Assembly (NCBI GenBank): GCA_027483465.1
Contig: JAIXUQ010000034.1
Location: 123,790 to 187,789, forward strand
Direction: 5' to 3'
Source: Sphingomonadales bacterium
Lineage (GTDB): Bacteria; Pseudomonadota; Alphaproteobacteria; Sphingomonadales; Sphingomonadaceae
DNA length: 64,000 nt
Shown here: piece after piece, positions 1-64,000 of the stretch
Layout: every line of letters begins with the position of its first letter
Position numbering within the stretch: position 1 is the stretch's first letter
Notes under the pieces: model-generated
What the model was told of the DNA's origin: nothing
What the model saw: the letters and a program-made list of their open reading frames with translations, nothing else
Databases searched by the model: none
Translations under genes and position numbers: made by a program

Positions 1-2370
<2,370 letters not shown>

Positions 2371-2411
2371 GGCGGTTGCCCCGGCGCCAGGCCCTTACTA
2401 TCCCTCAACGG

Positions 2412-3728
2412 GTGCGCCGCTTCCTCCTGCTCGTCTGCCTGCTTTGGGCTGCTCCGCTGTGGGCGGCGCGGATCACGGCGGTTGAAAGCCAGCCCGGCCG
2501 GGTGATCATCACCGCCGATGGCCCGCTGCCGGCGGCCCAGAGCTTTGCGCTGGCTGATCCGTTCCGGCTGGTGGTGGATTTCGTTGGCGTGGTGGACCCG
2601 CCGGTGACTGCGCCCGGTGTCAACAGCGTGGCCGGCCTGCGGGTGGCGATGTTCGCGCCGGGCACGGCGCGGCTGGTGATCGATCTGAAGGCGCCGGTGA
2701 TCATCCGCGAGGCCCGCGCCGCCGCCAACCAGGTGACGATCATCCTCGATCGCGCCACGCCCGATCTGTTTGCCGCGCAGGTGGCGCGCGGGCGCCGGCC
2801 GCTGCCGCTGTTGCGCAGCGATGGGCCGCCACCGCCGCCCACCCCGCCCGATGGCGGCTTTCGCCTGCCCGGTGATTTCGGCCGGCCGCCCATCCAGCCC
2901 CCCGCCAAGCCACCGGTGCAGCCACCGGCACCGCCGCCTGCTGCGGCCAGCGATGCGCCGGCCGCACCGCCCGCTGCGGCCGAACCGGCGCGGCGGGAGG
3001 CGGTTTCGGTGCTGGCGCGGCCGGGCGGCTTCAAATCCCGCACCGGCGGCAAGCCGCTGGTGGTGATCGATGCCGGCCATGGCGGCAAGGATGTCGGGGC
3101 GATTTCGGTGGACGGCGGCTATGAGAAGGACGTGACCCTGGCCATCGCGCGCGAGGCGGCGCGCATCCTGCGTGACAATGGCCGGGTGCGGGTGAAGCTG
3201 ACCCGCGATGATGACCGCTTCATCCCGCTGGGCGGGCGGGTGCGCATCGCCCGCGATGCCCGCGCCGATCTGTTCATCTCCATCCATGCCGACAGTGCGC
3301 CCAATGATCAGGCGCGCGGCGCCTCGGTCTACACACTCTCGGCCGTTGCCAGCGATGCCATTGCCGAACGGCTGGCGGCGCGCGAAAACAAGGCCGACAT
3401 CATCGGCGGGGTCAATCTGGGGGTTGAGGCGCCGGAGGTGGGCGAGATCATGGTCGATCTGGCGCGGCGGGCCACCAACAATGTCTCGGTGCAGTTTGCC
3501 GACACGCTGCAGGCGGCGCTGGAGGATCAGGACATCAATTTCCGCGGCGAGTTCCACCATTTCGCCGCCTTTGCCGTGCTGAAGGCGCCCGATATGCCGT
3601 CGGTGCTGCTGGAAAGCGGCTATGTCAGCAACCGGCAGGACAGTGAGCGCCTGTTTTCCGAGGCCGGCCGCCGCCAGGTTGCCAGGGGCATCGCCCGCGC
3701 CATCGAACGTCACCTCACCGGAAAATGA
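2412..3728 (+). CDS. amiC: N-acetylmuramoyl-L-alanine amidase (AmiC type)
   Basis: Periplasmic zinc amidase that cleaves the peptide stem from MurNAc, usually during daughter-cell separation. The GTG start at 2412 gives a typical signal peptide (RRFLLLVCLLWAAPLWA) and 438 residues; a TTG at 2376 would add 12 residues and is less likely. The order is signal peptide, AMIN domain (about 22-125, peptidoglycan/septum targeting), a proline-rich linker (about 145-205), and an Amidase_3 domain (about 215-435). The catalytic domain shows VVIDAGHGGKDVGAI with the first zinc His, SIHADS, and the catalytic Glu in LLESGYVSN. It lies 42 bp after eno and 48 bp before PBP1A, a cell-wall pair. Confidence 0.93.
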   Translation: MRRFLLLVCLLWAAPLWAARITAVESQPGRVIITADGPLPAAQSFALADPFRLVVDFVGVVDPPVTAPGVNSVAGLRVAMFAPGTARLVIDLKAPVIIREARAAANQVTIILDRATPDLFAAQVARGRRPLPLLRSDGPPPPPTPPDGGFRLPGDFGRPPIQPPAKPPVQPPAPPPAAASDAPAAPPAAAEPARREAVSVLARPGGFKSRTGGKPLVVIDAGHGGKDVGAISVDGGYEKDVTLAIAREAARILRDNGRVRVKLTRDDDRFIPLGGRVRIARDARADLFISIHADSAPNDQARGASVYTLSAVASDAIAERLAARENKADIIGGVNLGVEAPEVGEIMVDLARRATNNVSVQFADTLQAALEDQDINFRGEFHHFAAFAVLKAPDMPSVLLESGYVSNRQDSERLFSEAGRRQVARGIARAIERHLTGK

Positions 3729-3776
3729 GGCGCTGCCCTTGGCAAGCCGGCGCCCTGACCGCTATCGCTTGGCCCC

Positions 3777-6173
3777 GTGACCCGCCGCCGCCTCCTGCTG
3801 CTGATCCTGCTGCCGCTGCTGCTGGCCGGCGCCTGCTATTGGCAGGCCACCAGGGGCCTGCCGACCACCGCCGATCTGGCCGCCTTCAGCCCGGCGCTGC
3901 CATCGATGGTGCGCGATGTGGATGGCGCCATTGTCACCAGCTATACCCGCGAACGCCGGGTGTTCGTGCCCTATGCCGAGCTGCCGCCGCGGCTGATCCA
4001 GGCCTATATTGCGGCCGAGGACAAGACCTTCTTCGAACATGGCGGCATTGATTGGCAGGGCATCGCCGCGGCCGTCCTCACCAACATCGAATCGCTGTTC
4101 ACCGATCGGCGGCCGGTGGGGGCCTCCACCATCACCCAGCAGGTGGCGAAAAGCCTGGTGGGCAACGAGGTCTCGCTGTGGCGCAAGATCCGCGAGGCGA
4201 TCCTGGCCCGCCGGCTGGAAGCGGCGCTGACCAAGCAGCAGATCCTCGAAATCTATCTCAACCAGATTTTCCTGGGCCGCAACGCCTATGGGGTGGAGGC
4301 CGCCGCCCAGGCCTATTTCGGCAAATCGGTGGACCGGCTCGCTCTGGCCGAAATGGCCTATCTGGCGATCCTGCCCAAGGCGCCGTCCACCTATGATCCG
4401 CTGCGCCGCCGCGAACGGGCGCTGGCGCGGCGCGATTATGTGCTGCGCCAGATGGCGGCCAACGGCTTCATCAGCGAAGGTGAACGCGCCGCCGCCGCCG
4501 CGATGCCGCTGGTGGCCATCCCCAGCCGTGCCACCCCGCGCCCGCGCGATGATTATTTCATCGAAGAGGTGCGCCGCACCCTGATCGCGCGCTTTGGCGA
4601 AACCCAGGCCGATGGGCCCAACAGTGTGTACGGCGGCGGCCTGTGGATCCGCACCTCGCTCGATCCCCTGATGCAGGCCGCGGCCGAACAGGCGATGCGC
4701 GATGGCATGACCCGTTTTGAGGCCAACCGGCCGTGGCGCGGGCCGGTCGCGCAGATCGAGACGGGCGATGGCTGGCCGGCGCGGCTGGCCGGCACGCCGG
4801 TGCCGCTGGGCTATCCGGCCTGGCAAAAGGCGGTGGTGCTGGCCAAATCCGGGCTGGAAAGCCGGATCGGCTTTGCCGACGGCAGCAGCGCCACCCTGCC
4901 GGGCCGGCTGGCCGCCCGGCCGTTCCGCGCCTCCAACCGCTCCGCCGCGCAGGTGTTGCGCCCCGGCGATGTGATCGTGGTGACCCGCACCCCGGGGGGG
5001 TGGGCGCTGCGGCAACCGCCGGAAATCTCGGGCGGGATGGTGGTGGAGGAGGTGGCGTCTGGCCGGATCCGGGCGATGGTGGGCGGCTTTGATGCCCGCG
5101 CCCAGGCCTTCAACCGCGCCACCCAAGCCAACCGCCAGCCGGGTTCGACCTTCAAGCCGATTGTTTATGCCACAGCCATGGACAATGGCTTCACCCCGGC
5201 CAGCATCGTGGTCGATGGCCCCTATTGCGTGTTCCAGACCAAGCTGCTCGGTACGAAATGCTTCAAGAATTTCAACAATCTGCGCAGCGCCGGGCCGCAG
5301 ACCCTGCGCTGGGGCCTGGAACAGTCACGCAATCTGATGACCGTGCGCGTGGCCGATGCCACCGGCATGGACCGGATCGTGGCCCAGGCCAAGGCGCTGG
5401 GCATCGGCGATTATCAGCCGGTGCTCTCGATCGCGCTGGGCGCCGGTGAGACCACGGTGCTGAAACTGACCAACGCCTATGCGCAGATGTTCAACGAGGG
5501 CCGCAAGCTGGAGCCGGGCCTGATTGATTATGTGCAGGATCGCAACGGCAGGATCATCTGGCGGCGGGACAATCGCGGCTGCCCGGGCTGCAACGCGCCC
5601 GATTGGAACGGCGGGCCGATGCCGCGGCCGCAGGGGCGGGTGAGCCAGGTGATGGACCCGCGCACCGCCTATCAGATCGTCCATGTGATGGAAGGCGTGA
5701 TCCAGCGCGGCACCGGCACCGCGCTGGCCAGCCTCAAGCGCCCGCTGGCCGGCAAGACCGGCACCACCAACGGCCCCAATGATGTGTGGTTCGTGGGCGG
5801 CACGCCCGATATCGTGGCCGGCCTCTATCTGGGCTATGACCAGCCGCGTAGCCTGGGCAATGCCGCCCAGGGCGGCAGCACGGCGGCGCCGGTCTGGCGG
5901 CAATGGGGGCAGGTGGCCTTGCAGGATTGGCCCACCCTGCCATTTGCCATCCCGGCCGGGGTGCGCATGGTGCGCATCGATCGCCGCTCGGGCCGGCGCG
6001 TGTTTGGCGTGTGGCCCGATCCCGGCCCCCGCCCCGCGGTGATCTGGGAAGCCTTCAAGCCCGACAGCGAGCCCCGGCGGATCAACCGCGTGCAGGATGT
6101 GCTTGAGCGCCGGGCCGGTGGCCGTGTCCGTTCCGACGCCGAGTTTCTGGAAGCCGAAGGCGGGATTTACTGA
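3777..6173 (+). CDS. mrcA: Penicillin-binding protein 1A (bifunctional transglycosylase/transpeptidase)
   Basis: Polymerises lipid II and cross-links peptide stems at the inner membrane. The 798-residue protein starts at GTG 3777 with a membrane anchor (about residues 5-24). The GT51 transglycosylase domain shows AEDKTFFEHGGIDWQGI near residue 80 and STITQQVAKSL. An OB-like insert precedes the transpeptidase domain, whose three motifs are clear: SxxK in GSTFKPIVYA (near 456), SxN as SRN (near 516) and KTGTT (near 660). It follows the cell-wall amidase and precedes prfB on the same strand. Length and motif order are normal for class A PBP1A. Confidence 0.96.
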   Translation: MTRRRLLLLILLPLLLAGACYWQATRGLPTTADLAAFSPALPSMVRDVDGAIVTSYTRERRVFVPYAELPPRLIQAYIAAEDKTFFEHGGIDWQGIAAAVLTNIESLFTDRRPVGASTITQQVAKSLVGNEVSLWRKIREAILARRLEAALTKQQILEIYLNQIFLGRNAYGVEAAAQAYFGKSVDRLALAEMAYLAILPKAPSTYDPLRRRERALARRDYVLRQMAANGFISEGERAAAAAMPLVAIPSRATPRPRDDYFIEEVRRTLIARFGETQADGPNSVYGGGLWIRTSLDPLMQAAAEQAMRDGMTRFEANRPWRGPVAQIETGDGWPARLAGTPVPLGYPAWQKAVVLAKSGLESRIGFADGSSATLPGRLAARPFRASNRSAAQVLRPGDVIVVTRTPGGWALRQPPEISGGMVVEEVASGRIRAMVGGFDARAQAFNRATQANRQPGSTFKPIVYATAMDNGFTPASIVVDGPYCVFQTKLLGTKCFKNFNNLRSAGPQTLRWGLEQSRNLMTVRVADATGMDRIVAQAKALGIGDYQPVLSIALGAGETTVLKLTNAYAQMFNEGRKLEPGLIDYVQDRNGRIIWRRDNRGCPGCNAPDWNGGPMPRPQGRVSQVMDPRTAYQIVHVMEGVIQRGTGTALASLKRPLAGKTGTTNGPNDVWFVGGTPDIVAGLYLGYDQPRSLGNAAQGGSTAAPVWRQWGQVALQDWPTLPFAIPAGVRMVRIDRRSGRRVFGVWPDPGPRPAVIWEAFKPDSEPRRINRVQDVLERRAGGRVRSDAEFLEAEGGIY

Positions 6174-6219
6174 CACACCGGCTTGCCAGCCGGCCGGCCC
6201 GGCCTTATCCGGCAGCGCC

Positions 6220-7348
6220 ATGAGAGCCGAAGCCGAAAATGCCGCCCTCCAGATCAAGCAGGCGCTCGACCTGCTGAGGAGGTTTCTTTGACTGGGATCG
6301 CGCCCTTCGCCGCCTGGATGAACTGAACGCGCGGGTGGAAGACCCGAAGCTGTGGGACAATCCCAAGGCCGCACAGGCCCTGATGACCGAGCGCCGCCGG
6401 CTGGACGAGGCGATCACCGCCACGCGCGAGATCGAACGTGACCTGGCCGACACCAGCGAGTTGATCGAGCTGGCCGAGATGGAAGGCGACGAGGCCATGG
6501 CCGAAGACGGTGTGGCCGCGCTGAAGGCGTTGGCGGCCCGCGCCGAGAAGGACAAGGTGGCGGCGCTGCTGTCGGGCGAGGCCGACAACAACGACACCTA
6601 CATCGAAATCAACAGCGGCGCCGGCGGCACCGAAAGCCAGGATTGGGCCAACATGCTGCTGCGCATGTACCAGCGCTGGGCCGAGCAGCATGGCTACAAG
6701 GTGGAACTGATCGATTTCAACGCCGGCGAGCAGGCCGGCATCAAGAATGCCACCATCCTGGTGAAGGGCGCCCAGGCCTATGGCTGGGCCAAGACCGAAA
6801 GCGGCGTGCACCGGCTGGTGCGCATCAGCCCCTATGACAGCGCGGCGCGGCGGCACACCAGCTTTGCCAGCGTGTGGGTCTATCCGCAGGTTGACGATGA
6901 CATCGAGATCGAGATCAAGGAATCCGATCTGAAGATCGACACCTACCGCGCCTCGGGTGCTGGCGGCCAGCATGTGAACACCACCGATTCGGCCATCCGC
7001 ATCACCCACGTGCCCACCGGCGTGATCGTCGCCTGCCAGAACGAGCGCAGCCAGCACAAGAACCGCGCCACCGCGATGAAGATGCTGAAGGCCCGCCTGT
7101 ATGAGCGCGAACTCGCCATCCGCGAGGCCGAGGCCGCCAAGACCGAGGCCAGCAAGACCGACATCGGCTGGGGCCACCAGATCCGCTCCTATGTGCTCCA
7201 GCCTTATCAGCTGGTGAAGGATCTGCGCACCGGCGTCACCTCCACCAGCCCGTCCGACGTGCTGGACGGCGATGTCGATGCGTTCATGGCCGCTGCCCTG
7301 TCGCAGCGGGTGACCGGTGAAGCCGTGGCCGTGGAGGACGTGGATTAA
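6220..7348 (+). CDS. prfB: Peptide chain release factor 2 (programmed +1 frameshift)
   Basis: RF2 terminates translation at UGA and UAA. The gene is in two frames. Twenty-three codons from ATG 6220 end at an in-frame TGA at 6289-6291; the slip site reads CTT TGA C, preceded three bases upstream by an internal Shine-Dalgarno AGGAGG (6277-6282). Slipping +1 skips T6289, and decoding resumes at GAC 6290 (residues RRFL then DWD), giving 375 residues. The GGQ motif ([15 protein letters not shown]) lies near residue 247. The stop-codon-recognition tripeptide is SPY ([12 protein letters not shown]) rather than the SPF of E. coli, which as I recall is common in alphaproteobacteria. Its stop overlaps that of the convergent Cld-like gene by 4 bp. 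Confidence 0.96.
6277..6292 (+). promoter_or_regulatory. RF2 autoregulatory +1 frameshift signal
   Basis: The element consists of AGGAGG, a TTT spacer codon, the slippery CTT, the in-frame TGA and a following C. Spacing and composition match the classical prfB signal, in which low RF2 lets the ribosome pause at UGA, pair with the internal Shine-Dalgarno and slip forward one base. The site therefore tunes RF2 synthesis to RF2 supply. Confidence 0.95.
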
Positions 7349-7881
7349 CGCCGCAGCCTGAGCTCGCTTTCGGCGCAGACATAATCCCATTCCACGCTGG
7401 CGCGCAGCTGGCCCAGCATGGCGTCAAACGCAGGCTCGGCCTCGGCATCGAATTCGAACCAGGTCAGGAAATCAAAGGCTTCGCCAAGATCACGGCCGTG
7501 ATAGAGGCTGCGCGCCACGGCGGGCAGCACGGTCATGCCGATGCGCATGTGGCGGCCGCGGGCATAGATGGCCAGGCGTTCATCCTGCGCCATCGCCCAC
7601 CAGGCCGGGCTTTTGGACATCGGGATCAGCACCGCGCATCGGCTATGGCGGCCGGCCGGGGCGACACTGGACAGCAATTCGCCGCGTTCGTGCGCCGTCG
7701 TGTAGCGCAGATTGCTGTTGAAGCCGCGCGCCTGCCACACGGTGCCGGCAGCTTCGGCCATTGCCGGGCCGATGCGGAGCCGGGCAAAGCGCGGGATCGC
7801 GGGGCCGCTAAGGCAATGATGGGCCACCACCTGCCAGGGGCCGTGATCGCCGCCACGGAACGCCGTGATGTTCTGGTTCAT
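7345..7881 (-). CDS. Chlorite dismutase-like heme protein (small, dimeric-type lineage)
   Basis: The 178-residue protein begins [19 protein letters not shown] and carries the conserved core [22 protein letters not shown] and [20 protein letters not shown] followed by LTWFEF. The His in [10 protein letters not shown] matches the proximal heme ligand of the chlorite dismutase family, and the length fits the short dimeric lineage. True chlorite dismutases turn chlorite into chloride and O2; many short homologues have other or unknown heme roles, so the substrate is left open. A longer upstream start is possible but family similarity begins at this ATG. It is the third gene after the sulfurtransferase and cystathionine beta-lyase, 31 bp downstream of the latter, and converges on prfB. 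Confidence 0.8.
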
Positions 7882-7912
7882 GACCCGGCATTCGGCCGGG
7901 GCCGGGACGTGG

Positions 7913-9118
7913 TTACGCGAATTGCGCCATGTACCGCGCCAGGCCGGCATCAAGGTCAGCGATCAGATCATCCGGGTCTTCCAGCCCGATCGACAGCCGC
8001 ACGATCGGGCCGGGCAGCGGCGTGCGGGTGGCGGTGCGGATACGGTCAAGCTCGACAGGGAGGACCAGCGATTCATAACCGCCCCAGGAAAAACCGATGC
8101 CGAAATGCTGCAACCCGTCGATCAGGGCGGCGGTGTGCGGTCGGCTGCCCTGTTTGAGCACCATGGAAAACAGGCCGGTGGCGCCGGCAAAGTCCCGCTT
8201 GAACAGGGCATGATCGGGGTGGGAAGGCAGGGCGGGGTGCCACACCCGGTCAACTGCCGGATGGGTTTCCAGCCAACGCGCCACCGCCAGTGCCGATGCC
8301 TCGTGCCGGTCAAGCCGCAGGCCCAGCGTGCGCAGGCCGCGCAACGCCAGCGTGCAATCATCGGCCGAGACGAAATGGCCGAGCCGATAGGTGGCGGCCT
8401 TCAGGCTGGGCCACAGCGCCGCGTTGGCCGTGGCGCTGCCCATCATCACATCGCTGTGCCCGCCGACATATTTGGTCAGCGCCTGGATGCTGATGTCCAC
8501 ACCCAGGCCGAGCGGCTTGAGGCGCAGCGGCGTTGCCCAGGTGTTGTCGATCAGGGTGGTGATGCCACGGGTTCGGGCAACCTGGGTGATCGCCGGCAAA
8601 TCCTGAATCTCGAAACTCAGTGATCCGGGCGATTCCAGCAGGATGGCGCGTGTTTGTTCAGAGATGATCTCGGCAATGCCGGCCCCGCAGCGCGGATCGA
8701 AATAGCGGGTGGTGATGCCCAGCGGGCTGAGCAGATGATCAGCGAAGGTGCGGCTGGGTTCATAGGCGCTGTCGGTGATCAGCAGCTCGTCGCCGGCCTT
8801 CAGGCAAGCCAGCAGGCTGGTGGTGATGGCAGCCACGCCCGAAGGAAACAGATTGGTGCCGGCTGCGCCCGGTTCCAGTCCGGTCAGCGCGTCTTCCAGC
8901 GCCCAATGGCTCTGGGTGCCGCGCCGGCCATAATAGAGGCCGGCGTCGGGATCGCGGATCGCCCGGTCAAGATCAGCCAGATTGTCAAACAGGATGGTCG
9001 ATGCCCGCGCCACCGGCACATTGACCATGTCCGTCGCATGATCGCGGCCGGCCTGGGCCAGCTGCGTGCCCGTGCCCAGCCCCGACAGATCAGCGCGCGG
9101 CGGCCGGCGTGCCGTCAT
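7913..9118 (-). CDS. metC: Cystathionine beta-lyase (Cys/Met metabolism PLP enzyme)
   Basis: PLP enzyme of the Cys/Met gamma family, 401 residues, expected to split cystathionine into homocysteine, pyruvate and ammonia. Seen in the sequence: YYGRRGTQSHWALE near the N-terminus (phosphate-binding Tyr/Arg from the partner subunit), SPGSLSFEIQD, DNTWATPL, and the PLP lysine in SIQALTKYVGGHSD near residue 213. The SPGSLSFE signature favours beta-lyase over gamma-synthase. The start at 9118 lies only 11 bp after the sulfurtransferase stop, so the two are surely co-transcribed; both act in sulfur amino acid metabolism. Related family members are hard to separate by eye, so the exact reaction is slightly uncertain. 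Confidence 0.88.
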   Translation of the reverse strand: MTARRPPRADLSGLGTGTQLAQAGRDHATDMVNVPVARASTILFDNLADLDRAIRDPDAGLYYGRRGTQSHWALEDALTGLEPGAAGTNLFPSGVAAITTSLLACLKAGDELLITDSAYEPSRTFADHLLSPLGITTRYFDPRCGAGIAEIISEQTRAILLESPGSLSFEIQDLPAITQVARTRGITTLIDNTWATPLRLKPLGLGVDISIQALTKYVGGHSDVMMGSATANAALWPSLKAATYRLGHFVSADDCTLALRGLRTLGLRLDRHEASALAVARWLETHPAVDRVWHPALPSHPDHALFKRDFAGATGLFSMVLKQGSRPHTAALIDGLQHFGIGFSWGGYESLVLPVELDRIRTATRTPLPGPIVRLSIGLEDPDDLIADLDAGLARYMAQFA

Positions 9119-9129
9119 CAGCCGGAATC

Positions 9130-9969
9130 CTATTGGCCCATCACGACCGGGTTGTGCGGGTTGGCACCCCATTCGCTCCAGCTGCCATCATACACCGCCA
9201 CATCGGGCTTGCCGTTGAGCGCGGCGCCAAACGCCAGCACCGGCGCGGTGATGCCCGAGCCGCAGGTGGCCACGAGCGGCTTGGCCAGATCGATGCCGGC
9301 CGCCGCAAACAGCGCCTTGATGTCGGCGGCGCTCTTGTAGGTGCCATCCTCGTTGAACAGTGCGGCATAGGGAATGTTCTTCGAACCGGGGATATGGCCC
9401 GGGCGCACGCCGGGGCGGGGATCAGCCTCTGCCCCGGTGAAGCGTGCGGCCGAGCGGGCATCCACCACCTGTTCGGCGCGGGTGCGCAAATTTTCGGTCA
9501 TCTGCGCCGAATCGCGCACCAGTTTGCGATCTGCCCACACGGTGAAATGGCGGTGGCGCACGATCGGCTTGCCGCTTTCCACCGGCCGGCCTTCGGCCTG
9601 CCATTTGCCGAAACCGCCATCCAGAATGGCAACCTCATGGGCGCCAAACAGGTTGAGCATCCACCAGACCCGCGCCGCCGAACGGATCGGGCTGTTGTCA
9701 TACACCACGATCCGGCTGCCGTCGCCCAAGCCAAGTGCCTGACAGCGCGAGGCAAATTTCTCCGCTGGCGGCAGCATCGTGGGCAGCGGGCTGCTGGTAT
9801 CTGACACTTCCTCGATATCGAAGAACACCGCGCCGGGGATATGTGCGGCCTCGAACTCGGCCCGGGCATTGCGGTTGTGGGCGGGCAGGAACATGGTGGC
9901 ATCGATGATCCGCAGATCGGTCTTGCCCATCTCTGCGGCAAGCCATTCAGTGGACACCAGAAGGTTCAT
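9130..9969 (-). CDS. sseA: 3-mercaptopyruvate sulfurtransferase (tandem rhodanese)
   Basis: A 279-residue protein with two rhodanese domains. The N-terminal domain (MNLLVSTEWLAAEMGKTDLR onward) is inactive, and the C-terminal domain has the catalytic loop CGSGITAP with Cys near residue 232. The CG(S/T)G(V/I)TA loop marks mercaptopyruvate sulfurtransferases rather than thiosulfate sulfurtransferases. It transfers sulfur from 3-mercaptopyruvate to thiol acceptors or cyanide. The ATG at 9967-9969 agrees with family N-termini. First gene of the minus-strand set sseA-metC-Cld-like, divergent from queF across about 120 bp. Confidence 0.93.
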   Translation of the reverse strand: MNLLVSTEWLAAEMGKTDLRIIDATMFLPAHNRNARAEFEAAHIPGAVFFDIEEVSDTSSPLPTMLPPAEKFASRCQALGLGDGSRIVVYDNSPIRSAARVWWMLNLFGAHEVAILDGGFGKWQAEGRPVESGKPIVRHRHFTVWADRKLVRDSAQMTENLRTRAEQVVDARSAARFTGAEADPRPGVRPGHIPGSKNIPYAALFNEDGTYKSAADIKALFAAAGIDLAKPLVATCGSGITAPVLAFGAALNGKPDVAVYDGSWSEWGANPHNPVVMGQ

Positions 9970-10090
9970 GCGGCTACTCCCCGAGAATGTTGTCCGGACC
10001 AAGTTAGAGGCGTGACATAATTGCGCAGGCAGCGCATGTCACCCCCAAGCGGGCGCCGGCTGGCACGAAATGACAGTTTGGAGAGAATTA

Positions 10091-10540
10091 GTGGTGGACG
10101 TGTTGCATTTGGGTCAATCCTCGGCCCTGCCGGCCAGCCCGGATGCGGCGGTGCTGGATTATCCGCCCAACCCGCGGCCGGGCGCACTCTACCTCGTCCG
10201 TTTCAGCTGCCCGGAATTCACCTCGCTATGCCCGGTCACGGGCGCGCCCGATTTCGCGCATCTGGTGATCGATTATGTGCCTGATCAAACCATTGTCGAA
10301 TCAAAGGCCTTGAAGCTGTTCCTCGGATCGTTCCGCAACCATGCCGGCTTTCATGAGGATGTGACAGTGGGGATCGGCCAGCGCCTGGTGGCGGAAATGC
10401 AGCCGCGCTGGCTGCGCATCGGCGGCTATTGGTATCCGCGCGGCGGCATCCCCATTGATGTGTTCTGGCAATCGGGTCCGGTGCCTGATGGCCTGTGGCT
10501 TCCCGATCAGGGCGTGCCCGGCTATCGCGGCCGTGGCTGA
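10091..10540 (+). CDS. queF: NADPH-dependent preQ0 reductase (preQ1 synthase)
   Basis: Reduces 7-cyano-7-deazaguanine (preQ0) to preQ1 on the queuosine pathway. The short single-domain form is seen: the thioimide-forming Cys in [14 protein letters not shown] near residue 46 and the substrate-binding Glu in the [21 protein letters not shown] region near 68. GTG 10091 has a GGAGAG five bases upstream and gives 149 residues; an ATG at 10070 is in frame but less well placed. Its stop overlaps the GTG start of the DUF885 gene. queC and queE, acting earlier in the same pathway, are encoded about 2 kb away on the other strand. Confidence 0.93.
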
Positions 10541-12284
10541 CCCGGTGGCTGTGCTGCGCGCCCTGATCGCTGCGCTGCTGCTGACCAGCGGCGCCCTGGC
10601 CCAGACCGTTGACCAGCGTGAGACCGAAGATCAGCGGCTGAAGGCGGTTTATGACGCCGAATGGCAGTGGCGGCTGCAACAATTCGGCCAGATCATGGTG
10701 GGCGGGGAGGCGCGCGCCGGCGACCGTCTGCCGTGCGTGACCCCGGCCTGCCAGCAGCAGCGCGCGGATTATTGGCGCGGCGTGCAAACGGCGATTGCCG
10801 GCATCCCCGAGGCTGCGCTTTCGGCCGAAGAACGCCTGAATAGGGCGGTGCTATCGGAATGGCTGCGGGCCCAGCTTGCGGGCATCGGCTGGCGGATGCA
10901 CGAGATGCCGATCAACAGCGACAGCAATTTCTGGGCCTATCTGCCGGCGCAGGTGCCGTTTGCCACGCCTGAGGAATATCGTCTCTATCTGAAGCGGTTG
11001 CGGGATGTGCCGCGCTATTTCGCCGAGCAGACAGCCAATATGCGGGACGGGCTGAAACGCGGTTTCACGCCGCCGGTCATCACGCTGAAGGGCAGGGACG
11101 AGACGCTGGCTGCGCTGATCAGGCCAGCCGATGACAGCCCCTTCTTCACCCCGTTCCGGCAGATGCCGGCCAGCATCGCGCCTGCCGATCAGGACGCGCT
11201 GCGCGCCGAGGCCCGGCAGGTGATTGGCCAGATGGTCAATCCCGCTGCGCAGAGCCTGCTGGAGTTTTTGCGGCGGGACTATCTGCCGGGCGCGCGCACC
11301 ACGCTGGCGGCCTCGGCCCTGCCCGGCGGCCGCGCCTTCTATCTTGACCAGATCCGGGAATATACCACGCTCGATCTGTCGCCCGAGGCCATTCACCAGA
11401 TCGGCCTCAGGGAAGTGGCGCGCATCGATGCTGACATGCAGCGCACCATGGCGGAAACCGGCTTCAAAGGCGATTTCAAGGCGTTCCTGAGCTTTCTTCG
11501 CACTGATCCGCAATTCTATGCGAAAACGCCCAATGAACTGCTCGGCTTTTCGGCGCTGGTGATGAAGAAGATGGACGGCAAGCTGGCCCAGGTCTTCACC
11601 ACCCTGCCGCGGTATCGCTTCACGCTGCGCAAGGTGCCCGATGCGATCGCGCCGGTCTACACCTCGGGGCGCGGCGGGCTCGATGCCTGTTACATGAACA
11701 CCTATGATCTGCCGTCGCGGCCGCTCTACAATCTCGTTGCCCTCACCCTGCACGAATGCGTGCCCGGCCACAGCCACCAGGCCGCCATGGCACTGGAGGC
11801 GCCGGCCCGCCCGCCGTTCCGGCGCAGCACCTATTTCTCCGGCTATGGCGAGGGCTGGGGGCTCTACACCGAATGGCTGGGCACGAAACTGGGCATGTAT
11901 GAAACGCCCTATGAGGAATTCGGCCGCGAAACCTTTGAAATGTGGCGGGCAGCCCGGTTGGTGATCGATACCGGGCTGCACAGCATGGGCTGGAGCCGGG
12001 AACAGGCCATCGCCTATTTGGAGGATCACACCGCCCTGTCCCGCCGCGATATCGAGGTGGAGGTGGACCGCTATATCAGCTGGCCGGGGCAGGCACTGGC
12101 CTACAAGTTGGGCGAACTGCAGATCCGGACGCTACGGGCCCGTGCCGAAGCCGAATTGGGCCCGCGCTTTGACCAGCGGCCGTTCCATGATGCCTTGCTG
12201 GGGATGGGATCGGTGCCGCTGCCGGTGATGGAGGCCGAAATGCTGCGCTGGCTGGCGGCGGAAAAGGCCAAGGCCGGCCGCTGA
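10533..12284 (+). CDS. DUF885 family exported putative metallopeptidase
   Basis: About 583 residues with a signal peptide ([23 protein letters not shown]) from GTG 10533, which overlaps the queF stop by 8 bp. DUF885 proteins resemble zinc carboxypeptidases; the motif HECVPGH near residue 406, followed by [14 protein letters not shown] with a downstream Glu, is the HExxxGH zinc site of that group. The protein is probably periplasmic and hydrolyses peptides or amides, but no substrate can be read from the sequence. It converges on queE (stops 4 bp apart). Length and motif order are normal for the family. The start could also be GTG 10545 or 10551. Confidence 0.85.
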
Positions 12285-12287
12285 GGC

Positions 12288-12920
12288 TCAAGGGATACCG
12301 GTCAGCTTGTGGGTTTGCAGGCTGAGCCGCCATTTGGGGTGCGCCAGGCAATAGGCAATTGCGGCCTGCACATGGGCATCCCGGTTGGGCCCATCCATCG
12401 GCTGCAGGAAGAAATGCTGGAAATCAAGGGCGTCAAACCGCTCCGGCATGGCCTTGACTTGCGGGTAGACCAGTTTCAGCTCGTTGCCCGCCGTAAGCGC
12501 CAGCGGCGCATCCGCCTTGGGTGACACGCAAATCCAGTCGATACCGGGCGGCGGCACCTGCGTGCCATTGGTTTCGATGGCGATTTCAAAACCATGGGCA
12601 TGCAAGGCCGCCACCAGCGCCGGATCGAGTTGCAGCAGCGGCTCGCCACCGGTGCAGACGACCAGCCGGTGATCGCGCGCTGGGCCCCAGCAGCGCGCCA
12701 CCGCATCCGCAAGGCCGGCCGCATCGGCAAATTTGCCGCCGCCCGGGCCATCGGTGCCGATGAAATCCGTGTCACAGAATGTGCAGACGGCGGTGGCCCG
12801 GTCCTGCTCCCGGCCCGACCAGAGGTTGCAGCCGGCAAAGCGCAGGAACACTGCCCGCCGGCCGGTCTGGGCGCCTTCACCCTGAAGGGTGAGGAACAAT
12901 TCCTTGACGGAATAGCTCAT
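12288..12920 (-). CDS. queE: 7-carboxy-7-deazaguanine synthase
   Basis: Radical-SAM enzyme that converts carboxytetrahydropterin to 7-carboxy-7-deazaguanine. The 210-residue protein begins [20 protein letters not shown], the usual QueE start. The Fe-S cysteines lie in [23 protein letters not shown], a long-spaced CX14CX2C form seen in one class of QueE instead of CX3CX2[12 protein letters not shown] and SPKADAPL follow as SAM- and substrate-binding segments. Its ATG overlaps the queC stop (ATGA), so the two consecutive pathway enzymes are translationally coupled. Last gene of the argD-argF-hslO-queC-queE set. Confidence 0.95.
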
Positions 12921-13585
12921 GCGGCGGGATCGGCAATGCCGGCCTCGGCAAAGCCCTTGGCACGCAGGCGGCAACTGTCACACAGGCCGCACGGCCGGCC
13001 TTCGGGCGTTGGGTCATAGCAGGACCAAGTGAGGTGCAGCGGCGCGCCAACGGCCTGCGCGGCGGCGATGATCCCGGCCTTGTCCAGCCGCATCAACGGG
13101 GTGTGGACGGTGAAGCGCTCGCCTTCCACCCCGGCCTTGGTGGCGCTGTTGGCCATGGTTTCAAAGGCGGCGATGAATTCGGGGCGGCAATCGGGATAGC
13201 CGGAATAATCCAGCGCATTCACCCCGATGAACAGGTCGCGCGCACCGGCCGCCTCGGCCCAGCCCAGCGCCACCGACAGGAAGATGGTGTTGCGCGCCGG
13301 CACATAGGTGACCGGTATGCCCGGCTCTACCCCGTTCTTGGGCACGGCGATGTCGGCCGTGAGCGCCGAGCCGCCAAAGCCGGTGAGATCGAGCGGCAGC
13401 ACGATATGCCGCTCGGCCCCCAGCGCCTCGGCAACCCTGGCGGCATGGTCCAGCTCGATGCGGTGGCGTTGGTTGTAATCGATCGTCAAGGCCAGCAGAC
13501 GCCAGCCCTCGGCGCGGGCGATGGCGGCAACCGTGGTGGAATCAAGCCCGCCCGACAGCAGGACGACCGCCAGCTTGCCGTTCAT
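12917..13585 (-). CDS. queC: 7-cyano-7-deazaguanine synthase
   Basis: ATP-dependent conversion of 7-carboxy-7-deazaguanine to preQ0. The 222-residue protein starts [20 protein letters not shown], with the N-type ATP pyrophosphatase P-loop SGGLDST at about residue 10. The zinc-binding cysteines are in the C-terminus: [18 protein letters not shown]. Its start overlaps the hslO stop and its stop overlaps the queE start, both as ATGA, so three genes are read in close sequence. Confidence 0.96.
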
Positions 13586-14484
13586 GCCGCGATCCCGAAC
13601 ACCCGGCTGCAGAATTGGCAATCCACGCTGATCAGGCCCTTGTCATCGCGCATTTCGGCGCGCTCGCTCTCCGGAAAGCGCATCAGCACGTCGCGGATAT
13701 GCGCCGCCGAACAGCGGCAGCCCTTCACCGGCGTGGGGCCGGGAACCACGCGCACCTGCTCCTCGTGGAACAGCCGCCACAGGAGTTGCTCGGCCGACAG
13801 GTCAATGTCTGTCAGCTCGTCGGCGGTGGTCGTGGCCGCCAATGCCGCCACATGCTCCCAATCCGGGTGCTGTTCGCCGGCATCCAGCCGTTCGCCGCCG
13901 ATTTCGGCACGGGCCAGATGTTGGATCAACAGGCCGCCGGCCAGCCAGCCGCCCATGCCACCATTTTCGGCGCTGCCGGCCACGCCGATGCGCATCAGGG
14001 TGGGCAATTGCTCGGACTGGCTGAACCAGCCTTCCAGCGCTGCGGCCAGGCTGTGGCCTTCCAGCGGCACGATCCCTTGCCAGCGCTCTTCAGAACTGAC
14101 CTGATCAACGGTGATCGCCAGATAGCCCTTGCCGAACAGGGCCGGCAAGGACATGGCTTCCGAAACAACGGCTTGTTCATCAAACTTGAGATAGCCGCGC
14201 AGTTCGCCGGCCCGCCAGTCACAGGCCAGCAACTCAACGACGCCGCCCTTGGCCTGGGCCTGAACCGTCACCTGGCCATCGTCCTGCCGCATGGTGGCGC
14301 CCACCAGCGCGGTGAGCGTGAGCGCTTCGGCGAGCAGGCGGATCAGCGGCTCGGGATAGGGATGGGCGGCCAGGATGGCATTGAGGGTGGCGTCCAGCCG
14401 CACCACCTGCCCGCGCGCGTTGCGCGCCGGCACCATGAAGCCCAGCGTGCGATCGGCGGTGGGGGCGATGCCTTCAGCCACCAT
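13582..14484 (-). CDS. hslO: Hsp33 redox-regulated chaperone
   Basis: Holdase chaperone activated by oxidative unfolding. The 300-residue protein carries the four zinc cysteines near the C-terminus, CRC within [13 protein letters not shown] and CQFC within [13 protein letters not shown], which form the redox switch. The N-terminal domain shows [20 protein letters not shown]. The start at 14484 shares a base with the argF stop (TGATG), and its stop overlaps queC. Its place between arginine and queuosine genes gives no functional hint beyond co-expression. Confidence 0.94.
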
Positions 14485-15422
14485 CAGATGCCGGCCCCAA
14501 CATGACCAAGGCACCAGAGCAGGATGGCCTTTTGCACATGCAGGCGGTTTTCCGCCTCGTCCCACACCGCCGAAGCGACGCCGTCCATCACGCTGTTGGT
14601 CACTTCATCGCCGCGGTGGGCGGGCAGGCAATGCAGGAAGATCGCGCCCGGCGCGGCCTTGGCCATCAGCGCATCATTGACCTGGAAAGGCTGGCAGGCC
14701 GCCATTTTCTCCTTGCTGTCGGCCTGGCCCATGGAAACCCAGGTGTCGGTGACCACGACTTCGGCACCGTCCACCGCCGCCTCGGCACTGTGCACCAGAT
14801 CGATGCAGCCGCCGCGCGCGCAGGCCGTGGCCATCACGCCCGAATCGGGTTCCAGGCCGCGTGGCACACCCACCTTCAGATCGAACTTCAACAGGCTGCT
14901 GGCCTCGATCAGCGAATTGGTCATGTTGTTGCCATCGCCGACATAGGCCCAGGTCGATCCCGCCACCGGGCGGCCGGCGCGTTCCTCGAACGTCATGATA
15001 TCGGCCATCACCTGGCAGGGGTGCGACAGGTCGGTCAGGCCATTGATCACCGGAATGCCGGCATGCTCGGCCAGTTGTTCCAGCTTTTCATGGTTGTTGG
15101 TGCGCAGCATCAACGCATCCACCATGCGGCTTAGCACGCGGGCGGTGTCGGCGATGGTCTCGCCGCGGCCCAGTTGCATTTCGCCGGCGCTGGAAACGAT
15201 GGTGGTGGCGCCCAATTGCCGCGCCGCCATGTCAAAGGAAAAGCGCGTGCGGGTGCTCGGCTTTTCAAAGATCATGCCCAGCACATGGCCGGCCAGCGGC
15301 GCATCGGCATCCACGCGGCCCTTGGGCCAGCCGGCGCGAGCGGCCTTGCGGCGGTGCGCTTCATCCAGAATGGCCCGCAGGCCGGTGGGTGTGGCAGTGG
15401 CCAGATCAAGAAAATGCGGCAT
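14484..15422 (-). CDS. argF: Ornithine carbamoyltransferase
   Basis: Makes citrulline from ornithine and carbamoyl phosphate. The 312-residue protein has the carbamoyl-phosphate loop KPSTRTRFSFD near residue 57, the HPCQ segment (LSHPCQVMAD), and the ornithine-binding HCLPAHRG near 264, all diagnostic of OTCase rather than aspartate transcarbamoylase. It lies 41 bp after argD and overlaps hslO by one base. Carbamoyl phosphate can come from CarAB, encoded about 27 kb away. Confidence 0.96.
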   Translation of the reverse strand: MPHFLDLATATPTGLRAILDEAHRRKAARAGWPKGRVDADAPLAGHVLGMIFEKPSTRTRFSFDMAARQLGATTIVSSAGEMQLGRGETIADTARVLSRMVDALMLRTNNHEKLEQLAEHAGIPVINGLTDLSHPCQVMADIMTFEERAGRPVAGSTWAYVGDGNNMTNSLIEASSLLKFDLKVGVPRGLEPDSGVMATACARGGCIDLVHSAEAAVDGAEVVVTDTWVSMGQADSKEKMAACQPFQVNDALMAKAAPGAIFLHCLPAHRGDEVTNSVMDGVASAVWDEAENRLHVQKAILLWCLGHVGAGI

Positions 15423-15463
15423 TGTTCAATCATCCTCTCCTCCCGCGGTGCAGGAGGGGAATT

Positions 15464-16651
15464 TCAGGCGGCGGCAGCCGGAGACCAGCTGCGGGCGGCG
15501 GCCGACAGCCGCTCCACACATTCGCGGATCTGCTGTTCGCCAATGGTGAGCGGCGGCAACAGGCGCACCACATTGTCACCGGCGGCCACCGCCAGGATGC
15601 CGTGGCTGCGGGCGTGGGCAACGAAGGCGCGGCTGTCGCTCTTCAGCTTGAGGCCCAGCATCAGGCCCTGGCCGCGCACATGATCGAACAGATCATCATG
15701 GTTGGGGATCATCTGCTCCAGCGCCTGGGTGAGGCGGGCGCCCATCTCGCGCACCTGGGCCAGAAAGGCCGGTTCGGTGACGATATCCAGCACCGCCTCA
15801 CAGGCCGCCATGGCCAGCGGATTGCCGCCATAGGTGCTGCCGTGGGTGCCGACCACCATGCCGGCGGCGGCCTTTTCGGTGGCCAGGCAGGCACCCACCG
15901 GGAAGCCGCCGCCGATGCCCTTGGCGATGGCCATGATATCGGGCGTGACGCCATAAAGCTCGTGCGCGAACAGGGCGCCGGTGCGGGCGACGCCGCACTG
16001 CACCTCATCCAGGATCAGCAGCAGGCCATGCTTGTCGGCCAGGGCGCGCAGGCCCTTGAGGAATTCCGGGCTGGCCGGGCGGATGCCGCCTTCGCCCTGG
16101 ATCGGCTCCACCATGAACGCGCCCACCGTGTCGTCGATGGCGGCTTCGGCCGCGGCCAGATCGTCAAACTTCACCACCCGGAACCAGTCCGGCAGCGGTT
16201 CAAAGCCCTTGCGCAGCTTTTCCTGATCGGTGGCCGAGATGGTGGCCAGGGTGCGGCCATGGAAGGCATTGGAGAAGGTGATGATGCGGTGCCTGTGCGG
16301 ATTGCCGGTGGCATAATGATAGGCAAAGGCGGTCTTCACCGCGCACTCGATCGCCTCGGCCCCGCTGTTGGTGAAAAACACCGTGTCGGCAAAGGTCAGA
16401 TCAACCAGCCGCTGGGCCAGATGTTCCTGGGCCGGCACCTTGTAGAGATTGGAGGTGTGCATCAGCGTGGCGGCCTGGCGCTGGATGGACTGCACCAGAT
16501 GGGGATGGCCATGGCCAAGGCAATTGACCGCGATGCCGCTGGCCATGTCCAACCACTCGCGCCCCTGCGCGTCATAAAGATAGCAACCGTCACCACGGAC
16601 CGGCGCCACCTCGCAGCGGCCATAAACCGGCATCAGCGGGGTGATGGTCAT
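15464..16651 (-). CDS. argD: Acetylornithine aminotransferase (class III)
   Basis: Transfers the amino group between glutamate and N-acetylglutamate semialdehyde in arginine synthesis; the family often also accepts succinyl-diaminopimelate intermediates. The 395-residue protein shows [27 protein letters not shown] and the PLP lysine in [16 protein letters not shown] near residue 242. The start [12 protein letters not shown] at 16651 has AAGGAG upstream. First gene of argD-argF-hslO-queC-queE; a promoter and terminator-like hairpin lie in the leader. Confidence 0.94.
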
Positions 16652-16700
16652 CGACGGGCACTCCTTGCAGGCCGGCGCGGCCGGCGGATGAAGCAAATTG

Positions 16701-16722
16701 AAAAAGGCGGCACGGGGCCGCC
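16701..16722 (-). terminator. Terminator-like hairpin in the argD leader
   Basis: On the minus strand GGCGGC (722-717 side) pairs with GCCGCC around a five-base loop, extended by flanking A and T bases, and runs straight into TTTTT. It lies about 50 bp upstream of the argD start and just downstream of a good promoter, so RNA for argD must pass through it. It could be an attenuator or a 5' stabilising hairpin. No plus-strand gene ends here. Confidence 0.55.
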
Positions 16723-16736
16723 CTTTCGCTGCCGCC

Positions 16737-16765
16737 TCTATATCGCCTCACCCGCGCCGGCTCAA
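16737..16765 (-). promoter_or_regulatory. Probable sigma-70 promoter of argD
   Basis: On the minus strand TTGAGC (16765-16760) and TATAGA (16742-16737) are separated by exactly 17 bp. Transcription would start near 16730, at the foot of the terminator-like hairpin. The spacing and hexamer quality are the best seen near any operon in this window. Confidence 0.6.
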
Positions 16766-16824
16766 CCCCGGATGTCCCCCGCCGGCATTGACCGGCACGG
16801 CATGGCTGGGGCAGGGCTGCGCCC

Positions 16825-17301
16825 ATGTCTCATGCCGATGTTCTGGCCTGGCTGGCCATCAATGCGCCCGATGTGCCGGTGATCATTCCCGGCCAGTCCA
16901 CCGCCACCGTGGCCGAGGCGGCGGCCGCGCTGGGGGTGGAGCCGGCCCGCATCGCCAAATCGCTGGCCATGCGGGTGAACGGCGAAGCGCTGTTGCTGGT
17001 GACCAGCGGCACCGCGCGGCTGGACAATCAGAAATGCCGCGCCGCGCTGGGCGGCAAGCCGCGGATGCTGGATGCCGAAGAAACCCTGGCGTTGACCGGC
17101 CATGCCGTGGGGGGCGTCTGCCCCTTCGGCCTCAAGACCCCGATGCCGGTGTGGCTGGATGTGTCGTTGCGGGCCTTTGATTCGGTGTTTCCGGCCGCTG
17201 GCAGCCGCGACAGCTCGGTGGAGATCGCGCCGCAGCGGCTGGCCGATCTTCTGGCCAGGGGTTGGGTGGACGCCTGCAAGCAGCCGGATCAGCCGGTGTA
17301 G
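16825..17301 (+). CDS. YbaK/EbsC-family aminoacyl-tRNA deacylase
   Basis: A 158-residue single-domain protein (MSHADVLAWLAINAPDVPV) of the YbaK/ProX editing fold: the conserved lysine region RIAKSLAMRVNG, TSGTARLDNQK, and GGVCPFGLKTPMPVWLD. Such proteins hydrolyse mischarged Cys- or Ala-tRNA(Pro) in trans, or other mischarged tRNAs; the exact specificity cannot be told from sequence alone. The ProRS at 54441-55751 lacks the internal editing insertion, so a free deacylase fits. The gene is divergent from argD and its end overlaps the convergent ABC1 kinase gene by 13 bp. Confidence 0.85.
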   Translation: MSHADVLAWLAINAPDVPVIIPGQSTATVAEAAAALGVEPARIAKSLAMRVNGEALLLVTSGTARLDNQKCRAALGGKPRMLDAEETLALTGHAVGGVCPFGLKTPMPVWLDVSLRAFDSVFPAAGSRDSSVEIAPQRLADLLARGWVDACKQPDQPV

Positions 17302-18602
17302 GGCCGCACCAGCGCCGCCACGTCCACCCGGGCCTTCAGCCGGGCGGCGAGCAGATACATGCCGGCGATCTTGCGCTGGATGAACAGCACATCCGGCGGC
17401 GGCGCGGTGAAATGCTCACGCTGGCCGATCAGCGTCTGGGATTGGTCCTTGAGATTGCCGGCCAGGCCGCCGGCGCCGAAATCGAACGGACCATCCATGC
17501 GCAGCGGCTGGAAGCCATCCCGCGCCATCGCGAGGATGGTCTCGCGCATGGCGGCCGGTGCCCCGGCCGGCAGGATGCCGATATCGGCCATCGCTGCCAG
17601 CAGCGCGGCATCATCGCCGGCCAGGCCCGATGCCAGCAGGGCGCGATACCCGTCGCTGATCGCATCGGGCACCACGCGCGCGGCGCCGAAATCCAGCAGG
17701 ATCAGCCGGCCGCTGTTCAGATCATAGCGATAATTGGCGAAATTGGGATCGGTCTGCATCAACCGCCAATCGAACAATTCGGCCATCAGGATGCGCAGCA
17801 TCAGGGTCATCAGCCGGTCGCGCTCGGCCTGGGGCAGGGCGGCCGCCTTGTCGATGGCCACGCCCTTGACATGGCTCATGGCCAATATCGTCGGGCGCGA
17901 CAGATCGGCGGCCAGCGCGGGCACCACCACATCGGGCCAATCGCGGGCCAGTTCGCCAAAGCGCGCCAGCATCGCGGCCTCGCGGGCGTAATCCGCCTCC
18001 TCGTGCAGCTGGCGCTTGGCTTCGGCCAGCAACGGTTCCACGGCAAAGCCGGGCGGCAACAGGCCGGAAAGCTTCACCAGCGTCGCCACATTGTCCACAT
18101 CGGCATCGATGCTGGCCGCAACGCCGGGATATTGCACCTTGATCGCCAGATCGCGGCCATCCCGTGCCACCGCCCGATGCACCTGCCCGATCGATGCAGC
18201 GGCGATCGGGGCACGGTCAAAGCGCTGGAACTGGGCCTCCCAGCCCGGCCCCCAGCCGGCGGTGAGCGCCTCGTTCAGCTGCTTGTCGGGCATTGGATCA
18301 GCTTCGGCGCGCAACCGGGCCAGAATGTCGGACAGCTCGCGCGGCAGCACATCGCCGCCATCCATGCTGATCAATTGGCCCAGCTTCATTGCCGCGCCGC
18401 GCAACCGCGCCAATTCATCGGCCAGCCGGCGGGCATTGGCGGGGGTGAGCAGCAGGCTGGGCAGATCGGGCTTCTGCCCCTTCAGCATTTCCCGCGCACC
18501 GCCGCCAATCACGTTACCGGCAATGCCACCGGCCAGCCGGCCAAAGCCGGCCAGGCGTGACAAGCGGGAGGAGGGAACGGTGCGGGGGCGGGCTGGAAGC
18601 AT
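17289..18602 (-). CDS. ABC1/AarF (UbiB-like) atypical kinase
   Basis: The 437-residue protein has ABC1 kinase marks: the KxGQ motif in GAAMKLGQLISMDG, the Ala-rich loop PIAAASIGQVHRA, IKVQYPG with the ATP-contacting lysine, LLDFGAAR as the metal-binding motif, and QTDPNFANY as the catalytic-loop equivalent. UbiB-type members support ubiquinone synthesis or lipid handling at the membrane; this one lacks an obvious C-terminal pair of membrane helices, so it is closer to the soluble AarF group. It lies 59 bp downstream of the wax ester/DGAT gene, hinting at lipid-related co-expression. Confidence 0.85.
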   Translation of the reverse strand: MLPARPRTVPSSRLSRLAGFGRLAGGIAGNVIGGGAREMLKGQKPDLPSLLLTPANARRLADELARLRGAAMKLGQLISMDGGDVLPRELSDILARLRAEADPMPDKQLNEALTAGWGPGWEAQFQRFDRAPIAAASIGQVHRAVARDGRDLAIKVQYPGVAASIDADVDNVATLVKLSGLLPPGFAVEPLLAEAKRQLHEEADYAREAAMLARFGELARDWPDVVVPALAADLSRPTILAMSHVKGVAIDKAAALPQAERDRLMTLMLRILMAELFDWRLMQTDPNFANYRYDLNSGRLILLDFGAARVVPDAISDGYRALLASGLAGDDAALLAAMADIGILPAGAPAAMRETILAMARDGFQPLRMDGPFDFGAGGLAGNLKDQSQTLIGQREHFTAPPPDVLFIQRKIAGMYLLAARLKARVDVAALVRPYTG

Positions 18603-18661
18603 GGCAACTGCCTTGCGCCGCAGCCGCAGCCAGCGCCAGTGCGGGTGATTGCCGCGCTGGC

Positions 18662-20194
18662 TCAGGCTGCCAGCGCGAACGCCGCTTCCAGCACGTCCAA
18701 CTCATCGGCCAGCATGTCGGCCAGTCGCTGCACATCGGGCAGGATGTTGGCCCCGGCGATCAGGCCGAATTCCAGCTGATCCCGATAGCTTTGCACCGTG
18801 ATGTTGAGCGCCATGCCATGGGTGACGATCGAGACGGGATAGAGATGCAGCAATTCCGCGCCGGCGGCATAGAGCGACATGCGCGGCCCTGGCACGTTGG
18901 AAATGCAGACATTGGTGGCCGGCGGCAACACATCGGCGAGACCCGAGCGGGAATAAAGCAGGGCCAGCAATTGCGCCGCCATCGGCAGGCCGAGCGCCGA
19001 GGCGTTGGTCATCAGCGGCACGAACTCCTTGAACGGGCTCACCATGGCCTTGGCCTTGCCAGCCTCGCCAATGATCGTTGCCAGCCGCTGTTTGGGATCA
19101 GCAATGTCGGTCGCCAGCGGGCAGATCATCGCAAACACCTGGTTGTTGGTGTTGGCATTGCCCTCCTCGCGCAGCGAGATCGGCACCCCGGCGGTGAGCG
19201 GCTTGGCCGGCACATCGCCGGTTTCGGCCAGATAGCGGCGCAACATGCCGGCCGAAAGCGCCATCACGGCATCGTTGATCGAACCGCCGGCCGCCTTGCC
19301 CATTGCCTTCACGCGTGAGAGCGGCAGGGTGATGCTGCCAAAAGCGCGTTCTGAACTGATCGACTTGTTGAGCGGGGTCTTGGGCGCGACCAGCGTTTGC
19401 AGATCATTCACCCGGGCCGGATCGAGGAAACCAGCGAGGCTGCGCGTGGCGGCGCCGGCCATGGCCGGCAAGGCGGCGGCGAACTTGACCCCAAGTTCCA
19501 CCTGGCCAGCGACATGATCCAGCAGAACGGAGCCGAGATCGGTCTTGCCCGAGCGTGGCAGCTTGAAATTCACCGCATCGGGCGAGAAGGGCGCCTGCCA
19601 GAAGCGCAAATAGGACTCCATCGCGCTGTTGGCGGCTTCGGCCAGGCCCGGTTTTTCGGCCTGATCCGGCTTGGCCTGGGCCGTCGCGCGGGGGCGTGGC
19701 CGGGCATCGGGCACCACATCATAGATGATCCTGGTGAGCGCCATGCCGGCACCGCCATCGATCAGTGCGTGGTGGATCTTCACATAGAGGCCGACCTGAT
19801 TGCCCGGCATGTTTTCAAACAGATAGAATTCCCACAGCGGCCGGGCGCGGTTGAGCAGCTTGGCATGCATCCAGCCCACGGTGCGCCGCAGCGCGGCCAT
19901 GTCGCTGGGGGCCGCCAGACTTGCGCGGAAAATCTGCCGGTTGATGTCGAACTGCTCGTCCTCGATCCAGCTGGGATGATCGAAATCCAGCACGGTGCGG
20001 GCCAGCTTGCGCTTGAGCATCGGTGCATCTTCGATACGGTCGGCAATCTGGGCCTTGAAGGCTTCGAAAAAATCGCCCTGATAATCGTTGGGCAACTGGA
20101 ACATTGAAAGCGAGCCGACATGCATCGGCATTTCCGGCGTTTCCATGTACAGAAAGCCGGCATCCAGCGTGGACAATTTCACGGCTTCGGCCAT
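18662..20194 (-). CDS. Wax ester synthase/diacylglycerol acyltransferase (WS/DGAT)
   Basis: A 510-residue acyltransferase that esterifies acyl-CoA to fatty alcohol or diacylglycerol, making storage wax or triacylglycerol. The start MAEAVKLSTLDAGFLYMETPEMPMHVGS matches WS/DGAT N-termini; the catalytic HHxxxDG motif is KIHHALIDGGAG near residue 140, and the C-terminal domain shows NVPGPR and the GLIAGANILPDV region. It lies 71 bp after an alpha/beta hydrolase gene and upstream of an ABC1 kinase, all on the minus strand. Substrate preference is not readable. Confidence 0.92.
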   Translation of the reverse strand: MAEAVKLSTLDAGFLYMETPEMPMHVGSLSMFQLPNDYQGDFFEAFKAQIADRIEDAPMLKRKLARTVLDFDHPSWIEDEQFDINRQIFRASLAAPSDMAALRRTVGWMHAKLLNRARPLWEFYLFENMPGNQVGLYVKIHHALIDGGAGMALTRIIYDVVPDARPRPRATAQAKPDQAEKPGLAEAANSAMESYLRFWQAPFSPDAVNFKLPRSGKTDLGSVLLDHVAGQVELGVKFAAALPAMAGAATRSLAGFLDPARVNDLQTLVAPKTPLNKSISSERAFGSITLPLSRVKAMGKAAGGSINDAVMALSAGMLRRYLAETGDVPAKPLTAGVPISLREEGNANTNNQVFAMICPLATDIADPKQRLATIIGEAGKAKAMVSPFKEFVPLMTNASALGLPMAAQLLALLYSRSGLADVLPPATNVCISNVPGPRMSLYAAGAELLHLYPVSIVTHGMALNITVQSYRDQLEFGLIAGANILPDVQRLADMLADELDVLEAAFALAA

Positions 20195-20265
20195 TGGCCC
20201 GCTCCCCCCATTTTCCCCAGTGCGGGAGAGTGCGGGGCTCGGCCGTGCAAAGTCAACAGCCGCTT

Positions 20266-21033
20266 TCACCCGGCATAGGCAAAGCCGAACGGCCCGGAGC
20301 GACGGAAGGGCGTGAAGCTGCCCTCTGGCTGGGCCAGCCGATCGGCCACTGCCCACAGGGCCGCGGGGTTGACCCCGATGCCGAGATGGCTGGCCAGATG
20401 CACCTCGATGTTTTCGGCATTTGGCGCCGGCCTGGCGATGCAGGTGCGCCAGTTCACCACGCCATCAAGCCTGGTGTAGATCGACGAATTGGGCACCGGC
20501 AGATCGCCGGCGAGCAGCGAGAGATCATTGGGATCCGGCTCGCCCTCCTTTGACATATACTCATAGAGTTTCTTGGCCTTGGTGGCATTGATGTCGCCGG
20601 AAAACGGGCTGCCAAGGGTGATCACCATGCGCACGGCTTCAGGATTGGTGAGCGCCAGATAACGGGCAAACACGCCGCCCAGGCTCCATCCCACCAACGA
20701 GACCTTGCGCCCGGCTTCGGCATGAAGATCGGCCAGTTGCTGGCGCAGATGATCGCGCATCTTGTAAAAGCGGCCGAGGTTGCGGCCATTGCCCCAGGGC
20801 CGGGCATCATGGCCCAGATCGGTCAGATATCGGCGCAGCGGCGCCGTTGAGGTGTCGCTCGCCATGAAGCCGGGCAGCACCAGCACCGGGTGGCCATCGC
20901 CCTTGGGTGCTGTCATCATCAGGGGGCGGGTGGCGAGCGCGGCCGCCAGTTCCATCAGGCCCCGGCCTTCAGACAGGGTCAGCAGCACCGATGGCGGCTT
21001 CAGGCCGGGTCGGCTGTGGGTTGCGGTGGACAT
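20266..21033 (-). CDS. Alpha/beta hydrolase, lipase-like
   Basis: A 255-residue cytoplasmic hydrolase with LVLPGFMASDTSTAPLRRYL as the oxyanion region, the nucleophile elbow GWSLGG (Ser near residue 114), and ASHLGIGVNP carrying the probable catalytic His. No signal peptide is seen. It resembles the lipase-like proteins that accompany WS/DGAT genes and may hydrolyse stored neutral lipid or provide substrate; this is inferred from position. About 120 bp separate it from the upstream Cys/His-rich gene. Confidence 0.8.
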   Translation of the reverse strand: MSTATHSRPGLKPPSVLLTLSEGRGLMELAAALATRPLMMTAPKGDGHPVLVLPGFMASDTSTAPLRRYLTDLGHDARPWGNGRNLGRFYKMRDHLRQQLADLHAEAGRKVSLVGWSLGGVFARYLALTNPEAVRMVITLGSPFSGDINATKAKKLYEYMSKEGEPDPNDLSLLAGDLPVPNSSIYTRLDGVVNWRTCIARPAPNAENIEVHLASHLGIGVNPAALWAVADRLAQPEGSFTPFRRSGPFGFAYAG

Positions 21034-21123
21034 CGCTGGCCTGCTTTCCAAAAAAGCGTGTGGCCGCCATGTTGCACCGACCGCCGGCCAACACAATGCG
21101 CGTGGATGTCATGTTTGTGGCAC

Positions 21124-21149
21124 GGGGCCGGCGGCGAACCGCCGGCCCC
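21124..21149 (-). terminator. GC-rich hairpin after the Cys/His-rich gene
   Basis: A perfect 11-bp stem (GGGGCCGGCGG with its complement) closes on a four-base loop, directly after the stop at 21157. No T-run follows on either strand, so termination is uncertain; it may block 3' exonucleases. Confidence 0.4.
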
Positions 21150-21156
21150 GGCCGGA

Positions 21157-21705
21157 TCAATCCGCCAATTCCACCTGGGAATCGGCGAGCACGGCCGAGA
21201 GCAGCGCGTGCAGATCATGCGCATGTGGACGGTGTTGGGCGCAGACATGGCGCGGGTAATGCGGGTGCACCTTGAAGTCCGGATGGCGTTCCAGGATTTC
21301 GGGGGACAACTCGCCTTCCTTCGCACCAATGGCCAGCGCCAGATAATGATCGAACACCCCGTGGAGGACGCAGCCGCACTCAAAGGTGCCGCGCCAGCCA
21401 TGGCACTGGTCGTAATGCGTGAACCCGAAATCCGAACAGGGCCGACCCTGCAGGAAATCGATGTTGCTGCGCAGGTTCCAGTGTTTGGTATAGGCCTCCA
21501 GCCGCAACCGGTCTTCCGGATCGAGGCCATGGAAGGACTGGGCTTCACTCAGTTCCAGGAGGCGGCGGATTTCCACCATGATGTCCTCCCATTCCATGTC
21601 CTCCAATTCGGGGAACAGGATGGTGGTCTGGGCGTGAAATTCAGGGGACACCGGCCACATGCGGCCGCGCCACCAGATCGCCTGCGGAAAATTGCGCCCG
21701 TTCAT
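21157..21705 (-). CDS. Cys/His-rich protein of unknown function
   Basis: A 182-residue protein I do not recognise. It begins MNGRNFPQAIWWRGRMWPVS. An acidic helical part (about 35-60) is followed by a Cys/His cluster at about residues 90-115 (CSDFGF, DQCHGW, ECGC) and a second at about 138-165 (HPHYPRHVCAQHRPHAHDLH). The spacing suggests metal binding but matches no zinc-finger pattern known to me. There is no signal peptide or membrane helix. Its ATG overlaps the stop of the preceding Calx-beta gene (ATGA), so it is coupled to that protein and may act on or with it. Confidence 0.7.
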   Translation of the reverse strand: MNGRNFPQAIWWRGRMWPVSPEFHAQTTILFPELEDMEWEDIMVEIRRLLELSEAQSFHGLDPEDRLRLEAYTKHWNLRSNIDFLQGRPCSDFGFTHYDQCHGWRGTFECGCVLHGVFDHYLALAIGAKEGELSPEILERHPDFKVHPHYPRHVCAQHRPHAHDLHALLSAVLADSQVELAD

Positions 21706-23816
21706 ACGGCCACCGCGAACTTGAAGGAGTAGGAGGCAAAGCTGGTGCCATTGGCCTGTGTCACCGGGCTGTTGGCGCACATGTGAGCCCGGGCCGCCAA
21801 CGTGTCAATGTTGGTGGCGTCAACGAAAACGCCCGTCGCACCGGCCGGAATGGTCACGATCTGGTTGAGGTTTGAGGTCTGATTGACCGTCCGGAACGTG
21901 AGATCGGTGGCGTTGACATTCGCCGCCACCCGCACGCACAGCCGGGATGCCACACCGGCAGAGGCGAAGACGCCATTGGCCTCGGAACGCACGTTGTTGC
22001 GGCGCAACTGGTTGTTGAAGTTCCAGAAATTGCCCGGATTGATGCCATTGCCGGGAACCGGGGAGAAGCCCTGGGCGATCATCGGCGCTTCGCCGTTGGT
22101 GGTGGCGCGGAACCGGTTGCCGGTGCCAGCGATGGTTGGCGTGGCACCGCTGCCGTTGAGTGACTGGCAGATCAGGTCGCCAACCGCCACCGTGTCGATG
22201 TTGGTCGGGTCTTCATTGATGCCCACCGCGATCATCGGCACCTGCTGGTTGCCAAAGCCGCCGTTGGCTTCAAAGCGATGAACCTTGGTGGCGCCGCTGG
22301 CCACAGTCAGCACATTCTGCATGCGATCGAAGATGCCCGCCACCGGCGCGGGCACGCGGATATCGAACAGCGCGGCATCCACCAGCGCATTCTGGCCGGT
22401 GAGGCCGACATAGCGCTTGTTCCCGGTCGAATAGGTGAACGGCACCGCGGCCTGGCTGGCCAGCCATGTGGTCGGCGCGTCATTGCGTTCCACCACCGCC
22501 GAAAGATGATGGCAAACAAGTTCAAGCGCGCCATTGCCTTCAAAGGCGATGGCTTGGTTCACCAGATCGCCGTCTGCAATCGTGTCAATGTTTGTGGGAT
22601 CGGAAAAGGCGACGGCGCTGTTGGTGGCAATCGGCGTTGTCGGCATCGGGATGAATTGCTGGCCATTGGCGCCGTTGATGCGCGTGCGCCAGACGCTGGG
22701 CACCGTGCGGGTGTTCTTGCAGACCTGCGCGGAATAGTTGCGCAGGATGGCACCACCCCGCCACGGGCGGCGGGCGAAATTCTCGTTGATATGCTTGGTG
22801 CCGCCATTCAGGATGGGATTGGGAGCGCCAAGGGCGCCGTACCAGACACCGGCCACACTTTCCTGCAACGTACCGGACGTGCCGGAGCCTGACCCCACCA
22901 GCGACCGGAATGACCCCGGCACCGGTGCGTTGACCGCAACCGAAACCGCGCTGTCGCGTGGGCTGTTGATCGCGCCAGCGAGCGTTTCGCGCAAGGTGAA
23001 ATTGCTGGTGGCCACGGTGTTCGGCGTGCCGCTGATCGTGCGGGCGGCGCTGTCAAGCACAAGACCGGCCGGCAGGCTGCCGGCGGCGATGCTGATCGTG
23101 CTGCCGGCCGTGGTGCCCACGATGGCGATGGTGATGGCGCTGCCCTGGGTTGCCTCGGCCGTGCTGAGCGTGAGGACGTTGAGCGTGGGGACGACATCGA
23201 ATGAAAGCGCCGTGTCGCGCGGGGTGTTGGCTGCACCTGCCAGCGTTTCGCGCAGGGTGAACGCGCTGCTGGCAACCAGATTCGGCGTGCCGCTGATGGT
23301 GCGGGCTGCACTGTCCAGGGTCAGGCCATCGGGCAAGGCTCCGCTGGCCACACTGATCGTGCTCCCGGCCGTGGCGCCGATGATGTCGATGCTGATCGGT
23401 TGGCCGCGGCCGCCGATCACGCTGCTCAGCGACAATGCTGCGAGGGTCGGCCCCGAGTCATCATTGACGATCACAGCCACGGCACTGGCCGGATTGCCCA
23501 GCAACCCGACATTGCGCGGATTGGACAGGGTGACGACAAAGCCTTCATTCGGCTCCACCTGGGTGTCGGACTGGATGGTGACCGTGATGGTCAAGCTGGT
23601 TTGGCCGGGACCGAAATTCAGTGTGCCTGAAGCATAAACGCCTCCCGCAAAATCATCGGGTGACGCGGGATTGGGCCCGTTGCCAGTAACGGCCCAATCC
23701 ACCGAAGCGGCGGTGGTGAGGGCTTCAGCGCGGTTGACCGTAAAGACCAGTGATGTTGTGCCGACATTGCCCTCTGCTGGATCGGAAGGCCCTGAGATTG
23801 TGAAAGTGGAGACCAT
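21702..23816 (-). CDS. Calx-beta / Ig-like repeat protein with three-fold C-terminal module
   Basis: A 704-residue protein. Residues 1-118 form a Calx-beta domain (TISGPSDPAEGN, VEPNEGFVVTLSNP). Two near-identical Ig-like repeats follow (about 125-205 and 206-292), each with AGSTIS, LDSAARTISGTPN and FTLRETLAGA. The remaining ~400 residues contain three diverged units spaced about 130 residues apart, each with a TNIDT signature (near 405, 535 and 667). No N-terminal signal peptide is seen, so export would need a type I or other route, or the protein belongs to a phage-like particle. Its start has GGGAAG upstream. The gene lies between tRNA-Glu and the coupled Cys/His-rich gene and looks compositionally unlike its housekeeping neighbours (more Asn, Thr, Ser). 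Confidence 0.8.
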   Translation of the reverse strand: MVSTFTISGPSDPAEGNVGTTSLVFTVNRAEALTTAASVDWAVTGNGPNPASPDDFAGGVYASGTLNFGPGQTSLTITVTIQSDTQVEPNEGFVVTLSNPRNVGLLGNPASAVAVIVNDDSGPTLAALSLSSVIGGRGQPISIDIIGATAGSTISVASGALPDGLTLDSAARTISGTPNLVASSAFTLRETLAGAANTPRDTALSFDVVPTLNVLTLSTAEATQGSAITIAIVGTTAGSTISIAAGSLPAGLVLDSAARTISGTPNTVATSNFTLRETLAGAINSPRDSAVSVAVNAPVPGSFRSLVGSGSGTSGTLQESVAGVWYGALGAPNPILNGGTKHINENFARRPWRGGAILRNYSAQVCKNTRTVPSVWRTRINGANGQQFIPMPTTPIATNSAVAFSDPTNIDTIADGDLVNQAIAFEGNGALELVCHHLSAVVERNDAPTTWLASQAAVPFTYSTGNKRYVGLTGQNALVDAALFDIRVPAPVAGIFDRMQNVLTVASGATKVHRFEANGGFGNQQVPMIAVGINEDPTNIDTVAVGDLICQSLNGSGATPTIAGTGNRFRATTNGEAPMIAQGFSPVPGNGINPGNFWNFNNQLRRNNVRSEANGVFASAGVASRLCVRVAANVNATDLTFRTVNQTSNLNQIVTIPAGATGVFVDATNIDTLAARAHMCANSPVTQANGTSFASYSFKFAVAV

Positions 23817-24013
23817 TTCATCTTCCCTGCATTTCGCCGCACCTTGCCGACGGCGATTCGGCATCTGCTCCGCAGCAGTGCAAGGAGAAGCAGGCGAAAT
23901 CCTACTTTGCAATGGTCTAGCGAAAACGCCACCCATCAACCGGGCAACCATACGACTGGCTTGTCGGGGATTGGCGCTGCCAAAATGGCGGATATTGCCC
24001 ACCAGAACATGAG

Positions 24014-24039
24014 AAAGGCCGGCAAAAGTGCCGGCCTTT
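24014..24039 (-). terminator. Intrinsic terminator after tRNA-Glu
   Basis: A perfect 10-bp stem (AAAGGCCGGC and GCCGGCCTTT) around a six-base loop lies seven bases beyond the CCA end of tRNA-Glu. On the minus strand it ends in CCTTTC; the stem is symmetrical and could also work on the other strand. Confidence 0.75.
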
Positions 24040-24045
24040 TCAACA

Positions 24046-24121
24046 TGGTGACCCCTACGGGACTCGAACCCGTGTTTTCGCCGTGAAAGGGCGACGTCCT
24101 AGACCGCTAGACGAAGGGGCC
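24046..24121 (-). tRNA. tRNA-Glu (anticodon UUC)
   Basis: A 76-nt cloverleaf including an encoded CCA. Acceptor GGCCCCT pairs with AGGGGTC (one G-U), the discriminator is A, and the anticodon loop is CTTTCAC with TTC at positions 34-36. The T-arm reads CGGGTTCGAGTCCCG. A promoter lies just upstream on the minus strand and a terminator just downstream, so it is transcribed alone or from recJ read-through. Confidence 0.96.
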
Positions 24122-24137
24122 AGCAGCGAGAGGCCGC

Positions 24138-24166
24138 CTGTTATTGGGACTGGGCGTGCGCGTCAA
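24138..24166 (-). promoter_or_regulatory. Promoter of tRNA-Glu
   Basis: On the minus strand TTGACG (24166-24161) and TAACAG (24143-24138) are spaced by 17 bp, with a GC-rich segment right after the -10 as is usual for stable-RNA promoters. Transcription would start a few bases before the mature 5' end. Confidence 0.6.
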
Positions 24167-24209
24167 CAGCCAATTTGCGCGAAACTGTGGAAAAAACGGT
24201 CAGGCCGGC

Positions 24210-25985
24210 TCAGCGGCCATCGGCGAACGCGGCATCGTCAAGCTCGATCTCCACGGCGTTGCCACCGGTCCACTCGTCGCGCTTCACGCGGCCGGCAATA
24301 TGGATCGGCCGACGCCCCGCTCCTTGCAGCATTGCCCCCATATCGCTGTCACCCTGCCGCCAGGCCATGGCCTTGATCCGGCCGCCGTCGGCACCGGCGA
24401 GTTGCAGCCGCAGATGATTCTCACCGACAATGCGGTGATCCACGATGGCAAAGGGCCCGGCTGCCACCCGAGGCGCCGGCCAGCCCTGGCCATAGGGGCC
24501 GCCAGCCTCCAGCACGTCGACCAGAGCGGCATTCAGCCCGCGCGGTGCCAATGCCGCGTCGATGGACAGACTCCGGTCCGCCGTGGCGGCTGCCACTGCT
24601 GCGGCCAGTCGGTCATCCAGAAATTCGGCCAGAGCATCGATGCGATCGGTCGCGACCGTGAGACCGGCCGCCATCGCATGCCCGCCGCCGGCGATCAGCA
24701 GGCCATGATCGGCTGCAGCCAGCACCGCCGCGCCCAGATCAACGCCGGTGATGGACCGGCCCGAACCCTTCGCAATGCCATCGTCCTGAATGGCGATAAC
24801 AATGGCTGGACGTCCGAGCCGCTCCTTGAGCCGGCTGGCAACGATGCCGATCACGCCCGGATGCCAGCCGTGGCCGGCGACCACCGTGCATCCGGGCGCA
24901 ACCTCCGCGCTGGACAGCGCAGCCTCTGTCACGGCCTGCTCAATGGCGCGGCGCTCCTGATTCAGTGCATCCAGTTGAGCGGCGATCCTGGCGGCCTCCG
25001 CTGCATCCTGGGTGGTGAGCAGGCGAACGCCCAGATCGGCCTGGCCAACGCGCCCGCCGGCATTCACCCGCGGGCCAAGCGCAAAGCCCAAGTCGCGCGC
25101 CACCGGTGCCCGCGCCAGCCGGGCTGCATCCGCAAGCGCGGCAATGCCGATATTCTGGCGCCGTGCCATAACCTTGAGCCCTTGGGTGACAAAGGCGCGA
25201 TTGAGCCCCCTGAGCGCTGCGACATCCGCCACCGTGCCCAGCGCCACCAGATCGATCAAGGCCATCAGATCGGGCTCGTCACGCTGGGAAAACCAGCCTT
25301 TGGCGCGCAGCAGACGGTTGAGCGCCACGGCCAGCAGAAAGGCCATGCCGACAGCGGCAAGATGGCCGAAGCCCGCAGCGTCGCTGGCCTCATCCAGCCG
25401 GTTGGGATTGACCAGCGCGAGGGCCGGCGGCAGGGCGGTGCCGGCCTTGTGATGATCGACCACGATCACATCCAAGCCGGCCGCCCGCGCCGCTTCCAGC
25501 GCAGCAAAGCCCTGTGTGCCGCAATCTACCGTCACCACCAGATCGGCGCCGGCGTGCTTAAGGGCCACCAACGCCTCCGCCGAAGGCCCATAGCCTTCAA
25601 GCAACCGGTCCGGGATATAGTGGCCCACAATGCCGCCGCAGCAGCGCAAGTAACGGATCAAAACAGCGGCTGACGTGGCGCCATCCACGTCGTAATCGCC
25701 ATATATAACAATATGTTCGTGCCTAGCCAATGCGTCGGCCAACCGCTCGGCGGCGCGATCCATGTCGGTGAAGATGGAGGGATCGGGCAGCCACTGCCGC
25801 AAGGTTGGCGCCTTCAGCCGATCAAAATCTGCCGGATCCGCACCGCGGCTGCGGAACAGCTGGTGCAGCAGCTCGTCGCTGCCGCGACCGTCCAGCCCAT
25901 CACCCGGTGCCAAGCCACCCCGCCACGCCCAACGCTGGCCCGACAGGGAATGATCAATGCCAAAGACGGGGCGCAGTGAATCCAT
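24210..25985 (-). CDS. recJ: Single-stranded-DNA-specific exonuclease RecJ
   Basis: A 591-residue DHH-family 5'-3' ssDNA exonuclease used in recombination and mismatch repair. Motifs: VIYGDYDVDGATSAAV near residue 95, VTVDCGTQ, the DHH motif in VIVVDHHKAG near 176, and the DHHA1 part with GGGHAMAAGLTV, followed by an OB-type C-terminal domain. The start MDSLRPVFGIDHS is consistent with family members. It is the last protein gene of the aminotransferase-hom-glpX-recJ series; the gap before it holds a strong hairpin. Confidence 0.94.
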   Translation of the reverse strand: MDSLRPVFGIDHSLSGQRWAWRGGLAPGDGLDGRGSDELLHQLFRSRGADPADFDRLKAPTLRQWLPDPSIFTDMDRAAERLADALARHEHIVIYGDYDVDGATSAAVLIRYLRCCGGIVGHYIPDRLLEGYGPSAEALVALKHAGADLVVTVDCGTQGFAALEAARAAGLDVIVVDHHKAGTALPPALALVNPNRLDEASDAAGFGHLAAVGMAFLLAVALNRLLRAKGWFSQRDEPDLMALIDLVALGTVADVAALRGLNRAFVTQGLKVMARRQNIGIAALADAARLARAPVARDLGFALGPRVNAGGRVGQADLGVRLLTTQDAAEAARIAAQLDALNQERRAIEQAVTEAALSSAEVAPGCTVVAGHGWHPGVIGIVASRLKERLGRPAIVIAIQDDGIAKGSGRSITGVDLGAAVLAAADHGLLIAGGGHAMAAGLTVATDRIDALAEFLDDRLAAAVAAATADRSLSIDAALAPRGLNAALVDVLEAGGPYGQGWPAPRVAAGPFAIVDHRIVGENHLRLQLAGADGGRIKAMAWRQGDSDMGAMLQGAGRRPIHIAGRVKRDEWTGGNAVEIELDDAAFADGR

Positions 25986-25997
25986 GCCTTGTCCATG

Positions 25998-26032
25998 GGC
26001 AGCCAGGCAGATTCGGGCAAGGCCTGGCTGCC
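25998..26032 (-). repeat. Inverted repeat between glpX and recJ
   Basis: A perfect 10-bp inverted repeat (GGCAGCCAGG and CCTGGCTGCC) around a 15-base loop in the 91-bp gap between glpX and recJ. No T-run follows, so it is more likely an mRNA processing or stabilising hairpin than a terminator. Confidence 0.5.
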
Positions 26033-26076
26033 GTCCGGCCAGTGCGCGGGAAAACAGTGCGTGCGAAAATCAGGCG

Positions 26077-27057
26077 TTACGGATGTCGGACGGCGCGATG
26101 CTCGCCGCTCACCCGCCGCACCGTTCCGGTTGATGCCCGCATCACCACGCTTTCGGTGGTGATGATGCCATCCTTTCGGCGCTTCACACCCTTCAACAGC
26201 GATCCATCTGTCACCCCGGTGGCGGCGAAGATGCAATCGCCTTTCGCCATGTCGGTGAGACTATAGATGCGATCGAGATCGGTGATCCCCCAACGGCGAG
26301 CCCGCGCCCGCTCGTCGTCGTTGCGGAACAGCAGGCGGCCCTGCATCTGGCCACCCACGCAGCGCAGCGCGGCGGCGGCCAGCACACCTTCGGGGGCGCC
26401 GCCTGAACCCATATAAAGATCAATGCCGGTATCGGGATTGGTGGTGGCGATCACACCTGCCACGTCGCCATCAGGGATCAGCATGATCCCACATCCCAGC
26501 GCGCGCAGTTCGGCGATCAGCGCTTCATGGCGCGGGCGATCAAGCACGCAGACGATGATGTCAGCCGGGGCCACGCCCTTGGCTGATGCCACGGCCTCCA
26601 CATTCTGCGTGGGCGACTTATCGAGGCTGATGATGCCATCAGGATAGCCAGGGCCCACAGCCAGCTTGTCCATATACACATCGGGCGCATTGAGCAGGCC
26701 GCCTTCTTCCGCGATGGCAAGCACGGCCAGCGCATTTGGGCCGGCCTTTGCTGTGATGGTTGTACCTTCCAACGGATCAAGAGCAATATCGATCCGGGGG
26801 CCGGTGCCGATGGCCTTGCCCACCTTCTCGCCGATGAACAGCATCGGCGCCTCATCACGCTCGCCTTCGCCGATCACCACCGTGCCATCGAAATCCAGCT
26901 GGTTGAGCGCGTTGCGCATCGCCTCTACAGCCGCGGCATCGGCCGCCTTTTCATTGCCGCGGCCAATCAGCTTGGATGCGCCGATGGCCGCATATTCGGT
27001 AACGCGCACCATTTCGAGCACGAGCACCCGATCAAGCACATGGCTGGCAACCGTCAT
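26077..27057 (-). CDS. glpX: Fructose-1,6-bisphosphatase class II
   Basis: Hydrolyses fructose 1,6-bisphosphate in gluconeogenesis. The 326-residue protein shows the GlpX signature GTVVIGEGERDEAPMLFIGEKVG, the metal-binding DPLEGTT, and GSGGAPEGVLAAAALRC. The start at 27057 (MTVASHVLDRVLVLEMVRVTE) agrees with GlpX proteins; an in-frame start 30 bases upstream would add an atypical extension. It lies 73 bp after hom in the same minus-strand series; this co-location with hom and recJ recurs in sphingomonads as far as I recall. Confidence 0.95.
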   Translation of the reverse strand: MTVASHVLDRVLVLEMVRVTEYAAIGASKLIGRGNEKAADAAAVEAMRNALNQLDFDGTVVIGEGERDEAPMLFIGEKVGKAIGTGPRIDIALDPLEGTTITAKAGPNALAVLAIAEEGGLLNAPDVYMDKLAVGPGYPDGIISLDKSPTQNVEAVASAKGVAPADIIVCVLDRPRHEALIAELRALGCGIMLIPDGDVAGVIATTNPDTGIDLYMGSGGAPEGVLAAAALRCVGGQMQGRLLFRNDDERARARRWGITDLDRIYSLTDMAKGDCIFAATGVTDGSLLKGVKRRKDGIITTESVVMRASTGTVRRVSGEHRAVRHP

Positions 27058-27129
27058 CGCAACAAAACCCCCAAAATCCGAATCCACCGTGCGACAGCCT
27101 TACGCCCGCCGACGCGGTGACGAAAGGCG

Positions 27130-28422
27130 TCAAAAGTCCAGAATATGCATCATCACCGGCTGGCCGCTCACCGAATCTGATGCGGCCATGCGGGCAAGGC
27201 TGGCCAGCACATCAGCTTCGCGGGCTTCATGGGTCACCATCACCACCATGGCATCACCGCTGGCCGACATGCCACGCTGCACCAGGCTTTCAATCGAAAC
27301 GCCACAATCGCGCAAGGCCGCCGTGAGTTCGGCCAGCACGCCAGCGCGATCAGCCACGTTTAGTCGCAGATAATAGCGGCCGCGCCGATCGGCGGCATCG
27401 GCGCGGGGCAGGGCGGCCAGATCAGCCACCGGCATCACGAACGGCGGCCGCACGTCGCCGCGTGCGATATCCACCAGATCAGCCACCACGGCACTGGCCG
27501 TGGGGCCCTCGCCCGCGCCCCGGCCCTGGAAGAACAGCCGGCCGACAAAGTCGCCTTCCACCACCACGGCATTCAGGCTGCCGATGGTGGTGGCCAGCGG
27601 ATGCGCCATCGGTACCAACGCCGGGTGAACCCGTTGAAACAGCCTGCCATCTTCGGCTTCGGCCAGGCCCACCAGCTTGATGCGGAAACCCAAAGCCGCC
27701 GCCTGGGCGATATCAGCGCTTTCGATTGCCCGGATGCCGGCACAGGCCACGCCGGCAAAATCAACCCGGGCACCAAAGGCCAGCGCAGCCAGGATCGAAA
27801 GCTTGTGTGCCGTGTCGATCCCATCGATGTCGAAACTTGGATCAGCTTCAGCAAAACCAAGCGCCTGTGCATCGGCCAGAACTTCAGCAAAGCCCAGACC
27901 TTCGGCCTCCATTCGCGACAAGATATAATTGCAGGTGCCGTTCATCAGACCATAGACGCGGCTAACCCGGTTCGCCGCTGCGCCTTCGGAAAGCCCCTTG
28001 ATCACTGGAATGCCACCGGCCACGGCAGCCTCATATTTCAGCGGCAAGCCCGTTTTCTCGGCCGCAGCCGCCAGTTCAAGGCCATGATGGGCCAGCATTG
28101 CCTTGTTGGCGGTCACCAGCGGCTTGCCGGCGGCCAGCGTGCGCCGGGCCAGCGTGAGTGCGGGGCCATCGCTGCCACCGATCAATTCCACCACGACATC
28201 CACATCGGTGCGTTTGGCCAGTTCGGCTGCATCATCCACCCAGGCGATGCCCTCCAGGCTGATGCCGCGTTCGCGGTTGCGGTCGCGGGCGCTCACCGCC
28301 GTCACCACGATCGGCCGCCCGGCGCGACGCCCAACCAGATCGGCATTGCTGGCGAGGATCTTCACCACCCCGGCGCCGACATTGCCCAGCCCGGCGATCC
28401 CGATGCGCAGTGCCCCTGCCAT
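27130..28422 (-). CDS. hom: Homoserine dehydrogenase
   Basis: Reduces aspartate semialdehyde to homoserine for Thr, Ile and Met synthesis. The 430-residue monofunctional enzyme has the nucleotide-binding IGIAGLGNVGAGVVK, TANKAMLAHHG, the signature YEAAVAGGIPVIKGL with the catalytic lysine, and a C-terminal ACT domain (LNVADRAGVLAELTAALRDCGV), which suggests feedback control by threonine. It starts only 3 bp after the aminotransferase stop, so the two form one operon under the candidate leader upstream. Confidence 0.96.
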   Translation of the reverse strand: MAGALRIGIAGLGNVGAGVVKILASNADLVGRRAGRPIVVTAVSARDRNRERGISLEGIAWVDDAAELAKRTDVDVVVELIGGSDGPALTLARRTLAAGKPLVTANKAMLAHHGLELAAAAEKTGLPLKYEAAVAGGIPVIKGLSEGAAANRVSRVYGLMNGTCNYILSRMEAEGLGFAEVLADAQALGFAEADPSFDIDGIDTAHKLSILAALAFGARVDFAGVACAGIRAIESADIAQAAALGFRIKLVGLAEAEDGRLFQRVHPALVPMAHPLATTIGSLNAVVVEGDFVGRLFFQGRGAGEGPTASAVVADLVDIARGDVRPPFVMPVADLAALPRADAADRRGRYYLRLNVADRAGVLAELTAALRDCGVSIESLVQRGMSASGDAMVVMVTHEAREADVLASLARMAASDSVSGQPVMMHILDF

Positions 28423-28425
28423 GTT

Positions 28426-29637
28426 TCAACCCCCTGCCTTGGCGGAGGGCGTGTTCACCCCCATGGACTGCAGATACTTGCGGATGTTGCGCGCGGCCTG
28501 GCGCAGGCGTTGCTCATTTTCCACCAGCGCAATGCGCACAAAGCCTTCGCCATCTTCACCATAGCCAACCCCCGGCGCCACGGCGACGCCGGCATGGGTA
28601 AGCAACTGCTTGGAAAACTCGAGGCTGCCCAGATGGCGCAGCGCCGGCGGCAGGGGCGCCCAGGCAAACATGCTCGCCCGTGGCGGCGGGATATCCCATC
28701 CAGCTCGCCCGAAGCTTTCCACCAGCACATCGCGGCGGCGGTGATAAAGCGCACGGTTCTCCGCAACGATATCCTGCGGACCGTTCAGCGCAGCCACGGC
28801 GGCCGCCTGAATCGGCGTGAAGGCACCGTAATCGAGATAGGATTTCACCCGGGTGAGGGCTGAAATCAGCGTCTTGTTGCCCACGGCAAAACCAATGCGC
28901 CAGCCGGCCATCGAATAGCTCTTGGACAGCGAGGTAAACTCGATCGCCACATCCTTGGCACCCGGCACCTGCAGGATTGACGGGGTGGGTTGTCCGTCGA
29001 AATAGATCTCCGAATAGGCCAGATCCGAGAGCACCCAGATATTGTGCTTGCGTGCAAACGCCACCACGCGTTCGTAAAAGGCCAGATCAGCCACCTCGGC
29101 GGTCGGGTTGCTTGGATAGCCCATCACGAGCACGGATGGGCGTGGCACGGTAAAGCGCACCGCCCGCTCCAGCGCTTCGAAATAGCGTTCATCCGGCGTA
29201 GTCGGCACGCTGCGGATGGTGGCACCCGCTATGATGAAACCGAAGGTGTGAATGGGGTAGGACGGGTTGGGTGCCAGCACCACATCGCCGGGCGCGGTGA
29301 TGGCCTGGGCCAGATTGGCGAGGCCTTCCTTGCTACCCAGGGTCACCACCACCTCGCTGTCGGGGTCCAGATCCACCCCGAAACGCCGGTCGTAATAGGC
29401 CGCCTGGGCCCGGCGCAGCCCTGGAATGCCCTTTGACGCGCTATAGCCATGGGCATCGGGCTTGGCCGCCACTTCGGCCAGCTTCGCGATCACGTGCGGC
29501 GGCGGCGGCAGATCGGGATTGCCCATGCCCAGATCGATGATGTCCTCACCCGCGGCGCGTGCCTTGGCCCGCATGGCGTTCACTTCCGCGATCACATAGG
29601 GCGGCAAGCGTTTGATGCGGTAGAATTCGTCCTGCAT
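28426..29637 (-). CDS. PLP aminotransferase, AlaC-like (often annotated LL-DAP aminotransferase)
   Basis: A class I/II aminotransferase of 403 residues: DLGMGNPDLPPP at the N-terminus, GYPSNPTAEV, and the PLP lysine in SLSKSYSMAGWRIGFAVGN near residue 237. The sequence type matches the glutamate-pyruvate transaminase AlaC group, which is frequently labelled LL-diaminopimelate aminotransferase in genomes; alanine synthesis is the more likely role, but substrate cannot be proved from sequence. It is coupled to hom (3-bp gap) and is preceded by an Ala-rich leader ORF and a strong terminator, an arrangement that suggests attenuation by charged tRNA. Confidence 0.85.
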   Translation of the reverse strand: MQDEFYRIKRLPPYVIAEVNAMRAKARAAGEDIIDLGMGNPDLPPPPHVIAKLAEVAAKPDAHGYSASKGIPGLRRAQAAYYDRRFGVDLDPDSEVVVTLGSKEGLANLAQAITAPGDVVLAPNPSYPIHTFGFIIAGATIRSVPTTPDERYFEALERAVRFTVPRPSVLVMGYPSNPTAEVADLAFYERVVAFARKHNIWVLSDLAYSEIYFDGQPTPSILQVPGAKDVAIEFTSLSKSYSMAGWRIGFAVGNKTLISALTRVKSYLDYGAFTPIQAAAVAALNGPQDIVAENRALYHRRRDVLVESFGRAGWDIPPPRASMFAWAPLPPALRHLGSLEFSKQLLTHAGVAVAPGVGYGEDGEGFVRIALVENEQRLRQAARNIRKYLQSMGVNTPSAKAGG

Positions 29638-29684
29638 GGTTGGTTCCGTTGGATTGCTGAAGCTGCCTTAGGCAGGGATGGCAC

Positions 29685-29725
29685 AAAAGAAAAGCGGCGG
29701 AGAAACCTGTTTGTTTCGCCGCCGC
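29685..29725 (-). terminator. Strong intrinsic terminator upstream of the aminotransferase-hom operon
   Basis: On the minus strand GCGGCGG, a single mismatch, and GAAAC pair with GTTTC and CCGCCGC around a six-base loop, giving 12 base pairs, and the run TTTTCTTTT follows. It ends the short leader transcript but sits only about 47 bp before the aminotransferase ATG, so it can control read-through into that operon. Confidence 0.85.
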
Positions 29726-29756
29726 CGATGAGAGGGTCAGATTGTTGTTCTTGCCC

Positions 29757-29852
29757 TCAGGTCGGTGGCGGCACGCTGGCGGCAGCGGCCATCGCGGTGG
29801 CAGCGGCGGCTGCACCGGCGATGATGGCTGCAATGTCCGCCTGATGGCGCAC
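29757..29852 (-). CDS. Candidate Ala-rich leader peptide (31 aa)
   Basis: A GTG-started 31-codon ORF (VRHQADIAAIIAG...) with GGGAGAGA seven bases before the start. Fourteen of 31 residues are Ala, in runs of five (codons 14-18) and four (codons 22-25); three Ile and two Thr are also present. It ends 32 bp before a strong terminator that precedes an AlaC-like aminotransferase and hom. This is the classical layout of a ribosome-mediated attenuator. Caveats: the frame is open far upstream antisense to phaC, and GC-rich DNA readily yields Ala codons, so coding is inferred from the ribosome binding site, stop and position. Confidence 0.55.
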   Translation of the reverse strand: MRHQADIAAIIAGAAAAATAMAAAASVPPPT

Positions 29853-29960
29853 GTTTCTCTCCCAGCCGGCGAACCGCCGGTGGACCGGTCTTACCCCAAA
29901 GGCCGGGCTTGGCAAAGCCCCGCCTTCAAGGGCACAACGACAGCACAGGAGCACCCCGTC

Positions 29961-31715
29961 ATGTCCGATCCCGTGTCCGATCCCGCCGAGCAGGCCCAGC
30001 AGGCGTTCCAGCAGCTCACCGACATGATGGGCAAGGGCCAGCAGATGATGCTGGAATTCTGGACCAAGGAACATGCCGCGCCGCCGCTGGTGCCCGATCC
30101 GCTGGGTGTCATGTCCACCTGGGCGAAGGCGTGGACCGCCATGCTGGCTGATCCGGCCAGGCTGATGGAGCAGCAGCAGCGCTATCTCACTGATGCGCTT
30201 GGTCTGTGGCAACGTTTCCTCACCCCGAATGCCGAGTCTGCGCCAGTGAGGGACAAGCGCTTTGCGGCCAAGGCCTGGGCCGAAAACCCGGCCTTTGATT
30301 TCCTGCGCCAATCCTATCTGCTCACCGCCAGCCACCTGATGCAGGCCGCCGGGCAGCTGGATGGCCTGGATACCGCCGAACAGGCCAAGGCGCAGTTCCT
30401 CATCAAGCAGTTCGTTGATGCCATGAGCCCATCCAACTTCATGGCGACCAATCCCGAAGTTCTGGCCAAGACAGCCGAAACCGGCGGCGCCAACCTGATC
30501 AAGGGCCTCGAACATCTGCTCGCTGATCTGTCGGCCGGCCGCATGCGGATGACGGATGAAAACGCCTTCGAAGTGGGCCGCAACGTGGCCATCACGCCGG
30601 GCAATGTGGTTTATCAGAACCGGCTGTTCCAATTGATCCACTATGCGCCCAGCACCGAAACCGTGTTCACCACCCCGCTGCTGATCTTTCCGCCGTGGAT
30701 CAACAAATTCTACATCCTCGATCTCACCGCCGAAAAAAGCTTCATCCGCTGGGCCGTTGCGCAGGGTCTCACCGTCTTCGTTGTCAGCTGGAAAAACGCG
30801 GACGAGACGCTGGCCGATGCCACGATCGACACCTATGTTGAAGAGGGCATGTTCACTGCCATCGATCTGGTGCGGACCATCTGCGAGACGCCCTCGGTCC
30901 ACACCATCGGCTATTGTGTCGCCGGCACCACCCTGGCCGCCGCGCTGGCGGTGCTCGCGGCCCGCGGTGAGGCCGACAAGGTCGCCAGCGCCACCTTTTT
31001 CACTGCCCAGGTCGATTTCAGCGACGCCGGCGAACTGAAACTGTTCGTTGACGATGCCAGCATCGACACGATTGACAAGTTGACCGACGGCAAGCCGGTG
31101 CTCGACGGCCGCTACATGGCGACCAGCTTCAACCTGTTGCGTTCTAACGATCTGATCTGGAACTATGTCGTCAACAACTATATGCTGGGCAAGGATTATT
31201 TCCCCTTCGACCTGCTCTATTGGAACAGTGACGCCACCAATGTCCCCGCCCGCTGGCACCGCGAATATATTGACCAGATGTATCGCCGAAACCGGCTGAT
31301 CGTGCCCGGCGGCATGACCGTGGCCGGCACCCCGGTCGATCTCTCTACGGTCAAAACCCCAAGCTACATCCAGGGCGGCAAGGAAGACCATATCGCCCCG
31401 GCCCGCAGCGCCTTCAAGCTCACCCGCGCCTTCAGCGGCGAAACCCGGTTCGTGCTGGCCGGCAGCGGCCATATCGCCGGCGTCGTGAACCCGCCCTCTG
31501 CAGGCAAATATCAATATTGGACCAACGATGCCAAGGCCGACAGCCTTGATGACTTCATCGCCGGTGCCAGCGAAACCAAGGGCAGTTGGTGGCCCGACTG
31601 GCTGGCCTGGCTTGCGCCGCGGTCCGGCCCCCAGGTGCCGGCCCGGCAGCCCGGCGCCGGCCCCTATCCGGCGCTGGAAGATGCCCCCGGCGCCTATGTC
31701 AAGCAGCGCATCTGA
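29961..31715 (+). CDS. phaC: Class I poly(3-hydroxyalkanoate) synthase
   Basis: Polymerises hydroxyacyl-CoA into PHA on the granule surface. The 584-residue protein has the N-terminal helical domain of class I enzymes and a catalytic domain with the lipase-like box GYCVAGTT (catalytic Cys near residue 319), VSWKNADET, and the catalytic His region in GSGHIAGVVNPPS near 503. The start MSDPVSDPAEQAQQAFQQL has AGGAG nine bases upstream. It is divergent from the Ala-rich leader. A weak 6-bp hairpin followed by T4 lies right at its stop (31715-31733). No phaA, phaB or phasin gene is in the window. Confidence 0.95.
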   Translation: MSDPVSDPAEQAQQAFQQLTDMMGKGQQMMLEFWTKEHAAPPLVPDPLGVMSTWAKAWTAMLADPARLMEQQQRYLTDALGLWQRFLTPNAESAPVRDKRFAAKAWAENPAFDFLRQSYLLTASHLMQAAGQLDGLDTAEQAKAQFLIKQFVDAMSPSNFMATNPEVLAKTAETGGANLIKGLEHLLADLSAGRMRMTDENAFEVGRNVAITPGNVVYQNRLFQLIHYAPSTETVFTTPLLIFPPWINKFYILDLTAEKSFIRWAVAQGLTVFVVSWKNADETLADATIDTYVEEGMFTAIDLVRTICETPSVHTIGYCVAGTTLAAALAVLAARGEADKVASATFFTAQVDFSDAGELKLFVDDASIDTIDKLTDGKPVLDGRYMATSFNLLRSNDLIWNYVVNNYMLGKDYFPFDLLYWNSDATNVPARWHREYIDQMYRRNRLIVPGGMTVAGTPVDLSTVKTPSYIQGGKEDHIAPARSAFKLTRAFSGETRFVLAGSGHIAGVVNPPSAGKYQYWTNDAKADSLDDFIAGASETKGSWWPDWLAWLAPRSGPQVPARQPGAGPYPALEDAPGAYVKQRI

Positions 31716-31918
31716 AACCGCCCGGCCGGTTTTGACAGTTTTGACAAAAATGGGCCGGTTATTCGCGCTGCGCACTTGCCCGGCCGCACCAGTCACCCTT
31801 GGCACGACCTTGGCCATGAATAGCAATTTCCGGCCCCGTAGGACAGGCCGGGCGGTTGACGGCGGGCCGGCGCCGGCACCATCCTGCCGTGGGGCAAATG
31901 GCGGCCGGGGGAATGGTG

Positions 31919-33814
31919 ATGAAGAACATGGTGCGCATCCGGGCCGGCCTGGGCCTGCTGATGTCGATGCTGGTGCCGGCCGGGCAGGCCTTGTCCGTGG
32001 AGCGGCCGATGCCGCCGGTTGAGGTTGCCGAAGCCTCGATCACGCAGCTGCACGAAGCCCTGCTGGCCCGGCGGGTGAGCGCGCGCCAACTGGTGGCGGC
32101 CTATCTCGCCCGGATCGCCGCCTATGATCAGGCGGGGCCGGGGCTCAACAGTATCGTCACCCTCAACCCCGATGCACTGGCCATCGCCGATGCACTGGAT
32201 CGGGAACTGGCCACCAAGGGGCCACGCGGGCCGCTGCATGGCATCCCGCTGCTGGTGAAGGACAATTACGACACGCGCGACATGCCGACCAGCGGTGGCA
32301 CGCTGGCCTTGGCCACGCTGCGCCCGGCCGCCGATGCCGAACAGGTTGCCCGCCTGCGCGCTGCTGGCGCCATCATCCTGGGCAAGACCACGATGCACGA
32401 ACTGGCAGCCGGCACCATCACCATCAGCTCGCACACCGGCCAGACCCGCAATCCCTATGATCTGGCGCGCTCACCCGGTGGCTCAAGCGGCGGCACCGGT
32501 GCCGCCATCGCCGCCAGCTTTGCTGCCGCCGGCATGGGCAGTGACACCTGCGGCTCGATCCGCATCCCGGCAGCCTATCAGAATCTGTTTGGCATCCGCA
32601 CCACGCGCGGCCTCGCCAGCCGGCGCGGGGTGATGCCGCTGTCTGACACGCAGGACGTGGCTGGCCCGCTGGCGCGTTCGGTCACCGATCTGGCCATCCT
32701 GCTGGAGGCGACAGCGAGCGAGGACAAGGCCGATCCGGTGACATTGGGGGCCGATGGCCGACGGCCGCGATCCTACCTCAGCAGCTTGCAGCCGGGGGCG
32801 CTGAAGGGCGCGCGCATTGGCGTGGTGCGCGCGATGTTCGCCGTCAACCCCGATGATGCGGAAGGCCGGCCGGTCTATGAGGCGGCCATTGCCGGGCTGA
32901 AGGCGGCCGGCGCCGAGGTGATCGAGGTGGAAATCCCCGGCGGCTTGCCCGGCAATGCCGACATTGCCGCCGGCCCGTTTGAATTCCAGGAGGATCTGGC
33001 ACGCTATCTCGCCAGCCATCCTGGCGCGCCGGTGGGCAGTTTGCAGGCCATCGTGGCGGCCGGCCTGCATCATGACCAGTTGGAGACAAGGTTCAACGAT
33101 GCGCTGGCGGCCCCGCGCCGTGCCGACCCGGCCTATCGCGCCGTACTCGCCCGGCAGGCGGCGCTGCGCGCCACGGTCGAGGCGGTACTGCTCGCCGGCC
33201 GGTTCGATGCGCTGCTCTATCCCACCGCGCTGGGCCGGCCGCCGGTGATTGGTGCGGAGAATATCGCCAGCAACTGCCGCCTGTCGGCCACCACTGGGCT
33301 GCCCGCGATCGCCATCCCCGCCGGCTTCACCCCACGCGGCTTGCCGGTGGGCATCGAACTGTTGGGCGCGGCCTTCAGCGAGCCGCGCCTGCTGGCGCTG
33401 GCCCATGGCTGGGAACAGGCGGCGAAACCGCGCCAGGCGCCGTTCAGCACGCCGCCGCTGGTGGCCGGCAAGCCGCCGATGACACAAAGCGGCACCATGA
33501 AGGTCAATGCCGGCAAAGCCGGCGCCACACTGGCTTGGCGCTATGATCCGCTCACCGCGCGGCTGTCCGTGCAGGCTGCGGCCACCGGCAGCGGCGGCGA
33601 TGCGCCGTTTGCCCTGGCCCTGCACCGCAGCCCGGATGGCAAGCCCGGCCCCGTACTGGCGCAGTTGCTGGTCGCAGGGCAACGGCGCGGCACCGCAGAA
33701 TTGGTGCTCGATGCCCGCGCCCGCGCCGATTTCGCCGCCGGGCGGCTTTATGCGACGCTGCACACGGTGGCCCGGCCCCTTGGAGCCGGGCAAGCCGCGC
33801 TCGTCGGGGAGTAG
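31919..33814 (+). CDS. Exported amidase-signature hydrolase with C-terminal beta domain
   Basis: A 631-residue protein. ATG 31919 has GGGG seven bases upstream and gives a signal peptide (MVRIRAGLGLLMSMLVPAGQA); ATG 31913 is an alternative. The amidase-signature domain spans about 35-500, with the catalytic lysine in LLVKDNYDT, SPGGSSGGTGAAIA with the cis-serine, and the nucleophile in SDTCGSIRIPAAYQN. After about residue 515 there is an extra beta-rich domain (SGTMKVNAGKAGATLAWRYD onward) not usual in amidases. The protein is probably periplasmic and hydrolyses an amide or peptide; the substrate is unknown. It stands alone, convergent with moxR. Confidence 0.85.
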   Translation: MKNMVRIRAGLGLLMSMLVPAGQALSVERPMPPVEVAEASITQLHEALLARRVSARQLVAAYLARIAAYDQAGPGLNSIVTLNPDALAIADALDRELATKGPRGPLHGIPLLVKDNYDTRDMPTSGGTLALATLRPAADAEQVARLRAAGAIILGKTTMHELAAGTITISSHTGQTRNPYDLARSPGGSSGGTGAAIAASFAAAGMGSDTCGSIRIPAAYQNLFGIRTTRGLASRRGVMPLSDTQDVAGPLARSVTDLAILLEATASEDKADPVTLGADGRRPRSYLSSLQPGALKGARIGVVRAMFAVNPDDAEGRPVYEAAIAGLKAAGAEVIEVEIPGGLPGNADIAAGPFEFQEDLARYLASHPGAPVGSLQAIVAAGLHHDQLETRFNDALAAPRRADPAYRAVLARQAALRATVEAVLLAGRFDALLYPTALGRPPVIGAENIASNCRLSATTGLPAIAIPAGFTPRGLPVGIELLGAAFSEPRLLALAHGWEQAAKPRQAPFSTPPLVAGKPPMTQSGTMKVNAGKAGATLAWRYDPLTARLSVQAAATGSGGDAPFALALHRSPDGKPGPVLAQLLVAGQRRGTAELVLDARARADFAAGRLYATLHTVARPLGAGQAALVGE

Positions 33815-33817
33815 GGC

Positions 33818-34660
33818 CTACTGCCCGCGCCGGCTCATGAAGGCGAGGCGCTCAAACAGCATCACGTCGGCTTCGTTCTTGAGCAGGGCGCCGTGCAGCG
33901 GCGGGATCAGCGTCTTGGTGTCACGGTTGCGCAGCACGTCGACCGGCAAGTCCTCGTGCATCAGCAGCTTGAGCCAATCGAGCAGTTCGGATGTGCTGGG
34001 CTTCTTCTTCATGCCGGGCACTTCGCGCATGTCGAAGAAGATGTTCAGTGCCTCACCCACCAGCGCCCGCTGGATATCGGGGTAGTGGACGCGCACGATG
34101 GCTTCCATCGTGTCGCGGTCAGGGAATTTGATATAGTGGAAGAAGCAGCGGCGCAGGAATGCGTCGGGCAGTTCCTTCTCGTTGTTGCTGGTGATGATCA
34201 CGATCGGCCGCTGGCTGGCCTTCACCCGCTCGCCGGTTTCATAGACATCGAATTCCATGCGATCCAATTCGGTCAGCAGATCGTTGGGAAATTCGATATC
34301 GGCCTTGTCGATCTCGTCGATCAGCAGCACCGGCAGTCGCGGGCTGGTGAAGGCCTCCCACATCTTGCCGCGGCGGATATAATTGTTGATGTCGGAAACG
34401 CGCGGATCACCCAACTGGCTGTCGCGCAGGCGGCTGACGGCATCATATTCGTACAGGCCCTGCTGCGCCTTGGTGGTGGATTTCACATTCCATTCGATCA
34501 GCGGCGCATCAAAGGCCTGGGCAATCTGGTGAGCCAGCACCGTCTTGCCGGTGCCAGGTTCGCCCTTCACCAGCAGCGGGCGGCGCAGGGTGACAGCGGC
34601 ATTGACTGCCACCTTGAGATCATCGGTGGCGACATAGCCGGAAGTGCCCTGAAAACGCAT
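33818..34660 (-). CDS. MoxR-family AAA+ ATPase
   Basis: A 280-residue AAA+ protein with Walker A GEPGTGKT near residue 33, Walker B LPVLLIDEIDKADIEF, and sensor 1 IVIITSNNEKELPDAFLRRC. The sequence type matches the MoxR subgroup found beside VWA-domain (CoxE-like) genes, and such ATPases remodel or load metal into partner complexes. No VWA partner is visible here; the next minus-strand gene beyond it is absent (the amidase is convergent). The start at 34660 (MRFQGTSGYVATDDLK) is chosen by family similarity; ATG 34669 is also possible. Confidence 0.88.
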   Translation of the reverse strand: MRFQGTSGYVATDDLKVAVNAAVTLRRPLLVKGEPGTGKTVLAHQIAQAFDAPLIEWNVKSTTKAQQGLYEYDAVSRLRDSQLGDPRVSDINNYIRRGKMWEAFTSPRLPVLLIDEIDKADIEFPNDLLTELDRMEFDVYETGERVKASQRPIVIITSNNEKELPDAFLRRCFFHYIKFPDRDTMEAIVRVHYPDIQRALVGEALNIFFDMREVPGMKKKPSTSELLDWLKLLMHEDLPVDVLRNRDTKTLIPPLHGALLKNEADVMLFERLAFMSRRGQ

Positions 34661-34785
34661 CACGATCATCCTTGTTGTTTGATGATGGTTTAGCAAGGGC
34701 AGGGGCCCATGCAATCCGGCGATTGTGCGAGGAGGCCCGGCAGTGCCATAACGCCGCGGCGCAAGGGATTCGTTGGGGATTGTTC

Positions 34786-36312
34786 ATGGCTGGGAAATTG
34801 CGGCTCGCGGTGCTGGGCCTTTTGTTGGCGGCAACCGCGGCACCGGTGCTGGCCGCCCCATCGGCCCTTATCCGCTGCGATGGCTATGGCCGCCGGCAAA
34901 CGCCGGGCGAACAAGTGGGGCGCGGCATCCTCATCCTGGGCACATTGGGCCTGTTTGGCAGTGCCGAGGCGGACAATCCTTCGGCCCGCGAGGCGGGGGA
35001 AGCCGGCGTGAAGGCGTGCACCGAGGCACTGACTGACAGCCGCACCACCGGCAACCCGGTGCGGCGCGCCGAAGTGCTGCTGATGCGCGGCATCCGCCAT
35101 TTCGAGATGGGCCGGTTCGATGATGCGCTGGCCGATGTGCGCGCCGCCCGCGCCGTGGAACTCACGCCGCTGGTGCGCGCCCATTTCGACAAGACGCTGG
35201 GCGCCACCACGCTGATGACCGAGGCGATCATCCGGCTTTCCCAGAATAATCTGCCTGAAGCGGAGAAACTGGCCTTCCAGGCGGCGCAGGCGCGGCCCAC
35301 CGGGCTGTTGATGGCCGATGAGGCGGTGCGCCTGATGGCCCTGTCCCCCGAGATCAGCGCCGACGAGAAGATCCTGCTCGACCGGGTGTGGATGATCTCG
35401 CCCAACATGCGGCCGGTGGTCTCGCTGGCCGGCGCCGGTGACTGGGCCGGTGCCGCCGCCACCATCAAGACGCTGACCGCCGCAATGATCAAGCCCGGCG
35501 TGGTGATCCTGTCGCACCAGGCCGCGCTGCAGGCGCTGGCCGGAGACAGCAAGGGCGCCGAGGACACACTGGCCAAGGTGAGCCAGGAGATTGACGAACT
35601 GGCCGCCAAGGCCACCGGCACCGATCAGGCGGCACAGACCGCGGCCCAGCAGGTCGCCCGCGCCGACGAGATGGTGCAACTGGCCAAGGCGCAGGTGGCG
35701 CTCAATCAGGGCAAGGTCGATGAGGCGAAGGGCCTGCTCGCCGGGCGCTCGCGCTGGCTCTCCCCGGCCAGCCTGACGGCGCAGATCATTGCCAATGTGC
35801 AGGCCAAGGGCGGTCCGGGCACGGCGGCCGGGATTGATCCGGCCAAGATCAGGGCCGATGCCACCAAGGTGGCGCGCGACACGCTGACCGGCAAGGGCGT
35901 GTTGAATGCGCTGGTGGTGGCGCTGCCGCGCTGGGAAGACCCGGATGAGACCCAGGAATTCGGCAAGCTGATGGCGCCCACCTCCAAGACCATGCAGCCC
36001 AAGCCCACCCGCGACGGGGCGGCAACCGGCCTTTCGGTGGTGCGCACCGCAGCCTTTGACACGGTTACGGAAGCCATGCTGGTGGCAGCGGCACGGGCGG
36101 CGGCGGCCAAGGGGCAGGACCGGTTTGCCGTGCTGGTCTTTTTCACCTCCACCAGCACGTCGCGGGCTGGCTTGTCCACGCGGCTGGCGCTGATGGATTT
36201 CGTCACGCCGGCCGATGCGCTGTTTGCCGCGCAGGCGGCCCGCGCCTTCAAGGTGGTGGATATCGAAGCGGCGCTGGGTGGCCAGTACCGGGTGCCGGTG
36301 CCGCAGAAATAG
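34786..36312 (+). CDS. Exported repeat-like (TPR-type) protein of unknown function
   Basis: A 508-residue protein with a signal peptide (MAGKLRLAVLGLLLAATAAPVLA). The mature part is largely helical: LLMRGIRHFEMGRFDDALADVRAA near residue 105 and NNLPEAEKLAFQAAQARP near 160 look like tetratricopeptide repeats, and further helical pairs continue to about 340. The final ~140 residues are different and may form a separate domain. No catalytic motif is visible. It is divergent from moxR and convergent with the 232-residue exported protein. A role as a periplasmic scaffold is a guess. Confidence 0.7.
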   Translation: MAGKLRLAVLGLLLAATAAPVLAAPSALIRCDGYGRRQTPGEQVGRGILILGTLGLFGSAEADNPSAREAGEAGVKACTEALTDSRTTGNPVRRAEVLLMRGIRHFEMGRFDDALADVRAARAVELTPLVRAHFDKTLGATTLMTEAIIRLSQNNLPEAEKLAFQAAQARPTGLLMADEAVRLMALSPEISADEKILLDRVWMISPNMRPVVSLAGAGDWAGAAATIKTLTAAMIKPGVVILSHQAALQALAGDSKGAEDTLAKVSQEIDELAAKATGTDQAAQTAAQQVARADEMVQLAKAQVALNQGKVDEAKGLLAGRSRWLSPASLTAQIIANVQAKGGPGTAAGIDPAKIRADATKVARDTLTGKGVLNALVVALPRWEDPDETQEFGKLMAPTSKTMQPKPTRDGAATGLSVVRTAAFDTVTEAMLVAAARAAAAKGQDRFAVLVFFTSTSTSRAGLSTRLALMDFVTPADALFAAQAARAFKVVDIEAALGGQYRVPVPQK

Positions 36313-36318
36313 GCCGGA

Positions 36319-37017
36319 TCAGCGATAGGCGTAGGTCACTTCGTCGGTCTGGCCGCCGGCAAAGCCGAACATGCTGCCCCGGCTGTCGGCCGATTGGCTG
36401 GCAAGGCGCGGCCGGCCATCGGGGCCGATCCGATAATCATATGTCTGTTCAAATCCGGTGACCTTGATCAGCAGGTTCAGCTTGAAATTCTCCCGCGCCC
36501 GCACCTTTAGGCGAGCCACCCAGGGCTTGCCCTCGTTGGTGGCGATCACCGCCTCACCGGAAAGATGGCTGGAGATATCGGCGCTGTCGGTGCGCACCGA
36601 ACCGGGCGGCAGCACCGGGATTTTCAGCACCTTCCTGCCATCACTGTCGGTCTGGATATCGGATGCGGCGGCCAGCAGGGCTGCCAGACGGTGATAGCCC
36701 GGCACCGGATTGGCGGCAGTGGCCTTGCGGAAGCTCTTGAACTGGCTGGCTGAAGGCGGCTTGCCATTCACCGAGACCAGTGTCCAGCGTTCCCCGTCCC
36801 AACGCTCGACCGTGACGGTCTTGTCCTTGATCCCCGGCCCGCGCCGCACCGCGGTGGTGGTGCGTTCAAAGGCGATGCCGGCCGGATCGAGCGCCCTGGC
36901 ATCACTAATGATCGCCTCGCGCAGCGGTTCCAGCCGCAATTCCTGGGCGGCCACCGGCGCGGCCAGGCCGGCGATCAGCAGGGGAACAAGGAACCGGGCA
37001 AGGCGCATCATGGGCAT
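36319..37017 (-). CDS. Exported protein of unknown function
   Basis: About 232 residues with a signal peptide (MRLARFLVPLLIAGLAAPVAAQ). ATG codons at 37017, 37011 and 37008 are all possible starts. The mature part is beta-rich, with ERWDGERWTLVSVNGKPPSASQFKSF and ENFKLNLLIKVTGFEQTYDYR, resembling the lipoprotein-localisation-like folds of outer-membrane maintenance proteins, but I do not recognise the family. It lies 90 bp downstream of rpoD on the same strand; a perfect 16-bp GC palindrome (GGCCCGGCGCCGGGCC) sits in the gap. Confidence 0.65.
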   Translation of the reverse strand: MPMMRLARFLVPLLIAGLAAPVAAQELRLEPLREAIISDARALDPAGIAFERTTTAVRRGPGIKDKTVTVERWDGERWTLVSVNGKPPSASQFKSFRKATAANPVPGYHRLAALLAAASDIQTDSDGRKVLKIPVLPPGSVRTDSADISSHLSGEAVIATNEGKPWVARLKVRARENFKLNLLIKVTGFEQTYDYRIGPDGRPRLASQSADSRGSMFGFAGGQTDEVTYAYR

Positions 37018-37106
37018 ATGCTTAATCAACGACTGGCGCGGCGACAAGTTGCCACAGCATCTGCGCGTGCTGCGTCATTTGTCCAACCGCGGCCCGGCGC
37101 CGGGCC

Positions 37107-39116
<2,010 letters not shown>

Positions 39117-39224
39117 GCGGTCCAACATCCTCGGCTCTGCGGAGCCGAACCGGCTCCGGTTTAACGTCAATCACCCCGCCCGCCCGGCGGCTGGTCGGGC
39201 GGTGCAGGGCGTGGCTGCAGCATA

Positions 39225-39230
39225 ATTATA
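39225..39230 (-). promoter_or_regulatory. Possible -10 element of an rpoD promoter
   Basis: A perfect TATAAT (minus strand) lies 7 bp after the dnaG stop and about 110 bp before rpoD. No convincing -35 is seen at 16-18 bp upstream, so it is either a weak -35 promoter or chance. A CGGAGCC-GGTTC-GGCTCCG hairpin (about 39133-39151) lies further down the leader. Confidence 0.35.
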
Positions 39231-39236
39231 CACGCC

Positions 39237-41072
39237 TTAAACCTCCCGGCGCGATTCCGCCAGTCTCATCATCGCCGCATCCAGTGTCTCCAGATCGCGG
39301 CGCAGGCTTTGCTGGGCCTCATAATCGGCATCGGCCAGCGTGGCCTGAAAGCGCTGGGTCGCCTCTGCCAGCCCTTGCACCAGCCCCTGCCTGGCCGTTG
39401 CCTGCTGCACCGCCAGGGCGAAATCGGCGGCGGATATTGCGGCATCGGCATCGGCTCGCACAAAGCTGTAGGCGCGGCCGGCGCTGGCCTGCAAGCGTTC
39501 GGCTGCACCGGCCAGCCCTTGATCGGTCAATTGGGCATGAAGGGCGGCCGTTTCAAGGGCGGGGTCGCGGGCGGTGGCGGCCAGCACGGCGGCCAGCACG
39601 GCCGCCTCGTCCTCGGCCTCGGGGCGCAGTGCGGCCAGGGCATCACCATGGGCATCAGCCAGCGCCGGGCGCAGCAGCAGGCCGGCGATCAGCGCGGTTT
39701 GCAACGGATCGCGCCGGCTGCCGACCATGGCCTTCAGCGCGGCCGAAACCGGCGGGATCGGCGCCTGCCAACGCTCACCGGGTTTGCGTGGCTGCCAGGC
39801 CGGGCGCTGCGGCCGTGCCATGAAGGCGGCTTCAAAACGCTGGTTGAATTCGGCCTGATAGAGGCTGCGCACATCGGGATCGGCAATGCTGGCGGCCGCT
39901 TCGCGCAGCCGCGCCCGCGCCTGGGCCCGGCGTTCCGGCGTCGCGGCTTCCAGCCCGACGGTCTCCGTGCTCCAGACATGATCGATCAGCGGCACGGCAC
40001 TGGCCAACACGGCCTCGAACGCCGGCGCACCGCCGGCGCGGCAGATGTCATCCGGGTCCTGGCCGTGGGGCAGGGTCGCGATGCAGAGCGATTTGCCGGG
40101 TTTCAGCAACGGCAGCGCCCTGAGCGCGGCGCGGGTGGCCGCGCGCATCCCGGCGGCATCGCCATCGAAACACAGGGTGGGCACATCCACCAGGCGCCAG
40201 GCCAACGCCAGTTGCTGCTCGGTCATCGCCGTGCCCAGCGGCGCCACCGCCTCGGCGATGCCGGCCTGGGCCAGGCCGATCACATCCATATAGCCTTCCA
40301 CCACGATCAGCCGGCCGCATTTGCGCGCCACCGGCCCGGCCTGATCGAGATTGTAGAGCAGCCGCCCCTTGTCAAACAGTGGGCCATCGGCGGAGTTGAG
40401 ATACTTGGGCTGCACGTCACCCAGCGCCCGGCCGCCAAAGCCAACGACGCGCCCGCGCGCATCGCGGATCGGGAACATCAGCCGCCCGCGAAACCGGTCA
40501 AACGTCTCGCCATCATCGGATTTGCCGATCAGCCCGGCATCCAGCAGCTTTTCGGCCGTGGCATCGTTCAGATGGCTCCTCAACGCCGTCCGGCTTTCGG
40601 GTGAGAAGCCCAGCGCAAAGGCCTTCACCGTTTCGGCCCTCAGGCCGCGCCGATCAAGATAGGCCCGCGCCGCTGCGCCCTTCTCCCCCGCCAGTTGCGC
40701 CTGGAACCAGGCCGCAGCCCGCGCGGTGAGCGCCACCAGACTGTCGGCCACCTCGGCCTTGGCCCGGGCTTCGGGGGAGGGGGCCGGCACCTCAAGGCCA
40801 GCCTCGGCCGCCAGTTGCTTCACCGCCTCCATGAACGGCAGCCCCATGCCATCCGTGAGGAAACGGATCACATCACCATGCGCGCCGCAGCCAAAACAAT
40901 GGTAGAAGCCCTTGTCATCATTCACATAGAAGCTGGGCGTCTTCTCGTTGTGAAACGGGCAGCAGCCCTTCATCTCCCGGCCTGCCCGCACCAGCTTCAC
41001 GCGGCGGGCAACCACCGGCGAAATCGGCACGCGGGCGCGCAATTCGTCCAGAAAGGCGGGGGAAAGCGTCAC
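39237..41072 (-). CDS. dnaG: DNA primase
   Basis: Synthesises RNA primers at the replication fork. The 611-residue protein has the N-terminal zinc ribbon CCPFHNEKTPSF with HCFGCGAHGD (about residues 37-66), the TOPRIM core LIVVEGYMDVIGLAQAG and LCFDGDAAGMRA, and a C-terminal helical domain for helicase contact. The start lies 1 bp after the yqeY stop and rpoD follows, so this is the macromolecular-synthesis order with yqeY in place of rpsU. Confidence 0.97.
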   Translation of the reverse strand: MTLSPAFLDELRARVPISPVVARRVKLVRAGREMKGCCPFHNEKTPSFYVNDDKGFYHCFGCGAHGDVIRFLTDGMGLPFMEAVKQLAAEAGLEVPAPSPEARAKAEVADSLVALTARAAAWFQAQLAGEKGAAARAYLDRRGLRAETVKAFALGFSPESRTALRSHLNDATAEKLLDAGLIGKSDDGETFDRFRGRLMFPIRDARGRVVGFGGRALGDVQPKYLNSADGPLFDKGRLLYNLDQAGPVARKCGRLIVVEGYMDVIGLAQAGIAEAVAPLGTAMTEQQLALAWRLVDVPTLCFDGDAAGMRAATRAALRALPLLKPGKSLCIATLPHGQDPDDICRAGGAPAFEAVLASAVPLIDHVWSTETVGLEAATPERRAQARARLREAAASIADPDVRSLYQAEFNQRFEAAFMARPQRPAWQPRKPGERWQAPIPPVSAALKAMVGSRRDPLQTALIAGLLLRPALADAHGDALAALRPEAEDEAAVLAAVLAATARDPALETAALHAQLTDQGLAGAAERLQASAGRAYSFVRADADAAISAADFALAVQQATARQGLVQGLAEATQRFQATLADADYEAQQSLRRDLETLDAAMMRLAESRREV

Positions 41073-41073
41073 C

Positions 41074-41526
41074 TCAACCCAGCGCCGCCTTCACCATGCC
41101 GCTGGCCTTGCTCATGTCCAGCTTGCCGGCAAAACGTTCCTTCACCGCGGCCATCACCCGGCCCATGTCCTTCACGGATGATGCGCCGAGTTCGGCCACC
41201 AGCCCCGTGATCGCGGCCATCGCTTCGGCCTCGTCCATCTGCCTGGGCAGGAAACTTTCGATCACCGCCAGTTCGGCGCGTTCGGCATCGGCCAGTTCGG
41301 CACGGCCGCCCTTGTCATACATCTCGATCGATTCCCGCCGCTGCTTGGCCATTTTCATCAGCACATCGGCCACCACCACATCATCATCAGCCGGCGCGGT
41401 GCCGGTGCGCAGTTCGATGTCCTTGTTTTTCAGGGCGGCACTGATCAGCCGCAGGGCCGATGTGCGGGCGGTATCCCGGGCCTTCATGGCTTCGATGGTG
41501 GCAGTCTTGATGGCATCGCGCAGCAT
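41074..41526 (-). CDS. yqeY: YqeY/GatB-tail-like domain protein
   Basis: A 150-residue protein (MLRDAIKTATIEAMKARDTARTS) of the YqeY family, which resembles the tRNA-binding tail of the amidotransferase subunit GatB: LRLISAALKNKDIELR, MAKQRRESIEMYDKGGR, and FLPRQMDEAEA. The function is not established. It lies immediately upstream of dnaG, as in many alphaproteobacteria, and is divergent from carA. Confidence 0.9.
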   Translation of the reverse strand: MLRDAIKTATIEAMKARDTARTSALRLISAALKNKDIELRTGTAPADDDVVVADVLMKMAKQRRESIEMYDKGGRAELADAERAELAVIESFLPRQMDEAEAMAAITGLVAELGASSVKDMGRVMAAVKERFAGKLDMSKASGMVKAALG

Positions 41527-41596
41527 GGCGTCCTCGTGTATGGCAAAGCGGACTGATGTTTCCCCAGCGATAGCGTTTTGGGGGGCGAAAGAATAG

Positions 41597-41625
41597 ATTG
41601 ACGGCAGCGCGCCACGCCCCTACGT
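41597..41625 (+). promoter_or_regulatory. Possible carA promoter
   Basis: TTGACG (41597-41602) and TACGTG (41620-41625) are 17 bp apart and 38 bp before the carA start. The -35 is good and the -10 weak. No pyrimidine-responsive leader structure is apparent. Confidence 0.4.
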
Positions 41626-41662
41626 GGCCGGCCGTTTGCCCGCAACCCGAAGGAAGCCACCC

Positions 41663-42840
41663 ATGGCCGTCGCCCAAGCGCCCGTCCAACCCAAAGGCGC
41701 AACCGGTGTGCTGGTGCTGGCCGATGGCAGCGTGATCTGGGGCCATGGCTTTGGCGCCGAGGGCGTGGCCGTGGGCGAGGTGTGCTTCAACACCGCCATG
41801 ACCGGCTATCAGGAAGTGATGAGCGACCCCAGCTATGCCGGGCAGATCATCACCTTCACCTTCCCGCACATCGGCAATGTGGGCGCCAATGACGAGGATA
41901 TCGAATCGCCCAACCCACATGCCCTGGGCTGCGTGGTGCGCGAGCCCGTTACTCCGGCCGCCAATTTCCGCAGCCAGCGCCGCTTTGACGACTGGATGAA
42001 GAAATGGGGTCGCATCGGCATTTCAGGGGTGGACACGCGCGCGCTGACCAAGCGCATCCGCACCGGCGGCGCGCCCAACGGCGTGATCGCGCACAACAAG
42101 GCCGGCCAGTTCAACATCAAGCAATTGCTGAGCCAGGCGCGCGGTTGGCCGGGCCTGGAGGGGATGGATCTGGCCAGCGTGATCAGTGCCACCCAGAATT
42201 ACAGCTGGGATGATGGCCTGTGGACGCTGGCTGGCGGCTACGCCGTGCACAGCGCCAATGCCAACGGCCCGCATGTGGTGGCCATTGATTATGGCATGAA
42301 GCGCAACATTTTGCGCAACCTGGTCGCCGCCGGCGCGCGGGTGACGGTGGTACCGGCCACTGCGACCTTTGACGAGATCATGGCGTTGAAGCCCGCCGGC
42401 ATTTTCCTGTCCAACGGCCCCGGCGATCCGGCCGCCACCGGCATCCATGCGGTGCCGACCATCCAGAAGATCCTGAACGCCGGCCTGCCGCTGTTCGGCA
42501 TTTGCCTGGGCCACCAATTGCTGGGCCTCGCGGTGGGCGCCAAGACGCTGAAGATGACGCAGGGCCACCGCGGCGCCAACCATCCGGTCAAGCGGCTGTC
42601 CGATGGCCGGGTGGAGATCACCTCGATGAACCATGGCTTTGCCGTTGACACCGACACGCTGCCGGCCACGGCGCGGCCCACCCATATCTCATTGTTTGAC
42701 GGTACGCTTGCCGGCCTGGAGCTGACCGACCGCCCGGCGTTCAGCGTGCAATATCACCCCGAAGCCAGCCCCGGCCCACAGGACAGCCAATATCTGTTCG
42801 AGAAGTTCGTGGCCTCCCTCGCTCCCGCCCGGAACGCCTG

Positions 42841-42841
<1 letters not shown>
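41663..42841 (+). CDS. carA: Carbamoyl-phosphate synthase small (glutaminase) subunit
   Basis: Supplies ammonia from glutamine to CarB. The 392-residue protein shows the N-terminal CPSase small-chain domain and a class I glutamine amidotransferase domain with the nucleophile in [14 protein letters not shown] (Cys near residue 280) and the catalytic His/Glu in [10 protein letters not shown]. The start at 41663 has AAGGAAG upstream. Its TGA shares a base with the carB ATG (TGATG), ensuring balanced synthesis of the two subunits. Confidence 0.97.
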
Positions 42842-46083
<3,242 letters not shown>

Positions 46084-46106
46084 CGGGTGATCAGGCCCGT
46101 TCCTCA

Positions 46107-46145
46107 GCCCCTGGCCTCATGCTGGCAGAGCATGAAGACAGGGGC
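46107..46145 (+). promoter_or_regulatory. Nested hairpin in the carB-greA gap
   Basis: A two-tier stem: GCCCCTG pairs with CAGGGGC, symmetrical five-base internal strands follow, then ATGCT pairs with AGCAT around GGCAG. It lies 36 bp before greA. No T-run follows, so it is more likely an mRNA leader structure or processing site than a terminator. Confidence 0.5.
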
Positions 46146-46181
46146 AAATCATTGAAACGACTTGCAGGATAAACAGATACC

Positions 46182-46661
46182 ATGGCGAGTTTGGACAAGG
46201 TTCCGATGCTGCCAACCGGGCATGAAGCCCTGTTGGTGCAGCTGCGGCAACTGAAGGAGGTGGAGCGTCCGGCGGTGGTGGAGGCCATCGAGGAGGCCCG
46301 CGCCCATGGCGATCTTTCGGAAAATGCCGAATATCACGCCGCCAAGGAACGCCAGGGCCAGATCGAAGCCCAGGTGATCGAGCTGGAGGACATGCTGGCT
46401 CGCGCCATCGTGATCGATCCGAAGACACTTTCGGGCGACAAGGTGGTGTTTGGCGCCACCGTCCATTTGCTCGATGAAGATGACAAGCCGGTCCGCTATC
46501 AGATCGTTGGCCAGCATGAAGCCGATGTGAAGGCCGGCCGGATCAGCTTTTCCTCACCGCTGGGCCGTGCCCTGATTGGCCGCCGCAAAGGCGACGAGGT
46601 GGAGGTGAACACCCCGTCCGGCGACAAATATTATCTGATCGAGACAATTCAGTTCATCTGA
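46182..46661 (+). CDS. greA: Transcription elongation factor GreA
   Basis: Rescues backtracked RNA polymerase by stimulating transcript cleavage. The 159-residue protein has the N-terminal coiled coil with the acidic tip region [22 protein letters not shown] and the C-terminal FKBP-like domain with [28 protein letters not shown]. It follows carB on the same strand across a 98-bp gap containing a nested hairpin, and converges exactly on the Lrp gene, the two stops abutting. Confidence 0.96.
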
Positions 46662-47141
46662 TCAATCGACCGGAACCCCCGGGCGTTGCAGGCTGGTGCG
46701 GATCACGAAGCTGGTCTTCACGCTTTCAACGTTCGGGGCCGGCGTCAGTTGACTGGTCAGGAATTTCTGGAATTCCTGCAGATCGTGGGCGACCACCTTC
46801 AGCATGAAATCAATCTCGCCGTTGAGCATGTGGCATTCCCGCACCTGGGGCAGGGTGGCAACATGCTCCTCGAAGGCGCGCAGATCGGCCTCGGCCTGGC
46901 TTTTGAGGCTGACCATGGCAAAGACGGTGATGCCATAGCCCAGCGCCACACTGTCCAGATCGGCATGATAGCCGCGGATGACGCCATTGTCCTCCAACGC
47001 CCGCACGCGGCGCAGGCAGGGCGGCGCTGTCAGCCCCGCGCGGTTGGCCAGATCGACATTGGTGATGCGGCCTTCCGATTGCAGATGGCGCAGGATCACG
47101 CGGTCAATATCGTCGATCGGCAGGCGCGAGCGGTGAACCAA
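46662..47141 (-). CDS. Lrp/AsnC-family transcriptional regulator
   Basis: A 159-residue regulator: winged helix-turn-helix at the N-terminus (ITNVDLANRAGLTAPPCLRRV followed by RALEDNGVIRGYHA) and a C-terminal RAM/ACT-like effector domain. There is no ATG near the conserved start; TTG 47141 with GGAG eight bases upstream is the best choice, TTG 47147 being less well spaced. The AT-rich divergent gap to trxB (47142-47335) probably holds its operator. The effector amino acid cannot be read from sequence. Confidence 0.88.
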   Translation of the reverse strand: MVHRSRLPIDDIDRVILRHLQSEGRITNVDLANRAGLTAPPCLRRVRALEDNGVIRGYHADLDSVALGYGITVFAMVSLKSQAEADLRAFEEHVATLPQVRECHMLNGEIDFMLKVVAHDLQEFQKFLTSQLTPAPNVESVKTSFVIRTSLQRPGVPVD

Positions 47142-47335
47142 GGGCAAGACTCCAATAAATTGACGCCAAGATTGATAACATTGTTTCAAACGCGCGCAAG
47201 ATGCAGGATGCAGCCTGCGTCCTTTGCGCAAGGCTCTGGCCATTGCGTGCTTGCGGGGCTGGAATATCGGGCGAATTCGCCTAAGTCAGTCGGCAATCGG
47301 GGGCCAGATGCCCCACCAAGCGGAGATTCGTGTTG

Positions 47336-48268
47336 ATGGTTCGTCATGCCAAGGTGCTGATCATCGGGTCCGGTCCGGCCGGTTACACGGCGGCGGTGTA
47401 TGCCGCGCGCGCCATGCTGGCCCCCGTGCTGATCCAGGGTCTGCAACCGGGCGGCCAGTTGACCATCACGACCGAAGTGGAAAACTGGCCGGGCGAAACG
47501 ATGGTGATGGGGCCCGATCTGATGGTGAAGATGGAGGCGCAGGCCCGCCACGTGGGAGCCGAGATCATCACCGACATCGTGACCAGGGTTGATCTGTCGC
47601 AGCGGCCGTTCGCGCTGGAGACCGACAGCGGCGAGGGTTGGACAGCGGATACGCTGGTGATCGCCACCGGTGCCCAGGCGCGCTGGCTGGGCCTGCCGTC
47701 CGAAACCAGGTTTCGCGGCTTTGGTGTATCCGCTTGCGCCACCTGCGATGGCTTTTTCTTCCGCGGCAAGGAGGTTGTGGTGGTGGGCGGCGGCAACACC
47801 GCGGTGGAGGAGGCGATGTTCCTCACCAAATTTGCCAGCAAGGTCCATCTTGTCCACCGCCGCGGCGAACTCAGGGCCGACAAGACCAACCAGGCCAGGC
47901 TGCTTGATAACCCGAAGGTGGAAATGCACTGGCACGCCGAAGTGGCCGAAGTGCACGGCCAGGACATGCCGCTGAAGGTGGAAGGCGTGACCCTGCGTGA
48001 CACCCGCGATGGCAGCACCCGCCATCTGCCGGCCGATGGCCTGTTCGTTGCCATCGGCCATGTGCCGGCCACCAGCCTCTTCACCGGCCAACTGACCATG
48101 GACGAGGAGGGCTATATCATCACGGCCCCCGACAGCACCGCGACCAGCGTGCCCGGCGTGTTTGCCGCCGGTGACGTGAAGGACAAGCTCTACCGCCAGG
48201 CGGTGACGGCGGCCGGCATGGGCTGCATGGCCGCGCTTGAAGCCGAACGTTTTCTGGCGCACGGTTGA
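47336..48268 (+). CDS. trxB: Thioredoxin-disulfide reductase
   Basis: NADPH-dependent flavoenzyme that reduces thioredoxin. The 310-residue protein has the FAD-binding [16 protein letters not shown], the redox-active [11 protein letters not shown] (CATC), the NADPH-binding [12 protein letters not shown], and the C-terminal FAD motif [18 protein letters not shown] 47336 was taken as start (GGAG ten bases upstream); GTG 47330 and TTG 47333 are in frame. A perfect 12-bp palindrome GGCGAATTCGCC (47270-47281) lies in the upstream region and could be an operator. Confidence 0.95.
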
Positions 48269-48294
48269 CGGTGAGGGAAGGGTAGCGGGGCATC

Positions 48295-49206
48295 GTGCAG
48301 CCAGGCATCAATCTGGATTGGGAAAAGCTGCGTCTGTTTGATGTCGTGGCTGATGCCGGCAGCTTTACCGAAGCCGCCCGCCGCCTGCACATGAGCCAGC
48401 CCGCGCTGTCCCGCCAGATCGCCGCGCTGGAAGAAAGCCTGGGTGCCAAGCTGTTTCACCGCCACGCCCGCGGCCTGGCGATGACCCACGAAGGGGAGCA
48501 GTTGCGCAGCGCCACCGCCGACATGCACGAGCGCATCGACCGGGCCGCCCAGGCCATTGATGCCAGCCGTGACCGGCCCACCGGTGCCATCCGGCTTACC
48601 ACCACCGTTTCCTTCGGCTCCACGTGGCTGGCGCGGCAGCTTGGCGATTTCCTCGATCTCTATCCCGATATCAGCGTTCATCTGATGCTCACCGATGCCG
48701 ATCTGGATCTGGCCAAGCGCGAGGCTGACGTGGCGATCCGCTTCCACCGCCCGTTCCAGAGCGAGTTGATGCAGCGCCCGTTGGCCAATATCCGCCATTA
48801 TCTGGTGGCCAGCCCCGATTATCTCGCCCGCCATGGAGAGCCCCAGAGCATCGCCGATCTGGAGCAGCACCGGCTGATTGCCTATGGCGATGCCGCGCCC
48901 GATTATCTGAAGGGCATCAACTGGATCCTGGAACTGGGCCACCAAGGGCATCCCCGCCCGGCAGCGCTCACCATCAACAACAGCCATGGCGTGTTGCAGG
49001 CGGTCGAATCCGGCGCCGGGATCGCGGCCCTGCCGTCTTATCTCATCCGGTCATCGGGGCGGGTGAAGGTGGTGCTGCCACAGGTGGAGGGGCCGGTGTT
49101 CCGCACCTTCTTCACCTATCCCTCCGAACTGCGGCGCTCCCTGCGCATTGCCGCACTGCGGGATTTTCTGGTTGATCGCATGACCAGCCAGGCCCTCGAT
49201 ATGTGA
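48295..49206 (+). CDS. LysR-family transcriptional regulator
   Basis: A 303-residue regulator with GTG start: N-terminal helix-turn-helix AGSFTEAARRLHMSQPALSRQI followed by AALEESLGAKLFHR, and a C-terminal periplasmic-binding-like effector domain (LTTTVSFGSTWLARQLGDFLDLYP). It begins 26 bp after trxB, so the two may be co-transcribed. The target genes are not evident; LysR proteins usually act on a divergent neighbour, but there is none here. An 8-bp hairpin with no T-run (GTCGCAGC/GCTGCGAC, about 49214-49236) follows the stop. Confidence 0.92.
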   Translation: MQPGINLDWEKLRLFDVVADAGSFTEAARRLHMSQPALSRQIAALEESLGAKLFHRHARGLAMTHEGEQLRSATADMHERIDRAAQAIDASRDRPTGAIRLTTTVSFGSTWLARQLGDFLDLYPDISVHLMLTDADLDLAKREADVAIRFHRPFQSELMQRPLANIRHYLVASPDYLARHGEPQSIADLEQHRLIAYGDAAPDYLKGINWILELGHQGHPRPAALTINNSHGVLQAVESGAGIAALPSYLIRSSGRVKVVLPQVEGPVFRTFFTYPSELRRSLRIAALRDFLVDRMTSQALDM

Positions 49207-49284
49207 GGCAGCCTGTCGCAGCTTCATCGGCTGCGACGGAAATTTGCGCAAAATCAAGGATCTGTGTTGGGTTGCCGGCCAATA

Positions 49285-49303
49285 CCATGCAAAAAATGCA
49301 TGG
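49285..49303. repeat. Perfect palindrome upstream of the candidate small RNA
   Basis: CCATGCA and TGCATGG flank five A residues, a 7-bp perfect inverted repeat about 58-75 bp before the first hairpin of the candidate RNA. The size and AT-rich centre suit a dimeric regulator's operator. No regulator is proven. Confidence 0.4.
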
Positions 49304-49360
49304 CTGCGTCGCGATATTGTGCAGTGCAAAATCAACGAGTGGCACCGTAGATAACACCTG

Positions 49361-49549
49361 TCGCCGCGATAGCGGCAACGCCGGGTCCGCCGCACTCCTC
49401 CCCTCCCGCGGCTCACCCGGCTGGCTGGTGCTTCTCCTCCCCCCTTGACGCACCAGCCGGCCCGGACGCGCCACTCCTCCCCTCCCGGCGCCTTTCCGGG
49501 CGAAATATCGGGCCGGACGTCTCCCCCCAGACGTCCGGCCCCTTTTTTT
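49361..49549 (+). ncRNA. Candidate small RNA with anti-Shine-Dalgarno C-rich loops
   Basis: Five consecutive hairpins without an ORF. H1, 49363-49376, is a small GCCGC/GCGGC stem. H2, 49380-49421, has 7-bp and 5-bp stems with loop ACTCCTCCCCTCCC. H3, 49423-49458, is a perfect 9-bp stem whose 18-base loop contains CTCCTCCCCCC. H4, 49460-49501, again has 7-bp and 5-bp stems with a loop identical to that of H2 although the stems differ. H5 is a perfect 13-bp terminator. The conserved loops against changing stems point to an RNA that presents anti-Shine-Dalgarno sequence to mRNAs, as in the alphaproteobacterial CCUCCUCCC-motif ('cuckoo'/CcsR-like) sRNAs. The promoter is uncertain; TAGATA at 49348 would give a start near 49360. 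Confidence 0.75.
49510..49549 (+). terminator. Perfect 13-bp intrinsic terminator of the candidate sRNA
   Basis: GGGCCGGACGTCT and AGACGTCCGGCCC pair without mismatch around a six-C loop, followed by C and seven T residues (49543-49549). It is the strongest terminator in the window. A second, smaller hairpin (49585-49600, GCCGGG/CCCGGC) lies just beyond. Confidence 0.9.
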
Positions 49550-49644
49550 GTTTGTGGTGCGTTTGTGCGACCAACCGCCATATCGCCGGGATTGCCCGGC
49601 CTTCCCATTTTCGCCCTGCTGCGCTAACCGCTTGGCCACCGGCC

Positions 49645-49717
49645 GGGCCCGTAGCTCAACGGTTAGAGCTGGCCGCTCATAACGGCTAGGTTGGGGGTTC
49701 GAATCCCTCCGGGCCTA
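49645..49717 (+). tRNA. tRNA with CAU anticodon (elongator Met or Ile2)
   Basis: A full cloverleaf: acceptor GGGCCCG against CGGGCCT (G1-U72), D-arm GCTC/GAGC, anticodon loop CTCATAA with CAT, T-arm GGGGG/CCCTC, discriminator A; CC follows but the terminal A of CCA is not encoded. It lacks initiator features (no mismatch of C1-A72 type and no GGG/CCC anticodon stem). Pairs C4-G69 and C5-G68 match the acceptor determinants used by E. coli TilS to choose tRNA-Ile2, so Ile(CAU, lysidine) is a real alternative to Met. Confidence 0.9.
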
Positions 49718-49748
49718 CCGGCGGTGTGAAAGGAACAGGCGTCTGGGC

Positions 49749-50792
49749 GTGTCGGCAGAACAAGCGGGAGCAGCGGCTGCCCCCCCCGCCGCCGTGGCCC
49801 AGCGCCCCCGGGCCACCTGGACAACGTGGGCTGGTGCCGCGCTCGGCCTCCTGGTGCTGGGCCTGGCGGCCTGGGGCCTCAAGAAAATCTCGGGCCAGGT
49901 CACGCTGGCGGATGTCATCCGCGAGATCAATTCCACGCCGGCGCACCTGATCGGCTTTGCCGCTGTCTCCACCTTCCTCTCCTATGTGGTGCTGGTGGGT
50001 TATGATTGGTTTGCCACCCGGCACCTGGGCTACAAGATCGGTTGGCCGATCCTGGCGGCAGCCAGTTTTTCCAGCTTCACCATGAGCCACACCCTTGGTG
50101 TGACGATCCTGACCGGTGGTACCGTGCGCTATCGCATCTACACGCGCGAGGGCGTGAGGCCGGCCGATATCGCCATGATCATCCTGTTGTGCGGCTGGAC
50201 CTTCTGGCTGGGCATCATCTTCGTTGCCGGGGTTGGTCTGGTGGTGTCGCCCACACTGGCGCAGCCGATCCGCCAATGGGTGCCGCCCCAGCTCGAGGAA
50301 TTCACCGGGGCGCTGTTCCTGGGCGGCGTGCTGCTCTATACCATAATGGCATCGACCTGGCGGCGGGAATTCCGGCTGTGGCGCTATCGCTTCACCATCC
50401 CCAACGGCAAGGAAACGCTGCAACAAATTGCCATCGGCACCATCGATCTGGCCTTTGCCGGTGGTGCCCTCTACATCCTGCTGCTGCCGGTGGCCGGCGT
50501 GCCGGATTTGCTCACCTTTCTGGTGATCTATGCGGTGGCCATGGTTTCGGGGGCGCTGGCCCACGCACCGGGCGGCATTGGCGTGTTTGAACTTGTGGTG
50601 GTGGGGCTGATGCCCGATGCCGACAAGGCCGGGGTGCTGGCCGCGGTTGCACTGTTCCGGTTGATGTACACCTTCATCCCGTTCGTGCTCGGCGCCGCGG
50701 TGATTGCCGTGCTGGAATGGCGGGCCCTCAGAACGGCCCGCGCCGCAGCTGCTCGGCCCGTTCCGCCAGTTTCTGCCGCCAGCGAGGCGTGA
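49749..50792 (+). CDS. UPF0104/lysylphosphatidylglycerol synthase-like membrane protein
   Basis: A 347-residue integral membrane protein with about eight hydrophobic segments and the LPG_synthase_TM signatures GVTILTGGTVRYRIYTREGV and SGALAHAPGGIGVFELVVVGL. GTG 49749 is the start. It lacks the cytosolic aminoacyl-transfer domain of MprF, so it is a flippase-like or lipid-handling relative of unknown substrate. Its 3' end overlaps the convergent MOSC gene by 65 bp, an unusually long antisense overlap. Confidence 0.85.
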   Translation: MSAEQAGAAAAPPAAVAQRPRATWTTWAGAALGLLVLGLAAWGLKKISGQVTLADVIREINSTPAHLIGFAAVSTFLSYVVLVGYDWFATRHLGYKIGWPILAAASFSSFTMSHTLGVTILTGGTVRYRIYTREGVRPADIAMIILLCGWTFWLGIIFVAGVGLVVSPTLAQPIRQWVPPQLEEFTGALFLGGVLLYTIMASTWRREFRLWRYRFTIPNGKETLQQIAIGTIDLAFAGGALYILLLPVAGVPDLLTFLVIYAVAMVSGALAHAPGGIGVFELVVVGLMPDADKAGVLAAVALFRLMYTFIPFVLGAAVIAVLEWRALRTARAAAARPVPPVSAASEA

Positions 50793-51408
50793 GCGCCGGC
50801 ATCGCAGCCAGTTCCAGCAGCTCGTCCAGCCGGCCGGCGCGGCCGGCGGCGATCGGGGTGAAGCGGCTGATCGGCCAGGCCGGGTTAGGGCGCTCAATCA
50901 CATCATGGCCATCGCCGGGGGCCACAACACCGGTTTCCAGCACCCGCAGATACCAGCCGCAGCGGCCCGACAGGGTCATGGCCTTGACCACGCGCTTGCT
51001 GCCCAGCACGGCGGCAAAGGTGGAACAGGGCTCGCGGATCTGCGCAATCTGCAGCGTGGCCGTGCCGCAGCGAATCACGTCACCCAGGCACAGATCGCCC
51101 TCATCCACCCCCGACACCGCCAGATTTTCACCCATTGCACCAGCGCCGAAGCGAGTGGCCAGATCGGGAAATTCCGTTTGCCAGGCGGCATAGCCCGACA
51201 AGGGATAGGCATAGACCGCCTTGTCCGGCCCGCCATGCACCCGCGTGTTGCCCACCTGATCGCCCGCCAGGCCCAGGAACGCCACTGCCACCGGGCCGTC
51301 CACCGGCTGGCGGTGATAGGCAGTGGGGAGGGCGACGCCGGCGACAGACTGTGGCCGGCCGATTCGCACCTGCGTAATTCTGCCACTGGGGAGGGGGCTT
51401 GCCATCAT
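50728..51408 (-). CDS. MOSC-domain protein (YiiM-like)
   Basis: A 226-residue protein of the MOSC superfamily, which binds molybdenum cofactor or carries sulfur: AFLGLAGDQVGNTRVHGGPDKAVYAYP, FGAGAMGENLAVSG, and the conserved Cys in IREPCSTFAAVLG. YiiM-type proteins detoxify N-hydroxylated bases with electrons from a reductase, but that activity is not assured here. ATG 51408 has AAGGAAG eight bases upstream. It is divergent from the tiny 21-codon ORF and overlaps the convergent membrane-protein gene. Confidence 0.88.
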   Translation of the reverse strand: MMASPLPSGRITQVRIGRPQSVAGVALPTAYHRQPVDGPVAVAFLGLAGDQVGNTRVHGGPDKAVYAYPLSGYAAWQTEFPDLATRFGAGAMGENLAVSGVDEGDLCLGDVIRCGTATLQIAQIREPCSTFAAVLGSKRVVKAMTLSGRCGWYLRVLETGVVAPGDGHDVIERPNPAWPISRFTPIAAGRAGRLDELLELAAMPALTPRWRQKLAERAEQLRRGPF

Positions 51409-51448
51409 GCCGGCTTCCTTTGACACTGCACGCCTTGTCCAACAAGCT

Positions 51449-51465
51449 GAAAGGAGGTGATCCAG
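51449..51465 (+). promoter_or_regulatory. Exceptional 17-nt Shine-Dalgarno match
   Basis: GAAAGGAGGTGATCCAG is complementary to the consensus 3' end of bacterial 16S rRNA over all 17 positions. The core AGGAGG lies seven bases before GTG 51465. Ordinary genes in this window use four to seven matching bases. TTGACA at 51420-51425 could be the -35 of its promoter, with no clear -10. Confidence 0.75.
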
Positions 51466-51530
51466 TGTCTCATTGCTTCATCATTGGCGCGAAGGCGCTG
51501 GTGGCCACGGTCGAGGTCGTGGCGCGCTGA
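51465..51530 (+). CDS. Tiny 21-codon ORF with near-perfect ribosome binding site
   Basis: GTG-started ORF encoding 21 residues beginning VSHCFIIGAK, continuing as an Ala/Val-rich hydrophobic stretch and ending in Arg. It is followed 38 bp later by a strong terminator and no plus-strand gene until proS about 3 kb on, so it forms a one-gene unit between the divergent MOSC gene and the convergent transporter gene. It may encode a small membrane-active peptide, or the translated part may serve to regulate ribosomes. Coding is inferred from the ribosome binding site, the stop and the terminator; no homologue is known to me. Confidence 0.55.
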   Translation: MSHCFIIGAKALVATVEVVAR

Positions 51531-51568
51531 CAACACCAGACACCGCCCTTCGGGCCGGATGACAATGT

Positions 51569-51598
51569 GGGGCTGCCGGGCAACCGGCGGCCCCTTTT
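51569..51598 (+). terminator. Intrinsic terminator after the tiny ORF
   Basis: GGGGCTGCCGG and CCGGCGGCCCC form an 11-bp stem (one U-G pair) around GCAA, followed by TTTT. The U-G pair exists only in the plus-strand RNA, which supports that direction. It lies against the stop of the convergent transporter gene. Confidence 0.8.
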
Positions 51599-51602
51599 GC
51601 CT

Positions 51603-53141
51603 TCAGCCCAGAAAGGCCGTCGCTTTGCCCAGCGTGATGGCCCCACCCCAGAGCAACGGCAGCAGCACCGGCGCCCAGGCGATCAGGCGCCAACCCCAAT
51701 GGGCCGGCGCGGCCCCGGCCGGGGCGGCTTCCGGTGGAGGCGCGCTGGGGGCGGGATCAACCTGCCACAGCCGATCCGGCACGGGCCGCACTGCCAGCGC
51801 AGCCAGCATGCCGATCAGCAGCAGCCCGGCCAGCATCAGGAAGATGGGGCCATAAATCCGGGCGCGGGCGATTGACTCGGCCAGTTGCGCATCCCGCACC
51901 CAGGCCACCAGCAACGGCCCCAATACCCCGGCCGTGGACCAGGCGGTGAGCAGCCGGCCGTGGATGGCGCCCACCTGCCGGGTACCGAACAGATCGGCCA
52001 GCCACGCTGGAACGGCGGCAAACCCGCCGCCGTACATGGAGGCAATCAGGGCGAAGGCTGCGAGGAACAGCGGCAGCGCAGGATTGGCCGGCAGCAGCGC
52101 GCCATAGAGCAGGGCAGCCAGCGTCAGCATCAGCAGATAGAGGTTGCGCCGGCCAATCACATCCGACACCGAAGACCAGACAAAGCGCCCGGCAATGTTG
52201 AACAGGCTGATCAGCCCGACAAAGGCCGCGCCGATCGTGGCGGTGGCATCGCGCGCCGCCGGCCCAAGGGCCTCAAAGCCAAGGCCGGGCTGGCCGATCA
52301 GGCGGCCGCCGAACATCTCCTGCACCATCGGGGAGGCAAGGCCGATGATACCGATGCTGGCCGAAACGTTCATCAGCAGGACGCACCAGACCAGCCAGAA
52401 TTGCGGGGTGCGGGTGGCGCGGTCCAGCGGCACAAAACGGCCCCCAGCCACCACTTGCGGCCGGCCGGGCGGATGCCAGCCGGCCGCCGGCAGGCGGAAA
52501 CCCAGCGCGCCGGCACTCATCGCCAAGGCGTAGACAGCGGTCATCAGCAGCATCGTGGCCGCCGGGCTGCCGGTGGCCGCCATCAACCGGTCGGCCGCCG
52601 GGCTGCCAACCATGGCGCCCCCGCCAAAGCCCATGATGGCCATGCCAGTGGCCAGGCCGCGCCGATCGGGAAACCATTTCAACAGCGTGGAAACGGGCGT
52701 GATATAGCCGATGCCCAGACCGATGCCGCCGATCACCCCGGTGCCCAGCCAGAACAGCCACAACTGGTGCTGGCCCACACCCACCGCGCCAATGGCCATG
52801 CCGCCCGCCCAACAGGCCGCCGCGACAAGCCCGGCCCGGCGGGGGCCCACCCGCTCCACCCAGGCGCCAAACAGCGCGGCGGCCAACCCCAGCACGACAA
52901 AGAACAGGCTGTAGACCCAGACAAGATCGCTCACCCGCCAATCGCAATCGCTGCCAATCAGGGCATCGGGCAGGCTGGTGCAGGCCGGGGCACCCAGCGC
53001 ATGGCTGAGCGGCAGCCAGAACACCGAAAAGCCATAGGCCATACCGATGCACAGATGGATGGCCAGCGCGCAAGGTGGCACCAGCCAGCGATCATGGCCC
53101 GGTGCCGCGGTGATCCGCGCGATCGACAGAAATGCCCCCAT
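51603..53141 (-). CDS. MFS transporter, oxalate/formate antiporter (OFA) type
   Basis: A 512-residue major facilitator with 12 predicted membrane helices. OFA-family features include the N-terminal HLCIGMAYGFSVFWLPL, a luminal insert after helix 1, GIGLGIGYITPVSTLLKWFPDRRGLATG, and NIAGRFVWSSVSDVIGRRN. OFA members exchange organic anions, but the substrate is not predictable. ATG 53141 was chosen; GTG 53171 is in frame. It follows the crotonase gene by 63 bp on the same strand, so the two may be co-transcribed. Confidence 0.85.
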   Translation of the reverse strand: MGAFLSIARITAAPGHDRWLVPPCALAIHLCIGMAYGFSVFWLPLSHALGAPACTSLPDALIGSDCDWRVSDLVWVYSLFFVVLGLAAALFGAWVERVGPRRAGLVAAACWAGGMAIGAVGVGQHQLWLFWLGTGVIGGIGLGIGYITPVSTLLKWFPDRRGLATGMAIMGFGGGAMVGSPAADRLMAATGSPAATMLLMTAVYALAMSAGALGFRLPAAGWHPPGRPQVVAGGRFVPLDRATRTPQFWLVWCVLLMNVSASIGIIGLASPMVQEMFGGRLIGQPGLGFEALGPAARDATATIGAAFVGLISLFNIAGRFVWSSVSDVIGRRNLYLLMLTLAALLYGALLPANPALPLFLAAFALIASMYGGGFAAVPAWLADLFGTRQVGAIHGRLLTAWSTAGVLGPLLVAWVRDAQLAESIARARIYGPIFLMLAGLLLIGMLAALAVRPVPDRLWQVDPAPSAPPPEAAPAGAAPAHWGWRLIAWAPVLLPLLWGGAITLGKATAFLG

Positions 53142-53204
53142 GGCCAAGCCTGCTGACGGAATGGCCGGCACCGGTCAACTGGCGCGATGCCCCAGACGAA
53201 GGCT

Positions 53205-53987
53205 TCAGCGGCCCTTCCACTCCGGCTTGCGCTTCTGGGCAAAGGCCAGCGGGCCCTCGCGCAGATCTTCTGAACGGAACAGCGCCTGCACGGCGGGATA
53301 CTGGCCTTGGCCTTCATAGGCGGCGCGCAGGGTGGGCGCCTCCAGCCCCTTCAGGACCGCCTGCTTCGACGCGCGCAGCGACAGCGGAGACAATTCGCAC
53401 ATGGCCGCCGCCAGCGCCCGGGCCCGGGCCATCAATTCATCGGCCGCAACCACCTCGCTCACGAAGCCCAAATCCTTGCCCTCGGCCGCCGAAACGGTTC
53501 GGGCCGTGAGGATCATCGCCATCGCGCGCGACAGGCCGATGGCGCGCGGCAACCGGTGCAGGCCGCCGGCCAGCGCCGCCAAGCCCACCTTGGGCTCGGG
53601 CAGGGCAAAGCTGGCCGTTTCGGCGGCGATGATGATGTCAGCCGCCAACGCCACTTCAAAGCCGCCGCCCATGGCAACCCCGTTCACCGCCGCGATCACC
53701 GGCTTGTCCAGGTCCCAGCGGCTGGTCAGCCCGCCAAAGCCCGACGGCGGCACAGTGATGGCATTGCCTTCAGCCTGCCAGCGCAGATCATTGCCGGCGG
53801 AAAAGGCGCGCGGGCCCGCCCCGGTGATGATCGCCACCCACAGATCGGGATCGGCAGCAAAATCATTGAACACCGCATCCAGTTCGGCATTGGCCGGCGG
53901 GTGCAGCGCATTCATCCGGTCAGGCCGGTTGATGGTGACGATCAGCACCTTGCCGTCCCGCTCCACCGTCACATGTTCAAAGGCCAT
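53205..53987 (-). CDS. Enoyl-CoA hydratase/isomerase (crotonase) family protein
   Basis: A 260-residue crotonase-fold protein acting on acyl-CoA. It has FSAGNDLRWQAEG at the first oxyanion-hole position, AAVNGVAMGGGFEVALAADIIIA with the second oxyanion Gly, and ALPEPKVGLAALAGGLHRLP carrying a catalytic acid. The sequence resembles the carnitinyl-CoA dehydratase/CaiD-like branch, but substrate is uncertain. The ATG has GGGAGGAACGACC upstream, a strong ribosome binding site. A structured, terminator-bearing region lies upstream on the same strand. Confidence 0.88.
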   Translation of the reverse strand: MAFEHVTVERDGKVLIVTINRPDRMNALHPPANAELDAVFNDFAADPDLWVAIITGAGPRAFSAGNDLRWQAEGNAITVPPSGFGGLTSRWDLDKPVIAAVNGVAMGGGFEVALAADIIIAAETASFALPEPKVGLAALAGGLHRLPRAIGLSRAMAMILTARTVSAAEGKDLGFVSEVVAADELMARARALAAAMCELSPLSLRASKQAVLKGLEAPTLRAAYEGQGQYPAVQALFRSEDLREGPLAFAQKRKPEWKGR

Positions 53988-54440
53988 GGTCGTTCCTCCC
54001 TTTGGGATTGCTTGTGCCATGCACGGGCGGAGAGGACGGCCTGATGAAAGCGCGGGGGGCCAGAAACGGAAGGGCCCCCGGCCAGTTGCCTGACCGGGGG
54101 CCGCGTGACGAGACTGATGGGCTGAACACCGTTCGGCGCCGGCTGGAGCCAATGCCCCCATCTGCCCCAGCCGGCGCGCGCTGCCAGACCCGAAGGCCGG
54201 CGCGCAAACGGTGAACGCCTATCGTCGTTCTCCCCGAGACCCTGGCCGCCATCAGCGACCCGCGTCTGTTGGCAGGTGATATGCCGATTCGTTGCGCCTG
54301 TCAGTCAGGCTGATGCGGCCATCCGTGACGAATCCGTGAACTGTTGCGCCGATGCAACACCTGTCAGGGCTCCGCAATGCTTGCCCGAAGGGCCAGACAT
54401 GCTAAGGCCGCGTTCACACGCCAAAAACCAAGAGAGCAAC
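53988..54440. other. 452-bp non-coding gap with structured minus-strand segment
   Basis: No ORF here has a ribosome binding site or recognisable protein. On the minus strand two strong structures occur: an 11-bp perfect hairpin GCGCCGGCTGG/CCAGCCGGCGC (about 54135-54176) with a 20-base loop containing GGGGG, and the terminator at 54073-54102. Nearer proS the plus strand carries the proS leader and promoter, not resolvable by eye. The region could hold a minus-strand small RNA or a long leader of the crotonase gene. Confidence 0.6.
54073..54102 (-). terminator. GCAA-loop terminator-like hairpin upstream of the crotonase gene
   Basis: On the minus strand GGCCCCCGGTCAG and CTGGCCGGGGGCC form a 13-bp stem with one G-U pair around a GCAA tetraloop, followed by CTTCCGTTTC. 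On the plus strand the same position is an A-C mismatch, so the stem is made for minus-strand RNA. The T-run is weak. Confidence 0.6.
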
Positions 54441-55751
54441 GTGCGCCTGTCCCGCTATTTCATGCCTGTCCTCAAGGAAACGCCCGGCGAGGCTCAGGTG
54501 ATCTCCCACCAATTGATGCTGCGCGCCGCCATGATCCGCCAGACCGCGGCCGGCATCTATGCCTGGCTGCCGCTCGGCAAGCGCGTGCTGGCCAATATCG
54601 AACGCATCGTCCGCGAGGAACAGGACCGTGCCGGCGCCATCGAAGTGTTGATGCCCACCATCCAGTCCGCCGATTTGTGGCGTCAATCCGGCCGCTATGA
54701 TGCCTATGGCCCCGAAATGCTGCGCATCACCGATCGGCATGATCGTGAAATGCTGTTCAGCCCCACCGCCGAGGAATTGTTCACTGCCATCTTTCAAAAC
54801 GGCGCCAGAAGCTATCGCGACCTGCCGCGCAACATTTACCAGATCCAGTGGAAGTTCCGCGACGAGGTGCGCCCGCGCTTTGGCGTGCTGCGCGGGCGCG
54901 AATTCCTGATGAAGGATGCTTACAGCTTCGATCTGGATTATGAGAGCGCGGTCCACAGCTACAACCGCATGTTCATCGCCTATATGCGCACCTTTGCGCG
55001 GATCGGCCTGAATGCCATTCCCATGCAGGCCGACACCGGCCCCATTGGCGGCGATCTCAGCCACGAATTCATCGTGCTGGCGCCGACCGGTGAAAGCGAT
55101 GTCTTCTATCATGAGAACTGGCTGCAACCGCGCGACACCAGCGGCGTGAATGCCGATGACCGTGCGGCGCTGGCCGGCTTCATCGATGCGCTCAATGCCG
55201 ATTATGCCGCCACCGACGAAAAGCGCGATCTCGCCGCCGAAGCCGCCTGTGGCGCCGCCCTCAAGCAGTCCAAGGGCATCGAGGTTGGCCAGGTCTTTTA
55301 CTTTGGAGACAAATACACCGCACCCATGGGGGTGACCGTGCAGGGGCCCGATGGCGCGCCGGTCACGCCCTTGATGGGCAGCTATGGCATCGGCGTCTCC
55401 CGCCTGATGGGCGCGATCATCGAGGCCTGCCATGATGATGCCGGCATCATCTGGCCCGAGGCGGTGGCGCCGTTCCGGGTCGCCCTGATCAATCTGCGCG
55501 CCGATGATGGCGCCTGCGCGGCGGCCTGTGATCGGCTCTATGCCGATTTCACGGCGGCCGGCATTGATGTGCTTTACGACGACCGCGACGAGCGCGGCGG
55601 CGCCAAATTCGCCACGGCCGATCTGATCGGCCTGCCGTGGCAGGTCATCGTCGGGCCCAAGGGGTTGGCGGCCGGCGTTGTCGAACTCAAGCGCCGGGCA
55701 ACCGGCGAACGCATCGAGGTGCCGATCGACGCGGTGGTGGGCCGGGTGTGA
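54441..55751 (+). CDS. proS: Prolyl-tRNA synthetase (short form without editing insertion)
   Basis: Class II aminoacyl-tRNA synthetase of 436 residues ([22 protein letters not shown]). GTG 54441 has AAGAGAG upstream and matches family N-termini. Core motifs [22 protein letters not shown] (motif 2) and [18 protein letters not shown] (motif 3) are present. The roughly 130-residue bacterial editing (INS) domain of the E. coli enzyme is missing, as is usual for alphaproteobacteria, which rely on trans editing; see the YbaK protein. It overlaps lolC at GTGA. Confidence 0.96.
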
Positions 55752-56995
55752 TCACGGCCCATGAACGGCTGATCATCCGGCGCTATCTGACGCCGGGGCA
55801 GGGCGAGGGCTTCATCTTTCTGGTGGCCGGCATCAGCCTGGTTGCCGTGGCGCTCGGCGTTGCCGCGCTGATCGCAGTGATGAGCGTGATGAACGGCTTC
55901 CGCGCCGAATTGTTCGATCGGATCATCGGGTTGAATGGCCATGCCGTGGTGCAGGGCTATGGCGGCCGGCTTGAGCAATGGCCGCGGGTGGTGGCCGAAG
56001 CCAGGGCGTTGCCCGGCGTGGTGCGCGCCGCGCCGATGATCGAACAGCCGTTGATGGCCAGCGTGGGCGGCCGGGTGGAAGGTGTGATCGTGCGCGGCCT
56101 CACCCTGGCTGACATCAAGGCCAATCCCACCATCGCCGGCAACATCACCGGCGGCGACCTTGCCGCGCTGAAACCCGGCGCCAACACCGTGGCCATCGGT
56201 GCACGCCTGGCCGAGCAGCTTGGCCTGCGCATCGGCGACCAGATCAGTCTCGTCAATCCGGCCGGCCAGTCCACGCCGTTCGGCACCGTGCCGCGCATCG
56301 TCGCCTACACGGTGGTCGCCGTGTTTGAAGTGGGCGTCTATGATTATGACAAGGCCTTTGTGGTGATGCCGCTGGCCGATGCCCAGACGCTGCTGCGGCT
56401 GGATGCAGCGGTGAGCATGGTGGAAGTGGAAACCACCGATCCCGACCGGGCAGCCGCCATCCTGGAACCGCTGCGCCAGCGCTGGGCCGGCACCGCGGTC
56501 GTCAACGACTGGACCCGCAGCAACGCAGCGCTGTTTTCCGCCATGGTGGTGGAGCAGACGGTCATGTTCTGGGTGCTTTCCATCATCATCCTGGTGGCGG
56601 TGTTCAACATCCTGTCCTCTCTCATCATGCTCGTGCGCGCCAAGACGCGCGACATCGCCATCCTGCGCACCATGGGCGCCAGCCGCGCGAGCATGATGCG
56701 GGTGTTCATGGCGGTGGGCACATTGATCGGTGCCGCCGGGGTGACCGCGGGGCTGGCGCTCGGCTTCCTGCTGCTCACCTTTCGCCAACCGCTTGTTGAT
56801 GGTGTCTCGGCGTTGACCGGGACCAACATCTGGGACCCATCGGTGCGCTATCTGACGTTGCTGCCGGCCAAGACCGATCCGTTCGAGGTGCTCGGCATCA
56901 TCGTGCTGGCCCTGGGCCTGTCCTTCCTCGCCACGCTTTATCCGGCTTGGAAAGCGGCTTCCACCGATCCGGTGACGGTGTTGCGTTATGAGTGA
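55748..56995 (+). CDS. lolC: Lipoprotein-releasing ABC transporter permease (LolC/E-like)
   Basis: A 415-residue inner-membrane permease: FTSX-type with a first helix ([32 protein letters not shown]), a large periplasmic domain (about 55-260) and three C-terminal helices including [31 protein letters not shown]. With LolD it extracts outer-membrane lipoproteins. There is one permease gene only, so it may work as a homodimer (LolF-like) rather than LolCE. GTG 55748 overlaps the proS stop by 4 bp, and its end overlaps lolD by 8 bp. Confidence 0.93.
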
Positions 56996-57668
56996 GGCGG
57001 TACTGCAAACCATTGGCCTTGCCCGGCATTTCGAACAGGGCGGTGCCCGCATCGAGGTGCTGCGCGGGGTTGATCTGGCCATCGCCCCCGGTGAGATCGT
57101 TGCGCTGCTGGGCCCGTCCGGCTCGGGCAAATCCACCTTGCTGCAGGCGGTTGGCCTGCTGGAGGGCGGCTTTTCCGGACGTATCCGGATTTGTGGCGAA
57201 GAGGCCGGCCAGCTTGACGAGGCTGGCCGCACCCGGCTGCGCCGCCAGCGACTGGGTTTTGTTTACCAGTTTCACCACCTGCTGCCCGATTTCTCGGCGC
57301 GGGAAAATGTGATGCTCGCCGGCCTGGTTGCCGGGGTGGCGCCAGCGGCCGCCAGCGCGCGCGCCGATGAACTGCTGGGCGCGCTCGGCCTTGGCGCGCG
57401 CCTCACCCACAAGCCGGCGCAATTGTCGGGCGGGGAGCAGCAGCGTGTGGCGGTTGCCCGGGCTCTGGCCAACCGGCCGGCGCTGGTGCTGGCTGATGAG
57501 CCCACCGGCAATCTCGATGAAGCCACCGCCACGCTCGTGCTCGTAGCCTTCATCGATCTGGTCCGCTCCACCGGTTCGGCCGCGCTGGTCGCCACCCACA
57601 ATCTTGAACTCGCTCGCCGGATGGACCGGGTTGTGAGCCTGCATCAGGGCAGGCTGGTGGCCGCCTGA
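56988..57668 (+). CDS. lolD: Lipoprotein-releasing ABC transporter ATPase LolD
   Basis: A 226-residue ABC ATPase: Walker [20 protein letters not shown]-loop [18 protein letters not shown] (the LLP signature region of LolD), ABC signature [15 protein letters not shown], Walker [14 protein letters not shown], and the His switch in VATHN. It pairs with the overlapping permease gene and lies 70 bp before dnaE. Confidence 0.96.
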
Positions 57669-57738
57669 CGCCATTTCGCGGTGGATAAATCGCCACGCGC
57701 CCTTCACCTTGCCGGCGCTTGGCCGCATGGTGCCGGCC

Positions 57739-60700
57739 ATGGCCCACGCCGGATTCGTCCCCCTTCGCTGCCACAGCGCCTATTCGATGCTGGAAGGCGC
57801 CATCCAGCCGGAAACGCTGGCAAAGCTGGCGCGGGAACAGGGCTTCCCGGCGCTTGGGCTGGCTGACCGCGCCAACATGTTTGCCGCAATGGATTTTTCC
57901 GCAGCGGCCAAGGATTGCGGCGTGCAGCCGCTGATTGGCGCGCTGGTGCCGGTGGAGCGCCCGGGATCGGCCACCATCCACAATCGCGCCATGGTCGATT
58001 GGCTGGCGCTCTATGCCCAGGATGGCGCCGGCTACACCAATCTGATCGCGCTGGTTTCTGATGCGCATCTGGCAGCGGCCACACCGGGGGACCCGGTGCT
58101 CACGCTGGAGCAGATGAGCGGCCGCACCGAGGGGCTGATTTGCCTCACCGGCGGCGCCGATGGCGCGCTTGCCCGCCTCGCGGCCGACGGGCAGGAGATC
58201 GAAGGGCTGGCCAGCCGGCTGCAGGCGCTGTTTCCGGGCCGGCTCTATGTGGAGATCGCCCGTTCAGGCGATCCGGTTGAAAAGCGCAGCGAAGCCGCGC
58301 TGCTGCGGCTGGCTGGGCAGCGCGATCTGCCCATCGTGGGCACGGCGCCGGTGAAATTCCGCCATGCCGCCATGCACGAAGCCCATGATGTGCTGCTGTG
58401 CATTGCCGATTCCGCCTATGTTGAGGCCGAGGGTCGCCGCCGTTCCAACCCCGAACACTGGCTGAAGCCGGCATCAGATTGGCATGCGCTGTTTGCCGAT
58501 TTGCCCGAAGCCATCGCCAACACGCTGGTCGTGGCCCAGCGCTGCGCCATGATGGCACCCAGCCGCAAGCCGATCCTGCCGCGCCTGTCGGCCGGCGGAG
58601 AGGATGCCGCGCTGGTGGCGGCTGCCACCCAGGGCCTGGCGCGGCGCATGGACGTGCTGGGGAAATCGGCCGAAGACCGCGCGCCCTATGAAGCGCGGCT
58701 GGCGTTCGAGCTTGATGTGATCAAGTCGATGGGTTTTCCCGGTTATTTCCTGATCGTGGCCGATTTCATCCAGTGGGCGAAATCCCAGTCGATTCCGGTG
58801 GGGCCGGGGCGCGGTTCGGGCGCCGGCTCGGTGGTGGCCTGGGCGCTCACCATCACGGATCTCGATCCGCTCGAACATGGCCTGCTGTTTGAACGCTTCC
58901 TCAATCCCGACCGCGTGTCGATGCCCGATTTCGATATCGATTTCTGCGAAACCCGGCGCGGCGAAGTCATTGATTATGTGCAGTCCCGCTATGGCCGGGA
59001 TCAGGTTGCGCAGATCATCACCTTCGGCAAGATGAAGGCTCGCGCCGTGCTGAAGGATGTCGGCCGCGTGTTGCAGATGCCCTATGGCCAGACCGACCGT
59101 CTCGCCAAGCTGGTGCCCAGCCACCCCACCGATCCCTGGACGCTGGCGCGCACGCTGGGCATTGGCAAGGACAAGGATGGCCGCGCCTATCCCGGCGAAC
59201 CCGCCTTCATCGCCGAGGTGGAGCGCGATCCCAAGGTCAAACGCCTGGTGGACATCGCCCTGCAACTGGAAGGCCTGCCGCGCCACAGTTCCACCCACGC
59301 CGCCGGCGTGGTGATCGGGGACCGGCCGCTGTCGCAACTGGTGCCGCTCTACCGCGATCCCAAGTCGGACATGCAGGTGACCCAGTTCGAGATGAAGGCT
59401 GCCGAGAAGGCCGGCCTCGTCAAGTTCGACTTTCTCGGCCTCAAGACCTTGTCCGTGCTCGATCGGGCGGCCGCCATGCTGCGCCAGCGCGGTGTCACGG
59501 TGGACTGGGCGACGCTGCCCACCAACGACCCGCACGTGTACCGGCTGATCGCGGATGGTGACACGGTGGGCGTGTTCCAGTTTGAATCCGAAGGCATGCG
59601 CCGTGCCCTGGGCCTGGTGCGGCCTGATTGTTTTGCCGATATCGTCGCGCTTGGCGCGCTTTATCGCCCCGGCCCGATGGACAATATCCCCAGTTTCGCC
59701 GCCCGCAAGGCGGGCCGGGAGAAGGTGGAATTGCTACATCCGGCGATGGAGCCCATCCTGCGCGAAACCTATGGCATCATCGTCTATCAGGAACAGGTGA
59801 TGAGCCTGGCGCGCGAACTGGCCGGCTACAGCCTGGGTGAGGCTGACCTGCTGCGCCGCGCCATGGGCAAGAAAATCCATGCCGAGATGGTGGCGCAGAA
59901 GGCCCGCTTTTCCGAAGGCGCCGCCAAGAACGGCATTGATCCAGCCACTTCCGATGCGATCTTCGAGTTGATCCTGAAGTTTGCCAACTATGGTTTCAAC
60001 AAGAGCCACGCCGCTGCCTATGCGCTGGTCAGCTATCACACCGCCTGGTTGAAGACCCATCACCGCGCCGAATTCTATGCCGCCTCGATGGCCTATGACA
60101 TCGACAACACCGATCGGCTGGCGGTGTTTGCCGATGATGCCCGCCGCTCCGGCATCGCCATGCACCCGCCCTGCATCAACAGTTCCGCTGCCGATTTCAC
60201 GGTGGAGGATGGCGCGGTGCGCTATGCTCTGGCTGGCCTGAAGGGCGTGGGCATGAAGGCGATGGAGGCGCTGGTCAGCGAGCGGGCGGGGCAGGGGCCG
60301 TTCCGCGATCTTGCTGATTTTGCACGCCGTTGTGACCCGAAGGGCCTCAACAAACGGCAATTGGAAAGCCTGATCGCCGGCGGCGCCTTCGATGCGCTCA
60401 ATGCCAATCGCGCCGGGGTGCATGCCCTGGCCGAAGCCATGATGGCCAGCGCCCAGGCCGCAGCGGCCGAACGCGAATCGGCCCAGGTCGCGCTGTTTGG
60501 CGATGCCACCGGCGTCGCTGATCCGGCTGGTCTGGCGTTGATGGTGCCCAACCTCAGCTGGACGGCAGCGGCCCGCATGGCGCACGAGAAGGAGGCCTTT
60601 GGCTTCTTTTTCAGCGGGCACCCGGTGGATGCCTATGCCAACGTGCTGGTGGCCAATGATGTCAAGAACTTTGGCGATATTCTTGCCATGCCGTCTCCGG

Positions 60701-61239
60701 CTGGCGGCGGCAAGCTGATCGTCAATATGGCCGGCCTGCTGGAGGAACGGCGCTGGCGCACCACCCAGACCGGGCGGCGTTACCAGTTCCTCAGCTTCTC
60801 CGATCGCTCCGGCCAGTACGTCACCAGTTGCTTCGACGAGGAGTTGCAGACCGCCATCGAAGCCTGGGCCAGCGAGCCGCCGCCGATGCTGCTCAGCATG
60901 GAGGTGCAATGGAAGGAGGGGGAGGACGTGCCCCGCCTCACCCTGCGCGGCGCCCGCCCGTTGGCCGATATCGCCCGCCGCACCCGCGGGCGCCTGGTGG
61001 TGCGGGTGGCGCACGAGGCCGAGGCCAGCGCCCTGCTGGCGGCGGTGAACCGCAACCCGGCCCAGGGGCGCGGGGAATTGGTGGCCGAAATCAACACCTT
61101 GGTTGGCCCGGCGCGGCTGGTGCTGGGCCGGAATTTCCTGATCGATGCCGATCTGGAGGCCGAAATCACCCGCGCCCTGGGGCCTGACCGGGTGGTGCAG
61201 GAACTGCTCGATCCGCCGCAACTGGCGCTGGTGAGCTGA
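57739..61239 (+). CDS. dnaE: DNA polymerase III alpha subunit
   Basis: The replicative polymerase, 1166 residues from ATG 57739 (MAHAGFVPLRCHSAYSMLEGAI); ATG 57727 or further upstream starts are possible. The PHP domain at the N-terminus (FVPLRCHSAYSMLEGAI), the polymerase palm motif MPDFDIDFCETRRGEVIDY near residue 395, GPGRGSGAGSVVAWAL, FNKSHAAAYALVSYHTAWLKTH, and a C-terminal OB-type domain are all present. It is the last gene of proS-lolC-lolD-dnaE and converges on glsA, the stops 6 bp apart. Confidence 0.97.
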   Translation: MAHAGFVPLRCHSAYSMLEGAIQPETLAKLAREQGFPALGLADRANMFAAMDFSAAAKDCGVQPLIGALVPVERPGSATIHNRAMVDWLALYAQDGAGYTNLIALVSDAHLAAATPGDPVLTLEQMSGRTEGLICLTGGADGALARLAADGQEIEGLASRLQALFPGRLYVEIARSGDPVEKRSEAALLRLAGQRDLPIVGTAPVKFRHAAMHEAHDVLLCIADSAYVEAEGRRRSNPEHWLKPASDWHALFADLPEAIANTLVVAQRCAMMAPSRKPILPRLSAGGEDAALVAAATQGLARRMDVLGKSAEDRAPYEARLAFELDVIKSMGFPGYFLIVADFIQWAKSQSIPVGPGRGSGAGSVVAWALTITDLDPLEHGLLFERFLNPDRVSMPDFDIDFCETRRGEVIDYVQSRYGRDQVAQIITFGKMKARAVLKDVGRVLQMPYGQTDRLAKLVPSHPTDPWTLARTLGIGKDKDGRAYPGEPAFIAEVERDPKVKRLVDIALQLEGLPRHSSTHAAGVVIGDRPLSQLVPLYRDPKSDMQVTQFEMKAAEKAGLVKFDFLGLKTLSVLDRAAAMLRQRGVTVDWATLPTNDPHVYRLIADGDTVGVFQFESEGMRRALGLVRPDCFADIVALGALYRPGPMDNIPSFAARKAGREKVELLHPAMEPILRETYGIIVYQEQVMSLARELAGYSLGEADLLRRAMGKKIHAEMVAQKARFSEGAAKNGIDPATSDAIFELILKFANYGFNKSHAAAYALVSYHTAWLKTHHRAEFYAASMAYDIDNTDRLAVFADDARRSGIAMHPPCINSSAADFTVEDGAVRYALAGLKGVGMKAMEALVSERAGQGPFRDLADFARRCDPKGLNKRQLESLIAGGAFDALNANRAGVHALAEAMMASAQAAAAERESAQVALFGDATGVADPAGLALMVPNLSWTAAARMAHEKEAFGFFFSGHPVDAYANVLVANDVKNFGDILAMPSPAGGGKLIVNMAGLLEERRWRTTQTGRRYQFLSFSDRSGQYVTSCFDEELQTAIEAWASEPPPMLLSMEVQWKEGEDVPRLTLRGARPLADIARRTRGRLVVRVAHEAEASALLAAVNRNPAQGRGELVAEINTLVGPARLVLGRNFLIDADLEAEITRALGPDRVVQELLDPPQLALVS

Positions 61240-61245
61240 ACGAAA

Positions 61246-62184
61246 TCAACGATTTGGGTTGAACACGCTCCACCCGGTGGCGCTGGCCAGTCGTTCCAGC
61301 GCCCGGGTGCCCAGCAGGCTGTTGCCCTGCGGCGACAGGCCCGGTGACCAGACGGCGATGCTGGCCCGCCCCGGCACGCTGGCCAATATGCCGCCACCCA
61401 CGCCCGATTTGGCCGGCAATCCCACCGAAAAGGCAAAGTCGCCCGAGGCGTCATAATGCCCGCACGTCAGCATCAAGGCATTGATTCGTCTCGCTTGTTC
61501 GGCGCTCACCACGCGCTGGCCGCTGGCCGGATCAACGCCATCGTTCATCAGGAACCGCCCCGCCCGGGCCAGGTCGCGGCAGCTCATGGCGATGGCGCAC
61601 TGGTGGAAATAGGCTGAAAGTGTTGCCTCAACATTTCCGCTTAACACCTTGTGCGCCTTCATGAAATGCGCCAGCGCGGCGTTGCGGTGGCCGGTCGCGG
61701 CTTCGGAATAGGCCACCGCGCCATCCATCGCGATGCCGCCATTGCCCGACAATTGGCGCAGCAAACGCAGGATCCGGCCCGCCCCGGCGCGCGGATCATC
61801 GCCATCGGTGATCAGGTCCGTCACCGCGATCGCGCCCGGATTGATGAATGGATTCCGTGGCTTGCCGCCCTCCGCCTCCAACTGCACGATCGAGTTGAAG
61901 GCCCCGCCCGATGGCTCCCGCCCCACCCGCTGCCACAGCGCTTCGCCATGGCTGGCCATCGCCTCCACCAGCGCAAACACCTTGGAAATCGACTGGATCG
62001 AGAAGGGCAGATCGGCATCCCCGGCGGCAAATTCGGCCCCGTCAGCGGTGATCACCACCATCCCGAAGTGCCGGTCCGACAGCTTGGCCAGCTCCGGAAT
62101 ATAGTCCGCCACCCGGCCGCGCACCGGCGCCAGCGCCATTTCGGTGGCCGTTTCCCGGACAATGGTGGCCAGATCCTGGTCCAT
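61246..62184 (-). CDS. glsA: Glutaminase
   Basis: Hydrolyses glutamine to glutamate and ammonia. The 312-residue beta-lactamase-fold protein shows the catalytic [44 protein letters not shown] and [20 protein letters not shown] 62184 has AAAAGGGG upstream. A longer in-frame start exists but lacks family support. Convergent with dnaE and divergent from the P450 gene across 193 bp. Confidence 0.95.
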
Positions 62185-62279
62185 GTGCACCCCTTTTGCG
62201 TCCCGCGGTGACGGCACGGCGGGCCCTGGTGACGGTGAATTGGCCACCCATCATGCGCCGCCACGGCCACCCGTGCAAA

Positions 62280-62339
62280 TGCGGAGATGAAATCCGCACT
62301 TTCCACTGGCGCCGGCAATTTGCGTAGTGTATCTCCGCA
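62280..62339. repeat. Paired half-sites upstream of the P450 gene
   Basis: TGCGGAGAT (62280-62288) and its exact complement ATCTCCGCA (62331-62339) are separated by 42 bp, and a third TCCGCA (62293-62298) forms a tighter 6-bp inverted repeat with the first. The cluster lies between glsA and the P450 gene, about 40-100 bp before the latter, so it may be the operator of a regulator that controls the P450 and ferredoxin. Confidence 0.55.
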
Positions 62340-62377
62340 CCTGAGGCGCAGAAACGTCCACACACGGGGAGGAACCC

Positions 62378-63721
62378 ATGGCCACACAATTGAAGGATAC
62401 CCGCCACACCCAAACCCTGCCGCAAGGCAGCGTCACGTGGCCGCTGCCGCCGCGCGTGCGCCCCGATCTGCCCAATCATGATCGCGCCACGCTCGAATCC
62501 TATCTCGCCACCGCCCCGCTGGACGAGGTGGACATCGCCGATCCGCTGTGGTGGGAATCCGATACCAACCAGGTCTATTTCCGCCGCCTGCGCGCCGAAG
62601 CCCCGGTGTTCTTCACCAGCGTCAACAACAACCGCCACCGCGGCTTCTGGAACGTCACCCGCTGGAACGACGTGATGGCCGTCGACACCAACCACCAGGT
62701 GTTCAGCTCCGAAGCCACGCTGGGCGGCATCACCCTGTTTGACATGGATCCCGATTTCATCATGCCGATGTTCATCGCCATGGATCCGCCCAAGCACGAC
62801 GTGCAGCGCAAGGCCGTCAACCCCATCGTCTCGGGCCAGAATCTCGCCTCCTACGAAAGCCTGATCCGCGAACGCACCGCCGAAGTGCTCGATGGCCTGC
62901 CGCGCGGCGAAGCCTTCGACTGGGTTGACCGGGTCTCCATCGAGCTCACCTCCCGCATGCTCGCCACCCTGTTCGGCTGGCCGCAGGAACGGCGCCGCAT
63001 GCTCACCTACTGGTCCGATGTCTCCACCGCCGATCCGGAACTGCCCGGCAACCCCGGCAAGGAAGAACGCCAGGGCATCCTGCTGGGCATGCTGCAGGAA
63101 TTCACCATGCTGTGGAACGAGCGGGTGAACGCCGAACCCACCGGCGATCTTGTCTCCATGCTCGCCCACAATCCGGCCACCCGCAACATGCCGCCGATGG
63201 AATTCATGGGCAATCTCGTGCTGCTCATCGTTGGCGGCAACGATACCACCCGCAACTCCATCACCGGCGGCCTGTATTTCCTGAACCAGAACCCGGCCGA
63301 ATATGCCAAGCTCAAGGCCAACCATGGCCTGGTGGAAAACATGGTCAGCGAAATCATCCGCTACCAAACCCCGCTGGCCCACATGCGCCGCACCGCGCTG
63401 CAGGATACGGTGCTGGGCGGCCAGCTGATCCACAAGGGGGACAAGGTGGTGATGTGGTACGCATCGGCCAACCGCGACGACACGGTGCTGGAAAACCCCG
63501 ATGCCTTCATCATCGATCGCCCGCGCGCCCGCCAGCACATGTCGTTCGGCTTCGGCATCCACCGCTGCGTGGGCAACCGCCTGGCCGAACTGCAACTGAA
63601 AATCCTCTGGGAGGAAATCCTCAAGCGCTTCGATCATATCGAAGTGCTGGAAGAACCCGAACGCGTGCCCAGCGCCTTCGTCAAGGGCTACAAGAAACTC
63701 ATGGTCCGGATCCCGGCCTGA
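62378..63721 (+). CDS. Cytochrome P450, CYP153-like alkane hydroxylase
   Basis: A 447-residue soluble P450. The I-helix oxygen-binding motif is VGGNDTTRNS, the ExxR is EIIR, and the heme ligand is in FGFGIHRCVGNRLAE with Cys near residue 396. The N-terminal portion with FSSEATLGGITLFDMDPDF followed by IMPMFIAMDPPKHD is characteristic of CYP153, enzymes that hydroxylate the terminal carbon of medium-chain alkanes and fatty acids. A ferredoxin gene follows 43 bp later, matching the usual CYP153-ferredoxin-reductase cluster. AGGAGGAACCC-type sequence (GGGGAGGAACCC) precedes the ATG. Confidence 0.93.
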   Translation: MATQLKDTRHTQTLPQGSVTWPLPPRVRPDLPNHDRATLESYLATAPLDEVDIADPLWWESDTNQVYFRRLRAEAPVFFTSVNNNRHRGFWNVTRWNDVMAVDTNHQVFSSEATLGGITLFDMDPDFIMPMFIAMDPPKHDVQRKAVNPIVSGQNLASYESLIRERTAEVLDGLPRGEAFDWVDRVSIELTSRMLATLFGWPQERRRMLTYWSDVSTADPELPGNPGKEERQGILLGMLQEFTMLWNERVNAEPTGDLVSMLAHNPATRNMPPMEFMGNLVLLIVGGNDTTRNSITGGLYFLNQNPAEYAKLKANHGLVENMVSEIIRYQTPLAHMRRTALQDTVLGGQLIHKGDKVVMWYASANRDDTVLENPDAFIIDRPRARQHMSFGFGIHRCVGNRLAELQLKILWEEILKRFDHIEVLEEPERVPSAFVKGYKKLMVRIPA

Positions 63722-63764
63722 TCCCGCCGGCCCGATCCCACCCGGCCCAAACCCAGAGGACAAG

Positions 63765-64000
63765 ATGGTCAAGATCACCTACGTCGAACACAACGGCACC
63801 CGGCACACGGTGAACGTGCCGGAAGGCGAAAACCTGATGGAAGGCGCCCTGCAAAACAACGTGCCCGGCATCGATGGCGACTGCGGCGGCAACGCCGCCT
63901 GCGCCACCTGCCACTGCTATATCCCCGCCGAATGGGAAGCAGCCACCGGCACCCGCAGCGAAACCGAAGACGCCATGCTCGAACTCGCCGACACCATGAA
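63765..64000 (+). CDS. [2Fe-2S] ferredoxin, cut by window end
   Basis: The first 78 codons are visible (MVKITYVEHNGTRHTVNVPEGENLMEGAL). The cluster ligands are in DCGGNAACATCHCYI; the fourth Cys lies beyond the window. The type is the adrenodoxin/putidaredoxin-like ferredoxin that passes electrons to P450s. With AGAGGA just upstream of the ATG and the P450 43 bp before, it is almost certainly the CYP153 partner. The gene continues past base 64000, and a ferredoxin reductase would be expected next. Confidence 0.93.
   Translation, partial: MVKITYVEHNGTRHTVNVPEGENLMEGALQNNVPGIDGDCGGNAACATCHCYIPAEWEAATGTRSETEDAMLELADTM

Follow-up and report, generated by a model that had tools for sequence, protein, structure and literature searches.

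Does a short, Ala-rich open reading frame followed by a terminator, placed ahead of an alaC-like aminotransferase gene, work as a ribosome-mediated transcription attenuator, and which amino acid would it sense? The question is raised by the reverse strand of a 64,000-nucleotide stretch of Sphingomonadales DNA, referred to here as the window. Classical attenuators generally combine a short ORF rich in codons for an amino acid, a terminator before the first structural gene, and an antiterminator; the trp, his, thr, leu, ilv, and phe leaders of proteobacteria share with the present locus an ORF rich in the regulated amino acid, a terminator, and a predicted antiterminator that excludes it. Our analysis suggests that the Ala-rich ORF together with its hairpin and T-tract is probably an attenuator of this type, sensing the charging of tRNA-Ala. 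The mechanism is known, and its specificity for alanine is apparently undescribed.

The leader ORF (Table 1) opens with GTG at 29852, closes with TGA at 29759-29757 on the minus strand, and would encode the peptide VRHQADIAAIIAGAAAAATAMAAAASVPPPT, whose Ala residues include runs of five and four. A GGAG motif lies 6 nt 5' of its start, and 30 nt separate its end from a hairpin (29726-29694) that is followed by TTTTCTTTT, has a predicted dG of -22.2, and stands 47 bp 5' of the alaC ATG at 29637. Parsing the sequence bore out what the sequence-only reading had claimed for the locus, namely a 31-codon ORF with 14 Ala codons in runs of five and four, a ribosome site, and a stop, as well as a strong terminator about 47 bp before the aminotransferase ATG. 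A simple terminator scan of the window failed to report the leader hairpin.

Table 1. Features of the alaC leader region and its neighbours, in window coordinates
Feature	Position	Strand	Basis or remark
phaC, class I PHA synthase, divergent	29961-31715	+	ATG 29961 picked by eye inside a longer ORF, 29742-31715
Promoter-like pair TTGCCA (29915-29910) and TAAGAC (29893-29888), 16-nt spacer	29888-29915	-	putative; read by eye
Shine-Dalgarno of leader ORF (GGGAG)	29859-29863	-	upstream alignment of 12 leaders
Leader ORF, 31 codons + TGA, 14 Ala	29757-29852	-	read and parsed; 12 of the 24 genus genomes have the conserved form
Predicted antiterminator 5' strand TGCCGCCACCGA, over Pro codons at ORF end	29762-29773	-	nascent-RNA folds
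Small hairpin H2, starting inside the stop codon, looped within the antiterminator	29732-29758	-	RNAalifold and per-sequence folds
Shared segment, terminator 5' arm or antiterminator 3' strand	29717-29728	-	folds
Intrinsic terminator hairpin (predicted)	29694-29726	-	terminator scan; one A-U/G-C two-sided change
Terminator T-tract TTTTCTTTT	29685-29693	-	invariant in 11 of 11 aligned, present too in G018
alaC-like aminotransferase gene	28426-29637	-	NF006604, named LL-diaminopimelate aminotransferase; next model alanine transaminase
hom, homoserine dehydrogenase	27130-28422	-	3 nt after alaC
glpX, class II fructose-bisphosphatase	26077-27087	-	after hom

The genus of the window is that of Sandarakinorhabdus, the S. 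rubra and S. limnophila loci matching the upstream sequences of G007 and G004. A search of 24 genomes of this genus with the aminotransferase at E 1e-150 returned matches in 23, the exception being G018, which is 75% complete; the upstream regions of these 23 loci were inspected together with those of 80 further contig loci (nine of which repeat genus loci) and 19 loci from other genera. The same arrangement is found in eleven genomes (L001, L004-L013), which an alaC tree of 33 rows places in one clade with 100/100 support. The upstream sequence of L011 is shared by S. limnophila DSM 17366 (L028), which has the element. When a covariance model built from these eleven leaders was run against the 24 genomes, 12 gave one strong match each. 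The twelfth is G018 (locus L151), matched blind and not used in building the model, whose leader has 16 Ala codons of 33 with an alaC start behind it. Across the conserved form, each leader contains a short ORF of 25-33 codons with 12-17 Ala codons, and an intrinsic terminator can be recognized by sequence between the leader and the first structural gene in 12 of 12. Shine-Dalgarno-like GGAG, AAGG, AAGGA, or TAAGG lies 6-11 nt before the start in 11 of the 12; L005 has GGA only. Two weak matches of the model, in G000 and G004, were read as ordinary terminators after longer ORFs and set aside. In L005 and G018, CGA stands in place of the TGA, and the ORF is longer by three codons, ending at a TAA inside H2.

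Beyond the clade, L024 and L025 carry dissimilar Ala-rich ORFs (22 Ala of 37 and 15 of 30 codons, respectively) before strong terminators, again ahead of alaC. A further candidate, L020 (11 Ala of 37), is a weak case whose terminator failed the scans, and it was excluded from the support; L015 has neither a leader nor a longer gene before alaC. Eight sister genomes (L014, L016-L019, L021-L023) have a longer, secreted-protein-like gene in the place of the leader, and in seven of the eight a terminator is detected 31-61 nt before the alaC ATG. This sister gene has a CSAKVxDxC-like motif and in several cases an Ala- or Thr-rich tail, and read-through may be needed for alaC in the sister genomes as well. 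The scan of 90 further loci (71 contig loci that do not repeat genus loci and 19 from other genera, several shortened by contig ends) yielded no such leader; in L067, an ORF of 30% Ala precedes a weak hairpin. The sequence-only reading had held that homologous loci keeping the terminator while lacking the Ala ORF would speak against an attenuator. Within the clade the two always occur together (12 of 12), which favors the reading; outside it, seven of the eight sisters have the terminator and no Ala leader, which does not.

In an attenuator the control codons are kept as an amino acid while the sequence drifts, and this is the pattern we observe in the clade, in a small sample and with a protein-guided alignment. 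The eleven leaders have 12-17 Ala codons in frame and 1-6 in the shifted frames. Codon positions were compared with the start and the last five codons excluded, along with the L011-L013 pair. Among five chosen non-overlapping pairs of leaders (of 54), there are 20, 20, and 49 differences at codon positions 1, 2, and 3, so that 49 of 89 differences fall in the third position, and at Ala codons 28 differences are synonymous as against 12 that exchange Ala for another residue. The 54 overlapping pairs give 248, 244, and 640 differences at the three positions and 390 synonymous against 155 Ala/other changes. As the alignment is guided by the peptides, it favors a third-position and synonymous result; in ungapped, frame-blind pairs, the third-position excess appears in three (L001-L004, L011-L012, L012-L013) and there is little in two (L001-L009, L004-L009). 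Within the ORF, the frame-blind alignment has gaps of 3, 6, or 15 nt; L006 is misaligned in it.

How often would such an arrangement be met by chance? A control scan of 115 sources, 727,789 bases in all, detected 123 terminators, of which 57 had a preceding short ORF (20-40 codons, ATG or GTG, ending 12-45 nt before the terminator) and 13 had one of at least 38% Ala. All 13 precede alaC, and they are the eleven leaders of the clade plus L024 and L025. Loci L026-L032, L037, and L040, whose upstream sequences are those of genus loci, and L001 and L125, which lie inside the window, were left out of this control. Because its sources are mostly alaC neighbourhoods, we also scanned 400 kb of one G004 contig, with 25 kb around alaC excluded, and obtained 56 terminators, 25 with an ORF and none with an ORF of at least 30% Ala. 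No other amino-acid leader passed the filter in these 400 kb, so the scan provides no same-genome positive control for the pipeline. Pooled over the eleven leaders, the 165 Ala codons are GCC 73, GCA 43, GCT 28, and GCG 21; the 182 Ala codons of alaC, hom, and glpX in the window are GCC 91, GCG 50, GCT 21, and GCA 20. The share of GCA, 43 of 165 in the leaders as compared with 20 of 182 in the operon genes, perhaps reflects a bias to one tRNA-Ala isoacceptor.

Folding of the leader RNA predicts two mutually exclusive structures. An RNAalifold consensus of eleven leaders has two-sided compensatory changes at 5 of the 20 pairs of H2 and the terminator, four of them among the seven pairs of H2 and one in the terminator; the three innermost variable pairs of H2 are broken in some rows, partly from poor alignment of L005 and L006, and the H2 fold is weak in L005. 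The 261-nt window leader is more stable than its shuffles (z -4.4), and its minimum-energy fold contains the terminator together with a pairing of the 5' UTR to the ORF tail. We then placed a stalled ribosome codon by codon, on the assumption that its footprint reaches 13 nt beyond the A-site codon's first base. With stalls on nearly all Ala codons but the last two or three, the terminator 5' arm is predicted to be paired upstream at ∼0.8-1.0 in 11 of 11 leaders; with the ribosome at the stop codon, this pairing drops to 0.20-0.52 in 11 of 11, and G018 behaves alike (0.35). The partner of the arm at most stalls in the nascent-RNA folds is the ORF tail CGCC(G/A)CC, with H2 inside the loop. Complementarity between the Ala codons and the left arm of the terminator, which the sequence-only reading had pointed out, does exist, and mid-ORF Ala codons match or exceed the tail in their pairing with the arm; for most stalls, however, the folds choose the Pro-codon tail. 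The main antiterminator strand is thus predicted to be the CGCC(G/A)CC tail of the ORF, with the small covarying hairpin looped inside.

The exclusion of terminator by antiterminator is seen in the nascent-RNA folds, while the equilibrium picture is mixed and the gain over codon shuffles is modest. For the full RNA with the ribosome at the stop, the terminator is predicted at 0.87 and the antiterminator at 0.00 (12 of 12). Once the 3' arm is present and the ribosome is stalled, the terminator often wins at equilibrium, and the antiterminator takes values from 0.00 to 1.00 over the positions tried. Ribosome-free nascent RNA gives the antiterminator at 0.82-1.0 in 12 of 12, and ribosome-free full RNA favors the terminator in 9 of 12. 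Since the stalled-state equilibrium is mixed, the switch would have to be kinetic, by co-transcriptional capture; known attenuators likewise switch kinetically. Codon-shuffled ORFs switch almost as well as the native ones, although the native ORF exceeds the shuffled mean in 12 of 12; the shuffles that reach the native switch number 17, 23, and 25 of 60 in L001, L009, and G018, respectively. The duplex between the tail and the terminator arm beats its shuffle mean in 11 of 11 leaders, with equally good shuffles numbering 1-13 of 500 in five leaders and 39-70 of 500 in six (L004, L005, L009, L011-L013). Tail/terminator complementarity, considered as proof of the antiterminator, is weakened by these duplex shuffles, by the mid-ORF pairing, and by the codon shuffles.

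In the mechanism that we propose, transcription would start at the promoter-like block, and a ribosome would trail RNA polymerase through the leader. When Ala-tRNA is plentiful, the ribosome would reach the stop codon and cover the CGCC(G/A)CC tail and the 5' arm of H2; the GGCGGCGGCG arm would then be free, the terminator would form, and transcription would end at 29685-29693. When Ala-tRNA is short, the ribosome would wait on an Ala codon, and the ORF tail would pair with GGCGGCGGCG, with H2 inside the loop, before the other arm of the terminator is synthesized, so that polymerase could continue into alaC, hom, and probably glpX. The attenuator dependent on ribosome position that the sequence-only reading had placed before the AlaC-like gene finds support, with its antiterminator strand moved to the Pro-codon tail.

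As to the signal, that reading had left a choice between tRNA-Ala and, given hom downstream, Ile or Thr. Alanine is favored, as the eleven leaders contain 12-17 Ala codons and only 1-5 Ile and 1-3 Thr codons. The gene order points the same way. The 3-nt alaC-hom gap is found in 7 of the 11 clade loci; in L007 and L009 several hundred bases separate hom from alaC, and in L024 and L025 a search of ∼1.5 kb downstream of alaC did not reveal hom. Each of these four loci still has its Ala-rich leader in front of alaC, which indicates that the leader tracks alaC and not hom, and Ile or Thr as the signal was accordingly given a lower standing. A riboswitch or T-box was rejected, there being no Rfam match in the leader and only two tRNAs in the window at the gathering score. 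The enzyme may fit the role of AlaC better than that of DapL. Its best NCBIfam model, NF006604, is the one named LL-diaminopimelate aminotransferase, and the alanine transaminase model, next in rank, scores the protein 583.7, under its cut-off of 647; the genome contains dapD, above cut-off, so that the succinylase route to diaminopimelate is likely present and the aminotransferase need not be the DapL of the lysine pathway. By sequence, its nearest neighbour among solved structures is 2x5d, described as a probable aminotransferase. An alanine dehydrogenase is also encoded, and alanine may therefore have another source.

An attenuator could also respond to any slow-down of the leader ribosome, be it through general charging, Ile start codons, polyproline and EF-P, or antibiotics, with Ala frequent merely since GCC-type codons suit the pairing. 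GCC-rich codons are indeed complementary to GGCGGCGG, codon shuffles retain most of the switch, Ile at position 7 is nearly invariant with II frequent near the leader start, and PP or PPP occurs near the stop in 12 of 12 leaders. We nevertheless regard this alternative as unlikely, as the leaders do not simply favor GCC (see the codon counts above), the Ile and Thr codons are few, and Ala is abundant also in the dissimilar ORFs of L024 and L025. Returning to a leader read by tRNA-Ala charging, we can suggest, tentatively, a more specific form of it, in which alanine is the sole signal, so that it would be the first leader of that kind, the Pro codons have two uses, providing the antiterminator strand and holding the ribosome so that it covers this strand under alanine sufficiency, and dissimilar Ala-rich leaders have become placed ahead of alaC on more than one occasion in this genus (the clade, L024, and L025).

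Compared with classical attenuators, the leader described here differs in its putative alanine control, its 12-17 control codons, the covarying hairpin inside the predicted antiterminator, and the lack of a clear protector hairpin; a protector hairpin of the trp type gives termination without translation. The E. coli ilvB attenuator exerts multivalent valine/leucine control over an acetohydroxy acid synthase. According to a 1984 report on ilvB in E. coli, attenuation reportedly involves amino acids that reflect substrates or products, and alanine may be one of several signals; such an attenuator is unlike a leader devoted to alanine alone and placed ahead of an alanine-type aminotransferase gene. 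In the T-box leaders of alanine genes in Firmicutes, too, tRNA charging controls a terminator, but T-boxes recognize tRNA by direct binding, with no part for a leader peptide; the present region has a putative leader peptide and no Rfam match at the gathering score. Among the matches listed in the open-access literature there was no dedicated alanine attenuator, and to our knowledge little is known of how alanine is sensed in bacteria without T-boxes. If the proposal is correct, alanine would be added to the few amino acids that leader peptides read, the leader would hint at what the alaC-hom-glpX group does and furnish a native reporter of alanine charging, and the 12 genomes supply natural variants, with differing codons on the same RNA plan, for asking which Ala codons or which tRNA-Ala isoacceptor are read. 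Candidates for classical attenuators have been described in Actinobacteria, and the word "alanine" is absent from the main text of that paper (PMC1262725). A leader-peptide attenuator of an alphaproteobacterium is peTrpL/rnTrpL, the trp leader of Sinorhizobium meliloti, which is translated as judged by ribosome profiling and belongs to a tryptophan operon with a 14-residue leader and a leaderless message, in contrast to the 31 codons and Shine-Dalgarno-like site found here (PMC10117765; PMC7298713).

Finally, alaC transcription likely needs read-through of the terminator, on the strength of the sequence arrangement. As phaC diverges from alaC, the alaC promoter is expected in the interval between them. 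An alignment of 12 upstream regions shows, 5' of the leader in the clade, a GCTTTGCCAAGCC-type block, diverged in L008, and after it a TTAT- or CTA-like element. Promoter-like hexamers are found ∼40-60 nt before the leader ORF, and a sigma-70 consensus scan of the window scored no promoter at the leader, the TTGCCA/TAAGAC pair included. The distance from the hairpin to the alaC ATG is 55-57 nt in nine leaders and 36 nt in L011-L013, where it includes a TAAGGA 7 nt before the ATG; a separate ordinary promoter would not be expected to fit into these 36 nt along with the ribosome site. This spacing argues against an ordinary gene for a small Ala-rich, perhaps membrane, protein that has a promoter and terminator to itself, with alaC transcribed from a separate start. 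The peptide does look like a brief hydrophobic stretch, often beginning with basic residues, and the sister genomes do have a small secreted-protein-like gene in this place, mostly with a detected terminator behind it; yet most peptide positions vary except Ala, Pro, and Ile 7, and pairing between the tail and the terminator arm exceeds the shuffle mean in all eleven leaders, and we consider such a gene improbable. Least probable of all, and very much so, is a relic comprising the terminator of a lost gene and a truncated signal-peptide remnant, with alaC living on constant partial read-through and nothing being sensed, which the gene and terminator of the sisters and the Ala-rich look (by eye) of the predicted N-termini of that gene could suggest, as a relic would be expected to decay, whereas frame, Ala codons, H2 pairs, and terminator have been kept through divergence. 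Between the terminator and the alaC ribosome site we also observe an inverted repeat, CTGCC-TAA-GGCAG (29663-29675, minus strand), whose outer pair varies between C-G and T-A among relatives and whose right arm is gone in L011-L013; it may be an extra hairpin or a protein site.
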